Origin: Anaerolineae bacterium
GTDB lineage: Bacteria > Chloroflexota > Anaerolineae > Aggregatilineales > UBA2796
Direction of reading: 5' to 3'
Length of the DNA: 64,000 nucleotides
Assembly: GCA_019637615.1 (NCBI GenBank)
Contig: JAHBVJ010000011.1
Location: forward strand, 124,001 to 188,000
Shown here: positions 1-64,000 of the stretch, one piece after another
Numbering within the stretch: the stretch's first letter is position 1
Layout of the letters: each line of letters begins with the position of its first letter
Notes under the pieces: model-generated
The model's database searches: none
What the model was told of the DNA's origin: nothing
What the model saw: the letters and a program-made list of their open reading frames with translations, nothing else
Program-made: the position numbers and the translations under genes

Positions 1-1
1 A

Positions 2-526
2 TCCGCCACGATTGTGCGTGATGGGGCGGTCACCACCACCAATCCGGGCACCACAGGTAGCCACAGCGAAGCCAGCGTTCCGGCCGGGTTTGGTGTGCGG
101 GCGGAAGCAGGCAAAGGGTTGAGCGATGTCGTCCCCGCCACTAACTTTGCCGAGCTGGACTCGTCGCTAGATGGCTGCATGGGCGTGATCAGTACCCTGT
201 ACGACTTCCGGCTGAATGTTCGGCTGGGGCCGAGTCTGCAATTCGCCCGCATCGGTAGTTTGGATACCGATATTCGGATCAAACTACTAGGCACGACGGA
301 AGCGGGCGAATGGTTCCGCATCGATTTCAAAGGCAGCTACGGCTGGATTTACGCCCCCGCCGTCGTGATCGAACCCGGCTGCATCAGGTTGCGCGAGTTT
401 CCCGATGATTATCGCGGTGAAGACCCGAATTCGTATACCAATCTCGATCCAGACATCACCTTTACAGTGACACCGGGGCCAACGCCAACGCTGCTGCCGA
501 TCCCGACCGCCACTGCCAAACCATAG
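2..526 (+). CDS. FecR-like / SH3-like surface protein (5' truncated)
   Basis: The reading frame is open to the left edge of the window, so the N-terminus is missing. The first visible part (TIVRDG, then VPAGFGVRAEAGKG) reads like the end of a FecR-type beta domain. It is followed by an SH3-like stretch (LNVRLGPSLQFARIG, then GEWFRIDFKGSYGWIYAPAV) of the kind that binds cell-wall or extracellular ligands. The C-terminal tail is rich in Pro and Thr (TVTPGPTPTLLP), typical of an exported linker. The gene ends 12 bases before the CHASE2 kinase, so the two are probably co-transcribed; FecR-domain proteins are often encoded beside CHASE2 sensor proteins. Domain calls are by eye and the start is not visible. 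Confidence 0.6.
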   Translation, partial: SATIVRDGAVTTTNPGTTGSHSEASVPAGFGVRAEAGKGLSDVVPATNFAELDSSLDGCMGVISTLYDFRLNVRLGPSLQFARIGSLDTDIRIKLLGTTEAGEWFRIDFKGSYGWIYAPAVVIEPGCIRLREFPDDYRGEDPNSYTNLDPDITFTVTPGPTPTLLPIPTATAKP

Positions 527-538
527 CGACAACTATCT

Positions 539-3322
539 ATGCTGCCAACTAGCCTTGCCTCGCTTGAATTCCAACGCCTTTCGCGCCGCTGGCATCTGCG
601 GGCGGGGCTGATTATCGGTCTAGTGGTGGCGGTCATCATGGTGATCGTTGTCCGCTGGCGTTTCTTTCAAAGCGCGTCCTACTGGTTCACTGATCAGCTC
701 TATACAGATAACCCGATTTCTGACAAAATCGCGATTATCTCGGTGGATGACGCCTCCCTCAATCGCTATGGTCGCGATGTATCATTGTGGCCTCGTACCT
801 ATCACGCCGATCTGGTCAAAGCATTGGCTGAAGGCGGGGCGCGGGTCATCGTTTTCGATATCCTGTTCAGCGAACCGACCGATCAAGATGCGGCCTTTTC
901 CGAGGCTATCCGTGTTGCGCGGGAAGGGGAGTCGCGGACGCGCACCGTCTTAGCGGTCGCCGGTCGTGATCTCCAATCGAAGGATGCTTCCGAGCGCGGG
1001 ATCATTCAGTTCAGCGATATACCGCGTGACAGTACGGAAATGCTAATGACCGCTGAGATGGTCGGCACGGTCAACACTTACCCTGATAGCGATGGACACA
1101 TCAGGCGCGTCCCTTTGATCGTGCGGCAGGCCGATCAGTACCACCCGTCTCTAGCGGCTGCCGCCTATCTTCAATATCTACGCATTCCTGCGGCTGCCCT
1201 GAATTCCGTCCTGACCGTGAATGACGCATCCATTAGTCTTACGCCGCAGCGCACCATTCCCAAGGATGCCTTGGGGTTGTCGCTCATTCCGTTTTATGGC
1301 GAAGCCGGTACCTTCCCTACCTACTCGTACCAAGCAGTGCGCGAAGGCACCATCGATCCCGCTACCTTCCGCGATAAAATCGTACTGATCGGGATGAACA
1401 ACGCTGCCGGAGCGACCGACCGCTATCCCGTTCCGCTCTCCGATTCTGGTCAGCTCATGAGCGGGATCGAAGTACACGCCAACATCATCGAAGCCTTGCT
1501 ACAAAACCGCACCCTATCTTACGCTGACGATTGGCTGCTGTACATCTCCGTCACCATTTTTCCGCTGCTCACCAGCCTGATCCTTTCACAAGTGCGCTGG
1601 TACTGGACGATTGTCTGCTACGGGGCGCTGGCGGTGGCACTGTTCCTATTCGCTTCCACGCTGTTCACAACACAGCAGCGCATTTTCGAATGGTTTTACC
1701 CGCTGTTGGCGCTAACCTTCGCGATGGCGGCGCTTGTCGTCATTCACATTCGCTGGCAAACGAGGAGCGGTTGGCTGTTCCAACAGTTGCTTGCCAGTGC
1801 CAACCGTCTGATCGCCCGCCGCATGACACTGGACGCGCTGATCCCGGATGTGCAAGATGCTGTCTCGAATTTACTCCGCTTCGGGCGTGGCGAGGTCTTT
1901 TTGTGGGATGCCGACAGCGCCGCGATAGAAGTGTTGCAGGCGCATCAACATACAGAACTCACCTCTGGGCTGGCGAAAACCGCCATCGATACCAACAAAG
2001 TCGTCATACAGACTGGCTGGATCGCGGTGCCGTTGGCCTATCAAGAGCAATGTATCGGCGCGATTGTCGCTGATGACAAGACTTCACAGCGGCGTATCGA
2101 ATCAGATCGCGTAGTGCTGCTGCAATTCTTCGCGGAGCAAGTCGCCCCGGCGGTCGCGATGGCACGCCTGAATACGATCCAACTCCGCCAGCGCGACCTC
2201 TTACAGGCGATCATCGGCAGCACGCCTGATCCCGTCTTAGTGGTCAACCGCGAGTGCCGGATCGTGCGTACCAATCCCGCCGCTGTCACGTTGTTCAACA
2301 CCGACGCCATCCAACTCGATGTCGTGGAATTGCTGACCGCGCACACCGCGCAGACTCCATCATCTGTGCAAGACGAAATGTACTTGGAGCACATCAAGAC
2401 TCCTGCCACGCTGCTCCGAGAAGCGCTCCAACAAGACCAGCCGTTTAGCCAAGAGATCAGCACAGAAACCGGACAATACGCACTGTTGGCAGCGCCTTTG
2501 CGTGCTGCTGGCACAGGTTGGACGCCACCCGCTGCGACTGGTCAATTCAACGAATCAGGTTGGGTGATTCTGCTGCACGACATCACCGCGCTCAAGAATC
2601 TCGATGAATTGCGCACACGGATGCTGCGCATGGCCTCGCACGATCTCAAGAACCCTCTCAGCGTAATCAAAGGCTATGCGGAGTTGATGCTGGAAGAAGA
2701 ACGCGAACCTATCGAAAACAAGATGCTCTCCCACATCCTCAATTCCAGTAACCGCATGTTCGCGTTGATCGGAGAACTGCTCGATAGTGATCGCGCGCGT
2801 TTAGGGCAGCTCAAATTGATGCGTCTTGATCTCAAAACCCTTGCTGAAGCCACTGCCGCCGAGTTCAAAGTCCAGACCGATGACAAACAGCAAGAGTTGA
2901 TCATCAAGGTGGCGGATCACGCCCTCTGGGTCATGGGGGATGAGCCGCAGTTGCACGAAGCCATCGGCAACCTGATCAGCAACGCCATCAAATACACGCC
3001 CAACGGCGGCACCATCACGGTCATGGCGCTGGCACAGACGCGCAAAGTGCAGGTGTGTGTGGCAGATACGGGCATTGGCGTCCCCACGGAGTCGCAGCCC
3101 AACCTCTTCCAGCCGTACTATCGCGTCAAATCAGAAGCCACTGCCAACATCATGGGCACTGGTCTCGGCTTGAGCATCGTCAAGGGCGTGGTTGACTCGC
3201 ATGGTGGGCGCATCTGGGTCGAGAGTGAAGAAGGCAAAGGCAGCAAGTTCTACATCGAACTGCCACTGGTCGAGGCGCAAGCCGCTGACCCTGCCATGAC
3301 CGTGCCCACGCATATGCACTAG
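539..3322 (+). CDS. CHASE2-GAF-PAS sensor histidine kinase
   Basis: A 927-residue membrane histidine kinase that probably senses an extracytoplasmic signal. After one N-terminal membrane helix (about 24-40) comes a CHASE2 domain (about 50-320, with IAIISVDDASL and GARVIVFDILFSEPTDQD). Three membrane helices follow (about 330-405), then a GAF-like region (about 425-545) and a PAS-like region (about 552-680). The HisKA box MASHDLKNPLSVIKGY has the phospho-acceptor at about His701. The ATPase domain carries the N box (NLISNAIKYTPNGG), G1 (DTGIGVP) and G2 (GTGLGLSIV). No receiver domain or response regulator is adjacent. The gene overlaps the convergent phosphoesterase by 4 bases. Confidence 0.9.
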   Translation: MLPTSLASLEFQRLSRRWHLRAGLIIGLVVAVIMVIVVRWRFFQSASYWFTDQLYTDNPISDKIAIISVDDASLNRYGRDVSLWPRTYHADLVKALAEGGARVIVFDILFSEPTDQDAAFSEAIRVAREGESRTRTVLAVAGRDLQSKDASERGIIQFSDIPRDSTEMLMTAEMVGTVNTYPDSDGHIRRVPLIVRQADQYHPSLAAAAYLQYLRIPAAALNSVLTVNDASISLTPQRTIPKDALGLSLIPFYGEAGTFPTYSYQAVREGTIDPATFRDKIVLIGMNNAAGATDRYPVPLSDSGQLMSGIEVHANIIEALLQNRTLSYADDWLLYISVTIFPLLTSLILSQVRWYWTIVCYGALAVALFLFASTLFTTQQRIFEWFYPLLALTFAMAALVVIHIRWQTRSGWLFQQLLASANRLIARRMTLDALIPDVQDAVSNLLRFGRGEVFLWDADSAAIEVLQAHQHTELTSGLAKTAIDTNKVVIQTGWIAVPLAYQEQCIGAIVADDKTSQRRIESDRVVLLQFFAEQVAPAVAMARLNTIQLRQRDLLQAIIGSTPDPVLVVNRECRIVRTNPAAVTLFNTDAIQLDVVELLTAHTAQTPSSVQDEMYLEHIKTPATLLREALQQDQPFSQEISTETGQYALLAAPLRAAGTGWTPPAATGQFNESGWVILLHDITALKNLDELRTRMLRMASHDLKNPLSVIKGYAELMLEEEREPIENKMLSHILNSSNRMFALIGELLDSDRARLGQLKLMRLDLKTLAEATAAEFKVQTDDKQQELIIKVADHALWVMGDEPQLHEAIGNLISNAIKYTPNGGTITVMALAQTRKVQVCVADTGIGVPTESQPNLFQPYYRVKSEATANIMGTGLGLSIVKGVVDSHGGRIWVESEEGKGSKFYIELPLVEAQAADPAMTVPTHMH

Positions 3323-4176
3323 CGATTGATGTGATAGGCGGGCGGCGTGTACGCCCATTTATCCACGCTGGCATACTGCTCAAGCTGGGCGAATGTTTGC
3401 GGTTGGTCGGGATAAGTATCCTTATGCCAGTAAATGAAGGGATGCACTTCTAACCGCGACGTGCGGAATTCCTCGATCACCAACTGCCCGATCACGCCCA
3501 CCGCTTCGACAAAATGCAGCCGTTCGAACTCCGCGAATAACGGGCTGTTGTCGTAGCGCACCTGCCTGAAGGTTGCTCGCCAACCGCGCTCATCGCCGTC
3601 GAGCAGCATGTAACGCGCTTCCGGTGAGCCATCCAACGGTACGCCCACCGTGCCCGGATTCAGCACATGCCAGCGCCCTACCTGTCGGTCAAGCGGCAGA
3701 TGTGTGTGCCCGCAGACAAACGTCGTCTCCTCCACGCCCGCCAGCATCGTGGCGATCTCCACGTCCGTCGAGATCGGATAGATCGGCTCGAAATGGCTGC
3801 GCGGCGTCCCATGTACCACGCGCACGGTCGGCGCATCGCGGAAGCGCAGTGTAAGTGAGTCAGGCCATATTGCCAGCATCGCCACCTGCCGATCACTGAG
3901 CTGACGATGTAAGAACGGCGGCATCGTGTAAAATCGCCAATGACTCGGCGCACGCGGTGTCTCGTAATCCAGCAAATACAGCTCGTTATTGCCGCGCAGC
4001 ACCGCCCATCCTTCGCTGATCACGCGCTGCATTACCTGTGGAGAAAATGGCCCCCAATTAATCACGTCGCCCGCTACCACCACTTGATCGACCTTAAATT
4101 GGGCGAGGTCGGCTAATACCGCCTCTAGTGCGGGCAAATTACCATGAATATCCGCGAGGATAGCGAGTCGGGTCAT
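3319..4176 (-). CDS. Calcineurin-like metallophosphoesterase
   Basis: A 285-residue metallophosphoesterase of the Metallophos_2 / YfcE-like type. Metal-binding motifs are in order: D9-x-H11 (ILADIHGN), GDV near residue 38, GNNE (in place of the usual GNHD), VHGTPRS and the C-terminal GHTH. The C-terminal third (YWHKDTYPDQPQTFAQLEQY) lies outside the catalytic core. The physiological substrate cannot be told from sequence; relatives cleave phosphodiesters or phosphoprotein bonds. Its 3' end overlaps the end of the convergent kinase gene. The methyltransferase gene lies about 20 bases upstream on the same strand, so the two may share a transcript. Confidence 0.85.
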   Translation of the reverse strand: MTRLAILADIHGNLPALEAVLADLAQFKVDQVVVAGDVINWGPFSPQVMQRVISEGWAVLRGNNELYLLDYETPRAPSHWRFYTMPPFLHRQLSDRQVAMLAIWPDSLTLRFRDAPTVRVVHGTPRSHFEPIYPISTDVEIATMLAGVEETTFVCGHTHLPLDRQVGRWHVLNPGTVGVPLDGSPEARYMLLDGDERGWRATFRQVRYDNSPLFAEFERLHFVEAVGVIGQLVIEEFRTSRLEVHPFIYWHKDTYPDQPQTFAQLEQYASVDKWAYTPPAYHINR

Positions 4177-4198
4177 CAGTCAAAGTCCTCTCAGTTAG

Positions 4199-5050
4199 CT
4201 AGACGATTGCGCTGGCGATGGTTCTACGTGGCGAAGCGTGCAGCCCATCCTGACGATCTTGGATATACCACGCCTCGATCTGCTCAGGCGTTGGCAGCAC
4301 CACCGACGTGAATCCAAGCTCCAGCAGATGCGCAGTCAACACATCGGGATCAATGCGCGTAAGCCACGGTTCACCGCCCCGTGCCGCCAATTCTGCCACG
4401 CTCGGACGTGCAGACTCAGCGCTGCGTTCGGGCGCAGCAGGGGACGCAAAGGTGAATACGATCTCGCTGGTACGCGGCAGCGACAGCACATACCGGAAGA
4501 CCGCGTCATTTGCTTCCGGCGTCAGGTACATCATCACGCCGAGCCACGAGAAAAACGTCGGCAGCGTCGGGTCGAACGAACTTGCCGCCAACCCATCATC
4601 TAGCGAGGTCGTTTCGAAATCAATCGGCACAAATTCGACATTAGGCGGGATCAGAATCGCACCCGCCTCGAGTCGTTCTCGCTTGATCCGCTGGCTGGCT
4701 GGCTGGTCAACCTCGAAGATGCGCAACGACCGCGCCCACATCGGTTGTCGATACGGGAATGTGTCGAAGCCAGCGCCTAAACTCACAAACTGCCGGATTC
4801 CGCGCTGTACCGCCTCCGCCAGCCGATCCTCAGCGTAGCGGCTGCGGATCATCAGATGTGACCGCAGTTGTGTCGCTCCTGCTGCACGGTAGTGATCTTC
4901 AGTCCCGCGCACATGGTTCAGCATCGCGGGCGACAGTAGTTGCAGCACGACAGAATCGTCCAGAATTTTTGGGATCGCGTCGTAAAGCTGATGGGCGGCA
5001 CGCATGAGCGCCACCCCCACCGCCGTCCGGCTTGGTTCACGGTCTGTCAT
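4199..5050 (-). CDS. Class I SAM-dependent methyltransferase (LCM / TIGR00027-like)
   Basis: About 283 residues. The segment RQFVSLGAGFDTFPYR is the SAM-binding glycine loop typical of the leucine-carboxyl-methyltransferase-like family (TIGR00027). It is followed by IFEVDQPASQRIKRERL, where the acidic residue after the second strand holds the ribose, and later by FFSWLGVMMYLT. Members of this family methylate small molecules or carboxyl groups; the substrate here is unknown. The start at 5050 is preferred over 5056 because an AAAGG ribosome site lies 6 bases upstream of it. Same strand as the phosphoesterase downstream. Confidence 0.8.
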   Translation of the reverse strand: MTDREPSRTAVGVALMRAAHQLYDAIPKILDDSVVLQLLSPAMLNHVRGTEDHYRAAGATQLRSHLMIRSRYAEDRLAEAVQRGIRQFVSLGAGFDTFPYRQPMWARSLRIFEVDQPASQRIKRERLEAGAILIPPNVEFVPIDFETTSLDDGLAASSFDPTLPTFFSWLGVMMYLTPEANDAVFRYVLSLPRTSEIVFTFASPAAPERSAESARPSVAELAARGGEPWLTRIDPDVLTAHLLELGFTSVVLPTPEQIEAWYIQDRQDGLHASPRRTIASAIV

Positions 5051-5117
5051 ACCCATCCTTTCATCTTACGTCGCGGGCATTGATTTTATAGACTTGCTAA
5101 CCAGATCGGGAAACGGG

Positions 5118-5657
5118 TCAGGAATTCGGTGGGGAAGCGGCAGATGCGCCACCCACGCGCTTGATCGGAGCGGGCAGCGGCACCTCCAGCGGATGCGCGT
5201 CGATAAACGTCTGCAAGATCACGGCGGCGGCGTGATCATCGATCCGGCCTTCGATTTCGATCTCGCGATCCATCAGGATAGCGATGGCTTCCTCCGTGCT
5301 GAACTGTTCTTCCCACAAATAAACAGGCACGCTCAACACAGCCGCCAACCGTGATGCCCAACGCCGGACAGTGGTGGCACGGGTCGGACGGTCGTCTGCG
5401 TCCTCATCACGCTCAGGGTTCAATGGCAGTCCGACGATCACGCCGACGACTTGCTGCTTGGTGATTACCTCACGGATGATCGCGAAATCCTCGGTTTTCG
5501 TCCGCCGTTGGATCACCATCAGCGGGCGGACGGTCAGCCACGCCGCATCGCTCAACGCCACGCCGATGTGCTTATCGCCGTGATCGATCCCCAGCAAACG
5601 CCCGCGCCGCACCAGCGTAAAGGGCTGTTCATCTTGGTCATTCATATTGAAACGCAC
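5118..5657 (-). CDS. ruvX: RuvX/YqgF-type Holliday junction resolvase-like nuclease
   Basis: A 179-residue RNase H-fold protein of the YqgF/RuvX family. The first strand, LLGIDHGDKHIGVALSD, carries the catalytic Asp near residue 25. The second conserved block is VVGVIVGLPLNPERDEDAD. A third motif, YLWEEQFSTEEA, and the final acidic part IDDHAAAVILQ supply the remaining active-site acids. Known roles are pre-16S rRNA 5' end processing and Holliday junction cleavage. The gene starts directly after the stop of the baseplate-J-like gene, so the two are almost certainly translationally coupled. The GTG start at 5657 follows AAGGA closely; an ATG at 5645 is the alternative. Confidence 0.9.
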   Translation of the reverse strand: MRFNMNDQDEQPFTLVRRGRLLGIDHGDKHIGVALSDAAWLTVRPLMVIQRRTKTEDFAIIREVITKQQVVGVIVGLPLNPERDEDADDRPTRATTVRRWASRLAAVLSVPVYLWEEQFSTEEAIAILMDREIEIEGRIDDHAAAVILQTFIDAHPLEVPLPAPIKRVGGASAASPPNS

Positions 5658-7205
5658 TTATTCCTTGACCACCACATTGATGCGTGCTGCCAGCATGGGC
5701 AGCCGTCCGAAGAAGCTAGGCCAGATCGTGATCTCCGGCGGACGCAGCGGATCGAGCAGCCAATCGCGGTTGAGGACTTCAAGCGCGTCTTGGGTGCCGA
5801 TCCCGACCAGCCGATCACGTGCCGTATCCGTATCGATCCGCGCCGAGATGTTGCCCGAAACTGCCATCACCAGTGCTGCTCTGCCCGTAGCGTCCGGCGG
5901 ACGTACCAAACCCATCTCATAAGTTAGGCTCTCCAGCACTAACTCTTGCCCTTCTGGAATTAGCCGTGCTAGGCGTGCCCGCGCCGCTGCTTGGGCTGGC
6001 TGTTGATCGATGATCAGTGCTTGTACCGTCGCACGCATGGTGAGCGTCAATGTCTCCACCTTGTCACCGACAAAGGCGCTGTAGGTCGTTTGCTCCGTCG
6101 TACTCGGTTGGAGCTGCACAGAATTTGGCACGATCACTTGTGTGCCGGACAGTCGCGCGCTGAAATTCGTGCGTGCCGTTTGGATCAGCTTGTCATGTGT
6201 CAGCGGCAGCAAATTGTTGTAGTCAGCGGTGGTCACTACCCCTTGTGGGCGCACTGTACCACCCCGCGTGAAATCGGGATTACGCACCGCCAGCACATTA
6301 TTCAACGACCCTTCGATGAAGATGATCAGGTTGGGTTCGACATTCCCGCGTGTGCCAATTGCATCGTCAATCGCCTCAATACTCACCGTCGCGACATTGC
6401 CCACTCCCGCCGCGATGGTCGCATCTTCCAATGTTTTGAAGCGTGCCGGATCGCGCCCCGTTGAGTACACCACCGTGCCAGCGGGTACGGGGATTTCATC
6501 GTTCGTCTGGTTCGTGAACACGACCTTACCCGTCGCCGGACTGTTCGGCACATCAAGCGAACCTGTCGTCGGGATGCTGGCGGAAACCTCGACTTCCAGC
6601 GTACTGATGACGGCTGGAATGATGCCCTGCTCCATGTCCACGAACGTTACGCGCGGATCAGCGATAATCTGCGCGGTCGTCTCGATCTGCGATTGCGCTG
6701 GATAAATCACAACGTCCGCACCGGGGCCAACCGTGACCGCTGCGCCAACTATCGTCGCCAGCAGCAGCAAGAGCACCAATCCGCGCAGCACTTGACGCTG
6801 ACGGCGTTCGGCGGGCGTCAATTCGCGCAGACGACTGGCGATCAATTTTAACTCGAACGGATCGGGGCTGTCGGTGGGCTGATCGGCACGGTCGATGAAT
6901 ACTTTGTTGCGTGGCTGCTTCCACCCCCCGGCACGCTGCCCCGCATGTACCGAGCGGAACACGGAAATGTTCAAGTCGTGCGCGTACTCGATCACGGCGG
7001 GGTCGGCAGTCACCAGCGCGAGTCGTGTCTGGCGGCGTTCGGCCTCGCGCTGGATCAGCACAAGATCGAGCTTGCGTTTGAGCGGATGTGCGTTGGCGCG
7101 CTTAGGCCACACCAGCAGTACGCGCTCTGTGCTCACAAAAGTCAACCGATCTCGGATCGAGATCACGTCATCGTAGGATTCAAGCTGAATAATTTGAAGC
7201 TTCAT
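5658..7205 (-). CDS. Membrane protein with baseplate-J-like domain
   Basis: About 515 residues from the ATG at 7205; an upstream TTG at 7229 is less likely. The N-terminal part (about 1-110) is a cytoplasmic Rossmann-like region (STERVLLVWPK, RLALVTADPAVIEYA). One membrane helix follows (LVLLLLLATIVGAAV, about 142-158). The outer part has a long baseplate-J-like domain with TGKVVFTNQT, PVPAGTVVYSTG and GTRGNVEPN. Despite the family name there is no phage context. Proteins of this build appear to be ordinary chromosomal genes in Chloroflexota (recollection, not searched). The function is unknown; an envelope role is inferred. It is followed without a gap by ruvX. Confidence 0.75.
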   Translation of the reverse strand: MKLQIIQLESYDDVISIRDRLTFVSTERVLLVWPKRANAHPLKRKLDLVLIQREAERRQTRLALVTADPAVIEYAHDLNISVFRSVHAGQRAGGWKQPRNKVFIDRADQPTDSPDPFELKLIASRLRELTPAERRQRQVLRGLVLLLLLATIVGAAVTVGPGADVVIYPAQSQIETTAQIIADPRVTFVDMEQGIIPAVISTLEVEVSASIPTTGSLDVPNSPATGKVVFTNQTNDEIPVPAGTVVYSTGRDPARFKTLEDATIAAGVGNVATVSIEAIDDAIGTRGNVEPNLIIFIEGSLNNVLAVRNPDFTRGGTVRPQGVVTTADYNNLLPLTHDKLIQTARTNFSARLSGTQVIVPNSVQLQPSTTEQTTYSAFVGDKVETLTLTMRATVQALIIDQQPAQAAARARLARLIPEGQELVLESLTYEMGLVRPPDATGRAALVMAVSGNISARIDTDTARDRLVGIGTQDALEVLNRDWLLDPLRPPEITIWPSFFGRLPMLAARINVVVKE

Positions 7206-7280
7206 AGCTACCAATAATAGACTCGGCAACCGTTGGATTTCAAGTCTATCCTACGCGCATCATCATCCTTCCCCAGAACT

Positions 7281-8339
7281 TCACAAAATGATATTGAATA
7301 AATAGCCAGTAAGTGTGATCGCAATCGCCAGCGTGACGATGAAAACGGCGATCAACGGCACTTTCAATACCCGTCGCAAGATGATCATTTCCGGCAAGCT
7401 AAGTCCTACCACCGCCATCATGAAGGCCAATACGGTGCCGAGCGCGGCTCCTTTTTCCATCAGAGCGCTGACAATCGGCATAATTCCAGCGGCATTCGAA
7501 TACAGGGGAATACCTAACCCGACTGCTGCTGGCACCGACCACCACGCCTGACTACCAAGGATGTCCGCGAGGGCGCTTTCCGGCACATAGCCATGAATAC
7601 CAGCGCCAATCGCGATTCCCACGATGACGTATAACCAGACTTTGCTCACGATGGCGCGGGTGGAGAGCCACGCTGCCTCAAATCGATCCGACCACGCTAC
7701 CTGCTCCGGAACATGACCGCCGTGACCTGCCTGTATCGTCCACACGAACTCTTCTACGAAGCGTTCCAGCTTTAACCGCCCGATCACGACACCGGCGGCG
7801 ATGGCGATGGTCAACCCCGACAGCAAGTACAACCCTGCGATTTTCCAACCGAACATGCCCAGCAGCATTACCAGCGCCACTTCGTTCACCAGTGGTGCCG
7901 CGATCAGAAACGAGAAGGTCACGCCGAGCGGAATACCCGCCTCTACGAAACCGATGAACAACGGCACTGCCGAGCACGAACAAAACGGGGTCACGACGCC
8001 CAGTCCCGCCGCCAGCAGATTACCCACGCCTTCCCGCTTGCCACCGAGCAGACTCCGCGTCCGCTCCACGCTGACAAACGAGCGCAGCACGGTGATGAGG
8101 AAGATCATTCCGCCTAACAGTAGGATTATTTTTGGCACATCGTACAAAAAGAAGGCTACCGCTTCCCCAAGATGCGATGATCGCGGTAAGCGTAGTACGT
8201 CATAAGTAATGCCATCCGCCAAGGGCTGGATCACATTGTAAGCGGCGATCCACAACAAGGCGCAGATGCCCACGCCGAGGAAAGCACGCAGTGCCGGATG
8301 TTCACGCAAAAGTGACCGACTCGTGGAATGTGGCTGCAT
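7281..8339 (-). CDS. Predicted permease, DUF318/ArsP family
   Basis: About 352 residues with roughly eight to ten hydrophobic helices. The key family motif is TPFCSCSAVPLF, with the Cys pair at about 120 and 122 in a membrane helix; a second conserved block is VGLGIPLYSNAAGIMP. DUF318/ArsP permeases export trivalent organoarsenicals or related thiol-reactive solutes and usually sit with ArsR-type regulators and small thioredoxin-like proteins, as here. The start at 8339 is chosen because GGAG lies 7 bases upstream; an ATG at 8363 is in frame but has no ribosome site. It is the last gene of the arsR / thioredoxin-like / permease operon. Confidence 0.85.
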   Translation of the reverse strand: MQPHSTSRSLLREHPALRAFLGVGICALLWIAAYNVIQPLADGITYDVLRLPRSSHLGEAVAFFLYDVPKIILLLGGMIFLITVLRSFVSVERTRSLLGGKREGVGNLLAAGLGVVTPFCSCSAVPLFIGFVEAGIPLGVTFSFLIAAPLVNEVALVMLLGMFGWKIAGLYLLSGLTIAIAAGVVIGRLKLERFVEEFVWTIQAGHGGHVPEQVAWSDRFEAAWLSTRAIVSKVWLYVIVGIAIGAGIHGYVPESALADILGSQAWWSVPAAVGLGIPLYSNAAGIMPIVSALMEKGAALGTVLAFMMAVVGLSLPEMIILRRVLKVPLIAVFIVTLAIAITLTGYLFNIIL

Positions 8340-8410
8340 AAGGACTCCTGCGAACTGCGCCATGATGAACTGGCGCAGCGCTGTAAAAGGAAAAGGGATG
8401 TAGGTAGGTG

Positions 8411-8656
8411 CTAGTTTTGCGATGCGGTAAGCCAGCGGACGATTTCTGTGTCGGTTGGGATACGTCCCGCCGACACGACCTTGTCATTGATGACGAGTCC
8501 CGGCGTAGCCATGATATTCCACTTCAAAATGTCCGCATACTCGGTTACTTTTTCAAGCTCGATTGGCAGGTTGTTTTGTGCCGCCAACCGTTCGACGTTG
8601 GCTTGAAGCCGTTTACAATTAGCGCAGCCAGAACCCAGAACTTTGATGTTGATCAT
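8411..8656 (-). CDS. Small thioredoxin-like redox protein
   Basis: An 81-residue thioredoxin-fold protein. The redox centre GCANC puts two Cys at about 11 and 14, and the cis-proline loop is ATPGLVINDKV. This compact form (redox-active disulfide protein type) commonly travels with DUF318/ArsP permeases. It probably hands electrons or a bound metalloid to the permease or keeps its Cys pair reduced; that role is inferred from context. It lies between arsR and the permease on the same strand with gaps of under 75 bases on both sides. Confidence 0.85.
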   Translation of the reverse strand: MINIKVLGSGCANCKRLQANVERLAAQNNLPIELEKVTEYADILKWNIMATPGLVINDKVVSAGRIPTDTEIVRWLTASQN

Positions 8657-8684
8657 GTGTGATATAACCTTTTTTCGCGTGAGT

Positions 8685-9077
8685 CTAGTCTTGACTGGTC
8701 ACTGCCAGTGGCGACTCACGATTAATCTCTCGCAAAGTGGCGCAGTGGGGACACGGGCATTTGTCTACGAAATAACTCGGCGGCACAGCGTTGGCTTCAC
8801 TGCCGACAAACGCACGTACACGGTCGATTACCTCAAACAGCTCTGTCCGTGTGACGAAATAGAACTTGTTCAGGCCGTCTCGACGGATATCGATCAAGTT
8901 TGCTTCGCGCAGGACTGCCAGTTGTTGTGAAATATAAGCCTGTCGCTGCTGGAGTGCAGTCTCAAGGTGACAAACGCACGCTTCGCCGTTTCTCAGAATG
9001 TCAAGGATCGCGAGACGTACAGGATGTGCAAGTGCCTTAAAGACCGTTTCCATAGTGCTCTGCTCATCTACGCTCAT
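8685..9077 (-). CDS. ArsR-family metalloregulator
   Basis: About 130 residues. It is a winged-helix repressor with the ArsR core FKALAHPVRLAILDIL, the metal-binding pair in ACVCHLE (Cys at about 34 and 36) and recognition helix region QAYISQQLAVLREANLI. The C-terminus carries an extra CPCPHC cluster (Cys near 107, 109, 112) that could form a second metal site, which is unusual. An ATG at 9098 lies inside the operator palindrome; the inner ATG at 9077, preceded by GGTGGGG, is the better start. It very likely autoregulates the operon with the thioredoxin-like protein and the permease. Confidence 0.88.
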   Translation of the reverse strand: MSVDEQSTMETVFKALAHPVRLAILDILRNGEACVCHLETALQQRQAYISQQLAVLREANLIDIRRDGLNKFYFVTRTELFEVIDRVRAFVGSEANAVPPSYFVDKCPCPHCATLREINRESPLAVTSQD

Positions 9078-9088
9078 CGCCCCACCGC

Positions 9089-9112
9089 CTATATTCATAA
9101 AGTTGAATATAG
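9089..9112. promoter_or_regulatory. ArsR operator palindrome
   Basis: A perfect inverted repeat with 9-bp arms, CTATATTCA (9089-9097) and TGAATATAG (9104-9112), separated by 6 bp. It sits just upstream of the arsR start at 9077. The centre-to-arm layout matches the ATA-N12-TAT type of ArsR operator. It overlaps the possible upstream ATG at 9098, which argues for the inner start. Confidence 0.7.
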
Positions 9113-9273
9113 TCTAGTTCCATTGAAGTTGATCGATAAGTGAGGAATGTCACCGATTTCTGATGATAAGCCGCGTAGGGCATCATTAACTCTGGCGCGC
9201 CGTTAGCAGTTGGCGGAATGCCGTAGGGGAGCAACCGCGATGGTTGGCTATAATGATGCTATTCGCCTAGCAC

Positions 9274-10107
9274 ATGCAAGATAGCAAGTCTCCCATGACA
9301 TTCAATGCGTCTAAACTTGGGTTCCTCATCGCTGTACTCATCCTGATCACGTCGCTGACGGCCTGCCAACCTGATCGTGTCGTGCCGACTGTTGCCAGCA
9401 TCGAGTCGCTGGCGACCGAAACCTTCCAGACCAAGGAAGCGCCACCCGCCGAGTTCCAACAAGTACAGTTCGAGAAGATCGACGCCAGCCTGAGCGCCCA
9501 ACCAGCGTGGCACGCCGTCGTCACGCTGAGTTTTGATGGCACCTACGCCGAAACGAATCAACCTACCAATGGCAGCATCGCCGCCAATATCTATGCCAAC
9601 GAACTCAGTGGCGAAAAGCGTGTGGTACTGGATGTGAAGGGCGATCCCTTCGGTGCGGCGACGGACGGTAGCACCGTCGAAGGCGTGCGCATTGGCAATG
9701 ATTATTACCTTGTCAATCAGAACAAAATCTGTGCCGCCGCCACGGATCCAGCTAATCGGCGCATCACCGAATTGACGCCTAGCGGGTTGATCGGTGGCGT
9801 GCGGCAGGCGCAGTTCACCTACACACAGCGCGAGATTAATGGACGTCGCGCATGGGAATACGCCTTCACGCCCGGTAACGTGGTGCCACCACCGTTGGAG
9901 ATCAAAGCCAATGGGGGGGTGACCATCGCTTCCGGCACACTGTGGATCGCGGCGGAAAAAGGCTTGGTGGCGGAATATCAGATCACTTTCAACGTCACCA
10001 ACGTGGTCATTCAAGGCAGCAAACCGTTGACGGGCGTCTTGCGCGTCAAGTATGAGCTGCAAGAAACGGGCGATCTTTTCAACATCTCAATCCCGTTTGG
10101 CTGCTGA
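9274..10107 (+). CDS. LppX/LprG-like lipoprotein, hypothetical
   Basis: About 277 residues; a second possible start is the ATG at 9295. A lipoprotein signal peptide is clear: basic N-region, hydrophobic core FLIAVLILITSL and lipobox LTAC, so the mature protein is probably lipid-anchored. The body (SFDGTYAETNQPTNGSIAAN, then RRAWEYAFTPG and GVTIASGTLWIAAEKGLVAEY) looks like an all-beta half-barrel, as in LppX/LprAFG-like proteins. The ligand is unknown. It precedes the DUF4430 and ECF-S genes on the same strand with a 34-base gap, so it may be part of the same uptake cluster. A TATAAT at 9249-9254 may be its -10 box, but no good -35 was found. Confidence 0.65.
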   Translation: MQDSKSPMTFNASKLGFLIAVLILITSLTACQPDRVVPTVASIESLATETFQTKEAPPAEFQQVQFEKIDASLSAQPAWHAVVTLSFDGTYAETNQPTNGSIAANIYANELSGEKRVVLDVKGDPFGAATDGSTVEGVRIGNDYYLVNQNKICAAATDPANRRITELTPSGLIGGVRQAQFTYTQREINGRRAWEYAFTPGNVVPPPLEIKANGGVTIASGTLWIAAEKGLVAEYQITFNVTNVVIQGSKPLTGVLRVKYELQETGDLFNISIPFGC

Positions 10108-10141
10108 ATATCCAGTGATAGATTGATGGAATGGGGTTGAG

Positions 10142-10771
10142 ATGAAACGACTGCTAACCGTAGTGATCATTGGCTTTTGGCTGCTGGCGGGCGGGACGGC
10201 CTTAGCGCAGACGCCTAGTCCGGATGCGGTTCAAGTTGGCGTGGTGATCAGTCTGCATGGGCAGGTCAACACCTACTGCGTACAGGTTCCCACGACGGCG
10301 ACGGGCTTGGAAGCGTTGGAAGCGACCGGCGTCGATGTCTTGGCGCAGCGCGGGCCATTGGGGGCGGGCATTTGCCGCATCCAGAATACGGGTTGCACAC
10401 CGCCCGCCGATACCTGCTTCTGCCAGTGTCAGGGCAGCCAGTGCAGCTATTGGGCGTACCATTATCAAGAACAGGATAAATGGGTTTACAGCGGCTTGGG
10501 CGCGTCGAGCCGTCAAGTCCATCAAGGTGGAGTCGATGCTTGGCTGTGGAGCGAAGGTACGGGCCAAACGCCAACTGGACTGCTGCCCATCATCAGTTTT
10601 GACACAATCTGCCGCGCTCCTGCCTCTAATGTTGCTGCTCCTGCCTCCAACGCCTCTACCTCTGATCCGCTAACGCTGCTCGGCTACGGCATATTCGGCC
10701 TCGCGCTGCTCAGTTTCGTCGGCGTGCTTATCTGGCGGCGCAGACATGCCGCACCAGAGACGAGCACATGA
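10142..10771 (+). CDS. DUF4430-type exported protein, C-terminally anchored
   Basis: 209 residues. There is a Sec signal peptide (LLTVVIIGFWLLAGGTALA), a Cys-rich domain, and a C-terminal membrane helix (LLGYGIFGLALLSFVGVLIW) followed by RRRH. The middle has the pattern of the transcobalamin-like DUF4430 domain (CVQVPTTATGLEALEATGV, then WAYHYQEQDKWVYSGLGAS and VDAWLWSEG). Eight or more Cys residues, including CFCQCQGSQC, suggest disulfides or ligand binding. DUF4430 proteins often accompany ECF cobalamin transporters, and an ECF S component follows with a 4-base overlap. A surface B12-capturing role is therefore inferred. SD GGGG lies just before the start. Confidence 0.7.
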   Translation: MKRLLTVVIIGFWLLAGGTALAQTPSPDAVQVGVVISLHGQVNTYCVQVPTTATGLEALEATGVDVLAQRGPLGAGICRIQNTGCTPPADTCFCQCQGSQCSYWAYHYQEQDKWVYSGLGASSRQVHQGGVDAWLWSEGTGQTPTGLLPIISFDTICRAPASNVAAPASNASTSDPLTLLGYGIFGLALLSFVGVLIWRRRHAAPETST

Positions 10772-11613
10772 CGGCGCTGCGTGCTGTGAATAACTGGACG
10801 CAGCAGCGTTGGCAAAACCTGATCGGCTGGCTATCGTTGGGGTTGATCACGGCGAACGGCATCGTGGCCTTCGCCGCCCCCTTCGTAACGGGCGCGCAGA
10901 TGGACGGCAGTTCGTCGGATAGTGCCCGCCTGACCGAGACGCCGCTGCTGATGGCGCTGATCACGGGTGCGTGTTTGATTGTGCTGTTTGCCAATCTCGG
11001 CCCCTCGCTGTCTTCCAAGTCCGTCGCGCTGATCGGCGTGCTGGTCGGCATCAACGCGATTCTGAGGCTGGTCGATGTCAACTTTTTGCTCCCCGGCGAA
11101 TTTTCGCCCATCTTCTTGCTGATCACGTTAGTCGGCTATAGTTTCGGCGCGCGGCTCGGCTTCCTGATGGGCGCGCTGACGCTGCTCGTCTCGGCGCTGA
11201 TCACGGGCGGCGTAGGGCCGTGGCTGCCCTTCCAGATGTATACGGCGGGCTGGATGGGCATGACGGCGGGTTGGCTGCGTGTCGTTCCTGCCTTACGCGC
11301 GGATCGGTTGTCCGTGCCCAGAGCCGTGATCATGCTAACCGTCTTTGGCTTCGTCTGGGGGCTGCTGTACGGCGCGATCATGAACCTCTACAACTGGCCT
11401 TTCTTGACGGGTGGTGGCTGGCAGCCCGGCCTCAGCGGCGCGGCTATGCTGCGCGCGTATGGCGTCTTCTATCTAGCGCAGTCGCTCGGCATGGATTTAG
11501 CGCGCGCGGTCGGTAACGCCGTCCTCATGCTGGTCTTGGGAGCGCCGTTGTTGAATATCTTCCGGCGCTTCCGGCAGCGCTTCGCCTACCAAGTCGTGCA
11601 TGACGCCTCCTGA
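10768..11613 (+). CDS. ECF transporter S component (cobalamin type, CbrT-like)
   Basis: 281 residues with about six hydrophobic helices. Conserved ECF-S features include a helix with GYSFGARLGFLMGALTLLVSAL, and GVGPWLPFQMYTAGWMGM, where the S component faces the ligand. The length and shared transcript with a DUF4430 protein suggest a cobalamin or related corrinoid substrate. No EcfT or ATPase gene is nearby: the next gene is convergent. It must therefore use a shared energising module encoded elsewhere (group II ECF arrangement). The ATG overlaps the stop of the preceding gene. Confidence 0.75.
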   Translation: MTALRAVNNWTQQRWQNLIGWLSLGLITANGIVAFAAPFVTGAQMDGSSSDSARLTETPLLMALITGACLIVLFANLGPSLSSKSVALIGVLVGINAILRLVDVNFLLPGEFSPIFLLITLVGYSFGARLGFLMGALTLLVSALITGGVGPWLPFQMYTAGWMGMTAGWLRVVPALRADRLSVPRAVIMLTVFGFVWGLLYGAIMNLYNWPFLTGGGWQPGLSGAAMLRAYGVFYLAQSLGMDLARAVGNAVLMLVLGAPLLNIFRRFRQRFAYQVVHDAS

Positions 11614-11634
11614 TCAAGCTCATCGATATTGAAC

Positions 11635-12672
11635 CTAGTTGTTGAGTCGATGTTTATTCGTGCCATCCACATTGATAACGTAGATGTTGCGGTTGTTCTG
11701 TTCATCGAAAGCAACGAACGCGAGTTGACTACCATCCGGCGACCACGTGGGAAATGTGTCTGTGGCAACATTTTCTGCGATCACCTGTGGACGCGCCGTC
11801 CCAATTGGCAGAAGTTTGACCTGAGCTTGCTTGTTTTGTGTAGAAAAATAAGTGATGTACTTCCCATCCGGCGACCAGTTCGTCAGAAAGCTCTGCGCAT
11901 CACTAGTGTATAGTTTTTGAGTGGACTTGCCGTTCACATCGGTCAGATAAATGCCGGAAATCCCATTGCGCCGTGACACATACGCAATTTCCGCCCCATC
12001 TGGCGACCATAGTGGAAACAGGTTGTATCCCTCGTGATTCGTCAGGTTACGCAGGTCAGAGCTATCCATGTTGATGACGCAAATATCCGAATTACCGAGG
12101 TAATTCAGGGTGAAGGCAATCTGTGTTCCGTCCGGCGACCACGTTGGTATCGAAACTACATCTCCATTGCCGGTAGGCAGCAGATCGATTTCGCCAGCCG
12201 TCACGATGGCAAGACGACTTTGACCCTGATCCATGAGTGTGAAAACAATGTGGGTACCATCTGGCGACCAACTCGGCGCATTAGTGTTGGCTGTTGTATC
12301 GACCAGTTTTTTCACTCCACTTCCATCTCGATTCATCGTGAATATCTGCGGGATTCCGTCGCGCGTAGAGATGAAAGCGACCTGTGTTCCGTCTGGTGAC
12401 CACACGGGCGCATAATCCGATGCCGGATCATCGGTCAGCTTACGCAACGCGGTGCCATCAGCATTGACCAGAAAAATGTCTGGATTCGGACTCTCGCTTG
12501 CGAACGTCGCATAGAAAGCAATTTGCGTTCCATCAGGTGACCAAACGGGCCCATATTCCTGCATATCGCCCTGAAGTTGATTTGCATCCGCCTGTGATGG
12601 CAATGCAGCGCAACTGAACAATAAGTAAGCAATGAAGATGGCGAGTATGCGAGAATGCCGTAAGGATCGCAC
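11635..12672 (-). CDS. TolB-like PD40 beta-propeller lipoprotein
   Basis: About 345 residues. Seven PD40/WD40-like repeats are visible, each with a WSPDGTQIAF-type motif, making a closed propeller. The start is the GTG at 12672: AGGAG lies 5 bases upstream and a signal peptide follows (ILAIFIAYLLFSCAALPSQ) with a possible lipobox FSCAA. The longer open frame up to 12825 runs into the upstream deacetylase gene and is not the real N-terminus. TolB-like propellers act as exported interaction scaffolds; the partner is unknown. The preceding deacetylase gene on the same strand ends 9 bases upstream, so the two form an operon. Confidence 0.85.
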   Translation of the reverse strand: MRSLRHSRILAIFIAYLLFSCAALPSQADANQLQGDMQEYGPVWSPDGTQIAFYATFASESPNPDIFLVNADGTALRKLTDDPASDYAPVWSPDGTQVAFISTRDGIPQIFTMNRDGSGVKKLVDTTANTNAPSWSPDGTHIVFTLMDQGQSRLAIVTAGEIDLLPTGNGDVVSIPTWSPDGTQIAFTLNYLGNSDICVINMDSSDLRNLTNHEGYNLFPLWSPDGAEIAYVSRRNGISGIYLTDVNGKSTQKLYTSDAQSFLTNWSPDGKYITYFSTQNKQAQVKLLPIGTARPQVIAENVATDTFPTWSPDGSQLAFVAFDEQNNRNIYVINVDGTNKHRLNN

Positions 12673-12680
12673 CGTTGCTC

Positions 12681-13532
12681 CTAAAAAATCCGGGTTTCTA
12701 ATCGCGCGCGCTTGGAAGTTAGCGGATACAACTTGTACAAAGTTTCCTGCTGCTCGATCCGGCGTAGGAACGCCCGTGAGATCGGGTTGCCAGTTGCGGT
12801 CAGTGGACGTTGGCTGCGATGGCACGCAATCGCCCGCTGTTTGATCGCCAGATAGTCGCCCACCTGAATTCTAGTCGTCGTCGGGACTTCCCACGACGCG
12901 ATCTCGACCAGATCGATGTCCCCATTTTGCCCGCGCTTCCGTGGGTTGCGCCCCGTGAGACTCAGGAAACGTGCCGCCAGTTTAATCGGCCATTTCGGAA
13001 ACGAAGCAGCGTACAACGTTGGGATTTGCGTTTCACTGGCCTGCTCATCAAGGGCTTCTGTACCGATCTTGACATCGTAGAGTAGTTCGTAAGCGCGGAG
13101 GGTGGCTTGGTAGCACTTGATGTGATCTGGGTGACCGTACCAGCCATATTCATCGTGCGTGATGATCGCGTCTGGATTAACGCACCGAATATAAGTCGCT
13201 AAGCGTTGTGCGACTTCTTCCAAAGGAGCGCTGTACAGGCTGCGCGGATTAGCATTCGAGGGCGAACCTTCCATGCCGGAGTCAAGGTAGCCGAGGAAAT
13301 ACACGCCCGCAAAACCCATCGTATGTGCCGCTTCGAACAGTTCAGCCGTGCGGGCATGGGCGAGATCGGGATGATTACCCAAAATATCTGGATCATATTC
13401 GCCAGCCTCGCCACGCGTTGCGCAGATGTAATGGACGCGCACGCCTTGGGCTGCATATTTGGCGAGCGTGCCCGCCGCTGGGCCAAACGATTCGTCGTCG
13501 GGATGAGCGAAGATTACCAGCAGCTTTTTCAT
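12681..13532 (-). CDS. PIG-L / LmbE family deacetylase
   Basis: 283 residues. The zinc-binding motifs AHPDDE (residues 9-14) and HPDH (134-137) are intact, as is THDEYGWYGHPDH. Members of this family remove N-acetyl groups from GlcNAc-containing small molecules such as GlcNAc-PI, mycothiol or bacillithiol precursors, or from glycopeptides. The substrate cannot be told here. AAGGGG precedes the ATG. The length fits the MshB/LmbE family. The TolB-like gene follows on the same strand 9 bases downstream. Confidence 0.9.
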   Translation of the reverse strand: MKKLLVIFAHPDDESFGPAAGTLAKYAAQGVRVHYICATRGEAGEYDPDILGNHPDLAHARTAELFEAAHTMGFAGVYFLGYLDSGMEGSPSNANPRSLYSAPLEEVAQRLATYIRCVNPDAIITHDEYGWYGHPDHIKCYQATLRAYELLYDVKIGTEALDEQASETQIPTLYAASFPKWPIKLAARFLSLTGRNPRKRGQNGDIDLVEIASWEVPTTTRIQVGDYLAIKQRAIACHRSQRPLTATGNPISRAFLRRIEQQETLYKLYPLTSKRARLETRIF

Positions 13533-14189
13533 GATTCAAACCCCTTGTGATAGCGTTTGTATCTAGCCTATTGTTTTGAGTGCTCATTCAACAGATCATT
13601 TATTAGTCAAAATATGCTCAATAAACCATCGGCTGCTAAACGTATCAGTGTGATCACCAATCACGAATTTAGGATGACCATTTATGCTTCCGCTGTGTAA
13701 AACGTGATCACAATAACAGCTATTACTGACCCACGATGATCACGCTCATGATCACGAACTATGCATAGCATTTGATCATGGGATGCTCATCAACGGAAAT
13801 TTTACGTGTGTAGTAAGTGTGTTGACGGCTGCTATATCATTTGTGCTACAAATATTGGCTGAGGTGTGCATTAAATCGTGAATTTTGTGACTGCGATTGA
13901 GGAGATTTTTACACTCCGCCATTTTGTCAGATATTTTTATAGTATATCTGAACATTTGAGTTATGTCAAGCTGGAAAATGTGAGCTTATAGTGGCGTGCT
14001 AAGCAGGGTGGCGAAACCTTAAACGTTTCAGCGAAAATGCGTCGAAATCAGTTGTATATTTTGAGTAAAAGGATGGATGTAAAATGGTTTGAAGTTTATC
14101 GATATATTCTCCTTACCGACCCGCGTTTACCTTCCCCTTAGCAGCGGATTGCCTGTTGTACAAATTTATGAAATGTAGATAATAAACAA
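13533..14189. other. Non-coding AT-rich stretch with TGATCA cluster
   Basis: No convincing protein gene is seen on either strand. Five copies of TGATCA occur within about 130 bp (13651, 13705, 13737, 13749, 13773), two of them inside GTGATCAC. The right end carries a possible promoter for the downstream RNA candidate: TTGTAC at 14156-14161, 16 bp, then GATAAT at 14178-14183. Confidence 0.5.
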
Positions 14190-14534
14190 TACGTCATTGT
14201 GTAGACGTGTGCTGACTGAACGAACACTGTAAAACTGGAACTCTTAGCGAATAGATTTTGTTCCTCCGTGCTCAAAGTGCGTCCCGATAACAGGGATGAG
14301 CGCGGAAATACGAATGCCGAAGAACGTGATCGACCGTAATAAGCTCCCGGTGAGAACTGGAGAGCCAACAACATGACCTAACATGTGAAAAAAACCGATT
14401 GCGTAGCGGGGTGTAGTGCCGAGTAAGCGACTCTACCTCCGTCACGGTCATTTCTGGCAACAAGAACTTAGGTACTAAGGTTCGGATTCAGCTACTTTAC
14501 AGCCGTAGTTAGTCAACTGCGGCTGTTTTGTTTT
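14190..14534 (+). ncRNA. Candidate structured RNA with intrinsic terminator
   Basis: No protein-coding frame is convincing here, but many helices can be drawn. GGAAC 14237-14241 pairs with GTTCC 14260-14264. TCCGTGCTC 14265-14273 pairs with GAGCGCGGA 14298-14306, enclosing TCCC/GGGA. GCTC-CGGT pairs with ACTG-GAGC around a GAGA loop (14343-14365). ATGACC 14373-14378 pairs with GGTCAT 14446-14451, enclosing GAGT/ACTC. CTTAG/CTAAG lies at 14467-14479. The stretch ends in a strong terminator and may start from a promoter near 14156-14183. It lacks the universal motifs of RNase P RNA, tmRNA and SRP RNA that I looked for. It could be an independent small RNA or a leader of rny, which starts 106 bases after the terminator. 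Confidence 0.4.
14501..14534 (+). terminator. Intrinsic terminator
   Basis: AGCCGTAGTT (14501-14510) and AACTGCGGCT (14515-14524) form a 10-bp stem with one G-U pair and a 4-base loop, followed by GTTTTGTTTT. No protein gene lies upstream on this strand for a kilobase, which implies a transcript ending here. Confidence 0.7.
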
Positions 14535-14640
14535 CAGTCGTCAGAAGCGACTAAGCGCGTGACGCACACTGTAGACAGGGTTTTTCAGAAAGGAGTAAGC
14601 ATCCATCTCTGACAGCAACTCAACGGGTGGATGCACCGCT

Positions 14641-16218
14641 ATGGATAACTTTATCACCCTGCCTCTGGTCTTTCTCTTGGAGCTGGTGACAATTGTAGCG
14701 GCGATAATCGCGGGTTGGTATTTCGGCGCACGACGCGGGCGCAAAATACTGTTGACTGAACAGGAAGAGATCATCTCTGGCAAACGCAAGCTGGCAGATG
14801 AAGAAGCCGCACGCATTGTTTCCGAAGCAGATTCACGAGCCAAGCAGATCGAGATCAAAGCCCGTGACGAAATGCTCAAGCTAACTGGGGAGGCCGAGGA
14901 GTCGATCAAACGACGCCGCGCCGAGGTTGACCGCGAAATTGAACGCTTAGATCGCCGTCGTGAAGAAATGGATCGTAAGGTTGAACGTGTTGAACAACGT
15001 GACCGCGACCTGAACAAACGTCAAAGCGCCATCGACAAGCGGAAACAAGACCTCGATAAGATGGTAGAAGAACGCAAGGCTGAACTGGAACGCGTTGCCC
15101 AGATGACCCGCGATGAAGCACGCGGTGAACTCTTGGCGGCAGTTGAAACTGAAGCCCGCTCGGATATGGCTCGCCGGATGCGGGAACTGGAAGAAGAGCT
15201 AAAGGAAGATTCGGATCGTCGCGCGCGCGATGTCATCTCGTTGGCAATCCAGCGGTTGGCCTCCGATCAGGTTAGCGAGTTGACGGTCAGCACCGTTTCG
15301 CTGCCTTCGGACGAGATGAAGGGGCGTATCATCGGACGCAACGGACGCAACATCCGCGCGTTCGAACAGGCCACGGGCGTCGATGTGGTGGTCGATGACA
15401 CGCCGGAAGCGGTCACGATCTCCAGCTTTGACCCCGTGCGGCGCGAAGTCGCACGGCGCGCCCTCAGCAAACTGGTGCTCGATGGGCGCATCCATCCAGC
15501 ACGCATCGAGAAGTTGGTGGAGGACGCCCGCAAAGAAGTCGAGCGTGTTGTCCGTGAGGAGGGTGAAGGGGCTGCCTATCAAGCAGGTGTGCCCGGTCTG
15601 CACCCCGAAGTCATCAAAATGCTTGGTCGGCTGAAGTTCCGCACTAGCTTCGGTCAGAATCAGTTGGCGCACAGCATCGAAACTGCTCACCTCGCAGGCA
15701 TGATCGCGGCGGAGTTGGGCGCGGATGTGGCGCTGGTCAAGATGGGCGGCTTGCTGCACGACATCGGCAAGGCGATGGATCATGAGATCGAAGGGACGCA
15801 CGCCCTGATCGGCGCTGAGTTCTGCAAGCGCTACGGCGTCAACGACAAGGTGATCAACGCAATTGCCTCGCATCACCACGAGGTAGAGCAAGAATATGTC
15901 GAGTCGATCATCGTGGAAGCTGCCGACGCCATCAGCGGGGCACGTCCCGGCGCACGGCGCGAGAGCTTGGAAACCTACATCAAGCGCGTCCGCACGCTGG
16001 AAGAGATCGCCAACTCGTTTGACGGCGTGGAGGCCAGTTACGCACTCCAAGCCGGACGCGAGGTGCGCGTGATCGTCCGTCCTGATGTCATCGATGATCT
16101 AGCGGCGATGCGGCTCTCCCGCGATGTCGCCAAACGCATCGAAGAGAGTATGCAGTACCCCGGTCAGATCAAGGTGCAGGTGATTCGCGAGACGCGCTCC
16201 GTCGAATACGCCCGCTAA
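14641..16218 (+). CDS. rny: Ribonuclease Y
   Basis: 525 residues, the usual length. There is an N-terminal membrane anchor ([21 protein letters not shown]), then a long charged coiled coil (about 30-200). A KH domain follows with [17 protein letters not shown], then an HD domain with [18 protein letters not shown] (His373-Asp374) and ASHHHEVE. RNase Y is a membrane-bound endonuclease that starts mRNA decay and processes RNAs. The start follows GGGTGG. A terminator lies directly downstream at 16246. The gene is the left host neighbour of the composite island. Confidence 0.97.
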
Positions 16219-16245
16219 CCCGATCTGAGGTTTGGTCAGAAATTG

Positions 16246-16275
16246 AAAGGCGACTCGGGATGAGTCGCCTTTTTG
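16246..16275 (+). terminator. Terminator of rny
   Basis: AAAGGCGACTC (16246-16256), loop GGGA, then TGAGTCGCC and a TTTTT run. Near-identical hairpins occur at 30732 and 31679, so the sequence is a recurrent terminator form in this genome. Confidence 0.85.
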
Positions 16276-16305
16276 ATTTGGCACCCGTCAGTCTAGTTTT
16301 CAGAG

Positions 16306-16319
16306 CAATTGATTAAGAG
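16306..16319. repeat. att-like core, copy 1 (left outer end of island)
   Basis: CAATTGATTAAGAG. The same 14-mer recurs at 17758-17771 and 30679-30692. After one differing base, copies 1 and 2 also share TTCTGGTT (16321-16328 and 17773-17780). Copy 3 lies in the anticodon arm of a tRNA-Lys fragment, so this is read as an integrase core site. Confidence 0.65.
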
Positions 16320-16428
16320 CTTCTGGTTTGGTACAACGGCAACAAGCTATTGCCTCGAACTCACAGACTAGATGGTTTGATTCAGGCGAGTTCCCCAACG
16401 TTTTAAGTTAGATGGCACTTTGCATCGT

Positions 16429-17676
16429 CTATCGGGGTTTTCGTCTATAGTAGATGCCTATCGCCAGTATCATCAGACCTACTGCAACCACAATCCGAAG
16501 TGAATCATCTCGTTGGTTTGACGGTGGATAACCAGTCGAAGGTAACTGAGAAATTGCTATAGGTGTAACTGTCTCGCGTGGCTGATCAATTATCGTCGGT
16601 ACGAGAGTCGTGGTAGGAGTAAGGCTAGGCGTGGGTGATGCGGTATTGGTGGCTGTTGGTGTTGGTGTATCGGTGGGTATGATGTCCCGGAGTACGCTCA
16701 CCGTGTCACTACCGCTATTGGCGACATAAATAGTGTTCGTCATCGGATTTACTCCAATTGTTGACCCATTTGGGGAAAGTCCTACCGGAATAGATTCGAT
16801 GACAGTGTTGGTAGCACCGTCGATCACGCTCACGCTGGGATTGCCGCTTTGAATGTTAACGAAAATAGTGTTCGTAATAGGGTTTACGCCTATGCCATGC
16901 GGAAATAAACCGACTGGGATGGTCATAGTTAGAGTATTTGTTGTCCCATCGATCACGCTTAGTGTGTTGCTCAAATAGTTAGGAACATAGATGGTATTTG
17001 TCGTAGGATTTACCCCCACGGCTAGAGGGAAAGCCCCCCCTACAGGGACGGTCGCGGTAACTGTATTCGTTGCTCCATCGATCACACTTATTGTACTGTC
17101 ATATCGGTTGGCGACATAAATTGTGTTCGTGGTCGGATTTACTACTAGCGCAGTAGGATAAATTCCTACGGGAATGGTCGTGGTGACAGTATTCGTTACC
17201 CCATCGATCACACTTACTAAGTTGAAGTTGCTTCTCGTGACGTATACAGTGTTGGTGATCGGGTTCACATCTACGGCCCAAGGATTACCAGTTAGCGATA
17301 TGGTTGTAGTAATTGTATTGGTCGCGCCACTGATCACATTGAGGATATCATCATTGGTAGAAGCCACATAGATAGTATTCGTTGTCTCATTTACTCCTAA
17401 CCCGTTGGGAGGTCTTCCTTGGACAGGAATGGTTGCCGTAACGGTGTTGGTTGTGCCATTAATCACACTCACGGAGCCTCCGTTCCAGTTTGAGACATAA
17501 ACGGTGTTCGTGATCGAATTGACTCTTACCTCATTGGGAGACCTTGCTACGGGAACAGTCGCGATCACCATATATGCTGCGTTCGCGGGACGAATTTCCA
17601 GCATGGTCAGGATAAATGTCAGGAGGCTGAATCCGATAGACAGCTTGTGCGAAAGCCGTTGAATATGACGTTCCAT
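16429..17676 (-). CDS. Seven-bladed YVTN propeller surface protein with LPxTG-like tail
   Basis: 415 residues. A signal peptide (LSIGFSLLTFILTMLEIRPANA) is followed by seven near-identical YVTN/YncE-type repeats of about 42 residues (VNPTTNTIYVAN, SVIDGATNTVTATIPVG), which close into a propeller. A Pro/Thr-rich linker (TPTPTATNTASPTPSLTP) leads to LPSTG at 378-382, a membrane helix (VVAVGLMILAIGIYY) and a basic tail RRKPR. That is a sortase sorting signal in form. The protein is therefore probably exported and held at the surface as an adhesion or binding scaffold. It is alone between att-like copies 1 and 2, so it may be island cargo. Its base composition is lower in GC than rny. Confidence 0.85.
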   Translation of the reverse strand: MERHIQRLSHKLSIGFSLLTFILTMLEIRPANAAYMVIATVPVARSPNEVRVNSITNTVYVSNWNGGSVSVINGTTNTVTATIPVQGRPPNGLGVNETTNTIYVASTNDDILNVISGATNTITTTISLTGNPWAVDVNPITNTVYVTRSNFNLVSVIDGVTNTVTTTIPVGIYPTALVVNPTTNTIYVANRYDSTISVIDGATNTVTATVPVGGAFPLAVGVNPTTNTIYVPNYLSNTLSVIDGTTNTLTMTIPVGLFPHGIGVNPITNTIFVNIQSGNPSVSVIDGATNTVIESIPVGLSPNGSTIGVNPMTNTIYVANSGSDTVSVLRDIIPTDTPTPTATNTASPTPSLTPTTTLVPTIIDQPRETVTPIAISQLPSTGYPPSNQRDDSLRIVVAVGLMILAIGIYYRRKPR

Positions 17677-18083
17677 AACATCCCTCTAGTAATCTTCTGT
17701 TGGAAGCAAAAATGAATTTAACCCCTTACTGTCAATAGTTAAAGTATGTGGGAAACACAATTGATTAAGAGATTCTGGTTCAGAATACCACTACCTTAGA
17801 GCTAATCATTTAGCATATAAAACCATTGATACTCCTTCTCGAAGGGGAATAAACCAACTTTCAATCGTCAATAATCCTATCGTTTTCAGGCGATAGTGGA
17901 AGTGAGGAATGTTTTCACCTTCATTCTCTAAGTTGTTTTGCTATGGAATAGTGTCGCTTACGTAAAAATTCCATATATTCCCCTCAGCTTTGTCTAGTAT
18001 TTAGAGGTTTTTGATAAGTTATCCCTTTACTGTAGGTAAATCTGTGGTATATTAGTCATATCTTGCTATCTGGGTGGGTGGAT
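17677..18083. other. Intergenic stretch with att-like copy 2
   Basis: AT-rich, no gene seen. It contains the middle att-like core (17758-17771). A likely promoter region for the protease gene lies near its right end (TATATT-like sequence just before 18060). Confidence 0.5.
17758..17771. repeat. att-like core, copy 2 (left end of phage-like element)
   Basis: CAATTGATTAAGAG followed by A and TTCTGGTT. It marks the likely left end of the 12.9-kb phage-like segment whose integrase lies beside copy 3. Confidence 0.65.
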
Positions 18084-19079
18084 ATGACAAACGAAACAGC
18101 AAACGCGGGTCAATCAATGGACGAATTATTTAATGTTGCACGTTCGGCGTTACTCAAGTTCCAAGAAGAATCAAATGCAGACGTATTTGTCATTTCAAGC
18201 GGAATTTCTATGCAATTAGCAGACGAAATCGTAAATACGGTGGAACGCTTAGAAGTTAGACGCCCTAATGCTATAGTATTCCTAGCAACACTGGGCGGTG
18301 ATGCTGATGCAGCTTTCATAATTGCGAGAGTATTCAAACGTTGTTATAAGCATTTTTCTCTTTATATTTGTGGATATTGCAAAAGCGCAGGAACGCTTAT
18401 CGCTTTAGGAGCAGATAAAATTGTTATGTCCGCGATGGGACAACTCGGCCCACTTGACGTACAGTTATTGAGAGACGATAACATTGCTGTATGGAGTTCA
18501 GGTCAGGACATTTATCGTGCATTGAACGCGTTGCAACAACAAGCATTCGACGCATTTGAGAATGTTCTTATCAATGTAATAGCTAGAAGCGGTGGTGTAA
18601 TTTCAGTCAAAACAGCCGCACATATCGCGACTGAGATGACTGTAGGCTTAATATCTCCCATTACGTCTCAACTTGAGCCTATGAAAATAGGCGAAATTGA
18701 ACGTGCTATGGCGGTGGCGTGGGAATATGGAAAGCGTCTGGGAGCAGATCCAGCAAAGGTATATCATTTAATATACGACTACCCATCGCATTCGTTTGTT
18801 ATCGATTATGAAGAAGCGAAAGACTTATTTAAGTCTGTTAGCTTATTTAGTCCAAGCGATTATATGGTAGAAGCTTCCATAGCACTGTTGCAAGTAGTCG
18901 CGGAACAGCCTATTGATTTGAGGATGCAAAATCCAGAAGGGATATTTATCAAACTAAACCTAGAAAACGAGGAAGAGGATGATACCCCGCCAGAGGAACC
19001 TGAGGAGATGAGCAATGATGAAACAGAGACAACTACTGAGCAGGAGCGAGTCAATCAAAACCATAATGTCGCTACTTGA
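18084..19079 (+). CDS. SDH_sah-type serine protease (ClpP/SppA-like fold)
   Basis: About 331 residues from the ATG at 18084, which has GGGTGGG upstream. The core reads like the serine dehydrogenase proteinase (SDH_sah, PF01972) family: FLATLGGDADAAFIIARVF, then ICGYCKSAGTLIALGADKIVMS with the nucleophile Ser at about 101, and GQLGPLDVQ. That is a crotonase/ClpP-like fold related to SppA. The C-terminus is very acidic (NEEEDDTPPEEPEE). No signal peptide is seen, so it is probably cytoplasmic. The gene is clearly AT-rich compared with the host and the phage genes next to it. The small gene starting at 19015 overlaps its 3' end, which suggests a coupled pair. The role is unknown; cargo in a phage-like element makes defence or host interference possible. 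Confidence 0.7.
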   Translation: MTNETANAGQSMDELFNVARSALLKFQEESNADVFVISSGISMQLADEIVNTVERLEVRRPNAIVFLATLGGDADAAFIIARVFKRCYKHFSLYICGYCKSAGTLIALGADKIVMSAMGQLGPLDVQLLRDDNIAVWSSGQDIYRALNALQQQAFDAFENVLINVIARSGGVISVKTAAHIATEMTVGLISPITSQLEPMKIGEIERAMAVAWEYGKRLGADPAKVYHLIYDYPSHSFVIDYEEAKDLFKSVSLFSPSDYMVEASIALLQVVAEQPIDLRMQNPEGIFIKLNLENEEEDDTPPEEPEEMSNDETETTTEQERVNQNHNVAT

Positions 19080-19290
19080 TAAGAATGAGCGGAGAGTGAG
19101 ACAATATCGGAGACCGGATACGAATAGCACTAGAGGAATTGTATTGCCTACTAACCCAAAGTCATTGACTATATCCGTGAAGAAAAATGGGGAAATTTTA
19201 GTCACGGATAACAAAGGACTGTCAGACTATGATAAAGCCCAAATCGCAAACGAGAAGGACACAGTGGAAAATAAATCCGAAGCGGACTAG
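19015..19290 (+). CDS. Small partner of the SDH_sah protease, hypothetical
   Basis: 91 residues (or 90 from the second ATG at 19018), not recognised. It starts 65 bases inside the end of the protease gene in another frame, with GAGGAG about 8 bases upstream. The N-terminal third is basic (RSESIKTIMSLLDKNERRVRQYRRP) and the middle has a beta-like stretch (KSLTISVKKNGEILVTDNKG). The long overlap points to coordinated expression with the protease, for example as a substrate, adaptor or inhibitor; this is inference only. AT-rich like its neighbour. Confidence 0.5.
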   Translation: MMKQRQLLSRSESIKTIMSLLDKNERRVRQYRRPDTNSTRGIVLPTNPKSLTISVKKNGEILVTDNKGLSDYDKAQIANEKDTVENKSEAD

Positions 19291-19471
19291 CAAATTGGAG
19301 GTTGATCTTCCCAATCTATCTTCTCGTGAAGATTTTCTATACGTCCTTCGCAAAGTTAGTCAACCAAATCCAATGACTGACCGTCCTGAAACGCCTAAAA
19401 CAGACAACTAGAATCTTTTAGTGATTGTAAGGCAAAGTCGCCTTATGATCTTTTACGTATTAATTTTGTTG

Positions 19472-19506
19472 AACGCCGTGAATAGTTTCTATCACGGCGT
19501 TTTGTT
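19472..19506 (+). terminator. Terminator of the protease pair
   Basis: AACGCCGTGA (19472-19481) and TCACGGCGTT (19492-19501) make a perfect 10-bp stem with a 10-base loop, followed by a T-rich tail. A smaller hairpin (AAGGC/GCCTT) lies upstream near 19429-19445. Confidence 0.8.
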
Positions 19507-19591
19507 AAATAATTTATATGTTATAGATAAACCGATTAGTGATATCAAATTCGTGTTACAATAGACTAAGCAATCTAGGTGGCAATTATAA

Positions 19592-20050
19592 ATGTACACA
19601 TTCAGAGATTTTCAGAAGGATTTTCCCAATGATAAGGCTTGTTTGGACTGGTTAATGAAATCTCGTTTTCCAGATGGTGTTTACTGCAAAGTTTGTAAAA
19701 AGACAACCAAACATCATTTTGTCGAAGCCCGTAAATCCTATAGTTGTCAAGCATGTGGACACCATATTCACCCTACCACTGACACGATCTTTGAAAAGTC
19801 CTCAACGCCTTTAACCTCTTGGTTTTATGCTATTTACTTACTCACTCAATCGGAGACACCAATTTCTGCAAAACAACTCGAACGTGAATTAGGCGTTACA
19901 TATAAGACCGCATGGAGAATGTCAAGTATGATTCGTAATAGACTGAATGATAAAAATGTCGATATTTTCGAACTCGCTTCAAAGAATACACCGAACGCTT
20001 CAAAGAGGATAAATGATAGTGAAACTAAGTCTTGGATAAAAACTCCATGA
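19592..20050 (+). pseudogene. IS1595-family transposase, N-terminal remnant
   Basis: 152 residues. It matches the start of IS1595 (IS1016/ISNwi-like) transposases: FRDFQKDFPNDKACLDWLMKSRFPDG, a zinc ribbon with CKVCKK and CQACGHH, then SSTPLTSWFYAIYLLTQ and the helix-turn-helix region ERELGVTYKTAWRM. Full-length members are about 300 residues and continue into a DDE/DDNK catalytic domain (VDETYVGG type), which is absent here. It is therefore read as a truncated copy. Its presence just before the tail genes fits a deletion that removed the phage morphogenesis module. Terminal inverted repeats were not found by eye. Confidence 0.75.
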
Positions 20051-20284
20051 ACAGCATTTCCAGATAGACGTTATGTGCTTATATCTAGCCAATTCTCACC
20101 TGCCACAGTGCCTCCAAATGTTACCATGACCAGTTGACCTACTAACTTTGACAATTTTCAAGTGAAATTTCACATTTGCCCCCTATTGACCTAGTGAATC
20201 GGCTATTGTACGCTCAAAAGCGCCTTTAAGCGCACACGAGCGAGGCTTAGGCAATCAATCAATCGCTCGATTCAGGAGGGGCAT

Positions 20285-20806
20285 ATGCCTACGTCAAACG
20301 GAACCATCACCGTGGAGGATTATGACGGTGAACGGTCAACCATCAGCGTCAATTTGCAGGACATCGACACCACCGGGTCGAACTACGGGTCGGTGACCCA
20401 AGACTTGGATGAGATCAAGGATGCGGTTCTCCCTCTCATTCGTGGGCAGGTGCGCTACACCCAACTGAGTGTGCAGTTTCCAGAATCAGCGGCGGCAGTG
20501 TCCGACAAGGAAGCGGCACGCGAGGCGAAGTGGTTGGTCACTTACAAGGACACCACGCAATACCTCGCGACGGGCAACCTTGTGGCAAACCCCGGTTTCG
20601 GGAAGCTGTTCACCTTCGAGATTCCCACCGCGAATCGTTCACTGCTGGCGAACAACAGTGATGAGCTGGCATTGGATACGGGCGCGGGCGCAACCGCTAA
20701 GGCAGCGCTGGAACCCAACCTCCGCAGCCCATTCAACCGTGCCTCTGCTGGCGTCACCCCGACCAACGAAGTGGTATCTATCAAGTATGTCGGGCGTAAC
20801 ATCTGA
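20285..20806 (+). CDS. Phage tail-region protein, hypothetical
   Basis: 173 residues, no family recognised. It starts after a very strong ribosome site (AGGAGG, 7 bases upstream). The sequence is beta-rich with few charges at the start (GTITVEDYDGERSTISVNLQDI) and ends GVTPTNEVVSIKYVGRNI. That composition and the direct overlap with a tail-collar gene suggest a virion structural protein such as a tail or tube component. GC content is clearly higher than in the cargo genes just upstream, so the phage module starts here. Confidence 0.5.
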   Translation: MPTSNGTITVEDYDGERSTISVNLQDIDTTGSNYGSVTQDLDEIKDAVLPLIRGQVRYTQLSVQFPESAAAVSDKEAAREAKWLVTYKDTTQYLATGNLVANPGFGKLFTFEIPTANRSLLANNSDELALDTGAGATAKAALEPNLRSPFNRASAGVTPTNEVVSIKYVGRNI

Positions 20807-21578
20807 GCCGGACACCACGTTCATAGTGGACTTTGCGCGGCGGTATGTCGCGCCACCGGGCACGCCTACGACGCGACGTTGTAGGCGTGTACTGATTCCC
20901 GATGCACCTCAATTCGTGGAAGCGGTGAACGAAGTGCTTGCGCTGCTCACCTATCCCGACGTGTGGCAAGACGGCGACGGGACGTTAACCGCGCAAGAGT
21001 GTGCAATCCTCATGGCGACCATGTGGAATGAGTACAGGAAGGATCAGCTTTGTATGTTAGGGGTGATTGTGCCCATTGCTACCAATGGCGTGCCCGATGG
21101 GATGTTGCTATGCGATGGCAGCGCGTACCAGAAGGATGATTATCCCGACTTGTTCGCGGTGATCAATCCTAACCTCATTCTTGACGCCAGCACGTTCAAA
21201 ACGCCAGACCTGCGCGGGCGGTTCATCATGGCAGATGGTGACGCTGGACATCCCGAATACACCATCGGCGGCGAATATGAGCATCCGCTGACACAATCCG
21301 AGATACCCTATCATCAGCACCTTATCGATCCTCATGACCACACCAGCCCTCCACACTACCATTCGCTCATTCCGGGGTTCACCTTTAATTTGGACTTAGA
21401 AGCGCCGGGAGCACCTGACATTTTTGGTGCTGGCGTCACCCTGTCTACAGACACTACACCAGCCGTGGCGACCATCAACCCGACAGGCTATCTCACGGCG
21501 AACGGCGTAGGGGGCGATCAAGCCCACAATACGACTCCGCCTTACTTCGTTCTACGCTATGCGATGGTGGCACGATGA
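20787..21578 (+). CDS. Phage tail-collar domain protein (tail fibre)
   Basis: About 263 residues from the ATG at 20787, overlapping the previous gene by 20 bases. The open frame runs further left to 20469, but that part only shadows the upstream gene. Residues about 90-150 match the phage tail-collar domain: LGVIVPIATNGVPDGMLLCDG, then FKTPDLRGRFI. A His-rich tip follows (HQHLIDPHDHTSPPHYH), as in trimeric fibres that bind metal ions. The end, NTTPPYFVLRYAM, is the usual collar-fibre C-terminus. It is probably a host-recognition fibre. Confidence 0.85.
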   Translation: MSGVTSEPDTTFIVDFARRYVAPPGTPTTRRCRRVLIPDAPQFVEAVNEVLALLTYPDVWQDGDGTLTAQECAILMATMWNEYRKDQLCMLGVIVPIATNGVPDGMLLCDGSAYQKDDYPDLFAVINPNLILDASTFKTPDLRGRFIMADGDAGHPEYTIGGEYEHPLTQSEIPYHQHLIDPHDHTSPPHYHSLIPGFTFNLDLEAPGAPDIFGAGVTLSTDTTPAVATINPTGYLTANGVGGDQAHNTTPPYFVLRYAMVAR

Positions 21579-23023
21579 CCAGTGAAGCCCAGAAGAATGC
21601 GGGTTGGCTACTACCTGAGCAGATTGATGGTTACACCGAATTCGTGTGTTACCAAGTCAGTGTGCCCAACGTGCCAGAATACCGATCCGCCTTCTTAGGT
21701 GCTTTACAGGAGCTTGCCAAGTGGTGGAACTGGGAAAAGACCTATGAGGCGGGCGACATGCGGGCAAGCCAAGCGGCGGCTTACTGGCGTGAATTGCTGG
21801 CGATCTTAGGAGATTGCGAGGGAAGTATGTTTGATATTCGCCAAAAGGACGGCTACCCATGCATCATAGAGAAGACCTACGACGGCACAGTGTGGGAGGA
21901 TAGCGTATATATCAACCGTTGCCCTCCCAAAATTCGCATGACAGGCGGCTTGATCCAGTGGTTCAATCCCGTTATTGGGGCATGGGAAACTGTGGACGGT
22001 GGCGACGAACGCTCAGACGGCGATGCGCCAACACCGTGGCCTTTTGGCACGGTTCCAGTTGGTGAAGATGGGGCTTGCCTTACCGCTGAAAATATCACCG
22101 CGTTCTATCAGACATGTCTATCTCAATTGCGCGCTGATATTGAACTGGGGCGGGATGTTACCGCCATCGCCGCTGGCCTTGTCGGGCTTGCGAGTGTGTT
22201 CATCCCCTCTGCAATCTTTGGCGCAATCGCCCTTTCTGTAGGTGCTGCTGCCCTAGCCATCGGCACTGCTGGCCTAGATGATATGCTGTCACCCTCTCAT
22301 ATCGACAATTTCAAATGTACTGTTTATTGCGGATGTGAGCCTGATGGGAGCGTTACAGCCAGCGGGTTTACTGAGATAAGGGCGGGTATGTCGTCGTGGG
22401 CGGGCGTGGTTGAGCTAGAAATAATCCAAAACTGGCTTGACGGATTTGGCTCAGTCGGGCTGACCAGACAGGGACGGGCAGCGGGAATAACATCGGGCAA
22501 TTGTGTTGATTGCGAGTGTGAGCACGGCAATTGCGGGCTTTACGTGTTCGATGGCAGTTGGGAGGGGTTCAATATCAACAATGGCGGCACGCAGTCGCCA
22601 GTATCGCCTCTATGGGAGTATTACGGGCAGGGCGGCCTAATGACGGCGAACGGCATTAAGACGGTGACGCGCGTAACTGAATTCGGGAACGTCGCGGGCA
22701 TGGGTATCTACAGGATACTTGATCCGCTTACCGTCAATGCGCCGAACGGGATTGAGACAGAGATAAAGACTCGTCGCGAAAACATAGGTGAGGGAACCAA
22801 CGTACCCTACAGCATCAACGTGCGGTACAAGACATCTGGCGGGGGGTGGACAGGCGGCGTATTCGGAAGGTCGCCAGCGTTCGGAGCACAAGATACTTTG
22901 CACATTCCCAATCTATGGGGAGCGGGAACCGTCCTGACTGAGATCGAGGTGCTAATTTCATCCGATGACTACAGCACAAACCCCATTTACTTGGAGAGTA
23001 TCGAGATTATCTGTGCGTCTTAG
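21575..23023 (+). CDS. Phage structural-module protein with internal hydrophobic hairpin, hypothetical
   Basis: 482 residues, not recognised. The ATG overlaps the collar-gene stop by 4 bases. The N-terminal part is Trp-rich (QELAKWWNWEKTYEAG). A strongly hydrophobic stretch at about 196-232 (GLVGLASVFIPSAIFGAIAL) looks like one or two membrane-inserting helices. A Cys-rich stretch follows (CEPDG, CVDCECEHGNCG), then a beta-rich C-terminal half. A virion protein with a membrane-active segment, or a receptor-binding protein, would fit. The placement directly after the collar fibre supports a tail-tip role. Confidence 0.5.
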   Translation: MTSEAQKNAGWLLPEQIDGYTEFVCYQVSVPNVPEYRSAFLGALQELAKWWNWEKTYEAGDMRASQAAAYWRELLAILGDCEGSMFDIRQKDGYPCIIEKTYDGTVWEDSVYINRCPPKIRMTGGLIQWFNPVIGAWETVDGGDERSDGDAPTPWPFGTVPVGEDGACLTAENITAFYQTCLSQLRADIELGRDVTAIAAGLVGLASVFIPSAIFGAIALSVGAAALAIGTAGLDDMLSPSHIDNFKCTVYCGCEPDGSVTASGFTEIRAGMSSWAGVVELEIIQNWLDGFGSVGLTRQGRAAGITSGNCVDCECEHGNCGLYVFDGSWEGFNINNGGTQSPVSPLWEYYGQGGLMTANGIKTVTRVTEFGNVAGMGIYRILDPLTVNAPNGIETEIKTRRENIGEGTNVPYSINVRYKTSGGGWTGGVFGRSPAFGAQDTLHIPNLWGAGTVLTEIEVLISSDDYSTNPIYLESIEIICAS

Positions 23024-23031
23024 GAGGCACT

Positions 23032-23298
23032 ATGAGCCAAGAGCAAGTGAACCTATTTCAAAGCATCACCTTGCAAGCCGCGTTGATCGTCGCCGTGATC
23101 GTCCTGTGGTTCGAGTTGAAGGCAGAACGCAAGCGGCGCGACGAAGTGATGACCATCTTCATGGCGAACATGCGCGAAATGGCGGGCGCACAGACCAAGC
23201 TGATGGAACAGACCAACGAGGCGCAGCGCTTCACGATTAACCTGATGAAAGATCGGGTTGATGAACCAGTACTGCCAAGCAGACTGCCGGGGGATTAG
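23032..23298 (+). CDS. Holin-like small membrane protein
   Basis: 88 residues. One N-terminal membrane helix (ITLQAALIVAVIVLWFEL) is followed by a charged, probably coiled-coil region (KAERKRRDEVMTIFMANMREMAG). That is the layout of BhlA/UviB-type holin-like proteins. GGAGG is placed just before the ATG. It closes the tail/lysis block; no endolysin gene is seen beside it. The 3' end overlaps the convergent gene by 4 bases. Confidence 0.5.
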   Translation: MSQEQVNLFQSITLQAALIVAVIVLWFELKAERKRRDEVMTIFMANMREMAGAQTKLMEQTNEAQRFTINLMKDRVDEPVLPSRLPGD

Positions 23299-23600
23299 GC
23301 GTCCGGAACATCCTCACCTGCTTCACTCGTATTCCACTGCACATCTATCACATAAGAATCGATGATATCCCATGATGGGTGACGCTGTTTTAGTAGTTCT
23401 AGTGCGGCGGGATAGTCAGGCAGATCAAGCCCTTTAGCGCTGAACCTAACTGCGTGTGTCCACGCATTACGCACCTTAGGCCATTCGATAGGTTCAGGGG
23501 TTATTACCACAGTGTATTGCTGGACTGAATTTCCCAGACCTTTTCGACCTGCATGAATTAGCTTGAAAACGCGAGCTTTAGGATCATTTGGATTACTCAT
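23295..23600 (-). CDS. Hypothetical protein in the repressor operon
   Basis: 101 residues, not recognised. It starts directly after the stop of the XRE repressor gene on the same strand, so the two are translationally coupled. The sequence is mixed alpha/beta (RVFKLIHAGRKGLGNSVQQYTVVI, then YPAALELLKQRHPSWDIIDSYVIDV), with no membrane segment. Its position in a lysogeny operon suggests an anti-repressor, immunity or host-response role, but nothing in the sequence proves this. Confidence 0.5.
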   Translation of the reverse strand: MSNPNDPKARVFKLIHAGRKGLGNSVQQYTVVITPEPIEWPKVRNAWTHAVRFSAKGLDLPDYPAALELLKQRHPSWDIIDSYVIDVQWNTSEAGEDVPDA

Positions 23601-23963
23601 CTATCCCCCTGCTACTAACCGTTCTAATGCACGTAACTGCTCAAGTGCGGTTTTTTGAGCTTCTGGTGGCAACTTATCTACAATGCTTGCGGCCTGCTGT
23701 GCGGCATCACCGAATAATTTCTGCTGAATTACGCCATATCCAGCTTCTTCCAGCATTTTAGCTACATCGAGTTGTAACACGGATGCAATTGCATACCGCG
23801 CATTTATATCCTCAAGAGGTATGTTGTAACGTCCGTTTTCCCAATGAGAAATAGTTCCGGGCGTAACTGAATAACCTTGTAATTCTAAGAGACGCGACAC
23901 GTCAGCTTGCTTGTATTCTAGTTCAAGCCTACGTCTCTTAAACCATTCCCCACTCATATCCAT
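23601..23963 (-). CDS. XRE-family repressor (cI-like)
   Basis: About 120 residues from the ATG at 23963, which has GGGGTGA upstream; a longer form from 23990 is possible. It has an HTH_XRE fold: RRLELEYKQADVSRLLELQGY, then SVTPGTISHWENGRYNIP with the recognition helix, followed by a leucine-rich dimerisation tail (LPPEAQKTALEQLRALERL). It is transcribed away from the early genes across an intergenic region that contains repeated ATAGC-type palindromes. It is the probable lysogeny repressor of the element. Confidence 0.85.
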   Translation of the reverse strand: MDMSGEWFKRRRLELEYKQADVSRLLELQGYSVTPGTISHWENGRYNIPLEDINARYAIASVLQLDVAKMLEEAGYGVIQQKLFGDAAQQAASIVDKLPPEAQKTALEQLRALERLVAGG

Positions 23964-24008
23964 ACTTTCACCCCACGATGATTCTATCAATTGCTTGACA
24001 CATGATAG

Positions 24009-24040
24009 ATAGCTATGCTATTTTGAATAGCAAAACTATT
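24009..24040. promoter_or_regulatory. Repressor operators over the early promoter
   Basis: Two palindromes sit side by side: ATAGC-TAT-GCTAT (24009-24021) and AATAG-CAAAA-CTATT (24026-24040). TTGACA at 23995-24000 and TATTTT at 24019-24024 are plausible -35 and -10 boxes for the rightward genes. The operators overlap the -10 box and end at the ribosome site of the first gene, so binding should block transcription. Confidence 0.65.
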
Positions 24041-24050
24041 GGAGGCAGAT

Positions 24051-24257
24051 ATGGCAAAAAAACGTCAGTTGACGGCACAACTACCTATAACCCCATGTAC
24101 CCCTGAGATGCGGGATAACATGGAATCCATCGCGGAAAAGCGAGGCGTATCCCTCGCCGCTATCCAGCGTGAGGCATATTCGTTTTTTTTATCCTCAGTC
24201 GATAGCAAAGCTATTTTTAATAGCAAAGCTGAAATTTCAGTAAAGAAAGGCGCGTAA
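24051..24257 (+). CDS. Small RHH/CopG-like early protein
   Basis: About 68 residues. The ATG at 24051 is preceded by GGAGG; an upstream TTG at 24039 lies in the operator. The sequence (RQLTAQLPITPCTPEMRDNMESIAEKRGVSLAAIQREAYSFFL) has the strand-helix-helix pattern of ribbon-helix-helix DNA-binding proteins. It is the first gene of the rightward operon, so a Cro-like or copy-control role is possible. Two more copies of the ATAGC operator lie inside its 3' part. Confidence 0.55.
   Translation: MAKKRQLTAQLPITPCTPEMRDNMESIAEKRGVSLAAIQREAYSFFLSSVDSKAIFNSKAEISVKKGA
24202..24230. promoter_or_regulatory. Additional operator copies inside the first early gene
   Basis: ATAGC-AAA-GCTAT (24202-24214) is a full palindrome of the same form as the promoter sites, followed by a half-conserved copy AATAGCAAAGCT (24219-24230). 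They lie about 190 bp from the promoter sites. This suits looping or roadblock repression by the XRE protein. Confidence 0.5.
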
Positions 24258-24262
24258 CCATC

Positions 24263-24463
24263 GTGGACAAACGGCTTTTAGGGATGCACACGGTCTGTGT
24301 GCCAAACAACCCGTACAGCGTCTATTACCGCAGTCGGCTTGAGAGTGCGCTCAAGATGATCGACTTTCTCGTCTCGTCGGGCTACGAAGTAACAACCATC
24401 GTTCCTGACGATCCGTTCGGCTATCTCGTCACCTATGCCCGCTACACCACAATAGGAGCGTAA
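24263..24463 (+). CDS. Small phage-element protein, hypothetical
   Basis: 66 residues from a GTG start. The sequence (MHTVCVPNNPYSVYYRSRLESALKMIDFLVSSGYEVTTIVPDDPFGYLV is about 50 residues of it, mixed alpha/beta) matches no family I know. It lies 5 bases after the RHH-like gene and 2 bases before the next gene, so it is part of the early operon. Confidence 0.5.
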   Translation: MDKRLLGMHTVCVPNNPYSVYYRSRLESALKMIDFLVSSGYEVTTIVPDDPFGYLVTYARYTTIGA

Positions 24464-24465
24464 TT

Positions 24466-24954
24466 ATGTCGGATCAACCCACCCACTTCGAGCCAGTACC
24501 GCTCACCATCGAGCAAGCAACCCACCTATTCAAGCATGTTTGCACGCCTAGTCAATTGGCAGACCTACAAGACGGCCTTGACGCGATCATTGCTGTGCTG
24601 ACTGAGGTCAACGGGCTTGACTACTACATCACCCGTCAAGCCAAGTCGGAACTGGAAACCTTAGCAGCAGCGTTCCATACCATCACCGACGAACCAACAG
24701 TCCAGTTTGAGAGTGTGGCCTATCAGATTGTCGTACCGTCCGCCCCACCTGAACTATCCGACGATGAAGCCCCCGATCCAGAACCTGCCTCCGAGAAACA
24801 TCTAGATGCACTCGTATACGTCCGTGAGTTGCGGGAATGGTCAGTTGAACACCCCAATGAATTAGTTCCGGGGGATGACACGCAAACCATATTCACGTCG
24901 CCAGACGATGACGGCCTGTCGTGGCTCGATCCTTTCCGCCCCGACGCCCCATGA
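24466..24954 (+). CDS. Acidic phage-element protein, hypothetical
   Basis: 162 residues, strongly acidic, especially in the C-terminal half (PPELSDDEAPDPEPASE, then PGDDTQTIFTSPDDDGLSWLD). The N-terminal part looks helical (IEQATHLFKHVCTPSQLADL). Highly acidic small early proteins in mobile elements are sometimes DNA mimics or anti-defence proteins, but there is no direct evidence for that here. GGAG lies before the start and the gene is in the early operon. Confidence 0.5.
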   Translation: MSDQPTHFEPVPLTIEQATHLFKHVCTPSQLADLQDGLDAIIAVLTEVNGLDYYITRQAKSELETLAAAFHTITDEPTVQFESVAYQIVVPSAPPELSDDEAPDPEPASEKHLDALVYVRELREWSVEHPNELVPGDDTQTIFTSPDDDGLSWLDPFRPDAP

Positions 24955-25085
24955 TCAACCCTCCCCACAGCCGCTAACCCGCGTTGGCGGTTGAGGGGAG
25001 CGCTGATCTCACCCCGTGTATCCACATGAGTACCCGGTGTGGGTGTTTGGGCAGCGCTCCACTTATTCGAGTAAAGGAGTCTATT

Positions 25086-25316
25086 GTGGCAATCAAGACC
25101 CTGTATCTACCTATCGCCCGTCGCCTGATGGAATGGGAGCGTTTGACGGGGCAAATCCAGCCAGAAGCACGCAGCACCTTTGAGAAAGAAGCCAGCGAGA
25201 TCGAGCAAGAGCTAGATCAACTGCTGGAATCTGGTTGGTCGATCCTCGCTCACAGCGATGTTCAGGACGCCATCGGCAACCATATCGCGTTCGTGCTGAG
25301 AAAAGCAGGGGAGTAG
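25086..25316 (+). CDS. Small helical phage-element protein, hypothetical
   Basis: About 76 residues from a GTG at 25086, with AAAGGAG 6 bases upstream; the in-frame extension to 24984 has no ribosome site. The sequence is largely helical and charged (ARRLMEWERLTGQIQPEARSTFEKEASEIEQELDQLL is predicted coiled coil). It ends 3 bases before the exonuclease gene and may be its partner. Confidence 0.5.
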   Translation: MAIKTLYLPIARRLMEWERLTGQIQPEARSTFEKEASEIEQELDQLLESGWSILAHSDVQDAIGNHIAFVLRKAGE

Positions 25317-25319
25317 ATC

Positions 25320-25883
25320 ATGTTATTACCCTTTATGCAAATGGTGAACAGCCAACCGTATGTCATCCTAGACACCGAAACCACCGGGTTGGAAGATGGC
25401 GAGATCGTCCAGATCGCCATTATTAGTAGCGACCGCCAACCGTTGCTAGAGACCCTTGTGAAGCCCGTCAACCCTATCCCCGATGGGGCGCGGCGCATTC
25501 ATGGCATATCCGATGAGATGGTCGCCAGTGCTCCGTCATGGCGTGCGATACGCGATCAAGTCATCAGCATCATTACAGGTCAGAACGTGGTTATCTACAA
25601 TGCCATCTATGACCGCAAAATGATGCATCGTAGCGATGAATATGCCCAACTCCCTCGCATGGATTACAAGCAGTTTGCCACCTTCCATTGTGCGATGCTG
25701 GCTTACGCTGAATTTTGGGGCGATTGGAATTCCTACTTTCGCTCATATCGCTGGCAAAAACTGAGCGATGCTGCCCGCCAGCAACACATTCAGGTGATCG
25801 ACGCCCACACAGCGCTTGGCGATTGCCTCATGACGTGGGAAGTCATCGAACGAATGAAGGTGCAACATGCGGCAAACAGCTAA
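25320..25883 (+). CDS. DnaQ-like 3'-5' exonuclease (DEDDh)
   Basis: 187 residues. The Exo I motif is VILDTETTGLEDGEIVQIA (Asp18, Glu20), Exo II is near NVVIYNAIYDRKMM, and Exo III is DAHTALGDC with the DEDDh His and Asp. It is an RNase T / DNA polymerase III epsilon-type nuclease, probably used for proofreading or end processing during element replication. It overlaps the next gene by 17 bases. Confidence 0.85.
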   Translation: MLLPFMQMVNSQPYVILDTETTGLEDGEIVQIAIISSDRQPLLETLVKPVNPIPDGARRIHGISDEMVASAPSWRAIRDQVISIITGQNVVIYNAIYDRKMMHRSDEYAQLPRMDYKQFATFHCAMLAYAEFWGDWNSYFRSYRWQKLSDAARQQHIQVIDAHTALGDCLMTWEVIERMKVQHAANS

Positions 25884-26283
25884 GTTCATCGCCGCGCAAC
25901 AACTTGTGCGTAGGCTGTATGAAAAAGACCCTAAAAAACTGCGCGATCTTTTATCGCTCGACCATGAAACACTGTACGAAACCTTAAACGATCTCTACTA
26001 CATGTGGGATCACAAGGTGGCGGGTGGTGGAAAATGGACACTGCTTTCTGGAGAGGAACGCGAATTTACAGGTAGTCTTGGCTCAATGTTCGTGGGGCGG
26101 GACGGCAAGCCAAGCGGCATATTCAACCTGCGTCTCATGGCGCATCCTCAAGACATTGAAGCAGCGATCAAGACGCTGGAAAAATACTTTCACCTCGGAC
26201 GGGTAAGCGATCCCCTGCCTAACCGAGGCGGCGAAGGTGTGCGGGTCTACGTCACAGCAAAATTGTCGGGTAAAAAGCGATGA
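25867..26283 (+). CDS. Phage-element protein, hypothetical
   Basis: 138 residues, not recognised. Charged and mostly helical at the start (KFIAAQQLVRRLYEKDPKKLRDLLSL), then a small domain with DHKVAGGGKWTLLSGEE and a C-terminal VRVYVTAKLSGKK. It overlaps both the exonuclease gene and the primase gene (4 bases), so it is translated within the replication operon and may be an accessory replication protein. Confidence 0.5.
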   Translation: MRQTAKFIAAQQLVRRLYEKDPKKLRDLLSLDHETLYETLNDLYYMWDHKVAGGGKWTLLSGEEREFTGSLGSMFVGRDGKPSGIFNLRLMAHPQDIEAAIKTLEKYFHLGRVSDPLPNRGGEGVRVYVTAKLSGKKR

Positions 26284-28556
26284 ATAATTTCTACGAATCC
26301 GCACTGACCTACCTAGCGCGGGGGTGGTCAGTGTTTCCCTTGCAACCGCGCATGAAAGAACCCTTTCCGGGCTTTCCCCTCAAAGAGTATCAGCGCGAAA
26401 AACGGGCGGATGAAGCCAAGCTACAAAAGTGGTGGGTGGAGCATTGGCCTGACGCCAACCTCGGCCTATGTACGGGCGCGATCTCCGGCTTCTTTGTGCT
26501 AGATGTGGATGGCATCAGCCAAGCAACCGACATGTTCGCCCTAGATGACTTGCCCGCCACGTTAACCGTGGAAACCGGGCGCGGCTTTCATCTGTATTTC
26601 CAGTTGCCCGATTTTCCAGTGGGCAACCGGGCGGGCTTGCTGCCCAACGTGGATATTCGCGGCGATGGTGGTTATGTGGTCGCTCCCCCGTCGATCCATC
26701 CATCGGGCGAATCGTATCGATGGGTAGACCCCGGAGCTAATCTTTCGCCCGCTCCAGCATGGTTACTGGATATGCTCCGACCCCAACCGACGCCAGAGCG
26801 TGCTACCGCTGAACCGCTCGAATACGCCAACCGTCGGGGCGGGGAATTGCTGGAACACTACGCAACAGCAGCGCTCCGTAACGAGATCGACGCGGTAGCC
26901 AGTGCGGGCGAGGGAACACGGAACGATAGCCTGTACATCGCTGCCCAGAATCTAGGGCAGCTTGTCGGTTCTGGGGCACTGGCACAAGGACAAGTGGAAG
27001 GTGCTTTATTGGCGGTCGCTACTAATGTGGGCTTGCCACCGAATGAAGCGACCAAAACCATCGCCAGCGGGCTAGGCGACGGGATGACCAAACCGCGCAA
27101 AATCGAGTTGAAAGCACCGGGTGCTCAGAATGGCAACGGGCATAAGCCAGCCGGTGATCTACCGCCCGCTGCTACCAAGCCTACCGAGCAGCCCGCCACC
27201 GACGACGAAGATCGCCCGAACTTCACCGATCTAGGCAATGCCCGACGCCTAGTCAAGCGCTATGGGGATCGCGTGCGGTTTGTGTATGCGTGGGGCAAGT
27301 GGTTGGTATGGGACGGTACGCGGTGGGCAGTCGATGACACCGGGTCAATCATGCGGGCAGCAAAAGATACCGTCATGGCAATGTACCGCGAAGCCTCCGA
27401 GATTCTTAGCGATAGATCACGGCAATCCTTCGTGGAATGGACGCGCAAATCGGAGAGCGCGGGCAAACTCAGCGCCATGATCGACCTTGCCAAAACCGAA
27501 AAGCGAATCTCTATCCGTCCAGAATCCCTCGATGCTAATAATTGGTTGCTCAACTGTCGCAACGGCGTGATCGACCTGCGCACGTTTGAATTCAGGGAAC
27601 ACGATCCGCAGCTTCTCATCACCAAGCGAGTGAATGTGGACTACGACAAACGGGCGAAGTGTCCAACGTGGGTAAAGTTCATCAAACGTGTGATGAACAA
27701 CGACGATGAAATGGTCGATTTCATCCAGCGGGCGCTTGGCTACACGCTCACCGGCGACGTGGGCGAACAATGCCTATTCTTCATGATAGGCACCGGGCGC
27801 AATGGTAAAAGCACCTTCATTGAAACCCTGATCTCGCTCATGTCTGAGTACACCGTTAAGATACCCACCGAATCGCTCATGGCGCGGGCGGGTACGGGCA
27901 TTCCCAACGAGATCGCCCGTATGAAGGGGATGCGCTTAGTAGTTGCCCGCGAAACCGACGAAAACCAGCGCCTTGCGGAAGCTACCGTCAAAGACCTGAC
28001 GGGCGGGGATACCATCACAGCCCGCTTTCTCAACCAAGAATGGTTTGACTTCAAGCCTACCCATAAGCTGTGGATGTATGGCAACCACAAACCGCTGATC
28101 AAGGGCACCGACGCCGGAATCTGGCGACGTATCCGCTTAGTTCCCTTCACCGTAACCATCCCGCCCGAAGAACGCGATCCGTCGCTCCCTTTCAAATTGG
28201 AGGCTGAAATGTCCGGCATTCTCAATTGGATACTTGAAGGTTGTCGCAAGTGGCAGCAGTCCGGGCTAGGTGATCCCCGCGCGGTGAAACACGCTACGGC
28301 TGAATATCGTGAGGAAATGGATGTGTTGGCTGAGTATCTTTCCGAGCGCACTACTGCCAAGCCCGACGCCAAGATCACCGCGAAGACTCTTTATGCTGAC
28401 TACTCTCAATGGTGCGATGAAATGGGTGAAAAGCCACTTAGCCAACGAACTCTAGGCTTGCGATTGAAGGAACGTGGGTTTTCTACCGCGCGGGAAACGA
28501 ATACCCGCTATTGGACGGGAATCATTCTAAGAACTAAGGATATTTCTCACTTATGA
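26280..28556 (+). CDS. Bifunctional primase-polymerase / SF3 helicase (P4-alpha-like)
   Basis: 758 residues. The N-terminal prim-pol domain (about 1-190) has GWSVFPLQP, the catalytic pair in FFVLDVDG (near 79-81) and SIHPSGE. A linker follows (about 200-330). The D5_N region starts near WLVWDGTRW. The SF3 helicase carries Walker A GTGRNGKST (about 503-511), the acidic Walker B-like ARETDENQ and sensor MYGNHKPLIKGTD. Such proteins open the origin, unwind and prime by themselves in phage satellites and plasmids. An iteron-like region directly follows the gene. It supports autonomous replication of the excised element. Confidence 0.93.
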   Translation: MNNFYESALTYLARGWSVFPLQPRMKEPFPGFPLKEYQREKRADEAKLQKWWVEHWPDANLGLCTGAISGFFVLDVDGISQATDMFALDDLPATLTVETGRGFHLYFQLPDFPVGNRAGLLPNVDIRGDGGYVVAPPSIHPSGESYRWVDPGANLSPAPAWLLDMLRPQPTPERATAEPLEYANRRGGELLEHYATAALRNEIDAVASAGEGTRNDSLYIAAQNLGQLVGSGALAQGQVEGALLAVATNVGLPPNEATKTIASGLGDGMTKPRKIELKAPGAQNGNGHKPAGDLPPAATKPTEQPATDDEDRPNFTDLGNARRLVKRYGDRVRFVYAWGKWLVWDGTRWAVDDTGSIMRAAKDTVMAMYREASEILSDRSRQSFVEWTRKSESAGKLSAMIDLAKTEKRISIRPESLDANNWLLNCRNGVIDLRTFEFREHDPQLLITKRVNVDYDKRAKCPTWVKFIKRVMNNDDEMVDFIQRALGYTLTGDVGEQCLFFMIGTGRNGKSTFIETLISLMSEYTVKIPTESLMARAGTGIPNEIARMKGMRLVVARETDENQRLAEATVKDLTGGDTITARFLNQEWFDFKPTHKLWMYGNHKPLIKGTDAGIWRRIRLVPFTVTIPPEERDPSLPFKLEAEMSGILNWILEGCRKWQQSGLGDPRAVKHATAEYREEMDVLAEYLSERTTAKPDAKITAKTLYADYSQWCDEMGEKPLSQRTLGLRLKERGFSTARETNTRYWTGIILRTKDISHL

Positions 28557-28741
28557 CACAATGACGCAAAAAGGGTCAAAATCGGGTCGGACGATTTTTT
28601 TGATCGCCCATTATCCTAACGACCCATTTTTTTAGTGTTTTGCGTCATGCGTCATTGTTCCAGCTTGTAACGCTATCCCGTCACACTGTTACGGATGTGA
28701 CGTTACACCAGTTACGACATGTAACACGAGGAAACGTAACA
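28557..28741. other. Candidate replication origin with iteron-like repeats
   Basis: Between the primase gene and the zinc-protein gene. An 11-bp inverted repeat ATGACGCAAAA (28561-28571) / TTTTGCGTCAT (28638-28648) flanks an AT-rich stretch. Six copies of GTTAC or its reverse GTAAC follow (28667, 28688, 28702, 28711, 28721, 28736). P4 and SaPI elements keep their origin next to the primase/helicase gene, which this resembles. It could instead be a regulatory region for the downstream operon. Confidence 0.45.
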
Positions 28742-29047
28742 ATGAGCAGACTTCGACCATGCAAAAACCCGACATGTAACCATTTGTTGGATGTCGAAAA
28801 TCGGAAGCAATATTGTTCCAATGCCTGTCGCCAGAAGGCGTATCGAGATCGCAAAAAGTGCGACCCTATCCGTCATGCCAGAATCGAAATTAGACAGTGT
28901 GCCTACTGTTGCCAACCGTTTGAACCCAAGCGGGAAAATCAGCGCGTTTGCAAGCCCGCTCACCGTCAAGCCCTCTATCGTGAGTTGAAAGCACTACGCA
29001 ATCCCTTAGAAGCCGGGCTTCTCATAATTAGCACGGGGGCAGCATGA
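28742..29047 (+). CDS. Small double zinc-binding protein
   Basis: About 101 residues from the ATG at 28742. Two Cys clusters are visible: CKNPTCNHLLDVENRKQYCSNACRQKAYRDRKK (split here into CKNPTC and YCSNACRQKAYRDR) and CAYCCQPFEPKRENQRVCKPAHRQALYREL. The YCSxxCRQKAYR form is a common small zinc-finger seen in phage and actinobacterial proteins. It is probably nucleic-acid binding. The stop overlaps the methylase start by 4 bases. Confidence 0.6.
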   Translation: MSRLRPCKNPTCNHLLDVENRKQYCSNACRQKAYRDRKKCDPIRHARIEIRQCAYCCQPFEPKRENQRVCKPAHRQALYRELKALRNPLEAGLLIISTGAA

Positions 29048-29694
29048 GACTCCTTGATCTCTTTTGCGGCGCGGGCGGTGCTGCAATGGGCTATTACCGC
29101 GCTGGCTTTGAAGTCGTGGGGGTAGACATTGAAGATCGCCCAACCTATCCATTCGAGTTCTGGCGTATGAATGCGCTGCATCTCGATTATGAGAAGCTCG
29201 CCCTGTTTGATGTCATTCACGCCAGCCCACCTTGCCAGCAGTACAGCAAAAGCACAGCACTTGCGCGGCGGCGGGGCAAGACCTATCCCGATCTCTATCA
29301 GCCCGTGAAGGCCATGTTAGTAGCAGCGGGCAAGCCTTACGTGATTGAGAATGTCATGGGGTCGCCAGTGCGCGGGATAGGGCTGTGCGGCACGATGTTC
29401 GGGCTAGGCGTTTTCCGGCATAGGGTGTTTGAAAGCAACATTCCGTTGAAATTACCTGAGAACCGGTGCTTATGTTCCCAACGTCGGATAGGCAAGGGCT
29501 ATGTGACGGTGGCGGGCGATAGCTGCACAAAATTAGAAGCGCTGGGCGCGTTGGGCATTCACTGGCGTATGTCAAAAGATGAAGTCACTGAGGCCATTCC
29601 GCCCGCCTTTACCGAATTCATCGGGCGACAGCTACATGAGAAGCTGCTACTCATAAACGATGAGAACCGGGTTCTCATAGAGGTACGACAATGA
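29044..29694 (+). CDS. Phage-type C5 cytosine DNA methylase (short)
   Basis: 216 residues. Motif I is LLDLFCGAGGAAMG, motif IV is ASPPCQQYSK with the catalytic Cys, motif VI is YVIENVMGS, a motif VIII-like RHRVFES follows, and motif X is AIPPAFTEFIGRQL. It is shorter than restriction-modification enzymes (about 300-400 residues) and has little room for a target-recognition domain. No endonuclease gene is near. It probably modifies the element's own DNA to avoid host restriction. ATGA overlaps couple it to both neighbours. Confidence 0.85.
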   Translation: MRLLDLFCGAGGAAMGYYRAGFEVVGVDIEDRPTYPFEFWRMNALHLDYEKLALFDVIHASPPCQQYSKSTALARRRGKTYPDLYQPVKAMLVAAGKPYVIENVMGSPVRGIGLCGTMFGLGVFRHRVFESNIPLKLPENRCLCSQRRIGKGYVTVAGDSCTKLEALGALGIHWRMSKDEVTEAIPPAFTEFIGRQLHEKLLLINDENRVLIEVRQ

Positions 29695-30590
29695 AATATC
29701 AGAAAATAACCGTTGCTATGGCGATCCTCGCCTTTGAGAAGTCTAACCGGGCGGATATGCTGGAAGATGCGACCATCCGATGGTACAGCGAGGTACTCAA
29801 GCGGTTTGAGGGCTTGTACGACAGAGACATCAGTAGGGTGACTACCGATGACCTGCGCGAAGTGATTAACATCATTCGTGACCAGTGCGCGGAACAAACG
29901 CGGTTATCCTACGTGACAGCCTTTAAGCGGTTCTGGTCATGGGTAGCAGCGGAATACAACATCCCTGATCCAATGGTGAGAATTAGAAAAGGATCGCCAC
30001 GACAAGCCACCCCCAAAGCGGTGGAAATTGACACCTTCCTCAAGTTGTTTCGATCCATCCCGGATACCGACAATGGTGTAAGGGATAGAGCCATGATCGT
30101 CATGTTGGCGGATACAGGCTTGCGGGCTATGGAACTTGCCCGGTTAACTGTGGATGACATCGACTTCGGGAAACGTCGGGCGATTGTGCGACGGGGCAAG
30201 CGCGGGAAAAAACGAGTCGTACCGTTCACCCCATACACGCAAGCCCTATTGGAACGCTGGCTAAAGTTTCGCCCGTTACATGCCACTATGCTGTTTTGTA
30301 GGCAAGATGGGAAAGCCCTGACTTATTGGGGTATGCGACAGATTATTCGGCGGCTGGCGGTTCGGGCTGGCGTCCTAAGAGAGCGCCACAATTTACATGG
30401 GTTTCGCCATCTGGCTGGACTAGCGGCATTGACCGAAGGGGCGAATCTGATTGACGTTAAGGAGCTACTAGGGCATACTAACATCAAGACGACGGCTGAC
30501 TTCTATCTGATTTACTCGGATAGCACGTTGGCAGAACGTCACGACCAGCACTCTCCCTTGAAAGCCATTTTCAAGAAGGAGAGCATTTAA
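29691..30590 (+). CDS. Tyrosine recombinase / integrase
   Basis: 299 residues. The N-terminal SAM-like core-binding domain covers about 1-100. The catalytic domain has Arg145 (DTGLRAMEL), a basic beta-hairpin (about 163-175), His236-x-x-Arg239 (HGFRH), His262 (LLGHTNIKTT) and nucleophile Tyr272. All catalytic residues are present. It lies 88 bases from the right att core and is transcribed toward it, the usual arrangement. It probably inserts the element at a site overlapping a tRNA-Lys anticodon arm. Confidence 0.93.
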   Translation: MKYQKITVAMAILAFEKSNRADMLEDATIRWYSEVLKRFEGLYDRDISRVTTDDLREVINIIRDQCAEQTRLSYVTAFKRFWSWVAAEYNIPDPMVRIRKGSPRQATPKAVEIDTFLKLFRSIPDTDNGVRDRAMIVMLADTGLRAMELARLTVDDIDFGKRRAIVRRGKRGKKRVVPFTPYTQALLERWLKFRPLHATMLFCRQDGKALTYWGMRQIIRRLAVRAGVLRERHNLHGFRHLAGLAALTEGANLIDVKELLGHTNIKTTADFYLIYSDSTLAERHDQHSPLKAIFKKESI

Positions 30591-30617
30591 AAAGTTCAAT
30601 TCCCCAACAAAAAGCAA

Positions 30618-30647
30618 AAGCCCGTTTACTTCGATGTAGACGGGCTT
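30618..30647. terminator. Terminator after the integrase
   Basis: AAGCCCGT-T-TAC (30618-30629) pairs with GTA-G-ACGGGCTT (30636-30647), 12 bp with one G-U pair and a 6-base loop. There is no long T-run after it, so its strength is uncertain. Confidence 0.65.
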
Positions 30648-30650
30648 CTG

Positions 30651-30700
30651 TGACCCCAGTAGGACTCGAACCTACAACCAATTGATTAAGAGTCAACTGC
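30651..30700 (-). pseudogene. tRNA-Lys(CTT) 3' fragment at the attachment site
   Basis: Read on the minus strand, this gives an anticodon arm with loop CTCTTAA (anticodon CTT) closed by GTTGA/TCAAT. A variable loop and a T arm follow (GTAGG-TTCGAGT-CCTAC), then TGGGGTCA as the 3' acceptor strand. No D arm or 5' acceptor strand is found upstream (at higher coordinates), so the gene is not complete. The att core 30679-30692 lies in the anticodon arm. It may be the tRNA piece carried by the element to rebuild a target gene, or a decayed target. Confidence 0.65.
30679..30692. repeat. att-like core, copy 3 (right end)
   Basis: CAATTGATTAAGAG, identical to 16306-16319 and 17758-17771. It overlaps the anticodon arm of the tRNA-Lys fragment, a known place for tyrosine-integrase crossovers. 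Confidence 0.7.
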
Positions 30701-30731
30701 ACTATTTCGATCCCATTGTATTGCCTTTTTG

Positions 30732-30760
30732 AAAGGCGACTCAACACGAGCCGCCTTTTT
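30732..30760. terminator. Terminator between island and VIT gene
   Basis: AAAGGCGACTC (30732-30742), loop AACAC, GAGCCGCCTTTTT. One mismatch in the stem. Same form as the hairpins at 16246 and 31679. It lies about 20 bases beyond the 3' end of the leftward VIT gene. Confidence 0.7.
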
Positions 30761-30782
30761 GCTTCCGAGATCGGTTATCGGG

Positions 30783-31478
30783 CTAGACCGTAGTTCCAAA
30801 TAGCGATCCCACGAGAGCGGTAAGCCCCATTGCCAGCGCACCCCAAAACGTCACGCGCAACGTCGATCTGAGGATCGGCGCACCGCCAGCCCACGCCGCC
30901 AGAATACCCAGCAGAGCGAGGAAAATCAGCGACGTTACCGAGACAGCCATCACTAAGCTGGGTTCTGGCGCAAGCAGCACTGTGAGCAGCGGCATTGCTG
31001 CGCCCACCGCAAAAGATGCCGCTGAGGCAAGCGCTGCTTGAACGGGTCGCGCGCTCATCGTATCAGAAATACCAAGCTCGTCACGGGCATGGGCAGCTAG
31101 CGCGTTATTGTTCATCAATTGTTGTGCCACTTGCTTTGCCAGCACTGGTTCGACCCCTCGCTTGACATAGATGGTGGCGAGTTCCTCTAATTCATACGCG
31201 CCATCACTTTCTAGCTCCTTACGTTCGCGGGCGAGTTCAGCTTGCTCGGTATCCGCTTGTGAACTCACGGACACATATTCACCAGCCGCCATCGACATCG
31301 CTCCGGCGACCAAGCCAGCGACTCCGGCAACCAAGACATCGCCTCGAACCGCGTGCGCAGCGGCAACGCCAACGATGAGGCTGGCGGTAGACACAATGCC
31401 ATCATTTGCGCCTAAGACTGCGGCACGCAGCCAACCAATGCGCCCGGTGCGATGACTCTCACGCTGATTTACAGTCAT
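30783..31478 (-). CDS. VIT/CCC1-family iron or manganese transporter
   Basis: About 231 residues from the ATG at 31478, which has GGAGG 5 bases upstream. The opening GRIGWLRAAVLGANDGIVSTASLIVGVAAA and the second helix GLVAGAMSMAAGEYVSVSSQADTE are the classic VIT family signature. A cytoplasmic Glu-rich stretch follows (QAELARERKELESDGAYELEEL is part of the metal-binding loop), then three further helices. VIT proteins move Fe2+ or Mn2+ out of the cytoplasm into a compartment or out of the cell. It is the right host neighbour of the island. Confidence 0.93.
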   Translation of the reverse strand: MTVNQRESHRTGRIGWLRAAVLGANDGIVSTASLIVGVAAAHAVRGDVLVAGVAGLVAGAMSMAAGEYVSVSSQADTEQAELARERKELESDGAYELEELATIYVKRGVEPVLAKQVAQQLMNNNALAAHARDELGISDTMSARPVQAALASAASFAVGAAMPLLTVLLAPEPSLVMAVSVTSLIFLALLGILAAWAGGAPILRSTLRVTFWGALAMGLTALVGSLFGTTV

Positions 31479-31678
31479 GTTTCCTCCAAATCGGCTTCTT
31501 ATTATGAACAATCATGACCACATTCCAGCGATCGGGGCAGTGTTGATTGCACCCGCTTTTATAGCGCAATGGCACTTTCGACAAACAGGAATAGAGGAGT
31601 AGTTGCCAAGCACATTAAGGAGAGTATGGCGTGTTCCGTGGACGATGCAGCATGATCCGCGTTAAGGCTAACAATGAT

Positions 31679-31706
31679 AAGGCGACTCGTGATGAGTCGC
31701 CTTTTT
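31679..31706. terminator. Terminator of the aldo/keto reductase region
   Basis: AAGGCGACTC (31679-31688), loop GTGAT, a perfectly matching GAGTCGCCTT arm (31694-31703) and a TTTTT run ending at 31706. It lies just downstream of the leftward aldo/keto reductase gene and could serve both strands. Confidence 0.8.
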
Positions 31707-31733
31707 CTTTTGACCGATGCGTGTCGAAATACG

Positions 31734-32642
31734 CTATTCTGGCTTTTCGCCCACCGCGTCCAAGCGCTTCTTGGCCTCAGCATAAACATCGGCTGACAGC
31801 GGGCCTTTGGCGGCTATCGCCAAATTCTCGTCAAGGTGCGCCGGATTCATCGTCCCGACAATCGTAGTATGGCAGTGCGGATGGCTCAAGGTGAACCGCA
31901 GCAGGAAGCCAGTGCGCGATTCACCAGCGTCCAGCAGTTCATCGAGCTTGGCTTGCTCGAACTTCGCCCAACGATCCTCACCACCGAGGCCGCTGCCCGG
32001 TTCGCCCCGTGCCACGCCGCCGCGAATGATGATGCCAGCGCCTGCTTCCGCTGCCTTGGTGATCAGGTCTTCATGTCTGCGTTCCAAGGCCGAATACGGA
32101 ATCTGGAACGCATCGAACACGCCCCAATCGATATAGGTCGCTAGATGCGGCGACGTTGACGAGCAGGCGATGTGTTTCACGACGCCCTGATCCTTAAGTT
32201 CCTTCAGCACATCCACCAACCCGTTTTTCTCGGTGGTTTCGACATCGGGGTTATGCAGTTGCAAGATGTCCACATAGTCCGTGCGCATCTTCATCAGCGA
32301 ATCCGCGATATTCCGGCGGATGTTATCGCGCGTCCAGATATGCGGAGTCTCGTCATGGTCGCCCGCGAATTGCATCGTGCAGCCGCATTTGGTGGCAAGA
32401 TAAAATTCATCCCGCCGCTTGGCGAGAAATTGACCGATATACATTTCGCTCTTGCCGTAATCATTCGCGGTATCAATGAAGTTGATGCCAGCATCAAGCA
32501 CGGCATTCAAGATCGTTCCTGCCTGTTCGTCGCTGCATGGTCGCCCGCCCCAGATGCGGTTGCCGCGCACTTCCATCGCGCCGAAGCCGAGCTGGGTGAC
32601 TTCCAAGCCAGTACGTCCTAACGTTCTCTTCGCTAAAGCCAT
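31734..32642 (-). CDS. Aldo/keto reductase
   Basis: 302 residues. The catalytic tetrad is complete: Asp57 and Tyr62 (FIDTANDYGKSE), Lys85 (LATKCG) and His130 (DILQLHNPD). A TIM-barrel NADPH-dependent reductase of a carbonyl compound is expected; the substrate is unknown. Cys residues near the active site (KCGC) are common in this subgroup. A terminator follows at 31679. The neighbouring gene is on the same strand but 134 bases away, so it is probably a single-gene unit. Confidence 0.9.
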   Translation of the reverse strand: MALAKRTLGRTGLEVTQLGFGAMEVRGNRIWGGRPCSDEQAGTILNAVLDAGINFIDTANDYGKSEMYIGQFLAKRRDEFYLATKCGCTMQFAGDHDETPHIWTRDNIRRNIADSLMKMRTDYVDILQLHNPDVETTEKNGLVDVLKELKDQGVVKHIACSSTSPHLATYIDWGVFDAFQIPYSALERRHEDLITKAAEAGAGIIIRGGVARGEPGSGLGGEDRWAKFEQAKLDELLDAGESRTGFLLRFTLSHPHCHTTIVGTMNPAHLDENLAIAAKGPLSADVYAEAKKRLDAVGEKPE

Positions 32643-32776
32643 TTTGTTTGTCTCGCTGAAAATTCATTACCACAGAATCAACAGTGTAGCGCGCGGCGAG
32701 ATCGGCAACAACCTCGACTCGGCCTGTGCTCACGCAATCTAACGCTTCTCCGATGCAGCCTGTCGCCAGTTTCCAG

Positions 32777-34495
32777 TTATGTCTCTTCAGCCTTCCCGCG
32801 TGAGAATCTAGCCCGCAGATTTCGCACTCGTGCCGACAGCGTGAGAGGCCAGAGATATTTTTTCGCCAACCTTACCACGAGGGTCGAGCGCAGTGAGTCC
32901 AGATGGGATTGAACGGTGCCTAAGTTAGCGGTGACTGCTGCCAACGCCGCCTCCGTATCAGTGATGGTTGCACGTGTCTCAGCTAGTTCTGCGGTAGCCA
33001 GTGCCAGTGCCGCGCCTTTGTCGGCAAGATTCAAGCGCGCACCAGCTAGGTCGTCGCTCACGGTGGTCAGTGTGGCGCGTGCATTGGCAAGACTGGCCTG
33101 AGTGTCCTCCAATACTGAGGTCGCTTCGGCTGAAGCCACACGGGTTTCAGCCAGAGTTAGACGCGCATCGGCTAATTCGTCGCTCACTGTAGTCAGCGTG
33201 GCACGCGTATTGGCAAGGCTGACGCGCAGGTCAGCATATGCTTCATTGACGTTGATTAATTTGTCTCGCGCACCGGCTAAGTCGTCGCTGACGGTGGTCA
33301 GCGTGGCGCGTGTATTGGCGAGGCTGGCGCGTGTATCAAGTAATTCTTCATCGACTTTTGCTGCTGCGCCCCGCGCATTCTCTAAGGTGGAACGCGCTTC
33401 GAATAATTCATCACTCGCCGTCGCCAGTGTGGCGCGGGTATTGGTGAGGCTGGCGCGTAATGCTGCCGTCTGCAAACTCCCGCGCACGATCAACACGGTT
33501 CGCGTCCCAAGTTCCCAATGGAAGCTCATCTCAAGACCATGATAGCGGGCATTGGCTGGCCTAAGTCGGATGCTTGTCTCCAGAGAGGGTGACGAAAGGG
33601 CGTTTTCCGCTTCGGCAAGCATCTGCGCCAACCACTGCCGACACGTCTGCTCGTCTTGTTGCCGTCGCTGCATTAAATCCGGCGGCGCTTCTAGTAGGAG
33701 AGGCAGCAGACGCGCAATATCGTCGGCGGTTTCAAATAGAGAGGCTCCCTGATCGCGCTCTTCCATAAACGCCGTTAACTTGCCGACGGGTCGATAGCCA
33801 AGCATCGGGATGCCTTGCGCGTAGGCGAAAATCGAGGCATGGAGCGAAAAACTCACCAGCGCCGACAGGCTGCCGATAGCGCGGAATGTCGCGTCCGGCG
33901 ATAGAGGTGGCAGCACTAACGAGTGAGGGACATGCGCCGCCACCTCTTGCATCAGCAAAGCATCGGCGTTGTAATGAGTGATGGGCAGCCACACGATTGG
34001 TCCCAATCCCGACTGCCGCAACCACGCCACCAACGGCTCGATCTGCTCGTAAAAGCTGTAGTTGAGATTGATTCCGATGGCTCCCGGCGGGATGTCGGGG
34101 AGTGCGTCTTCGTCAAGCACATAATCGTTGTACAGCAGTGTCACACAGGGAGCAACTTCGCCACGCCCTAGCCGCGCGCGATCCGCCTGAGAACGCACCG
34201 TAATGAGCCGATATCCATCCAGAAAGCCATTGTCAGCGCCATCGAGCACGCCAACTGTGTTCAGAATATGCCGCCCCGGCGCGCGGAATATGTCATAAAA
34301 CGGGTCGCCCACCGTCCTGATCAGTTCGCCGCCACCAATCACGAGGCTGGCGATACTATCGAGGGCTGGCAAATACGGATCGATGACGCGAAACGGAATA
34401 TTCGATCTGGCAAAAGCGCGCTGCAACACGAGGCCAATCGCCATATCGCCCATATTGTTAGAAACCGAGTCCCATAACAACCCGATATGCTGCAT
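32777..34495 (-). CDS. Polysaccharide pyruvyltransferase-like protein with long repeated coiled coil
   Basis: About 572 residues if the ATG at 34495 is the start; no strong ribosome site is visible and an ATG at 34579 is an alternative. The N-terminal part (about 1-310) resembles the CsaB/pyruvyltransferase family: GLLWDSVSNNMGDMAIG, SLVIGGGELIRTVGDP, ALVSFSLHASIFAYAQGIPMLGY. The C-terminal part (about 340-545) is a long coiled coil of near-identical blocks (LANTRATLTTVSDDLAGAR), then a basic tail. The blocks are spaced 126, 105 and 126 bp apart, so they keep the heptad register. It probably adds pyruvate to a surface glycan or is a relative without that activity. It follows the 2OG oxygenase gene on the same strand. 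Confidence 0.7.
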   Translation of the reverse strand: MQHIGLLWDSVSNNMGDMAIGLVLQRAFARSNIPFRVIDPYLPALDSIASLVIGGGELIRTVGDPFYDIFRAPGRHILNTVGVLDGADNGFLDGYRLITVRSQADRARLGRGEVAPCVTLLYNDYVLDEDALPDIPPGAIGINLNYSFYEQIEPLVAWLRQSGLGPIVWLPITHYNADALLMQEVAAHVPHSLVLPPLSPDATFRAIGSLSALVSFSLHASIFAYAQGIPMLGYRPVGKLTAFMEERDQGASLFETADDIARLLPLLLEAPPDLMQRRQQDEQTCRQWLAQMLAEAENALSSPSLETSIRLRPANARYHGLEMSFHWELGTRTVLIVRGSLQTAALRASLTNTRATLATASDELFEARSTLENARGAAAKVDEELLDTRASLANTRATLTTVSDDLAGARDKLINVNEAYADLRVSLANTRATLTTVSDELADARLTLAETRVASAEATSVLEDTQASLANARATLTTVSDDLAGARLNLADKGAALALATAELAETRATITDTEAALAAVTANLGTVQSHLDSLRSTLVVRLAKKYLWPLTLSARVRNLRARFSRGKAEET

Positions 34496-34614
34496 AATAT
34501 TTCGTAATTCCGGTGGTATATAGTCAACGAGCAAGATTTGATTTGAACACGACACACAATCGGCTGGCATCATGATCATGTTCAGCCGATTGCCGATGTG
34601 GCACATAAACGGGA

Positions 34615-35307
34615 TTACATGTCGGCGGCATTGACGCGATGCAAAGGTGTTGCGTCGCCGGGAAGCCACATACTGCTGGACGCACGTCTATGGTAAAACG
34701 TGGCGGTAAGGCTCCGGCGCGACCAGTTGCAGCCATCCACCACGCGGGAAACAGCGTGCCACGACTTTTCTGAACGGATGATAACTGCCGAATTGCCGAC
34801 AATCGGCAAGATTTCAGCGGCGACATCCTCAGGATTCGATGAACGCAGGATGGTTAAACAGCCGCCTTCTTTGGCATCCCATGATTTGTTGAAATAGACG
34901 GCGTGGGTGACGAGCTTGGTCATCAAATCGACGTGTGGCCCTAAACTTGCCCCCGGCCCATAGTGGAATAGATTGACTTCCAGCGGCGCGTTCATCAGAT
35001 CGTAGCCCGACAGGTTAGACATGGCTTCGCGGTATGCTGGTGAGCACAAATCACGCGCCAGAGCTTGCCACGCCTCGCTCAAATCTTCAGCATACATGAT
35101 GGTATTTTGACCCATCGGCACCAGCGCCCTTGCTTCGTAATCGTATACTTTTTCTTGATCTTTTCCGCTAACTGTTTTGAAGTAATTATGAGGAAAGGAA
35201 GACGCCAAAGCGTCGGCATCAGCGGGTGAATACAGGTTGCTAATTGCCGCCCAATCATAGGGCGTCGTTTGTCGTGCCCGTGGTGAGATTTGCCTCATGT
35301 CGATCAC
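34615..35307 (-). CDS. 2-oxoglutarate/Fe(II)-dependent oxygenase-like protein
   Basis: 230 residues. The double-stranded beta-helix motifs are present: His125-x-Asp127 (LGPHVDL), distal His184 (SEKSWHAVS) and the 2OG-binding Arg near 197-198 (RRSLTATFYHR). GTG is the start, supported by AGGAG 6 bases upstream. The family hydroxylates proteins, sugars or small molecules. Next to a pyruvyltransferase-like gene, a surface glycan or glycopeptide substrate is possible, but this is inference. Confidence 0.8.
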   Translation of the reverse strand: MIDMRQISPRARQTTPYDWAAISNLYSPADADALASSFPHNYFKTVSGKDQEKVYDYEARALVPMGQNTIMYAEDLSEAWQALARDLCSPAYREAMSNLSGYDLMNAPLEVNLFHYGPGASLGPHVDLMTKLVTHAVYFNKSWDAKEGGCLTILRSSNPEDVAAEILPIVGNSAVIIRSEKSWHAVSRVVDGCNWSRRSLTATFYHRRASSSMWLPGDATPLHRVNAADM

Positions 35308-35563
35308 GGTAAACTCCTATAGTTTCCCAGTTCGCACTCCAGCCATAAAAGACGCAAAAAAACTACAATATCTCTATAACATATTTAATTATAGGCGCTG
35401 TAAACTGTTTACCGCCAACGCCTAATCACATACGCTTGGCCTGCGCTTGGTTGTGTTTTCGCGCTGAATCTGGAAAACGGCAATCAAGTCGCTTGCTACG
35501 AACCGCACCTCACGTGCGTATGGTAGAATGAACACGCGGCGGCACACATCAGGACGTGGGGAA

Positions 35564-36322
35564 ATGGCAGTCATTGACTTGAAGGGCAAAGTCGCGCTTG
35601 TCACAGGGTCAGCACGACGGGTAGGGCAGCGCATCGCGCTCACCTTGGCTGAAAATGGCATGGATGTGGTCATACATTATGGCAGTGACAGCAGCGCTGA
35701 GGATGCCGCGAAAACGGCGGATCAAGCGCGGGCGCTAGGCGTGCGGGCAGAGGTAATTCAGGCCGACCTCCGACAGCGCGACGAGATCGACCAACTTTTC
35801 GCGCGTCTTGATCAGAATTTCGGGCGCTTGGATGTGCTCGTCAACAGCGCTGCCAGCTTTGACAAAAGCGACATCACCAAGATTTCGCTTGAAGACTGGG
35901 AAGCCACGCTCAACCTCAACCTGACCGCGCCGTTTCTGTGCAGTCAGCACGCAGTACATCTGATGCGTGAGCATAAAACGGGTGGCAGCATTATCAACAT
36001 CCTCGATCTGAGCGCGTTCGGCGTATGGCGCACCTTTGCTGCGCACAGCGTATCCAAAGTGGGCTTGAAGGCGCTGACGGAAGTGCTGGCCCTGAACGCC
36101 GCGCCGGACATCCGCGTGAATGCGATTGCGCCGGGGCCAGTCCTGCGCGATGACGGCAACAGTCCCGAACGTTGGGAACAGATCGGGAAGGGGCTGCCGC
36201 TGCAAAAAACGGGCGATCCCGTCGATGTGGCGCAAGCCGTCGTATTTCTGGCGACACAACCTTTCCTCACAGGTGTGACGATACGTGTTGATGGTGGCGA
36301 AGCGCTCCTCAGGTACAGTTAA
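35564..36322 (+). CDS. SDR-family oxidoreductase with His at the catalytic Tyr position
   Basis: About 252 residues from the ATG at 35564 (35528 is an alternative). The Rossmann motif is ALVTGSARRVGQRIA, which resembles pteridine-reductase-like SDRs; LVNSAASF replaces NNAG. The active-site Ser is in INILDLSAFG. The usual YxxxK motif is HSVSK here, with His161 replacing Tyr and Lys165 kept. The end VTIRVDGGEALL is normal. With the Tyr lost it may use another proton donor, have altered chemistry or be only a binding protein. It ends 1 base before the SpoIIE-type phosphatase gene, so the two form an operon. Confidence 0.85.
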   Translation: MAVIDLKGKVALVTGSARRVGQRIALTLAENGMDVVIHYGSDSSAEDAAKTADQARALGVRAEVIQADLRQRDEIDQLFARLDQNFGRLDVLVNSAASFDKSDITKISLEDWEATLNLNLTAPFLCSQHAVHLMREHKTGGSIINILDLSAFGVWRTFAAHSVSKVGLKALTEVLALNAAPDIRVNAIAPGPVLRDDGNSPERWEQIGKGLPLQKTGDPVDVAQAVVFLATQPFLTGVTIRVDGGEALLRYS

Positions 36323-36323
36323 C

Positions 36324-38402
36324 ATGCTGACCACAGTGGATGCCTTTCTACAGCGGATCGCCAAACGCCTGATAGGTGAGTTTGATACCTTGCCGGAATC
36401 TCAGCGCGTTGTGACCTTAGCTGATATTTTCGTGATCCTGACCCTAGCACCGTTTGTGGTGATCGCCTTGATATGGCTCATCGTCGTCACCGATCTCAAC
36501 AAGCTAGGTAGCTACGCAGTGGTTTCCCTGATTTCCGTAGTGCTGATGCTGGTGTTCGAGCGCCTTACTTTCGTTTTAACTCTCGAAGTCAGACGTAACG
36601 TACCCGCTTCCGTCAGTGGGACGATGGGCAATCTGGTCGGCGTGGCGCTCTCGCTGTTGGTGGGCGAATCCGCGTTATGGGTCGTGGTCATCATCGCCCT
36701 GATTGCCTATGTGCGTGACCTCCTTATCATCCAACGACTGCCCGAACAGCTTCCTTTTGGCTTTCATCCCTACCAGCGGATCGGTGCGTTGCGCCAGTTG
36801 GTCAACAACACAGCGTCCGTGTTGCCAATGCTGCTCTCCATCGTGTTCTATCGTGCCAGCGGCGGCCTCTTCCCACTGCCCGATTTACGATTCGAGACGC
36901 TCCTGCGCGGGCTGCTGATGGTGTTCAGTTCGGCGCTGCTGATCATCCCTTTGTTCTTACCGTATTTCTGGTATCTGCGAAGTTCAACCTACTTCACTTC
37001 CGCCTCCTCGATGACGATCCTCTTTCTGATCGCCTCTCTACTGCCGTTCGTGGTTGATCCGTTTGGCATTCTCTTGGCGGGGTTGTATGCGATTCATGGC
37101 TGGCCTGCCTATTTATTCTTGCTCATCGGCATTCTGCTAGTCGCGTTGATGGCCTATAACCTCAGCCAGCAGACTCAGCGCAGTCAGCAGCGTTCCCGCG
37201 AGTTGGAACGTCTCGAACAGCTCGGACGCGCCTTGATTCAGGCACCGCCCGACGGTTCGACATTGCCAGTGCTGCTCAATGAGTACATCCCCGGCATGTT
37301 CACCAGTGGCAAACTCGAAGTGTGGCTGTATCCCGATAAACTGCTGGTCAACCATCCGGAAGATGTCAAAGCTATCGGTGGCGAGGCCATGAACTGGCTC
37401 CGCACACAGCCAGAAACACGTGTGATCGATGTGGATGCACTCTTGCCGTGGTCGGGGCAGAAGACGATTTTGCCCATGAACCTCGTGCCGATTCTGGAGG
37501 TTGATTCGCAGCTTCCATTAGGCGGCGTGTTTTATTCGCAGCGCTTCCAAGTGAACCCCGGCAAACGGCTGCGCGAACTGCTGCCCGCGATGGAGAGTCT
37601 GGCCTCGCAGATCGCCTCGGAACTGCATTCCGCCAAGTTGTACACCAACACCATCGCCAATCAGCGGATGCTGCAAGAGGTGGCGCTGGCGGGACGCATT
37701 CAAGCCACCTTTTTGCCGAATTCAGTGCCAGTCGTGCCCGGTTGGGAACTGATGGTGGGGCTGGAACCTGCACGGCAGACTTCCGGCGATTTCTACGATC
37801 TATTCGAGCTGCCCAACCACAAATTAGGCATGGTCGTCGCGGATGTAGCCGATAAAGGCATGGGCGCGGCGCTGTATATGGCGCTCAGTCGCACGCTGAT
37901 CCGCACCTTTGCTGTGCAGTATCCGGATTCGCCTGCCCAAGCCCTGACCGCTGCCAATCTGCGCATCTTGAGCGATACCAACGCCGAATTATTCGTCACC
38001 GTCTTTTATGCGGTGCTTGATCCGCTTACCGGCACTTTGACGTATTGCAGCGCCGGGCATAATCCGGCCTTCTTGCTTAACCGTGATGATGGCGGGCGCA
38101 TGGTGCAGTCGTTATCGCGCACAGGCATCCCGTTGGGCATGTTTGAGACGGTCAGTTGGCGCGAAACGACCGTCGGGTTGCGTCCCCATGATGTGCTTAT
38201 CATCTACACCGACGGCCTGACTGAAGCACAAACCGCCGAGCAAGATTTATACGGCGAGGAACGTTTGAGAAAAGTCGCGCGTGAACACGTAGACTGCTCC
38301 GCCGAAGAGATTCACGCCGCCCTTTTAGCCGATGTGCATCAATACATGGGCGATGCCGCACAGTTTGATGACATCACGCTGATGGTGCTGGTGAAAGAGT
38401 AG
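36324..38402 (+). CDS. Membrane SpoIIE/RsbU-type PP2C phosphatase
   Basis: About 692 residues. The N-terminal half (about 30-300) contains eight or so hydrophobic helices (IFVILTLAPFVVIALIWLIVV, YAVVSLISVVLMLVFE). A short coiled coil and a GAF-like region follow (about 305-455). The C-terminal PP2C domain has EVALAGRIQATFLP, the metal-binding TSGDFYDLFEL and VVADVADKGMGAALYMAL, CSAGHNPAFLL and IIYTDGLTEAQ. Such enzymes dephosphorylate anti-anti-sigma factors. No STAS or anti-sigma gene is beside it. Confidence 0.9.
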   Translation: MLTTVDAFLQRIAKRLIGEFDTLPESQRVVTLADIFVILTLAPFVVIALIWLIVVTDLNKLGSYAVVSLISVVLMLVFERLTFVLTLEVRRNVPASVSGTMGNLVGVALSLLVGESALWVVVIIALIAYVRDLLIIQRLPEQLPFGFHPYQRIGALRQLVNNTASVLPMLLSIVFYRASGGLFPLPDLRFETLLRGLLMVFSSALLIIPLFLPYFWYLRSSTYFTSASSMTILFLIASLLPFVVDPFGILLAGLYAIHGWPAYLFLLIGILLVALMAYNLSQQTQRSQQRSRELERLEQLGRALIQAPPDGSTLPVLLNEYIPGMFTSGKLEVWLYPDKLLVNHPEDVKAIGGEAMNWLRTQPETRVIDVDALLPWSGQKTILPMNLVPILEVDSQLPLGGVFYSQRFQVNPGKRLRELLPAMESLASQIASELHSAKLYTNTIANQRMLQEVALAGRIQATFLPNSVPVVPGWELMVGLEPARQTSGDFYDLFELPNHKLGMVVADVADKGMGAALYMALSRTLIRTFAVQYPDSPAQALTAANLRILSDTNAELFVTVFYAVLDPLTGTLTYCSAGHNPAFLLNRDDGGRMVQSLSRTGIPLGMFETVSWRETTVGLRPHDVLIIYTDGLTEAQTAEQDLYGEERLRKVAREHVDCSAEEIHAALLADVHQYMGDAAQFDDITLMVLVKE

Positions 38403-38423
38403 TACCAGCCACCCGTTTCCGCC

Positions 38424-38464
38424 GGATGTCATCACTCGAAAAACCGCGTCGAGTGATGACATCC
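38424..38464. terminator. Perfect 16-bp inverted repeat between convergent genes
   Basis: The arms GGATGTCATCACTCGA (38424-38439) and TCGAGTGATGACATCC (38449-38464) match perfectly with a 9-base loop. It lies between the phosphatase and the leftward esterase, so a bidirectional terminator is likely. There is no strong T-run on either side. Confidence 0.6.
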
Positions 38465-38495
38465 AACATTTATCATTTCCCCGCGTAGAGATGGA

Positions 38496-39485
38496 TTAAG
38501 GGGTCATCACCAGCGCTTCTGGCGACCATTGTTGCTCGTCTGATTTGCTCACGCTGCTCGTGACCCGCGTTTGTAGGTAAGCGCAAATCTCGTTCATCGC
38601 TTGCTGCGCCTCCGGGAACAGCGATCCGCATACGGGATAGCAGTGAAACAGTCCTTCCCCGATCCGCAAGTCCATCTCCACACCAGCCGCTTTGGCTTTC
38701 GCTGCAAAACGCCGTGAATCATCGATCAGCACGTCATAGTCGCCCGCGTAGATCAAGATCGGCGGCAGCCCGCGCATATCCCCGTACAGCGGCGAGATGT
38801 AGGGCAAACGAGGATCATTGCCACCGACATAATGATAGCTGAATACCGTCCACGCGTTGCCGGGGGTGAACGGGTCGAGCTTGGCGACAGTGACCAACGA
38901 CTCGCCTGTGCAAGCCAGATCAGTCCACGGAGACAGGCAGACGGCAGCGGTTGGCAAAGGCCGCCCCTCGTCCTTGAGCTTGAGCAGCGTCGCCAGCACC
39001 AGACCGCCGCCCGCTGAGTCGCCCATGAAGGCAATCTTGGAGGACTGGATTCCCTGCGCCAGCAGCCACTCATAAGCGGTCAGTGCATCGTCAAGCGCCG
39101 CCGGATACGGATGCTCTGGTGCCACACGGTATTCAAACAGCAGCGCACGAATCCCGCTTCCCCTCACGAACTTGGCGACATGGGTGCGGTGCGCGAAGCA
39201 TGTGCCGGATACATAACCGCCGCCATGAAAATAGAGGATTACCTTATCGTTGGGGGTTGTTGCTGTTTCGATCCACTCCGCATAGAGGTTGCCGATGTGG
39301 ACGGGTGTTATCTTGACCTCGTCCGATAGTTTTCCGAACGCTTTGGCACCTTCTTCCCCTTGCTTTCGGAAATCCGTGATCGAGGCCATATCCCAATCGA
39401 TGATGGTTCTCCGTTTAGGTTGAAGTCGCAGCCAGTGGCTGTGACGTACCATGAATACAAAAAGACGACTCTGTAGGCTTGGCAT
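38496..39485 (-). CDS. HSL-family alpha/beta hydrolase (esterase)
   Basis: 329 residues. The hormone-sensitive-lipase motifs are clear: oxyanion-hole HGGG (87-90), nucleophile Ser157 in GDSAGG, Asp251 in AGDYDVLIDD and His281 in FHCYPVCG. It hydrolyses short-chain acyl esters; the true substrate is unknown. It lies directly downstream of a TetR regulator on the same strand (50-base gap), and is probably controlled by it. The start at 39485 is the most upstream option. Confidence 0.9.
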   Translation of the reverse strand: MPSLQSRLFVFMVRHSHWLRLQPKRRTIIDWDMASITDFRKQGEEGAKAFGKLSDEVKITPVHIGNLYAEWIETATTPNDKVILYFHGGGYVSGTCFAHRTHVAKFVRGSGIRALLFEYRVAPEHPYPAALDDALTAYEWLLAQGIQSSKIAFMGDSAGGGLVLATLLKLKDEGRPLPTAAVCLSPWTDLACTGESLVTVAKLDPFTPGNAWTVFSYHYVGGNDPRLPYISPLYGDMRGLPPILIYAGDYDVLIDDSRRFAAKAKAAGVEMDLRIGEGLFHCYPVCGSLFPEAQQAMNEICAYLQTRVTSSVSKSDEQQWSPEALVMTP

Positions 39486-39535
39486 GTGTTTCCTGATTTC
39501 TGTGGTTGAATGCCAATATCAGCTTGCAAAGGGCA

Positions 39536-40159
39536 TCACTTGCCGCGTTTTGATCCATTCATGAACAGATCGACGGCGGATGCGATCACTTCCTGTGCGT
39601 TGTAGGTAGTGGGCGCTAGATAAAACGGCTTGGCGACCTCGACAAACACAAAGTCGAAGAGATCAGTCAGCATATCGACTGGCACATCGGCGCGGAGTTC
39701 GCCGCTTTCCTGACCAAGCGCGATGATCTCCATCGCCAGCCGATCAACACCGCTCTTGCCTGCGCTGTTGGCAACAGGACGCAGCGACACCACCGTGCGA
39801 ATCTGATAAGCCAGATAGATTTCGAAAATATCGCTCTGTGCCTGCACACGCTGCATCAATTCGCTGAGGATCGCTGTCATTCGGGATCGGGTATCGGGCA
39901 GCTTCCGCAAGTACTCGAACCGCTCCTCTTGCCGGTCGCTGAACGACTGCTGGATGTAGTCGCTGAGGATGGCTTCCTTGACCGGAAAATAGTTGTACAG
40001 CGTTCCTTTTGCAATATCCGCCTCTTCAGCGATCTGCTCCATCGTGGTCAGTTCAAAGCCTTGCTGCTTGAACAAGGCGATTGCTGCTGCATGGATCTTC
40101 TGCTTGGTAGCTTCTTTTTTCCGTTCCATCCGGCGGCCGGGTATTTTTTGCTGCTCCAT
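39536..40159 (-). CDS. TetR-family regulator of the esterase
   Basis: 207 residues. The N-terminal DNA-binding domain (KQKIHAAAIALFKQQGFELTTMEQIAEEADIAKGTLYNYFPVKEAIL is split over the first 60 residues) is typical of TetR. The ligand domain is all-helical. An inner Met at residue 11 is a possible alternative start. A perfect palindromic operator lies about 40 bases upstream. It is probably autoregulated with the esterase. Confidence 0.92.
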   Translation of the reverse strand: MEQQKIPGRRMERKKEATKQKIHAAAIALFKQQGFELTTMEQIAEEADIAKGTLYNYFPVKEAILSDYIQQSFSDRQEERFEYLRKLPDTRSRMTAILSELMQRVQAQSDIFEIYLAYQIRTVVSLRPVANSAGKSGVDRLAMEIIALGQESGELRADVPVDMLTDLFDFVFVEVAKPFYLAPTTYNAQEVIASAVDLFMNGSKRGK

Positions 40160-40198
40160 CTACACCTGCTAGACATCGACTATGATTATTCTGTAGTT

Positions 40199-40221
40199 AT
40201 TATTGAACATCGTTCAATAAT
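40199..40221. promoter_or_regulatory. TetR operator
   Basis: ATTATTGAAC (40199-40208), 3 bases, GTTCAATAAT (40212-40221): a perfect 10-bp inverted repeat just upstream of tetR. Form and position are typical of TetR sites. Confidence 0.75.
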
Positions 40222-40379
40222 TTACGGCGATCAGTTTAGTGCATCGTCTATTTATTGTCAATAGTAAATTTTTCCGCCTAAAATATCGTCTCTTGACTCA
40301 ACTCAAATGTTCGTATATACTTATCCGCGCTAACAAAGATCGATGACAGATTGCGTATCTATTAACTGCCATCGATCAA

Positions 40380-40557
40380 ATGATCTGAATTGGATTTTCC
40401 CTTCGAAACATCACAGAAATGATCTGAATTGAGCAGACAGATCAGATCATAATCAGATCATTTGACCCCTCCTGACCTAATAAAATCCGAGTGAAATGAT
40501 CTGATTCCCACGCATAATCAGATCATTGTATGATCGATTCGATCATAATCAGATCAT
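40380..40557. repeat. Seven-copy ATGATCTGA array upstream of pyrG
   Basis: The 9-mer ATGATCTGA occurs three times in direct form (40380, 40419, 40496) and four times inverted as TCAGATCAT (40442, 40453, 40518, 40549), in 180 bp. Flanking bases are also partly conserved (AAATGATCTGAWT). No protein gene lies in 40222-40810. It may be a regulator array or a recombination or structural element; each copy holds a GATC. Confidence 0.75.
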
Positions 40558-40666
40558 TTCACTGAACGTTTTATGTTCTAATCTTGATTCGCCTGTCTGC
40601 AACACCATCTTCGTTTCCTTGACATCGGCTTGTTTTAACATTGACTTAGCCGCTGGATAATGTTAG

Positions 40667-42487
<1,821 letters not shown>

Positions 42488-42506
42488 AGAGGTTTCTAAG
42501 CGTGTT

Positions 42507-42549
42507 TACATGGGGTGGTTTCGGCTTCAGGGAATACTCACCCCATGTA
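42507..42549. terminator. Bidirectional terminator between pyrG and the SIR2 gene
   Basis: TACATGGGGTG (42507-42517) and CACCCCATGTA (42539-42549) form an 11-bp stem with a 21-base loop between two convergent genes. Confidence 0.6.
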
Positions 42550-42553
42550 GTTC

Positions 42554-44377
42554 TCATTCAATGGGTTGATTTCCTAAAGTTGACTGAGATTCCCATCGTC
42601 GGCGCCTATTCCGATAAGTGAATTCGAGATACTCAGTGAAAATGGGTATCAGAATACGTCCATTGAGTAGCTTAAACAAAAAGATAAATCGTTTGCCAAG
42701 CGCACAATGGATAAGAGTAGCGAAATTTTTCAGTATCAATTTATAGTTGTGTCTTTGGTATAGTTTAGGCGTCACTTGAGTAACTGCATTTAGTCCATCT
42801 CTGAACGACATTTTGAGGATAAGTTGTGTTGTAAGTGAAGCAGCTGGCCAATTTTCCATTGAACAACATTCGTTAAAAAGGTCAATTATTTCTGTCACTT
42901 TTACCTCTTCTCCAATGGCGTCATGTACTGCGAGTATCGCAATTCTATTGAGATAATTATCTTCATCTGACGATTCGGAATTCTTAATAATTTGTATAGC
43001 CGTCAATGACTTAGAATTCAGGAATAATTGCATCCTATCCTCAACATCGTGAATATAGTCCATCATTTCTCCAATTGTTTCCAAATATATACGCGCTAAG
43101 CCTGCTAAATCTTGCTGACTTTGGTTTGGTTCCGCCAGTATTAGTGACGGCGCAAGGGAAGTTAAGGCTAAGCTAAAGTTACCTTCTCGCCAATAGACTA
43201 ATGCAAGCAATACTCTAACTCTTAGTTCAGTTTTATAGGGAAGAATTGCCTTCTGGAGTAGCGTCGTCAGCTGCTTTCTTGCAGATCGATATGCTGCTAT
43301 TTGGGCAAAAGACTCAGCGATATCAAGCTGCGACTCTGTTGTATTTCCCTCTTCGAGACCCCTACAATATGCCATGTGAACATGGGGCCAACTTGTATCC
43401 CACCGCATCAGAGAGAGGACAAAATCTCTCAATTCAGAACGGTTAACTGTATTAATCCATGCTTCTACGCTGTCTTCCCATGCGTGATCATAGCCCTCTA
43501 CAGAATCTTCCCAACCGTATGAAGCTGCCAGTGCCAACAACAAATTTTTCGTCTTAGCTGTGCTAGATAATCTCTCACGCAGATTGCAGAATACGTTAAG
43601 TTGAGTGGGATGAATGCGGGGAAACAAGCTACTGTGATTACACCAGAAAAACTGTGCATTTGCGTTACTCAAGTGTAGTGAAATATCCACGTCACCAGTA
43701 CCACTATAACCGACAACTAGCACATTTCGTCCATCTAGTAAGACTTGCAAATTCTGATAATTTTTCCTGAACTTTCCAATTGAAAGTTCAGGAGATATTG
43801 CTACACATGAATGTGATTCGGCGTCCCCATGTAGCTTGAATAACAAAGGTGGTTCTGACTTAGTTGGTAGGACTAATGGTGGGGTATTTTGGTCTTGGAC
43901 AGTTAAGGCAAACTCACTGCAACTCAATTCAATAGCATTGTCAAAATTTGTGGTAAGACATGCTAGACAAGTTCTCTGATGGAGTAAAAAAGCAATTGCA
44001 GCATGATTTGGTCCATATTGCTTATCAGTACATCGATAAACACGATAAAGCAAATCGTCCACACGAGGCTTATCAATTGTTTGTTGCAAACGCCAAATGA
44101 ATGACTCGAACTTAGTTCGATTTAGTAGTCCTAGGTATTTCCCATTCGTCATTGCCTTAGCATAGCTTCCCACAAGCTGTTCAGAGCGCGAACCTTTCTC
44201 CATTTTCTTCGCTAAAGCGTTGAGAATAGCTTTTTCTACGGACTGCACCATAGGCACATGTGGCGCAAGTGTAGCTGAGATGGCACTCCCACAGAGGATA
44301 ACGAATGAATCGCCAAGTTTATGTTTCAATTCCGAAACTGTTTGAATATTATCTGTTCTCTTCTTTCTAAGAAACAT
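42554..44377 (-). CDS. SIR2-domain protein with helical-repeat C-terminus (probable anti-phage NADase)
   Basis: 607 residues. SIR2 motifs are readable: GSAIS (30-34), TTNFD (142-146, with Asn144), KLHGD (181-185, catalytic-type His183) and VVGYSGTGDVD (222-231). Residues about 330-590 look like TPR or other helical repeats. SIR2 domains with this layout occur in defence proteins (ThsA, DSR and SIR2-containing relatives) that destroy NAD on phage sensing. No partner gene (TIR, Argonaute, HerA) is adjacent. The gene is AT-rich and sits alone between pyrG and a housekeeping FHA gene, so it was probably acquired. The activity itself is inferred from the motifs. Confidence 0.75.
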   Translation of the reverse strand: MFLRKKRTDNIQTVSELKHKLGDSFVILCGSAISATLAPHVPMVQSVEKAILNALAKKMEKGSRSEQLVGSYAKAMTNGKYLGLLNRTKFESFIWRLQQTIDKPRVDDLLYRVYRCTDKQYGPNHAAIAFLLHQRTCLACLTTNFDNAIELSCSEFALTVQDQNTPPLVLPTKSEPPLLFKLHGDAESHSCVAISPELSIGKFRKNYQNLQVLLDGRNVLVVGYSGTGDVDISLHLSNANAQFFWCNHSSLFPRIHPTQLNVFCNLRERLSSTAKTKNLLLALAASYGWEDSVEGYDHAWEDSVEAWINTVNRSELRDFVLSLMRWDTSWPHVHMAYCRGLEEGNTTESQLDIAESFAQIAAYRSARKQLTTLLQKAILPYKTELRVRVLLALVYWREGNFSLALTSLAPSLILAEPNQSQQDLAGLARIYLETIGEMMDYIHDVEDRMQLFLNSKSLTAIQIIKNSESSDEDNYLNRIAILAVHDAIGEEVKVTEIIDLFNECCSMENWPAASLTTQLILKMSFRDGLNAVTQVTPKLYQRHNYKLILKNFATLIHCALGKRFIFLFKLLNGRILIPIFTEYLEFTYRNRRRRWESQSTLGNQPIE

Positions 44378-44456
44378 ACCCTATATCCAAATGACTACTT
44401 TACTTACTTTAAGTTTATCTGAATTTCGCATCGCTGAGATTTGTGGGATATTAGAA

Positions 44457-44494
44457 AACGAAACGCCCGCTTAAGAAAGACCGGGCGTTTTCGT
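44457..44494 (-). terminator. Terminator of the zinc-ribbon/FHA gene
   Basis: AACGCCCG (44462-44469) and CGGGCGTT (44482-44489), extended by AACG/CGTT with a small bulge. Read on the minus strand it ends in a T-rich run, suiting the leftward FHA gene. Confidence 0.75.
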
Positions 44495-44525
44495 TCTATT
44501 GATGATGATGGGTAAAAAGTTAACG

Positions 44526-45281
44526 TTACGAGTCGGCTTCCGTTGTCTTGGGCAAACTGACTCGGATAAGCAAGTGACTGAGGTGAATTTCGTCGCCATC
44601 GCGGAGGATGCGTTCCTCATTACGCTGCAAACGACGCCCATTCAAGTATGTGCCGTTGGTGCTGCCCAGATCAGCAACGTAGATCAATGATCCCTTACGC
44701 CGCAGCGCCATATGCCGCCGCGATACGCCGCGCTTGCCCGCGCTGAAGTCGTTCAACGAGACATCTGGTTCGCCCTCGCTGGCATCGCCGCTGCTGCGCC
44801 CGATCACCGTTACTTCTGCGACAGGCAGTGTGAGCGTTTTGCCGTCGATTTCAAAAACGATGGGATTTTGATCCATGAACAGACCGCCGCCCATCATCGA
44901 ACGACTGCGGTTGATCTGGGTCTCTTCATCAGGATGCAGCAAGCGCGTCTTCGCAACGTCCCCGAACACCATTCCACAGCGCGGACACACTTGGTCTGAC
45001 TTCTGTCGTGGTGTTTTGCAGCGTGGGCACGTAGAGATTTCCGCTGTCGTCTGAATATCCGCTTGAGGAACATCCAATTCTTGCGGTTGTGTATCGGCCT
45101 CTAGCTTATTCTGATCAAGTTTCGCCTTTACTTCAGGCGGGATATCCATCTTTAAAATCGTATCAGTCATCTTCGTCTCGTTAGTCGTTGGCTCGTGCAT
45201 AGCCCCCTCTATCTTCACATTGGGTTCTTCTTCACCGGAGGGCTGTTGTTGGCGTTGGTCATTCTCGTTCCGCTCAGTCAT
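44526..45281 (-). CDS. Zinc-ribbon and FHA-domain protein
   Basis: 251 residues. The first 75 residues are low-complexity and acidic. A double CxxC zinc ribbon follows (CPRCKTPRQ, then CPRCGMVFGD). The FHA domain at about 145-245 has the phosphothreonine-binding residues GRSS, SRRHM and the loop DLGSTNGTYLNG. FHA proteins of this form bind phosphothreonine and act in serine/threonine kinase signalling. No kinase gene is adjacent. The start at 45281 is the only long option. Confidence 0.9.
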   Translation of the reverse strand: MTERNENDQRQQQPSGEEEPNVKIEGAMHEPTTNETKMTDTILKMDIPPEVKAKLDQNKLEADTQPQELDVPQADIQTTAEISTCPRCKTPRQKSDQVCPRCGMVFGDVAKTRLLHPDEETQINRSRSMMGGGLFMDQNPIVFEIDGKTLTLPVAEVTVIGRSSGDASEGEPDVSLNDFSAGKRGVSRRHMALRRKGSLIYVADLGSTNGTYLNGRRLQRNEERILRDGDEIHLSHLLIRVSLPKTTEADS

Positions 45282-45507
45282 CTCGACTTCCCTCTGGCTT
45301 GGGCATGTATTACAGCGCTACCCTCGATCAATGCCCACAATATTCCAGACAGTTTTACACTATGATATATCATCACAGAGTTTAAGATGAGTTCAATATA
45401 TGCGCAAGCACTCCTCCTTACTATTGACGATTTATTCACGACAGCATGATAGAATCGTGATCATCATCGCCCAACTTTAGTCGCAAGTCAACGTCCTAAA
45501 GGGTTGC

Positions 45508-46653
45508 TCAATTCGTATTTAATTCTAAGACAGCATTCTTGAGGGCTTGTGAAACTCGTAAAACGTCGTCTTTGGTGAGCCGCAAATGCAGCGGCAAGGA
45601 GAGCAAACGGTTGCTGGCGCGCTCGGCTGCGGGGCATTGTCCAGCCTGATCATGGTACATTCCATATACTGTATTATCACGGTAATGAACGCCGGGGTAA
45701 ATCTGGGCTTGCTGCAACTTCCCAACCACCTCGTCACGATGATCGACCAATACCTGAAAGAGATGGCGCGATGGCACGCCGTCGGGATTCATCGGTACGC
45801 GCTCAATACGTGGCTCGTCATCAAATGCTTCGTCATACCACGCGCAAATCTGGCGGCGGAAGCTGTTATCTTCGTCCACGTACTTGATCGAAACTAACCC
45901 GATTGCCGCCATGATCGAATTGCCGTGATATTTGTAGCCAACTTGCTCCACATCGTAATACCAGTTATACGTGCCGCTGCCTGTGGTGCGAGCATAGGTA
46001 TCCTTATTGATACCCATCCACGACCACTTGCGCGCTTCTGCGTCGAGATCAGCACGCTGCCAGCAGATCATGCCCGCGTCTGCGGTGGGGAGGTTCTTGA
46101 CGGCCTGAAAGCTGAACACGGTGACATCGGCATCTGCACCGATATGCTTACCATCAACGCGTGTGCCTGTCATGTGCGCCGCGTCTAGGATCAACTTCAG
46201 CCCGCGTTCGTCGCATAACCGCCGGATCGCCGCGTACTGCCCGACATTGCCGCCCATGCCTACGAAAATCACGGCGCGGGTTCGGGGCGTGATGCGTGCC
46301 GCCACCGAAGCCGGATTAAGGCACAGATACTGATCTACATCTGCGAAAACTGGCTTCATATGCTCGTACAGGATGGCATGATTAGTCGAGACAAACGTCA
46401 ACGGCGTGGTGATGATCTCGTCACCGTCTTGCCACCCGTTTGCTGCTTTCAATTGCGCCACCGCTAGATGCAATCCCGATGTGGCTGAATTCAAAAAGTG
46501 CGCGTATGGCAGACCCGTATAATCCTTCCACGCTTGCTCAAACTGCACGGTCTTGAAGCCAAGCCCCGTCCAGCCTTTTTCCAGACATTCGCGGATCGCT
46601 TCCAAAGTTTCATCAATACGGAAGGTGGGTACAAACAGTTGAATAGGCTGCAT
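45508..46653 (-). CDS. DegT/DnrJ/EryC1/StrS-family PLP aminotransferase
   Basis: 381 residues. The fold-type I signature is complete: NSATSGLHLAVAQL, LILDAAHMTGTRVDG with Asp157, and FSFQAVKNLPTADAGM with the PLP Lys186. It makes amino sugars for surface glycans or antibiotics, or is a dehydratase-like relative. No sugar-nucleotide genes are beside it, so the product is unknown. It stands 80 bases downstream of a tetR gene on the same strand. Confidence 0.9.
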   Translation of the reverse strand: MQPIQLFVPTFRIDETLEAIRECLEKGWTGLGFKTVQFEQAWKDYTGLPYAHFLNSATSGLHLAVAQLKAANGWQDGDEIITTPLTFVSTNHAILYEHMKPVFADVDQYLCLNPASVAARITPRTRAVIFVGMGGNVGQYAAIRRLCDERGLKLILDAAHMTGTRVDGKHIGADADVTVFSFQAVKNLPTADAGMICWQRADLDAEARKWSWMGINKDTYARTTGSGTYNWYYDVEQVGYKYHGNSIMAAIGLVSIKYVDEDNSFRRQICAWYDEAFDDEPRIERVPMNPDGVPSRHLFQVLVDHRDEVVGKLQQAQIYPGVHYRDNTVYGMYHDQAGQCPAAERASNRLLSLPLHLRLTKDDVLRVSQALKNAVLELNTN

Positions 46654-46735
46654 AGATTGTCTCTACATCGTGGGGTGAAAACAAACTCACTTAATGTCCA
46701 TTATAGCGCAAACGTTACTGAAGGTTGATAGCGCA

Positions 46736-47326
46736 TTACTCAACTTTTGCACCAAGTCCGCGCATCAAGAGCATCCACACGGCGTCAAAGGCCGCGTCGA
46801 TGCCCGGATCAGTCCACTCCGCCGCGTGTACAGGATCGTGAAAGCGGGCAGTAGCGTAGAAGATGGCCTCTCCCGCTTTCCGCGCATCCGTGATGGTGAA
46901 TTCCCCCCGCTCCATCCCACTGGCGACGATGGCAGTGACTTGCTCGATCAGGGTTTCGATGTGTGCCTTCACGATTTCGCGCGATTCCTGAATTAACTTG
47001 ACGTAGGTGGCGAACAATTCAGGATCATCTACCTCCCGTTTGCGCTTGCCCGCGATCAAGAGGTCAAACCATGTCCGCAGGCGTTGGGGCGCTGGTTCAG
47101 GCTCGTTCACCACGCTGGTCAGGCGGCCCGATAGCCGCGCCAACCATTGCGCCGTGACCGCATCGCGCAGCGCAGCCTTGCTAGGAAAATGCCGATATAC
47201 GCTGCCATGACTCACGCCGAGCGCACGCGCCACGTCAACGACGGTGGCTTTGTCAGGCCCATAACGGCGGAGGATTAACTCCGCCTGCTCCAGAATACGC
47301 TCACGGGTGAGCTGTGTTTCGCTCAT
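46736..47326 (-). CDS. TetR-family regulator
   Basis: 196 residues. HTH: RERILEQAELILRRYGPDKATV, then ARALGVSHGSVYRHFPSKAAL. The ligand domain (WFDLLIAGKRKREVDDPELFATYV) resembles the TetR_C group that includes YjdC-type regulators. It lies 11 bases downstream of an aldo/keto reductase gene, so the pair is an operon. An operator was not located with confidence. Confidence 0.92.
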   Translation of the reverse strand: MSETQLTRERILEQAELILRRYGPDKATVVDVARALGVSHGSVYRHFPSKAALRDAVTAQWLARLSGRLTSVVNEPEPAPQRLRTWFDLLIAGKRKREVDDPELFATYVKLIQESREIVKAHIETLIEQVTAIVASGMERGEFTITDARKAGEAIFYATARFHDPVHAAEWTDPGIDAAFDAVWMLLMRGLGAKVE

Positions 47327-47337
47327 GCCTTCCTAGC

Positions 47338-48336
47338 TCATTTGCGTTCACTATCCAGATGTGCCATCGCTTGCGGCGCATATCGATCACCAGCCGCAGC
47401 ACCAACCGGAATGGCTTGCTCAATTTGTGCCAGATCGGCGGCGCTTAAGGATACATTGAGCGCTGCCAGCGATTCGCCAAGCCGCTCACGGGTTTTCGCC
47501 CCGATCAGTGGCACAATATCCTCGCCACGTGTCAACACCCATGCGACCGCGATCTGAGCGACGGTGGCTCCCTTCGCCTCCGCAATAACCCGCAACGCCT
47601 CAACCAACGCGAGGTTATGATCGAGGTTATCCCCTTGGAAGCGCGGGCTATAGGCTCGGAAGTCACTTGGTGCGGTAGCGCGTTCCTTCGACCAGTAGCC
47701 GCTCAACAACCCGCGTGAGAGCACGCCGTAAGCAGTCACGCCGATGCCCAATTCGCGGCATGTCGGCAAAATGCTCTCCTCGATGCCACGTGAAATCAGC
47801 GAATACTCGATTTGAAGGTCGGTGATTGGATGCACAGCGTGCGCACGCCGCAGCGTATTCGCGTTTACCTCAGACAATCCAATATGCCGAATGTAGCCTG
47901 CTTTTACCAATTCTGCCATTGCACCGATGGTGTCTTCAATCGGCACCGACGGGTCGAGACGGGCGGGTCGATAAATGTCCACATAATCTGTCCCAAGACG
48001 GCGCAAGCTGTAGGCGAGAAAGTTCTTTACGGCAGCGGGGCGCGCGTCATTCCCGATGATCCGATCAGCGGGATCACGGAGCACACCAAACTTGACGCTG
48101 ATAACAACATTTTCACGCTTGTGACTCCGCAGCGCTTCCCGCAGCAGCAGTTCGTTGTGTCCCATACCATAGAAATCGCCAGTATCTAGCAGCGTGATGC
48201 CAGCCTCAAGCGCGGCGTGGACGGTAGCGATACTCTCTGCTTCGTCGGCTGGCCCGTAAGCACCGGACATCGCCATACAGCCAAGCCCCAACGCAGAAAC
48301 GCGCAGGCCATCTGATCCGAGTGGACGTGTTTGCAT
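47338..48336 (-). CDS. Aldo/keto reductase (IYRPARLDP subgroup)
   Basis: 332 residues. Barrel start: LGSDGLRVSALGLGCMAMSG; Asp51 and Tyr56 are in LLDTGDFYG, and Lys82 in SVKFG. The usual HxxDP-type catalytic His region is YRPARLDPSVPIED here, so the His appears replaced by Ala; as I recall, other reductases share this variant. The reaction is probably NADPH-linked reduction of an aldehyde or ketone. Downstream tetR is probably its regulator. Confidence 0.88.
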   Translation of the reverse strand: MQTRPLGSDGLRVSALGLGCMAMSGAYGPADEAESIATVHAALEAGITLLDTGDFYGMGHNELLLREALRSHKRENVVISVKFGVLRDPADRIIGNDARPAAVKNFLAYSLRRLGTDYVDIYRPARLDPSVPIEDTIGAMAELVKAGYIRHIGLSEVNANTLRRAHAVHPITDLQIEYSLISRGIEESILPTCRELGIGVTAYGVLSRGLLSGYWSKERATAPSDFRAYSPRFQGDNLDHNLALVEALRVIAEAKGATVAQIAVAWVLTRGEDIVPLIGAKTRERLGESLAALNVSLSAADLAQIEQAIPVGAAAGDRYAPQAMAHLDSERK

Positions 48337-48560
48337 GATCTACTCTCCTCATTCTCCGATGTTCAGTATTCTATGCGATCAACTGACAAAAGTCAATATA
48401 TGTCATTTGATTTATGTTACAAGAGAATGTGTAGAACGTCGCCTCCAAGTCTTAACATTGATCCCGTCCTCTGCTAAATAAGTTCTGCTATAATGCGCGG
48501 AATTTTATGCCCTGACTGTGTAGAAGGTAAGACACGGCGGAGTTAACGAAAGGTACGAAC

Positions 48561-50543
48561 ATGCAGCGAGTCGATACGATCTTAGCGGGCGGCGTGGTAC
48601 TGACCATGAATGAGACCTTGGATGTCTTTCCGCGTGGAGCCGTCGCCGTCAAGGGGGATTCCATTGTGGCCGTGGGGCCAGCCGAGGAAATCCAGCATGA
48701 ATATACAGCCGACGAACTCATCCTGTGCGAAGGTCAAGTGATCATGCCGGGGCTGATCAATACGCATACGCATGTCCCCATGACGCTCCTGCGCGGGCTG
48801 GCGGATGACCTGCGGCTGGATGTGTGGCTGATGGGCTATGTTATGCCCACCGAAGGGCAGTTCGTGAACCCCGAATTCTGTCGGTTAGGGACGCTGTTAG
48901 CCTGCGCCGAGATGATCCGCTCTGGTGTCACCACCTTCGCTGATCTCTATTATTTCGAGTCGGATGTTGCCCAAGCCACGGCCGACGCTGGAATGCGGGC
49001 GCTGTGTGCGCAGACGGTACTCAAATTTCCGTCGCCCGATGCCCCCAGCTACGAAGATGGGCTGGCTCGCACCCGCACATTCATCCAAGCGTGGAAAGAT
49101 CATCCGCTGATCGTGCCTGCCGTCGGCCCGCACGCGCCCTATACCTGTACCGATGACATCCTCAAAGCGTGCGCGGATTTGGCGCTAGAATTCGACGTGC
49201 CGCTGCATATCCACATCGCGGAGACACGCCTAGAAGTGGACGATGCCCGCGCCGAATTTGGTATCCCTGTAGTTCCCCGCGTCGAGAAACTCGGCCTGCT
49301 CGAAACCAAGATGCTGGCGGCTCACTGCGTACACGTCGATCAAGGGGAGATTCGCAGCTTGGCGCGTCATTCCGTCGGCATCGCGCACTGCCCGACTAGC
49401 AATCTCAAGCTCGCCAGCGGGATCGCGCCTGTGGTCGAGATGCTCAAGCAGAAAGCCAATGTCGGGATCGGCACCGACGGCCCCGCCAGCAACAACGATC
49501 TGGATATGTTCGAAGAGGTGCGCTTGGCGGCGATCCTTGCCAAAGGTGCTGCACTCGATCCCGTTGTTGTGCCCGCCAAACAAGCCCTGACGATGGCGAC
49601 TCGCTTGGGTGCTGCCGCCGTCCATATGGGCGCGATCACGGGCAGTCTCGAAGCGGGCAAGCGCGCCGATCTGATCACCCTCGATCTGCGCACGCTGCAC
49701 AACACGCCAACTTTCCAGCGCGATCCCGACTCGATTTACAGTCAGGTTGTCTATGCCGCCAAGAGCACTGACGTACAAGACGTGATGGTGAACGGCAAAT
49801 GGCTGATGCGAGATCGGTCGCTATTGACCATTGACGAGAGCACGGTGATGGAACAAGCCAACGCCTTGGCGCGTGAAATCGATGCCTTCTTGATCGCCCG
49901 TGAAGGCAATGTACTCCACAAACTCATCGCGATTGGCGGTGTCCAGCGCGACGAAACCTTCGAGATTCAAGTCAAGGCACAGGTCGAATCGAAGGATATT
50001 GTCAAGCCGCTGTTTGAATCGCCGCATATTCAAGTGGTCAAACACACGCATTACCGTCAATACGATACCTACTTCATCTTTGCCGACGAGCATCAAGGGC
50101 GCATCCGTTACCGCGAAGATGATGCCCTGACCGCCGACGGTGAGGTAGAAAACGTTCGTACTCGCTTGACCTTCACGCTGCCCACCAAAGAACGCGAATT
50201 TGACGATGCCGTGATGTTGAGCCGTTCGCAGTTTATCGCGCCCGCCGCCCGCCCACTGCGTTTCTACCGTGAGTACTTCCGCCCAATAGAAGAGCGTGAA
50301 GTGCAGAAGGAGCGGCTACGCTGGCATATTCTCTATAAAGGGGTATTGTTTTATGTCAATGTGGACATCATGCAATCGCCCTTCGCGGGGCAGTTGTTCC
50401 TCGAAATCAAGAGCCAGACATGGTCTCAGCGCGACGCGGAGTATAAAGCGCATTTGGTCACCGAAATTCTAAGCATCCTCGGTCTGTCGCCAGAAAAGCG
50501 CATCCGCAAGGAGTACCTAGAATTCGTGGGAACCAATACCTGA
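48561..50543 (+). CDS. MtaD/SsnA-type amidohydrolase fused to a CYTH-like domain
   Basis: 660 residues, longer than the usual 430-450. Residues about 1-440 are a metal-dependent amidohydrolase of the MTA/SAH or adenosine deaminase type: NTHTHVPMTLLRG (His69, His71), LHIHIAETR, AHCVHVD and GTDGPASNNDLDMFEE. Residues about 455-660 read like a CYTH (triphosphate tunnel) domain: ETFEIQVKAQV (with Gln in place of the second Glu of ExExK), GRIRYREDD, GQLFLEIKSQTW and RIRKEYLEFV. The fusion is unusual. The deaminase substrate is probably MTA, SAH or a related nucleoside. The ribosome site AAAGG lies 7 bases upstream. Confidence 0.75.
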   Translation: MQRVDTILAGGVVLTMNETLDVFPRGAVAVKGDSIVAVGPAEEIQHEYTADELILCEGQVIMPGLINTHTHVPMTLLRGLADDLRLDVWLMGYVMPTEGQFVNPEFCRLGTLLACAEMIRSGVTTFADLYYFESDVAQATADAGMRALCAQTVLKFPSPDAPSYEDGLARTRTFIQAWKDHPLIVPAVGPHAPYTCTDDILKACADLALEFDVPLHIHIAETRLEVDDARAEFGIPVVPRVEKLGLLETKMLAAHCVHVDQGEIRSLARHSVGIAHCPTSNLKLASGIAPVVEMLKQKANVGIGTDGPASNNDLDMFEEVRLAAILAKGAALDPVVVPAKQALTMATRLGAAAVHMGAITGSLEAGKRADLITLDLRTLHNTPTFQRDPDSIYSQVVYAAKSTDVQDVMVNGKWLMRDRSLLTIDESTVMEQANALAREIDAFLIAREGNVLHKLIAIGGVQRDETFEIQVKAQVESKDIVKPLFESPHIQVVKHTHYRQYDTYFIFADEHQGRIRYREDDALTADGEVENVRTRLTFTLPTKEREFDDAVMLSRSQFIAPAARPLRFYREYFRPIEEREVQKERLRWHILYKGVLFYVNVDIMQSPFAGQLFLEIKSQTWSQRDAEYKAHLVTEILSILGLSPEKRIRKEYLEFVGTNT

Positions 50544-50605
50544 TTAGATGTGTCAGTAGATCAGATATAATAAGCATAATGCCATCGCACTATGGAGAGG
50601 TTCTG

Positions 50606-51247
50606 ATGAGTCAAGACGAACGCCCTGTTCTTACCTTCGCTGACGGCAAGCGCTATATCGTCCAGAAGGACGAGATTGTCGCTGGACGCGAACACGACTG
50701 CGATCTGGTGTTGGATGAGCGGCAGGTGTCGCGCCAACACATCAAGATCAAGCGTGTAGGGGAAGGGTATGTCCTAGAAGACTTGAACAGCAAAAACGGG
50801 ACATGGGTGAACGGCGAACAACTCAAAGGGGAACGCCTGTTAAAAGACGGCGACGATATTGCGGTGGCGATGGTCGTCAAAATGACCTTCAGTTCATCGG
50901 AGTCCACCGCCCCGCTGACCATTGATGCTATTCAAGCAGCGGAAGGCGGTAAGCTCCGGCTGGATCGTGATTCGCGGCGTGTGTTCGTCGCGGGTAAAGA
51001 GATTCTCCCGCCTCTCAGCCTGCCACAATACCGCTTGCTAGAACTCCTATTTGATGCCAAGGGCGCAGTTTGCACGCGTACCAATGTGATCGAAGCCGTC
51101 TGGCCCGATGCGGTCAGCGATGGCGTCAGCGAGCAGGCCATCGATGCCCTCGTGCGCCGTCTGCGCGACCGGATCGCGGAGATCGATACCGACGGACAGT
51201 ATATCATCACCGTGCGCGGTCACGGCTTCCGACTGGATCAGGGGTAA
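50606..51247 (+). CDS. FHA - winged-helix transcriptional regulator
   Basis: About 213 residues from the ATG at 50606, with GGAGAG just upstream; an ATG at 50579 is less supported. The FHA domain (about 5-95) has the phosphopeptide-binding residues AGREHDCDL, SRQHIKIKR and DLNSKNGTWVNG. The C-terminal half (about 110-213) is an OmpR/PhoB-type winged helix (LSLPQYRLLELLFDAKGAVCTR, then EQAIDALVRRLRDRI, VRGHGFRLD). No receiver domain is present, so it is probably controlled by a Ser/Thr kinase. A TATAAT at 50566-50571 may be its -10 box. Confidence 0.88.
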   Translation: MSQDERPVLTFADGKRYIVQKDEIVAGREHDCDLVLDERQVSRQHIKIKRVGEGYVLEDLNSKNGTWVNGEQLKGERLLKDGDDIAVAMVVKMTFSSSESTAPLTIDAIQAAEGGKLRLDRDSRRVFVAGKEILPPLSLPQYRLLELLFDAKGAVCTRTNVIEAVWPDAVSDGVSEQAIDALVRRLRDRIAEIDTDGQYIITVRGHGFRLDQG

Positions 51248-51277
51248 CTACGAGAATAGTCGCCGCAAACACGAATC

Positions 51278-51665
51278 ATGCCTAACAAAGATACGTATCA
51301 TGATGTCGTAATCGAAGTTTTGATGGCTGGAAAATAGGGCGCGAACATGCGCTAGTAGCCACTGATACGAGGCGGTTGTTTATCGATATTTTAGCGGAAA
51401 GGTTGGCGGATCAAACACACGCCCTGTTTGAAGTGAAAGATTTTGATTCACCTGTAGAATCGCTTGCAACCGCCCTTGGGCAATATCTGCTCTATCAAAT
51501 TGCACTAGAATTTAGTAGGCTGGATTTACCACTGTTTCTCGCTGTACATCCACTGCTTATCAAGGTATTCTCAGTGAGTCGATTGGGCTACGGGCAAGAC
51601 AGTTCATAAATCCCAAGCTGATGATCTTCGAGCCAAGCACAAGGAGGGCAGTCCAATGGATATAA
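51278..51665 (+). pseudogene. xisH: xisH, frameshifted
   Basis: Three frames together make a XisH-like protein. Frame 1 gives MPNKDTYHDVVIEVL and stops. From 51322 in another frame comes DGWKIGREHALVATDTRRLF, then LAERLADQTHALFEVKDF and ALGQYLLYQIALEF. From about 51573 a third frame gives LSESIGLRARQFINPKLMIF and ends QWI. Two shifts (near 51318-51322 and 51560-51575) break it. XisH is a fdxN-element excision control factor of unclear biochemistry, common in cyanobacteria and Chloroflexi. The stop overlaps the xisI start, as in intact pairs. Confidence 0.7.
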
Positions 51666-51955
51666 AAGCGATTCTTGCGCAAGTAATACAACCATATGCA
51701 GGGGAAATGCTGAATGGGCACGCTTACTTGACGGTTAGTCCTGCTCAAGATATTTTTACGATCGTCTCGGTTGCCAAGTTCAAATCAGAGCGAGTAACAC
51801 ATCTTAGTTTGCATGTTCGCGTTGATAGAGATCACATTATTATTGAGTATGATGATAGCAACGAACCGCTTGTCGATGCCCTTGTCCACGCAGGCGTCCC
51901 TCGTTCGCAGATCATCCTTGCCTACGCAGGCGAACCCGTACCAGAGTCGATCTAA
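51656..51955 (+). CDS. xisI: XisI family protein
   Basis: 99 residues, the usual XisI length. It reads through the family pattern: YAGEMLNGHAYLTVSPAQDIFTIVSV, then RVTHLSLHVRVDRDHIIIEYDDSNEPLVDALVHAGVPRSQIILAYAGE (quoted in part). XisI acts with XisH in excision of the fdxN element, though most copies sit in no such element and their role is unclear. The start overlaps the end of the broken xisH. With xisH broken, the pair may no longer work. Confidence 0.75.
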   Translation: MDIKAILAQVIQPYAGEMLNGHAYLTVSPAQDIFTIVSVAKFKSERVTHLSLHVRVDRDHIIIEYDDSNEPLVDALVHAGVPRSQIILAYAGEPVPESI

Positions 51956-52176
51956 CATTGCCACTTTGTCGTGCAGTCAAGAAGCATCCACCAACTCATC
52001 CCGCATCCAAACGATCAATTTTGTAATAGACACTCATCCCGCCTCTGATAAACTATCCATCAGTTGATCGGGTCATCAGATTCCTCGTTCGCAGCCTCCA
52101 TCTTCTTCCGTATGCGTGAACCTGTCCCAGCATCAGCATCAAATGGTAATCATGAGCACACTATCAGGATTTGGAC

Positions 52177-52536
52177 ATGGGCAGTATTGAAGACTTCATG
52201 AACTATCTGACGGATATGGATTGGGGGTGGTATCCCTTCCTCTTTTTGAGGCCACCCAAAGAGAACAAGATGGATTTCATCACCCTCGCCAAAATGGGTC
52301 TCGTATTCGGCTCGATCTACGGGATGATTATCTATCTACTGGAAATTGCGCTGCGGCACTATGCGTTCGACCTTGGTGATCTAGTAACGTGGGTTTCCGC
52401 CGTCATCGTAGGGTTCACCGTCTTATATGCGCTCACCTTTGCCTACTGCTGGAATCGCCGCGCCGAACGGCTACGGAAACAAGATAAACGCTTATCACTG
52501 CATATCCGCCGTTCTCATCTACACGATCAAGCCTGA
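52177..52536 (+). CDS. Small membrane protein, hypothetical
   Basis: About 119 residues; the start may also be an inner ATG at 52270. Two hydrophobic helices (GLVFGSIYGMIIYLLEIAL and LVTWVSAVIVGFTVLYALTF) are followed by a basic Arg-rich tail (WNRRAERLRKQDKRLSLHIRR). No family is recognised. No strong ribosome site or neighbouring operon supports it, so confidence is modest. Confidence 0.45.
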   Translation: MGSIEDFMNYLTDMDWGWYPFLFLRPPKENKMDFITLAKMGLVFGSIYGMIIYLLEIALRHYAFDLGDLVTWVSAVIVGFTVLYALTFAYCWNRRAERLRKQDKRLSLHIRRSHLHDQA

Positions 52537-52539
52537 GTC

Positions 52540-53279
52540 CGTATCAATTTACTTTGCTGCTGGCGTTAAGCAGCGTCTTGACGCCAGTCTGCAAATCCGC
52601 CCCGATCTCGAAAATATTTACATTACTCTAACGTTCTGCTATTGACTTCTAGTTCTAACTTTGCTATACTGCTCAATATGGATGAGTGACTCCTATTCCC
52701 AAGGAAGCGTCTCCATGCTCCGGTATCCACCCGTACTGTCGAGCGTCGTTTTTCTCAAACACTATTGTTCGGTAGCTTCTCATTAACATCACACTATGCT
52801 GCTACGCGAGTAGCCACATCAACCCACTGGGAAAATGGTTGCGCTGTGAGTTCTTTAACAACCACATACCATGCTAGCCAATATTCTCCGCCGACACGCT
52901 AGAACGAATTGCCTGTTTTTGCCTGATATGGCCTGTTATTTGCCTGTTCCGCTAGGTTCAAGAGGGGTCATCTGAGCAGAAAGTCCGATAGTCGTCTGTT
53001 TTTGCCTGTTTATCAGGCAAAACAGGCAAATCATATCGCGGTCAAAAGGTTCCACCGTGAATCACCTTCACGGCACACCGGGGACTAGACATTCAGTGAC
53101 AGCATGATCCCGCTGACTGAGGCGAATGGGATCATGCTAGGGATCATGAAGCAGAGAATCGCCGTCTATTCAAACCTAGCGCGATACTAGGATCGCCGTA
53201 AAATGGGCTTCCTAACAACGGAATTTACGATTGAGACCGCAGACACCTTATCGGCATCACTCACCTTGAGAAAGTAGCA
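52540..53279. other. Intergenic stretch with GCCTG and GGGATCATG repeats
   Basis: No gene seen. GCCTG occurs at 52911, 52921, 52931, 52942 and 53004, and inverted CAGGC at 53014 and 53023; the first four are 10-11 bp apart. Further right an 11-bp inverted repeat AGCATGATCCC (53101-53111) / GGGATCATGCT (53128-53138) is followed by another GGGATCATG at 53140. These are candidate regulator sites for the GH3 gene. Confidence 0.55.
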
Positions 53280-55358
53280 ATGAATAAGACCTCGTTTGAA
53301 CAACGCGCCCGCGAACTCGTCGCAAAGATGACAGTAGACGAGAAGATCAGTCAGATGATGAACGACGCGCCCGCTATCGAGCGCCTGAACATCCCCGCCT
53401 ACAACTGGTGGAACGAAGGGCTGCACGGCGTCGGACGGGCGGGCGTCGCCACCGTCTTCCCGCAGGCCATCGGCATGGCCGCGACGTGGAATGTCCCACT
53501 CATTCATAAAGTCGCTGTCGTCATCTCGGATGAAGCCCGCGCCAAGCACCACGAGTTTGTCCGCAACAACGTCTACAAAATCTACACGGGGCTAACTTTC
53601 TGGTCGCCCAACATCAACATCTTCCGCGATCCACGTTGGGGGCGTGGTCAGGAGACTTACGGTGAAGATCCGCACCTGACAGCGCGGCTAGGGGTGGCCT
53701 TCATTCGCGGGCTGCAAGGCGATGATTCGGTTTACCTCAAGACGGTAGCGACTCCCAAGCATTATGCCGTTCACAGCGGGCCAGAAAACGTACGCGCCAG
53801 CTTCGATGTCAGTCCCACGCGGCGCGATCTGTGGGAGACCTACTTGCCCGCCTTTGAAGCCTCTATCGTGGAAGCCGACGCCGTCTCGATCATGGCAGCT
53901 TACAACCGCCTCGATGGCGATCCGTGCTGTGCCAGCCCGCTGCTCTTGCAGGAAATACTGCGCGACCAATGGGGCTTTGATGGCTTTGTCGTCTCGGATT
54001 GTGGTGCGGTCACTAACGTTTACAAACACCATCGCGTAGTTCCTACCGCGCCGGAAGCCGCCGCGCTTGCCGTCAATGCGGGCTGTGATCTCGAATGCGG
54101 CAGCACCTACCAGTCCCTAGCCGAAGCCGTCGCCAACGGCCTGATCGATGTCGCAACGCTCGATCAATCCCTGATCAGGTTGTTCACCGCCCGCTATCAA
54201 CTCGGCCTATTTGATCCGCCGGAAAACGTTCCTTACGCACAACTTCCGTTCAGCCTCAACGATTCGCCGGAACACCGCGCGCTGGCACTGCAAACGGCTC
54301 AGGAATCCATCGTTTTGCTGAAGAACGCCGCCACAACACTGCCGCTGTCGAAAGATGTACATCGCATTGCGGTCATCGGCCCCAACGCGGATGATCCCGA
54401 AGTCTTGTTAGGCAACTACAACGGCACGCCTTCCCACAGTGTGACACCGCTGGCGGGCATTCGCGCCAAGTTGCCCGCCGCACAGGTCGATTATGCGCGT
54501 GGTTGTGGAGTCTTCACCAATGATCGCAGCGGTTTCGCGGAAGCGGTTGCGCTGGCGAAACAAGCCGAGGTCGTGATCTTCGTGGGTGGGCTGTCACAAG
54601 CACTGGAAGGCGAAGAAGGCCAGCAAGAAGGCTTACCCGAAGGGTTGGTCACGCAGGGCGACCGCACCCGCCTCGATCTGCCCGATATTCAGGAGGAACT
54701 CCTCCACGCGCTGCACGAAACGGGCAAACCGATCATTCTTGTCCTGCTCAACGGTAGCGCGGTAGCGGTCAATTGGGCGAATGATCACTTGCCCGCGATT
54801 GTGGAGGCATGGTACCCCGGCGAAGAGGGCGGCACCGCCATCGCGGATGTGCTGTTCGGTGATTACAACCCCGGTGGACGCCTCCCCGTCACTTTTTATA
54901 AATCGGTCGCTGATCTGCCGCCATTCGAAGATTACCGGATGCAAGGCCGCACCTACCGTTACTTCACGGGCGAACCGCTCTATCCGTTCGGATATGGCCT
55001 GAGCTATACCACCTTCGCTTACAGTAATCTTGTTGTCAGTGCTGCCAAACCCACCGCCGATGAAACAGTGCAAGTCGCGGTGGATGTGACGAACGTGGGT
55101 CAGCGCGCTGGCGACGAGGTCGTGCAGGTCTATCTCAGCGCCAACCGTTCCGGCTATCCGCTCCGTCAGCTTGTCGCCTTCGAGCGGATTCATCTGCTGC
55201 CGAATGAAACGCGTTCTCTCACGTTTGCCTTGCCTCCCACCGTCTTCCATCGCATCCAAGACGACGGTACACCAGTGTTAGAAGGTGGCGGCTTCATCAT
55301 CGAAACGGGCGCAATCGGGGCAAAAATTTCACAAAAGATCAACGTCGAGCGTCCATAA
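53280..55358 (+). CDS. GH3-family glycosidase (beta-glucosidase/xylosidase-like)
   Basis: 692 residues. The GH3 N-terminal domain has MTVDEKISQMM, PNINIFRDPRWGRGQETYGEDP, KHYAVHSGPE and the nucleophile Asp240 in FVVSDCGAV. The C-terminal domain carries IVLLKNAATTLPL and AVIGPNADDP, and a FnIII-like end (VDVTNVGQRAGDEVVQVYLSA). It probably removes beta-linked glucose or xylose from oligosaccharides. No signal peptide is seen, so it is probably cytoplasmic. It is not in an operon, and repeat-type candidate operators lie upstream. Confidence 0.93.
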   Translation: MNKTSFEQRARELVAKMTVDEKISQMMNDAPAIERLNIPAYNWWNEGLHGVGRAGVATVFPQAIGMAATWNVPLIHKVAVVISDEARAKHHEFVRNNVYKIYTGLTFWSPNINIFRDPRWGRGQETYGEDPHLTARLGVAFIRGLQGDDSVYLKTVATPKHYAVHSGPENVRASFDVSPTRRDLWETYLPAFEASIVEADAVSIMAAYNRLDGDPCCASPLLLQEILRDQWGFDGFVVSDCGAVTNVYKHHRVVPTAPEAAALAVNAGCDLECGSTYQSLAEAVANGLIDVATLDQSLIRLFTARYQLGLFDPPENVPYAQLPFSLNDSPEHRALALQTAQESIVLLKNAATTLPLSKDVHRIAVIGPNADDPEVLLGNYNGTPSHSVTPLAGIRAKLPAAQVDYARGCGVFTNDRSGFAEAVALAKQAEVVIFVGGLSQALEGEEGQQEGLPEGLVTQGDRTRLDLPDIQEELLHALHETGKPIILVLLNGSAVAVNWANDHLPAIVEAWYPGEEGGTAIADVLFGDYNPGGRLPVTFYKSVADLPPFEDYRMQGRTYRYFTGEPLYPFGYGLSYTTFAYSNLVVSAAKPTADETVQVAVDVTNVGQRAGDEVVQVYLSANRSGYPLRQLVAFERIHLLPNETRSLTFALPPTVFHRIQDDGTPVLEGGGFIIETGAIGAKISQKINVERP

Positions 55359-55485
55359 CTAGGCAAAACATACATCGGATAGAGGCGTCATCTTCAACGA
55401 GGTCTATAGCGTGAGTAATGTTGAGATGACGTACTCCATCTGTACTATAATGTCCACAATTGGCTACACGAGTTGAGATTGATCT

Positions 55486-55794
55486 ATGACTGACGCTATC
55501 CCTTTAGCAATCAACATCATCGTTTCTGACCAACATGTACGAAATGGGCGTCCAACCATTTTGGGTACAGGACTCTGCGTTTCGGATATTGCGGCAGCGA
55601 CTGTTTTTCGAGGCGAATCTCCAGATCAAATCGCCGTCGGATTTAGCCTTTCGCTAGAGCAAGTACATGCCGCCTTAGCCTACTACTATGGTCACAAAGC
55701 TGAAATTGATGCCGAAATAGCCGAGCAATCCCGCAAAATCGATGAAGCTAAGGGGAAATTCGTTGGCAAACGCAATCCGCTTCTACCTCGATGA
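55486..55794 (+). CDS. DUF433 antitoxin-like protein
   Basis: 102 residues. The DUF433 core is seen: IIVSDQHVRNGRPTILGTGLCVSDI, then SPDQIAVGFSLSLEQVHAALAYYYGHKAEID (quoted in part). This is a helix-turn-helix antitoxin of VapB-like function that normally pairs with a DUF5615 PIN-like toxin. The expected toxin gene starts inside its 3' end but is internally deleted. A TATAAT at 55444-55449 may be the -10 box. Confidence 0.8.
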   Translation: MTDAIPLAINIIVSDQHVRNGRPTILGTGLCVSDIAAATVFRGESPDQIAVGFSLSLEQVHAALAYYYGHKAEIDAEIAEQSRKIDEAKGKFVGKRNPLLPR

Positions 55795-55915
55795 AAATGT
55801 AGTGATCGGGAAAATGGATAAGCATACAATTGGGGACTGGGTTCGTTGGCTTACCCTCATCCATGCGGCACTGACTCCTGAAGAAATGCAGAATTTCGTA
55901 GAATATCTGCCCTAG
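55763..55915 (+). pseudogene. DUF5615-like toxin, internally deleted
   Basis: A 50-codon frame starting at TTG 55763, overlapping the antitoxin by 32 bases as in intact pairs. It begins ANAIRFYLDENV, the usual first strand of DUF5615/PIN-like toxins with the first acidic residues, then jumps into GDWVRWLTLIHAALTPEEMQNFVEYL, which is the usual last part. The middle of the nuclease domain (about 50-60 residues) is missing, so it should be inactive. Too short for normal gene finding. Confidence 0.6.
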
Positions 55916-55981
55916 CCGAGTTCGCTAATAATAAGAGAGGCGAGCATCCAGCCCGCCTCCCAACCAATTGCTAACGATGAG

Positions 55982-58045
55982 TTATGACGCTACGCACTGG
56001 TACAGCGTCCCTGATCCACTCGATCCGCCCCACGCGGAGCTATCCACGACCGAGCAGTTAGCTTTGAGCCATTCAGCCACTTCCGGCTTATTACGGCTCA
56101 GCGAACCGGAGTCCAGCACATATGAAAGATCGCCCGCCTTGACGAGCGCCGCCATCGAGTCCGCCGTCACGACTTCATCGGAGCCAGCGAAGCCGCCCAT
56201 GAACAGGATGCCGCGTCCGAGTTTCAGGACAGCCACGTCGCCTTCGTGCGAACTGCTGACCGCCACCATGTAGCGCTGACCTTGCGTGTTCGCGTCGAGA
56301 TATGCCAGCAGTTCATCGGACAAACTGCCAGTGCCCATCATGCCGCCCATACCGCCGTTAGTTGGCACAGCACGGTTGCCGCCATCATCGCGGTTGCCAT
56401 CGTCACGGAAACCCGCTTGTGCAGTCTGCCCGCTGTAGGCCGACGGGAGTGCAGAATTACTGTTGCTTGCCAGCGTCGTCTGGACTGACCAGAACCCCGG
56501 CGTGACCAGCAGCGCGCCAGCGATTACGATTGCCGCGACATACGTGAGCATTGGTCGGCGGTTGAAGCGCGGCACGAAGCTGACGATCAGCATCACTGCG
56601 CCCGCTGCGGTGGCTACCGCTAACGTCATGATCAACCATACAGGTTGCCCGATGTAATTTGCAGCGGTCACTGCTTGGAAGGCTAACGTCAGCCCTGCGC
56701 CCATTACTAGCAGCAGCGCGCCAATGCGCGGATGAGCCGCCCGCAGTCGCAGCCATGCCCACAGCCCGACGCCTAGCATCGCCGCCAGCGGAATGCCGAG
56801 GATGCTCAGATAGTATGCGTGGAAAAAGCCCGCGATGCTGAAGAACGTTACGCAGGTCACCAGCCATCCGCCCCATAGCACGACGGCCTGATGCGCCACG
56901 CCGAGCGGATAGCGTACCTTCTGGCTGACCACAACCAGCGCGATACTCGCCAACCCTAGCGGCAGCAGCCACCCGATCTCATTGACGAGCGGCGTTGTGA
57001 ACAAGCGCAGCACGCCCTTGCTCCCGATCTCGCCCGTCCCGCCGACGCCACCGCCCATCATACCGCCGGTGGGCGGCATGCCACCATCGCGCAGTTGTCC
57101 GTCGTCAGTCGCTGTGCCGCTGGTTGTGTTGGCAGGGGGCGCAAAGCCTTCAGTCGATTCGACCGCAACGCCATTTGCGCCATTGGATTGTGCGGCTCCC
57201 GGCGTACCTTCGCCCGTCAGCCGCCCTAAGCCGTTATAACCGAAGATCAGGTTCAGTACGGAGTTATTTTCGCTGCTGCCAATATACGGACGCTGATCGG
57301 CAGGCGTCAGATCGACCGCTACGGCCCATGATAGCGACACTGTCAATACGATTACCGCCGCAGCCGCCAGATGCAGAACTTTACGACTGATCTTGTGGTT
57401 GCTGCCCAAGAAGTACAGCGCGAAGAAGGCGGGCAGCGGCAGATACGCTTGCATCATCTTGATGTTGAAGCCAAGTCCGACCAGTACCGCGCCTAACCAT
57501 AGGTAACGCAGTTTCCCGGATTCCGTCGCCTTGATGAATGCCCATGCCGCCAGCAGCAGCGTCAAGATCAACGTCCCGTCCATCGTGTTATTGCGCTCGA
57601 CAGCAATCGCTACGGGCGTTAGGGCAAGCACCAACGCTGCGAACAAACCTGCTGCCGTCCCGAACGGCTTCTTGATCAGGTGGTACAGGATCGGGATCGA
57701 GATGATGCCTGCCAACGCTTGCGGCAACACCACCACCCAGCCTTGCACGCCGAGGAAAAACGCGAAGATCGCCTGTATCCATAGGCCTAGCGGTGGCTTA
57801 TCTACCGTGACGGAACCACCCGGCTCCGCTACCACGTAGAAGAAGTTGTGCCACGATTGCAGCATACTTTTGACGGCGGCGGTGTAGTAGGTGTTGGCAT
57901 CGCCTACCGCGCTCAGGTTGTACAGTCGCAGGAACGCGCCCACCGCCACGATGACGATGATCGCGATAGTTGTCAATGGTACTGTTCGCAGACGCACCCG
58001 TAGTGTGGGGTGCGCCGGAGCGACAGGTTGAATGAGTGTTGTCAT
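55982..58045 (-). CDS. GT39-type membrane glycosyltransferase (ArnT/PMT-like)
   Basis: About 687 residues from the ATG at 58045, with about ten or more membrane helices. The first loop has YYTAAVKSMLQSWHNFFYV and VTVDKPPLGLWIQAIFAF, the DxxxxH/KPPL-type signature of ArnT-like enzymes using polyprenyl-phosphate sugars. A Gly/Met-rich loop (GGMMGGGVGG) and a second one (TNGGMGGMMGTGSL) lie in outer-facing parts. It probably transfers mannose or another sugar from a lipid carrier onto a surface acceptor. It follows the GtrB gene on the same strand and completes the operon. Confidence 0.88.
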   Translation of the reverse strand: MTTLIQPVAPAHPTLRVRLRTVPLTTIAIIVIVAVGAFLRLYNLSAVGDANTYYTAAVKSMLQSWHNFFYVVAEPGGSVTVDKPPLGLWIQAIFAFFLGVQGWVVVLPQALAGIISIPILYHLIKKPFGTAAGLFAALVLALTPVAIAVERNNTMDGTLILTLLLAAWAFIKATESGKLRYLWLGAVLVGLGFNIKMMQAYLPLPAFFALYFLGSNHKISRKVLHLAAAAVIVLTVSLSWAVAVDLTPADQRPYIGSSENNSVLNLIFGYNGLGRLTGEGTPGAAQSNGANGVAVESTEGFAPPANTTSGTATDDGQLRDGGMPPTGGMMGGGVGGTGEIGSKGVLRLFTTPLVNEIGWLLPLGLASIALVVVSQKVRYPLGVAHQAVVLWGGWLVTCVTFFSIAGFFHAYYLSILGIPLAAMLGVGLWAWLRLRAAHPRIGALLLVMGAGLTLAFQAVTAANYIGQPVWLIMTLAVATAAGAVMLIVSFVPRFNRRPMLTYVAAIVIAGALLVTPGFWSVQTTLASNSNSALPSAYSGQTAQAGFRDDGNRDDGGNRAVPTNGGMGGMMGTGSLSDELLAYLDANTQGQRYMVAVSSSHEGDVAVLKLGRGILFMGGFAGSDEVVTADSMAALVKAGDLSYVLDSGSLSRNKPEVAEWLKANCSVVDSSAWGGSSGSGTLYQCVAS

Positions 58046-58058
58046 GATAGGTGTGTCC

Positions 58059-59114
58059 TTATACGCCCCATGTCTGGTCAACCAGATACAGTGGGCGCTG
58101 TTTTACTTCGTCGTAGATTCGTCCGAGATATTCACCGATGATGCCGAGGCAGATGAGCTGAATGCTGCCCAAAAACAAGACGCTCACCAGCGTGGTCGCT
58201 TGTCCGAGTAGAGGCGCGGCGGAACCGAACAATCGCAGCAGAATCACGGCCACGATGCTCAACCCGCTGATCCCCGCCATCACGAAACCGAGGTAAGATG
58301 CCAATTGCAGCGGGAAATAACTGAAACTAGTGATCGCCTCCAGCGCGAACTGGATCATCTTGCCAAAGGTAAATTTGGATGCGCCAGCGAAACGCGGTTG
58401 GCGCGCATAATTGACGCCAGTTTGTCGGTAGCCAACCCAGCTCACCATGCCGCGCAAAAAGCGATGTCGTTCCGGCATTTGCAACAGTGCCGTCACGACC
58501 CGCCGATCCATCAGGCGGAAGTCACCCGTATCGACAGGGATATTGACATTGGTGATGCGGTGGATCAGTCGATAAAACGTGTGTGCAGTGGCTTTCTTGA
58601 ACCACGTTTCACCCGCGCGGCTGGCACGTACGCCATACACGACATCGAAGCCTTTCTTCCACTGCGCGATCATGTCCTTGATCACTTCGGGCGGGTCTTG
58701 CAAATCGCCATCCATCAGGATGACAGCATCGCCTTGTACGTGTTCCAGACCAGCCGTCACAGCGATCTGAAAGCCGAAGTTACGCGCCAGCTTGATGCCC
58801 TTGACGCGTGGATCGCTGCGGTGTAGTTGCCCAATGACGATGGCAGAACGGTCACTGCTGCCATCATCGATGAGGAGGAGTTCCCAATTTTCGGTGTACT
58901 CATCGAGCACCGCGCGCACCCGTTGGTACAGTTCAGGCAGTACGCCTTCCTCATTGTGGATCGGCGCGATGACAGAGTAGATGGGGATCGATTTCGAGGC
59001 CATCTCAGTGGAAACTTCGATCTCAGGGATTTCCACGAATCGCGTCGTGGGTTGTGTGCGCGTTATCGTGGCATTCCGTTGCCACGTTTTGAGCATAGGG
59101 TCTCTGATAGTCAT
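58059..59114 (-). CDS. GtrB/DPM1-like polyprenyl-phosphate glycosyltransferase
   Basis: About 351 residues from the ATG at 59114, preceded by GGAGG 7 bases upstream. The GT2 domain has YSVIAPIHNEEGVLPELYQRV, LLIDDGSSDRS and MDGDLQDPPE. Two C-terminal membrane helices follow (ASYLGFVMAGISGLSIVAVILL, VLFLGSIQLICLGIIGEYLG). GtrB-type enzymes load undecaprenyl phosphate with glucose or mannose, which GtrA then helps to flip and a GT39 enzyme uses. The 3' end meets the start of the GT39 gene, and its start follows the GtrA gene, so the three form an operon. Confidence 0.93.
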   Translation of the reverse strand: MTIRDPMLKTWQRNATITRTQPTTRFVEIPEIEVSTEMASKSIPIYSVIAPIHNEEGVLPELYQRVRAVLDEYTENWELLLIDDGSSDRSAIVIGQLHRSDPRVKGIKLARNFGFQIAVTAGLEHVQGDAVILMDGDLQDPPEVIKDMIAQWKKGFDVVYGVRASRAGETWFKKATAHTFYRLIHRITNVNIPVDTGDFRLMDRRVVTALLQMPERHRFLRGMVSWVGYRQTGVNYARQPRFAGASKFTFGKMIQFALEAITSFSYFPLQLASYLGFVMAGISGLSIVAVILLRLFGSAAPLLGQATTLVSVLFLGSIQLICLGIIGEYLGRIYDEVKQRPLYLVDQTWGV

Positions 59115-59131
59115 GGTAAACCTCCAAACGG

Positions 59132-59587
59132 TCAACTGGACGCGGGACGTAGCGAGGCGTCATTGAACGTCCATAAACGGTTGGCGAAGAAATTCCAGAA
59201 CATCACCACTGCTGTCGAGATCAACTTGGCGGTTAGAGCGGCGGAAGCGCCAAGCCACGGTTGCAAAGTAGCGCTGAACATCAGGACGAGCAGGCTGTTC
59301 AGGCACAATCCGACGATATTGATCGCTAGAAATTGCCCGAACTGCGTAAGTGCCGATTTCCGCCGCGCATCACGGTACGTCCATGCGCGGTTCAGCAAGA
59401 AGTTATCTGCTACGCCGAGGCTGTACGAAAGGATATTGGCGGGCAAAGTCGCCACCGCGAATGCCTGCACCAGAATGGTGAATACGCCTACATCGATTAG
59501 TGTGCTGCTAACGCCTACCATCAGAAATTTGGTGAAGCGGTGTAAGTCATTGGGTCGTCGCCTGAGCATTGCGACTACGGTCTTCAT
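59132..59587 (-). CDS. GtrA-family membrane protein
   Basis: About 151 residues from the ATG at 59587 (GAGG upstream); a longer frame to 59716 has no support. Four membrane helices; the opening is LHRFTKFLMVGVSSTLIDVGVF, the family signature. GtrA proteins help move the lipid-linked sugar made by GtrB across the membrane. It is first in the gtrA / gtrB / GT39 operon. Confidence 0.9.
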   Translation of the reverse strand: MKTVVAMLRRRPNDLHRFTKFLMVGVSSTLIDVGVFTILVQAFAVATLPANILSYSLGVADNFLLNRAWTYRDARRKSALTQFGQFLAINIVGLCLNSLLVLMFSATLQPWLGASAALTAKLISTAVVMFWNFFANRLWTFNDASLRPASS

Positions 59588-59851
59588 GTGTACCTCAGTA
59601 CCTGTTTGTTTTCTCACTGTAACGATAAAAAACGGCAATGAAGAAACGATGAAGAAATCTGGCAGGGCTAGTGAACATGAAATCTGGTCAGGGAAATTCT
59701 TCAGAGCAGTCATCATGTTCTCATCTTGGCGAGGTTAGGCTTTGCTAACCTTGCCGCGTATTACCCTCCACGTGCTCTTAACTTTTGGTATTATCGCTGC
59801 AACAAAACGATGATCGTTTCTCGTCAAAAGATGGGATAAAACGCTTTGAGC

Positions 59852-60742
59852 ATGACAATTCGTTTGGAAAACTTCGCGGGTAGCTGGCTGGTCAGTGAGT
59901 ATGTTTACAACCCCGATGGCACTTTCGTCGGCATCCTCCAGCAGCGACGGCGAATGGAGCCGCAAGCGGATGGGAGTACCCGCGTCTTCCTGTCGTGTGA
60001 GCCGAGACTAAAAATAGAAAATCACCCGATCTCGGCTTTTGAGGGCGAGTGGGTCTACGAAATCGGACGGGATGGTCGCTATCGTCGCTATCTCGGCCCC
60101 GATATGCTGGGGACGGGGTTGAAATGGGGGCCGGATGCGCTCACGGGGCGTGGCATCTGGCCTCGGTTTGGGCATAATTTCACCAACTTTAGCCTGACCA
60201 TCGCGCCTAATCGTCAGATTTTTGGCGGCAGATACTTCAATGCAGGTGAATGTATCGCCAACGTCATGGGCGTCGCCGTGCCAGAGTTGATGGGCATCGA
60301 GAACCCTTATCCGGCGTTCACTAATCCGACGCGCCCTGCCGATATCGCACAAACGTGGTCGGGCACCGTGCTGATCTTCGATCCCGGCTATCGTGTACAG
60401 GCCGAATACAACATGATTCGCCAATTCACGCCACAAGGCTGGATGGATCAAGTCGAAGGTGGCACGCAAACACAATTCATCATGGATGAAGCGTATGACC
60501 GATTGCTCATTTCTGGATCAGGCGTAGGAGTCGCCAAGCGCTATGGCTGGTGCATCGAGACGAGCACGATTGATACGCCGTCGGAAAATGGGCAGCATAC
60601 CTTAGGCGGTGAAGTTTGGCAGCGCGATAGTATCGATGTCTTGGACGCCGCCAGTAAAACGCTAATAGGATTCACGCAAAGCTACGTGGACGGCCTCTTC
60701 GCGCAGATTAACATCTTCAAATTGAAGCCGAATACGATTTAA
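59852..60742 (+). CDS. Hypothetical beta-rich protein
   Basis: About 296 residues from the ATG at 59852 (TTG at 59846 is an alternative). No family is recognised. It is Trp- and Gly-rich with beta patterns (GSWLVSEYVYNPDGTFVGILQQRRRM, RIFGG-like and GRYFNAGECIANVMGVAVPEL). It has no signal peptide or membrane helix. The opening FAGSWLVSEYVYNPDGT resembles lipocalin-like DUF1579-type starts, but this is weak. It is a single-gene unit diverging from the glycan operon. Confidence 0.6.
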   Translation: MTIRLENFAGSWLVSEYVYNPDGTFVGILQQRRRMEPQADGSTRVFLSCEPRLKIENHPISAFEGEWVYEIGRDGRYRRYLGPDMLGTGLKWGPDALTGRGIWPRFGHNFTNFSLTIAPNRQIFGGRYFNAGECIANVMGVAVPELMGIENPYPAFTNPTRPADIAQTWSGTVLIFDPGYRVQAEYNMIRQFTPQGWMDQVEGGTQTQFIMDEAYDRLLISGSGVGVAKRYGWCIETSTIDTPSENGQHTLGGEVWQRDSIDVLDAASKTLIGFTQSYVDGLFAQINIFKLKPNTI

Positions 60743-60791
60743 TGAGGGTGTGAAGTTTGCCGCTGGATTGAAGTAATGATGGAGTGAAAAT

Positions 60792-60822
60792 GTTCGCGGT
60801 CGCTGCAAGGGCAACCGCGAAC
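60792..60822. terminator. Hairpin between convergent genes
   Basis: GTTCGCGGT (60792-60800) and ACCGCGAAC (60814-60822) form a 9-bp stem between the hypothetical gene and the leftward AAA+ gene. No T-run. Confidence 0.5.
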
Positions 60823-60855
60823 CTAGTATGCGTGTCAATCAGAAATGGTCTAGGT

Positions 60856-62220
60856 TTAGGCCGATTCCGCTACCTTCTCTGACTCTTTCTTGTCTTTCTC
60901 GCGCAGCTTGGTCGCTTCGGCAAGTTGCTGTCGCAGCCGCTGGATCGACTGATCCAGCATTTCAACGCTCACTTCCGGCGTTCCGCGTTGCAGCGCCAGC
61001 ATCCGTGCGTAGAGTGAAGCCTCTCGCACAAATGCCCCCGTCTGCCCGATCAGCGTCGGCGCGACTGCCGTATGATCCTCGTGGAACTGCTCGCCGAGAT
61101 ACCGCGCCAGCATCCGTACCGCCTGATCCGCATCCTGAATTTCGGGAATATGGACGATGCGGTCGATCCGCCCCGGACGCTGCGAGATTCGCTCGTCGAT
61201 GACTTCTGGATAATTCGTCGTCCCGATCAGCAGCACACCATGCTTGTTGTTGGGCGACTCGAAGCCGTCCAGCACGTTCAGAATTTGCGACTTATCCTCC
61301 GGCTTGAGGTAAATGTCGATCTCCTCCACAATCAGCAGCACCGGATAGTCCGAGCGGGTAGCCAGCCGCACCCCGTGCTGAATTTTATCGAAGGTCGCGC
61401 CCTCACCATCCTGCCCCTTGCGGGAAGCCGAGATGTATACGACGACGTACTTTTGCTCCAATGCCAGTTTGGCAAGTGCCGCACACAGCGAAGACTTTCC
61501 AGTTCCCGGCGGCCCCACCAGCAGCAGTTTGCGGAAGGCGGGCAAATTCAGACGCTTGTAAAGTTCGACTCCGTGCTCGAAGAAGGTCGTCATATCGCCT
61601 AGCAGATCGCTCTTTAGGCTCTCTGCGAGGATCACGTCTTCCCACCTGACCTTCGGCTCGAATTCGTCGTCGCTTCCCCCCACGATGTACACGCGGTTGC
61701 TACGTTCAACGCGATAAACGGCGTTCAGGCACTTATCTTGGAAGTCTGACCACGTGTCCATATGTTGTGGCGGCACCAGAGCAATCGCCGTGATATTCAC
61801 GCAAGGCGACGCGCTGGTGACTGCCGACGCATAGATCACATCAAAGCTATCGTCCTCAGTAACGAACGAGAAGACGAACGCCCCGCAGCTATCGGTGTAG
61901 ATCAGCTTGCGGTTAGTAGTATAAAAGCTGTTGATCGGCACGATGTAGGGACATGCCACACGCTGTCCGCCAGCGTAAACGGCTTTTCCCTTTAACTTAC
62001 GACCTTCGCTAACCTTGCTCAGAGCGCGGTTGTCGCTGATCTCCTCGGAAGCCCACACGACCGTGAAGGGCAATTCGGGGTAGCGCAGCATCCATTCGCG
62101 GGCGGCCCAGATCACCAACTGCTCGTGCTTCGGGTGAGCAAAAACGAGATGATCTGGCATATCAAGGAAAGCGGATGAGTCGATATGTCCTAGTGTTGGT
62201 GTCACGAGATTTAGATTCAT
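60856..62220 (-). CDS. AAA+ ATPase with N-terminal domain
   Basis: 454 residues. Residues about 1-190 are an unrecognised N-terminal domain. The AAA+ core has Walker A GPPGTGKS (236-243), Walker B LLIVEEID (295-302), sensor 1 LIGTTNYPEV and the arginine region RPGRIDR. The spacing matches the classic AAA family of FtsH/p97/Bcs1 type. The C-terminal tail is highly charged (EKDKKESEKVAESA). The role is unknown. It lies 166 bases downstream of a helical-repeat gene on the same strand, with a hairpin between. Confidence 0.88.
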   Translation of the reverse strand: MNLNLVTPTLGHIDSSAFLDMPDHLVFAHPKHEQLVIWAAREWMLRYPELPFTVVWASEEISDNRALSKVSEGRKLKGKAVYAGGQRVACPYIVPINSFYTTNRKLIYTDSCGAFVFSFVTEDDSFDVIYASAVTSASPCVNITAIALVPPQHMDTWSDFQDKCLNAVYRVERSNRVYIVGGSDDEFEPKVRWEDVILAESLKSDLLGDMTTFFEHGVELYKRLNLPAFRKLLLVGPPGTGKSSLCAALAKLALEQKYVVVYISASRKGQDGEGATFDKIQHGVRLATRSDYPVLLIVEEIDIYLKPEDKSQILNVLDGFESPNNKHGVLLIGTTNYPEVIDERISQRPGRIDRIVHIPEIQDADQAVRMLARYLGEQFHEDHTAVAPTLIGQTGAFVREASLYARMLALQRGTPEVSVEMLDQSIQRLRQQLAEATKLREKDKKESEKVAESA

Positions 62221-62324
62221 CTACATTCTGCATAATTAGGGTTGTTAAACGATGATTTGCAGTATAATTGATGATTTATGGGTCGTAAAGGGTCAAGATT
62301 GTTAAGCGTTGTCATGAAAAAGTA

Positions 62325-62348
62325 AAGGCGAACGACGCCGTTCGCCTT
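62325..62348 (-). terminator. Terminator of the helical-repeat gene
   Basis: AAGGCGAACG (62325-62334) and CGTTCGCCTT (62339-62348) form a 10-bp stem with a 4-base loop. On the minus strand a T-rich tail (TTACTTTTT) follows. Confidence 0.75.
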
Positions 62349-62386
62349 CGACAATCAAAATATCTCGGTGAGGAAGAACCCAGAAT

Positions 62387-63220
62387 TTACTCGCCCTTGA
62401 TGTCCTTATACTCTCGCCGCCCGATCAGGCCGACATTCAGTGCAATATCCGGCTCACGCTGAACATAAGTCGCGATGGCTTGGATCGCCATGTGTTCCGG
62501 CGGGTACGTCTCGATCAACGACTTGAGCCAATCCACAACAGCTTGCTCATGCTGGATCAAAGGCTGCAAATATTCAACGCCTGCCGCGAGGAAATACTGC
62601 GACGCTTCATCCTCTTCGCCCACCAGCGTAATCATCCGATCCAGCACATTTTTCCAATCGCGTAGATCGGTCAGGTAAGAGAGCAAACGCAGCGCATGAT
62701 ACGACACGCCCTGATCGAGGTCGTGGATCAATTGGCGTGCGGCTTCTGATACTTGGCGCGGCAATCCACGCCGCGAGCTGCGTCCTAAATCCCGAAGCAG
62801 CGCATATTTGACGGGCGGGATTTCGGTGGGGATCAAGAGAATCTGGTTGATTAATGCCGATGCTTCATCGTAGTAACCGTCGATCATCGGAAACAACATC
62901 TGGAAGTTTTCAGCGGCGAAACTGCGCATCGCATCATCGGGATGGCGCAGCAGCTTAAGCAGCAACCGATGATTGCGCCGCTGGGCTGCCAGTTCGATGA
63001 TGTTCATGGGGTATTCACGCCCCTTCACCATCGGCTTCAGGAATCCTTCTGCGCCTAACGCCTCGATATGCTCGATGGCGAGGACTTCATGTAGACGCGC
63101 TTCCTTCGCTTTTTTCACGACTTCTCGTACGAAGCTGTCCGAATCGTTACGGAACTTAGCAGATTGACGAGTATGATTGAGGATATTCTCTAATTTCTGT
63201 AGTACTTCCGGTGAACTCAT
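62387..63220 (-). CDS. HEAT-like helical-repeat protein, hypothetical
   Basis: 277 residues, almost entirely helical: LLLKLLRHPDDAMRSFAAENFQMLFP, then VKYALLRDLGRSSRRGLPRQVSEAARQLI (quoted in part). The pattern resembles HEAT or Armadillo-type scaffolds, but no family is certain. The N-terminal 40 residues are charged. It may partner the AAA+ gene downstream as an adaptor; that is only a guess from proximity. The terminator between them argues for separate transcripts. Confidence 0.6.
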   Translation of the reverse strand: MSSPEVLQKLENILNHTRQSAKFRNDSDSFVREVVKKAKEARLHEVLAIEHIEALGAEGFLKPMVKGREYPMNIIELAAQRRNHRLLLKLLRHPDDAMRSFAAENFQMLFPMIDGYYDEASALINQILLIPTEIPPVKYALLRDLGRSSRRGLPRQVSEAARQLIHDLDQGVSYHALRLLSYLTDLRDWKNVLDRMITLVGEEDEASQYFLAAGVEYLQPLIQHEQAVVDWLKSLIETYPPEHMAIQAIATYVQREPDIALNVGLIGRREYKDIKGE

Positions 63221-63263
63221 AGTGATCCTTAGTTTACGTTCCTTCCCGTCTCGTCAGCGGCAA

Positions 63264-64000
63264 TCACGACTTAGGAGTCGATTTGGCTGGCGGTGCGGAA
63301 GGTATAGTTCGCTGACTGCGCCATTGAGCTAAGGCTTCCTCAAAGGTCAGTAGCGGTGTTTTGAGCAGCAATTTCGCTTTGCTCACATCGAGCGTCAGAT
63401 TAGGTTGGCGACCTGATCCAGCTTGGGTGACTGCTTCAGCATAGCGGGCAGGCTCGTATCCCAGAACCTTGAGCAGTCCCACACCGAGATCATACCGCGA
63501 CATTGGTTTTGGGCCTGCCACATTCAAGACTCCGGCGAAAATGCTGTCCATCAATTCGATCAGCACATCTGCCAGATTACGCACCCAGATCGGGCTGCGC
63601 AGTTCGTCCGTGAACAGGCGGCACTTCTCGCCCCGCGTGATCTTTTCCAGCATCCAATCGACCTGCTTGTTGCCTGCTATGAAATCGTAGATCAAGCTAG
63701 TGCGTACCACATGGTCAGCCATCATTTCCATTTCGGCTTTCGCCTGTCCATATGGTGTTACGGGCGATGGCGGATCGGTATCCTTATATGGCGCGTTGAT
63801 GCCCGCGAAAACCATATCGGTGGATAGGAAAATCAACCGTACATCCTTGGGCGTCAGTTTGCTCAGGTGGTACGCTGCCGCTACGATCTGCTGGCGTGGC
63901 TGTGGCACCCCCAGCGCCAACGCGGTATGGATGATCACATCTGGCGTAGTTTCATCCAGTGCCTTTTTAACTGCGTCTTTTTCGCACAAATCAAGTTGAA
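63264..64000 (-). CDS. RmlD-like NAD(P)-dependent sugar-nucleotide reductase (5' truncated)
   Basis: The frame is open to the right edge, so the N-terminal Rossmann GxxGxxG is outside the window. Visible parts fit dTDP-4-dehydrorhamnose reductase-like proteins: LCEKDAVKKALDETTPDVIIHTA, VRLIFLSTDMVFAG, TPYGQAKAEMEMM (the YxxxK pair), and GVLNVAGPKPMSRYDLG. Members reduce or epimerise sugars or nucleotides. No other rml genes are in this window. The TTG at 63989 is not a credible start. Confidence 0.8.
   Translation of the reverse strand, partial: QLDLCEKDAVKKALDETTPDVIIHTALALGVPQPRQQIVAAAYHLSKLTPKDVRLIFLSTDMVFAGINAPYKDTDPPSPVTPYGQAKAEMEMMADHVVRTSLIYDFIAGNKQVDWMLEKITRGEKCRLFTDELRSPIWVRNLADVLIELMDSIFAGVLNVAGPKPMSRYDLGVGLLKVLGYEPARYAEAVTQAGSGRQPNLTLDVSKAKLLLKTPLLTFEEALAQWRSQRTIPSAPPAKSTPKS

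Follow-up and report, generated by a model that had tools for sequence, protein, structure and literature searches.

A Chloroflexota nucleoside deaminase fused to a divergent, predicted CYTH/TTM-fold domain with altered metal-site motifs

The fused gene and its surroundings

The window analysed here is a stretch of 64,000 nucleotides. The gene under study runs uninterrupted from ATG through stop over 660 codons and encodes a single polypeptide, in which a linker of 25 residues joins a deaminase domain (residues 1-440) to a C-terminal tunnel domain (residues 452-655), Table 1. The full-length AlphaFold2 model has a pLDDT of 89.2 and a pTM of 0.83. Linker length is 25 or 26 residues in every one of the 113 full copies of the protein.

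Three further genes in the window were noted. The gene at 42554-44377 (-) encodes 607 aa, including a SIR2-like domain (Pfam SIR2_2); its PADLOC matches to defence proteins of the SIR2 type are weak, and it is a possible defence gene. Adjoining it, the gene at 44526-45281 (-) has an FHA domain and a zinc-ribbon match below the Pfam cut-off. A small XisI-family protein (Pfam 1.5e-10) is encoded at 51656-51955 (+).

Table 1. Features of the fused gene, with window coordinates and the basis for each.
Feature	Position	Strand	Basis
Whole gene, fused deaminase-CYTH/TTM protein, 660 aa	48561..50543	+	ORF; AlphaFold2
TRZ/ATZ-type amidohydrolase, MTA/SAH/adenosine-deaminase-like, residues 1-440	48561..49880	+	Pfam, NCBIfam, PDB, Foldseek
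H69-x-H71, metal ligands	48765..48773	+	invariant 114/114
E98, aligns with TM0936 E84	48852..48854	+	invariant 115/115
H218 and E221	49212..49223	+	invariant 115/115
H255, conserved active-site His	49323..49325	+	invariant 116/116
D306, metal ligand/catalytic Asp	49476..49478	+	invariant 116/116
Linker region, residues 441-465, mainly helical	49881..49955	+	helices 426-448 and 451-459 (full-length model)
Predicted CYTH/TTM-fold tunnel domain, residues 452-655, eight strands and helices	49914..50525	+	AlphaFold2, Foldseek PDB
E468-x-Q470-x-K472, altered CYTH hallmark (ExExK to ExQxK)	49962..49976	+	fixed 118/118; hhalign register
R516-x-R518-E-D520, strand-3 phosphate-binding Arg pair	50106..50120	+	R516, R518, D520 invariant 119/119
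K583-x-R585-x-R587, strand-6 basic residues	50307..50321	+	invariant 119/119
N600-x-D602, strand 7	50358..50366	+	invariant 119/119; D602 aligns with canonical D125
E615-x-K617, altered strand-8 ExE (metal-1 Glu kept, metal-2 Glu to Lys)	50403..50411	+	invariant 119/119; aligned with canonical EIE

The N-terminal domain is a TRZ/ATZ-type deaminase

Residues 1-440 match Pfam Amidohydro_1 (E=6e-75), and the best PDB match by sequence is the MTA/SAH deaminase 4f0r (E=2e-99, residues 3-436). Foldseek with the deaminase model placed 3lnp, 4f0r, 4dzh and 4gbd at the top, with target TM-scores of 0.95-0.97; 4gbd is a P. aeruginosa deaminase with methylthio-coformycin. An earlier note made from this DNA sequence had read the N-terminal two thirds of the protein as an MtaD-like deaminase with metal ligands, and the matches, together with the invariance of H69, H71, H218 and D306, bear this out. 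Following the roles known in the amidohydrolase superfamily, we take H218 to be a metal ligand and E221 the catalytic Glu. E98 was paired with E84 of TM0936, presumably a ribose contact, by a 14-residue offset taken from the ends of the 1p1m match.

Two NCBIfam profiles score highly over the domain, PRK09045 with 473 bits over residues 2-441 (equivalog cut-off 540) and PRK06038 with 419 bits (cut-off 609). Among the NCBIfam profiles, no equivalog cut-off for a named MTA/SAH deaminase is reached, and the domain is therefore filed as a TRZ/ATZ deaminase with no single substrate assigned. Aminofutalosine deaminase was considered and rejected, as its profile gives 134 bits against the 473 of PRK09045.

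The C-terminal domain has a predicted CYTH/TTM fold

A PDB sequence search with the C-terminal domain, run with the single sequence or with a profile, gave no CYTH match, so that a fold prediction was needed. AlphaFold2, with 71 aligned family members as input, modelled residues 452-655 at a pLDDT of 90.2 and a pTM of 0.87, with eight strands in TTM order, and the model of the whole protein is consistent with this. The best Foldseek match in the PDB is 2een (PH1819; E 4e-8, probability 1.00), followed by 7nsf (SaTTM, 1e-7) and 2fjt (class IV adenylate cyclase, 3e-7). Further matches include 7z67 (the Arabidopsis TTM1 kinase-TTM module), 5a64 (thiamine triphosphatase) and 5a5y (AtTTM3), and almost all of the best 50 are TTM/CYTH proteins or tunnel-fold Mediator subunits.

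The window copy scores 18.6 bits against Pfam CYTH (PF01928), below the cut-off of 23.2, which several other fused members pass with 23.7-36.7 bits (the best being 36.7, 34.8, 33.8 and 33.5); a Pfam CYTH match at E<=0.01 is found in 46 of 71 relatives. Alignment with hhalign to five canonical CYTH proteins (E=0.0044) has a probability of just 7.9, which makes it weak proof, and it serves here to set the motif register. The model and the fold search thus agree with the earlier note, which had assigned the last 200 or so residues to CYTH, and no different C-terminal fold was seen: the domain is predicted to have the CYTH/TTM fold.

Two metal-site motifs are altered while the phosphate-binding residues are kept

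The window copy reads E468-I-Q470-V-K472 at the first CYTH hallmark, as the earlier note had seen in reporting ExExK altered to ExQxK, and the change extends to every relative compared (Table 1). A second fixed change, which that note had missed, lies on strand 8, where ExE has become ExK in 119 of 119 sequences (E615-I-K617 in the window copy). The RxRxD of strand 3 is also invariant among canonical CYTH proteins of the class. Position 539, which corresponds to a strand-4 Lys of YgiF, varies between T, L, I and M across the fused family.

The consequence for the metal sites can be read from YgiF of E. coli, in which Glu4, Glu6 and Glu162 bind metal 2, the ion that activates the attacking water, and Glu160 binds metal 1, with Lys69 assisting in the orientation of Glu4; the Glu6 to Ala mutant is impaired (PMC4641920). 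By alignment, Glu4, Glu6, Glu162, Glu160 and Lys69 correspond to E468, Q470, K617, E615 and position 539. One of the three metal-2 carboxylates remains (E468), a Lys stands in place of another, and the orienting Lys is absent. More widely, the second Glu of ExE is required for metal 2 in triphosphatases and ThTPases, and the metal-1 Glu is said to be conserved throughout the family (PMC8233210).

With a mean divergence of about 49%, 20 positions in the tunnel domain never change. Sixteen of these carry charged or amide side chains, mostly in i,i+2 pairs on strands, which places them on one face. Such a pattern fits a tunnel under strong selection for a ligand and not one in decay.

Signatures of particular CYTH/TTM families were also looked for. 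The class IV adenylate cyclase motif is absent, as neither the window copy nor the family consensus has HF before E468 and strand 8 carries ExK, not ExA. The W/YxRxR of ThTPases is likewise absent from the consensus, position 514 being Arg in 111 of 119 sequences, W in two and Y in one. The Pfam scans gave no VTC match, and the domain list of the protein contains no SPX or membrane domains. ExExK and ExE were both tested and neither was found, so the C-terminal domain is classed with a divergent CYTH/TTM-fold subfamily and not with the canonical CYTH enzymes.

The fusion is widespread in Chloroflexota and arose once

Chloroflexota was the phylum searched in depth. The fusion is conserved in Anaerolineae: the domain is present in 182 of the 298 genomes drawn from the class (121 of the 189 of good quality), and almost every match listed in this draw lies within an open reading frame roughly 650-840 codons long. 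No stop between the two domains was seen in any relative examined. A profile search of a draw from the whole phylum was positive in 89 of 400 genomes, including families beyond the class. The GTDB-wide scan confirmed at least 502 stretches, the best 80 of which are nearly all labelled Anaerolineae or Chloroflexi.

Two loci with cyanobacterial labels, a Pleurocapsa minor MAG (L058) and an uncultured cyanobacterium (L060), carry the Chloroflexota fused gene. L058 is probably mislabelled, since its length and match identity equal those of L011, which comes from the window's own order.

No free-standing tunnel domain occurs among the 129 loci with rebuilt frames, where the few short ones end at a contig edge. 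When 33 fused and 15 unfused deaminases from the phylum were placed in one tree, all the fused sequences clustered together (support 100/99); the divergence of the two domains runs in step (r=0.85, Mantel p=0.001). A close unfused orthologue was not found in the tested genomes that lack the domain, whose best deaminases are at most 46% identical. The nearest unfused deaminase (L185) is 45% identical and stops 16 residues past position 440; matches in plasmid records of other bacteria also stop at about residue 440, and no plasmids carrying the C-terminal domain were found. The fusion arose once, is ancient and is not a local accident. Its distribution, single origin and fixed linker rule out an assembly artefact or a recent chance joining.

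Phosphorylase genes recur next to the fused gene

In an unselected draw of 60 genomes, 39 carry the gene, and at least nine of these have, among the matches listed, a PNP/MTAP-family gene within about 3 kb, where we estimate that chance would give fewer than one such neighbour at about three PNP/MTAP genes per 4-Mb genome. Eight of the nine are MTA phosphorylase genes, most of them convergent with the fused gene at a distance of no more than 300 bases. Four of these MTA phosphorylase neighbours were scanned; every one exceeds the TIGR01694 cut-off, and one also exceeds that for methylthioinosine phosphorylase. The ninth is a purine-nucleoside phosphorylase gene, upstream on the same strand. 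Purine-nucleoside phosphorylase lies directly downstream on the same strand in three further lineages (L104, equal to L026; L106; L093), and pyrimidine-nucleoside phosphorylase (DeoA) adjoins the gene in four loci. The window copy has no phosphorylase neighbour.

Mere presence of PNP/MTAP-family genes says little, as they occur in all but one of the 60 genomes, and the co-occurrence of SAH hydrolase is uninformative for the same reason (57 of 60). The recurrent adjacency of MTA, purine- and pyrimidine-nucleoside phosphorylases supports a role in nucleoside salvage. In P. aeruginosa, MTA is deaminated first and phosphorolysis follows, and M. jannaschii has a promiscuous deaminase/phosphorylase pair for which 5'-deoxyadenosine is also a substrate (PMC6302742).

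Comparison with known systems

The N-terminal domain shares its fold, metal ligands and catalytic residues with the MTA/SAH deaminases 4f0r, 4gbd and TM0936 (1p1m), at about 35-42% identity over its whole length; a phosphorylase partner gene is likewise part of the deaminase-then-phosphorylase route of P. aeruginosa (PMC6302742). Deaminases of the 4f0r/4gbd/1p1m type, however, end where the fused protein continues.

With SaTTM (7nsf), PH1819 (2een), YgiF, AtTTM3 and ThTPase, the C-terminal domain has in common the eight-stranded tunnel, the strand-3 RxR, the basic strand 6, the strand-7 Asp and the strand-8 metal-1 Glu. It is just 10-17% or so identical to the solved CYTH/TTM structures and differs from these proteins in its ExQxK and ExK, in the missing strand-4 Lys and in its position C-terminal to an amidohydrolase.

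Two known groups depart from the canonical motifs in a similar way. Arabidopsis TTM1 and TTM2 (7z67) also have a fused CYTH domain, a partner named for nucleoside or sugar metabolism, and neither ExExK nor ExE, and AtTTM2 is reported to be a pyrophosphatase (PMC8233210). Their partner is, however, phosphoribulokinase/uridine-kinase-like, they occur in plants and amoebae, and they keep the W/YxRxR that the fused family has lost. Vtc4 is an active polyphosphate polymerase despite having no acidic patch (PMC4641920, PMC9911596). The VTC proteins resemble the fused family in that the acidic patch is replaced while RxR and the metal-1 Glu are kept; they differ in being eukaryotic polyP polymerases with SPX and membrane domains, whereas the fused family keeps E468, has Gln at the next acidic position and gives no match to the VTC profile.

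CYTH is known in fusions with HD hydrolase, exopolyphosphatase, nucleotidyl kinase, CHAD and phosphoribulokinase (PMC8233210). The present protein is like CYTH-CHAD (YgiF), CYTH-HD and CYTH-exopolyphosphatase in placing CYTH within a multidomain protein of phosphate metabolism; its partner is a nucleoside deaminase, and no amidohydrolase is among the CYTH fusions in that paper (PMC8233210). We found no published account of an amidohydrolase-CYTH architecture in the literature searched, in line with the earlier note, whose author knew of no such fused enzyme. The fusion itself and the salvage role that the note proposed for its first domain are supported by the structure prediction, the conservation and the gene neighbours.

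A putative sensor for nucleoside salvage

We propose a purine-nucleoside deaminase of the MTA/SAH/5'-deoxyadenosine type with a CYTH/TTM-fold sensor permanently attached to it, and give this reading an even chance. From its fold, active site and neighbours, the N-terminal domain would deaminate MTA or a related 5'-modified adenosine, and the inosine product would then be split by the phosphorylase often encoded next door. The tunnel would bind a ligand containing tri- or polyphosphate (ATP, PPPi or similar) through R516, R518, K583, R585, R587 and K472, and, as its residues suggest, one metal on E615 may help to hold it. The usual second, catalytic metal site would be unable to form, since Gln470 and Lys617 stand where two of its carboxylates would be, and the ligand would then be held, not hydrolysed by the usual route. 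Binding may adjust the attached deaminase so that salvage or purine turnover tracks cellular nucleotide or phosphate status; this regulatory role we infer from the permanent fusion and the fixed linker.

Since two of the three metal-2 carboxylates are lost and the site-1 Glu and phosphate-binding Arg and Lys residues are invariant, the domain is probably a ligand-binding tunnel without ordinary triphosphatase chemistry. Together, ExQxK and ExK speak for a tunnel that binds or regulates and against one that works as an ordinary triphosphatase or polyphosphatase. Loss of metal 2 is no proof of lost catalysis, however, as the polymerase Vtc4 and the reported pyrophosphatase AtTTM2 illustrate.

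Because those tunnels can act although the standard acidic patch is missing, a bifunctional enzyme is the strongest rival. In it the tunnel would remain catalytic with altered chemistry (pyrophosphatase, nucleotide phosphohydrolase or phosphotransferase), and its substrate would be metabolically connected with what the deaminase produces. The invariance of all the tunnel residues, E468, K472 and E615 included, speaks for this rival as well, the fixed linker and co-conservation would fit it too, and Gln is still able to ligate a metal. We nevertheless consider it unlikely, although a serious contender, given the loss of two metal-2 carboxylates, the variable residue in place of the YgiF-type orienting Lys, and the description of catalysis in TTMs and ThTPases as needing metal site 2 (PMC8233210).

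A second alternative is that a dead barrel merely stabilises or tethers the deaminase as a structural or oligomerisation module. Med18 and Med20 of Mediator, which are among the Foldseek matches, offer a parallel, catalysis having apparently been lost from their tunnel fold (PMC4641920). A scaffold of this kind would not be expected to keep 16 invariant charged or amide residues, mostly paired on one strand face, at the divergence seen here, and we regard it as distinctly improbable. An ordinary CYTH triphosphatase or adenylate cyclase, chance-joined to the deaminase and retaining its standard reaction, would account for the overall fold and the phosphate-binding Arg residues; with ExExK and ExE changed in every sequence and a consensus that has neither the HF of cyclases nor the W/YxRxR of ThTPases, it is very hard to sustain. 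That the C-terminal domain is something other than CYTH, or the fusion an artefact of assembly, could draw on the window copy's score under the Pfam cut-off and has next to no probability, with relatives over that cut-off, a fold search that is unambiguous and rules out the former reading, and the fusion present in hundreds of genomes.

The tunnel is thus most likely a triphosphate or nucleotide sensor for the deaminase, its ligand, activity and allostery being inferred. The fixed replacement in the metal site suggests that a phosphate compound may control salvage instead of being cut by the barrel, and the putative link between nucleoside salvage and phosphate signalling is plausible. More tentatively, and with some doubt on our part, the family may be an undescribed tunnel-fold subfamily in which Lys replaces metal 2, a former triphosphatase turned dedicated nucleotide or polyphosphate receptor, with allosteric control over the deamination of purine nucleosides in Chloroflexota.

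The CYTH/TTM superfamily has long been suspected to stand at the junction of nucleotide and phosphate metabolism, and we know of no established physiological role for most of its members. Here, in hundreds of Chloroflexota genomes, a tunnel whose metal site has a fixed new design is permanently joined to an easily assayed enzyme, so that what a tunnel domain senses becomes directly testable. The family would also add an example of a tunnel fold departing from two-metal chemistry outside VTC, AtTTM1/2 and Mediator.

Other genes adjoining the fusion

In the window, a regulator with FHA and winged-helix (Trans_reg_C) domains is encoded at 50579-51247 (+), starting 35 bases past the fused gene, and in seven near relatives (L035 and L037-L042) the fused gene is followed directly, on its own strand, by a gene of the same cluster. 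In families outside the class (L136, L137, L138, L140, L142, L146 and L152), the next gene looks like dephospho-CoA kinase (coaE), a label read from the gene sequence; it often overlaps the fused gene by a few bases, pointing to a possible operon.
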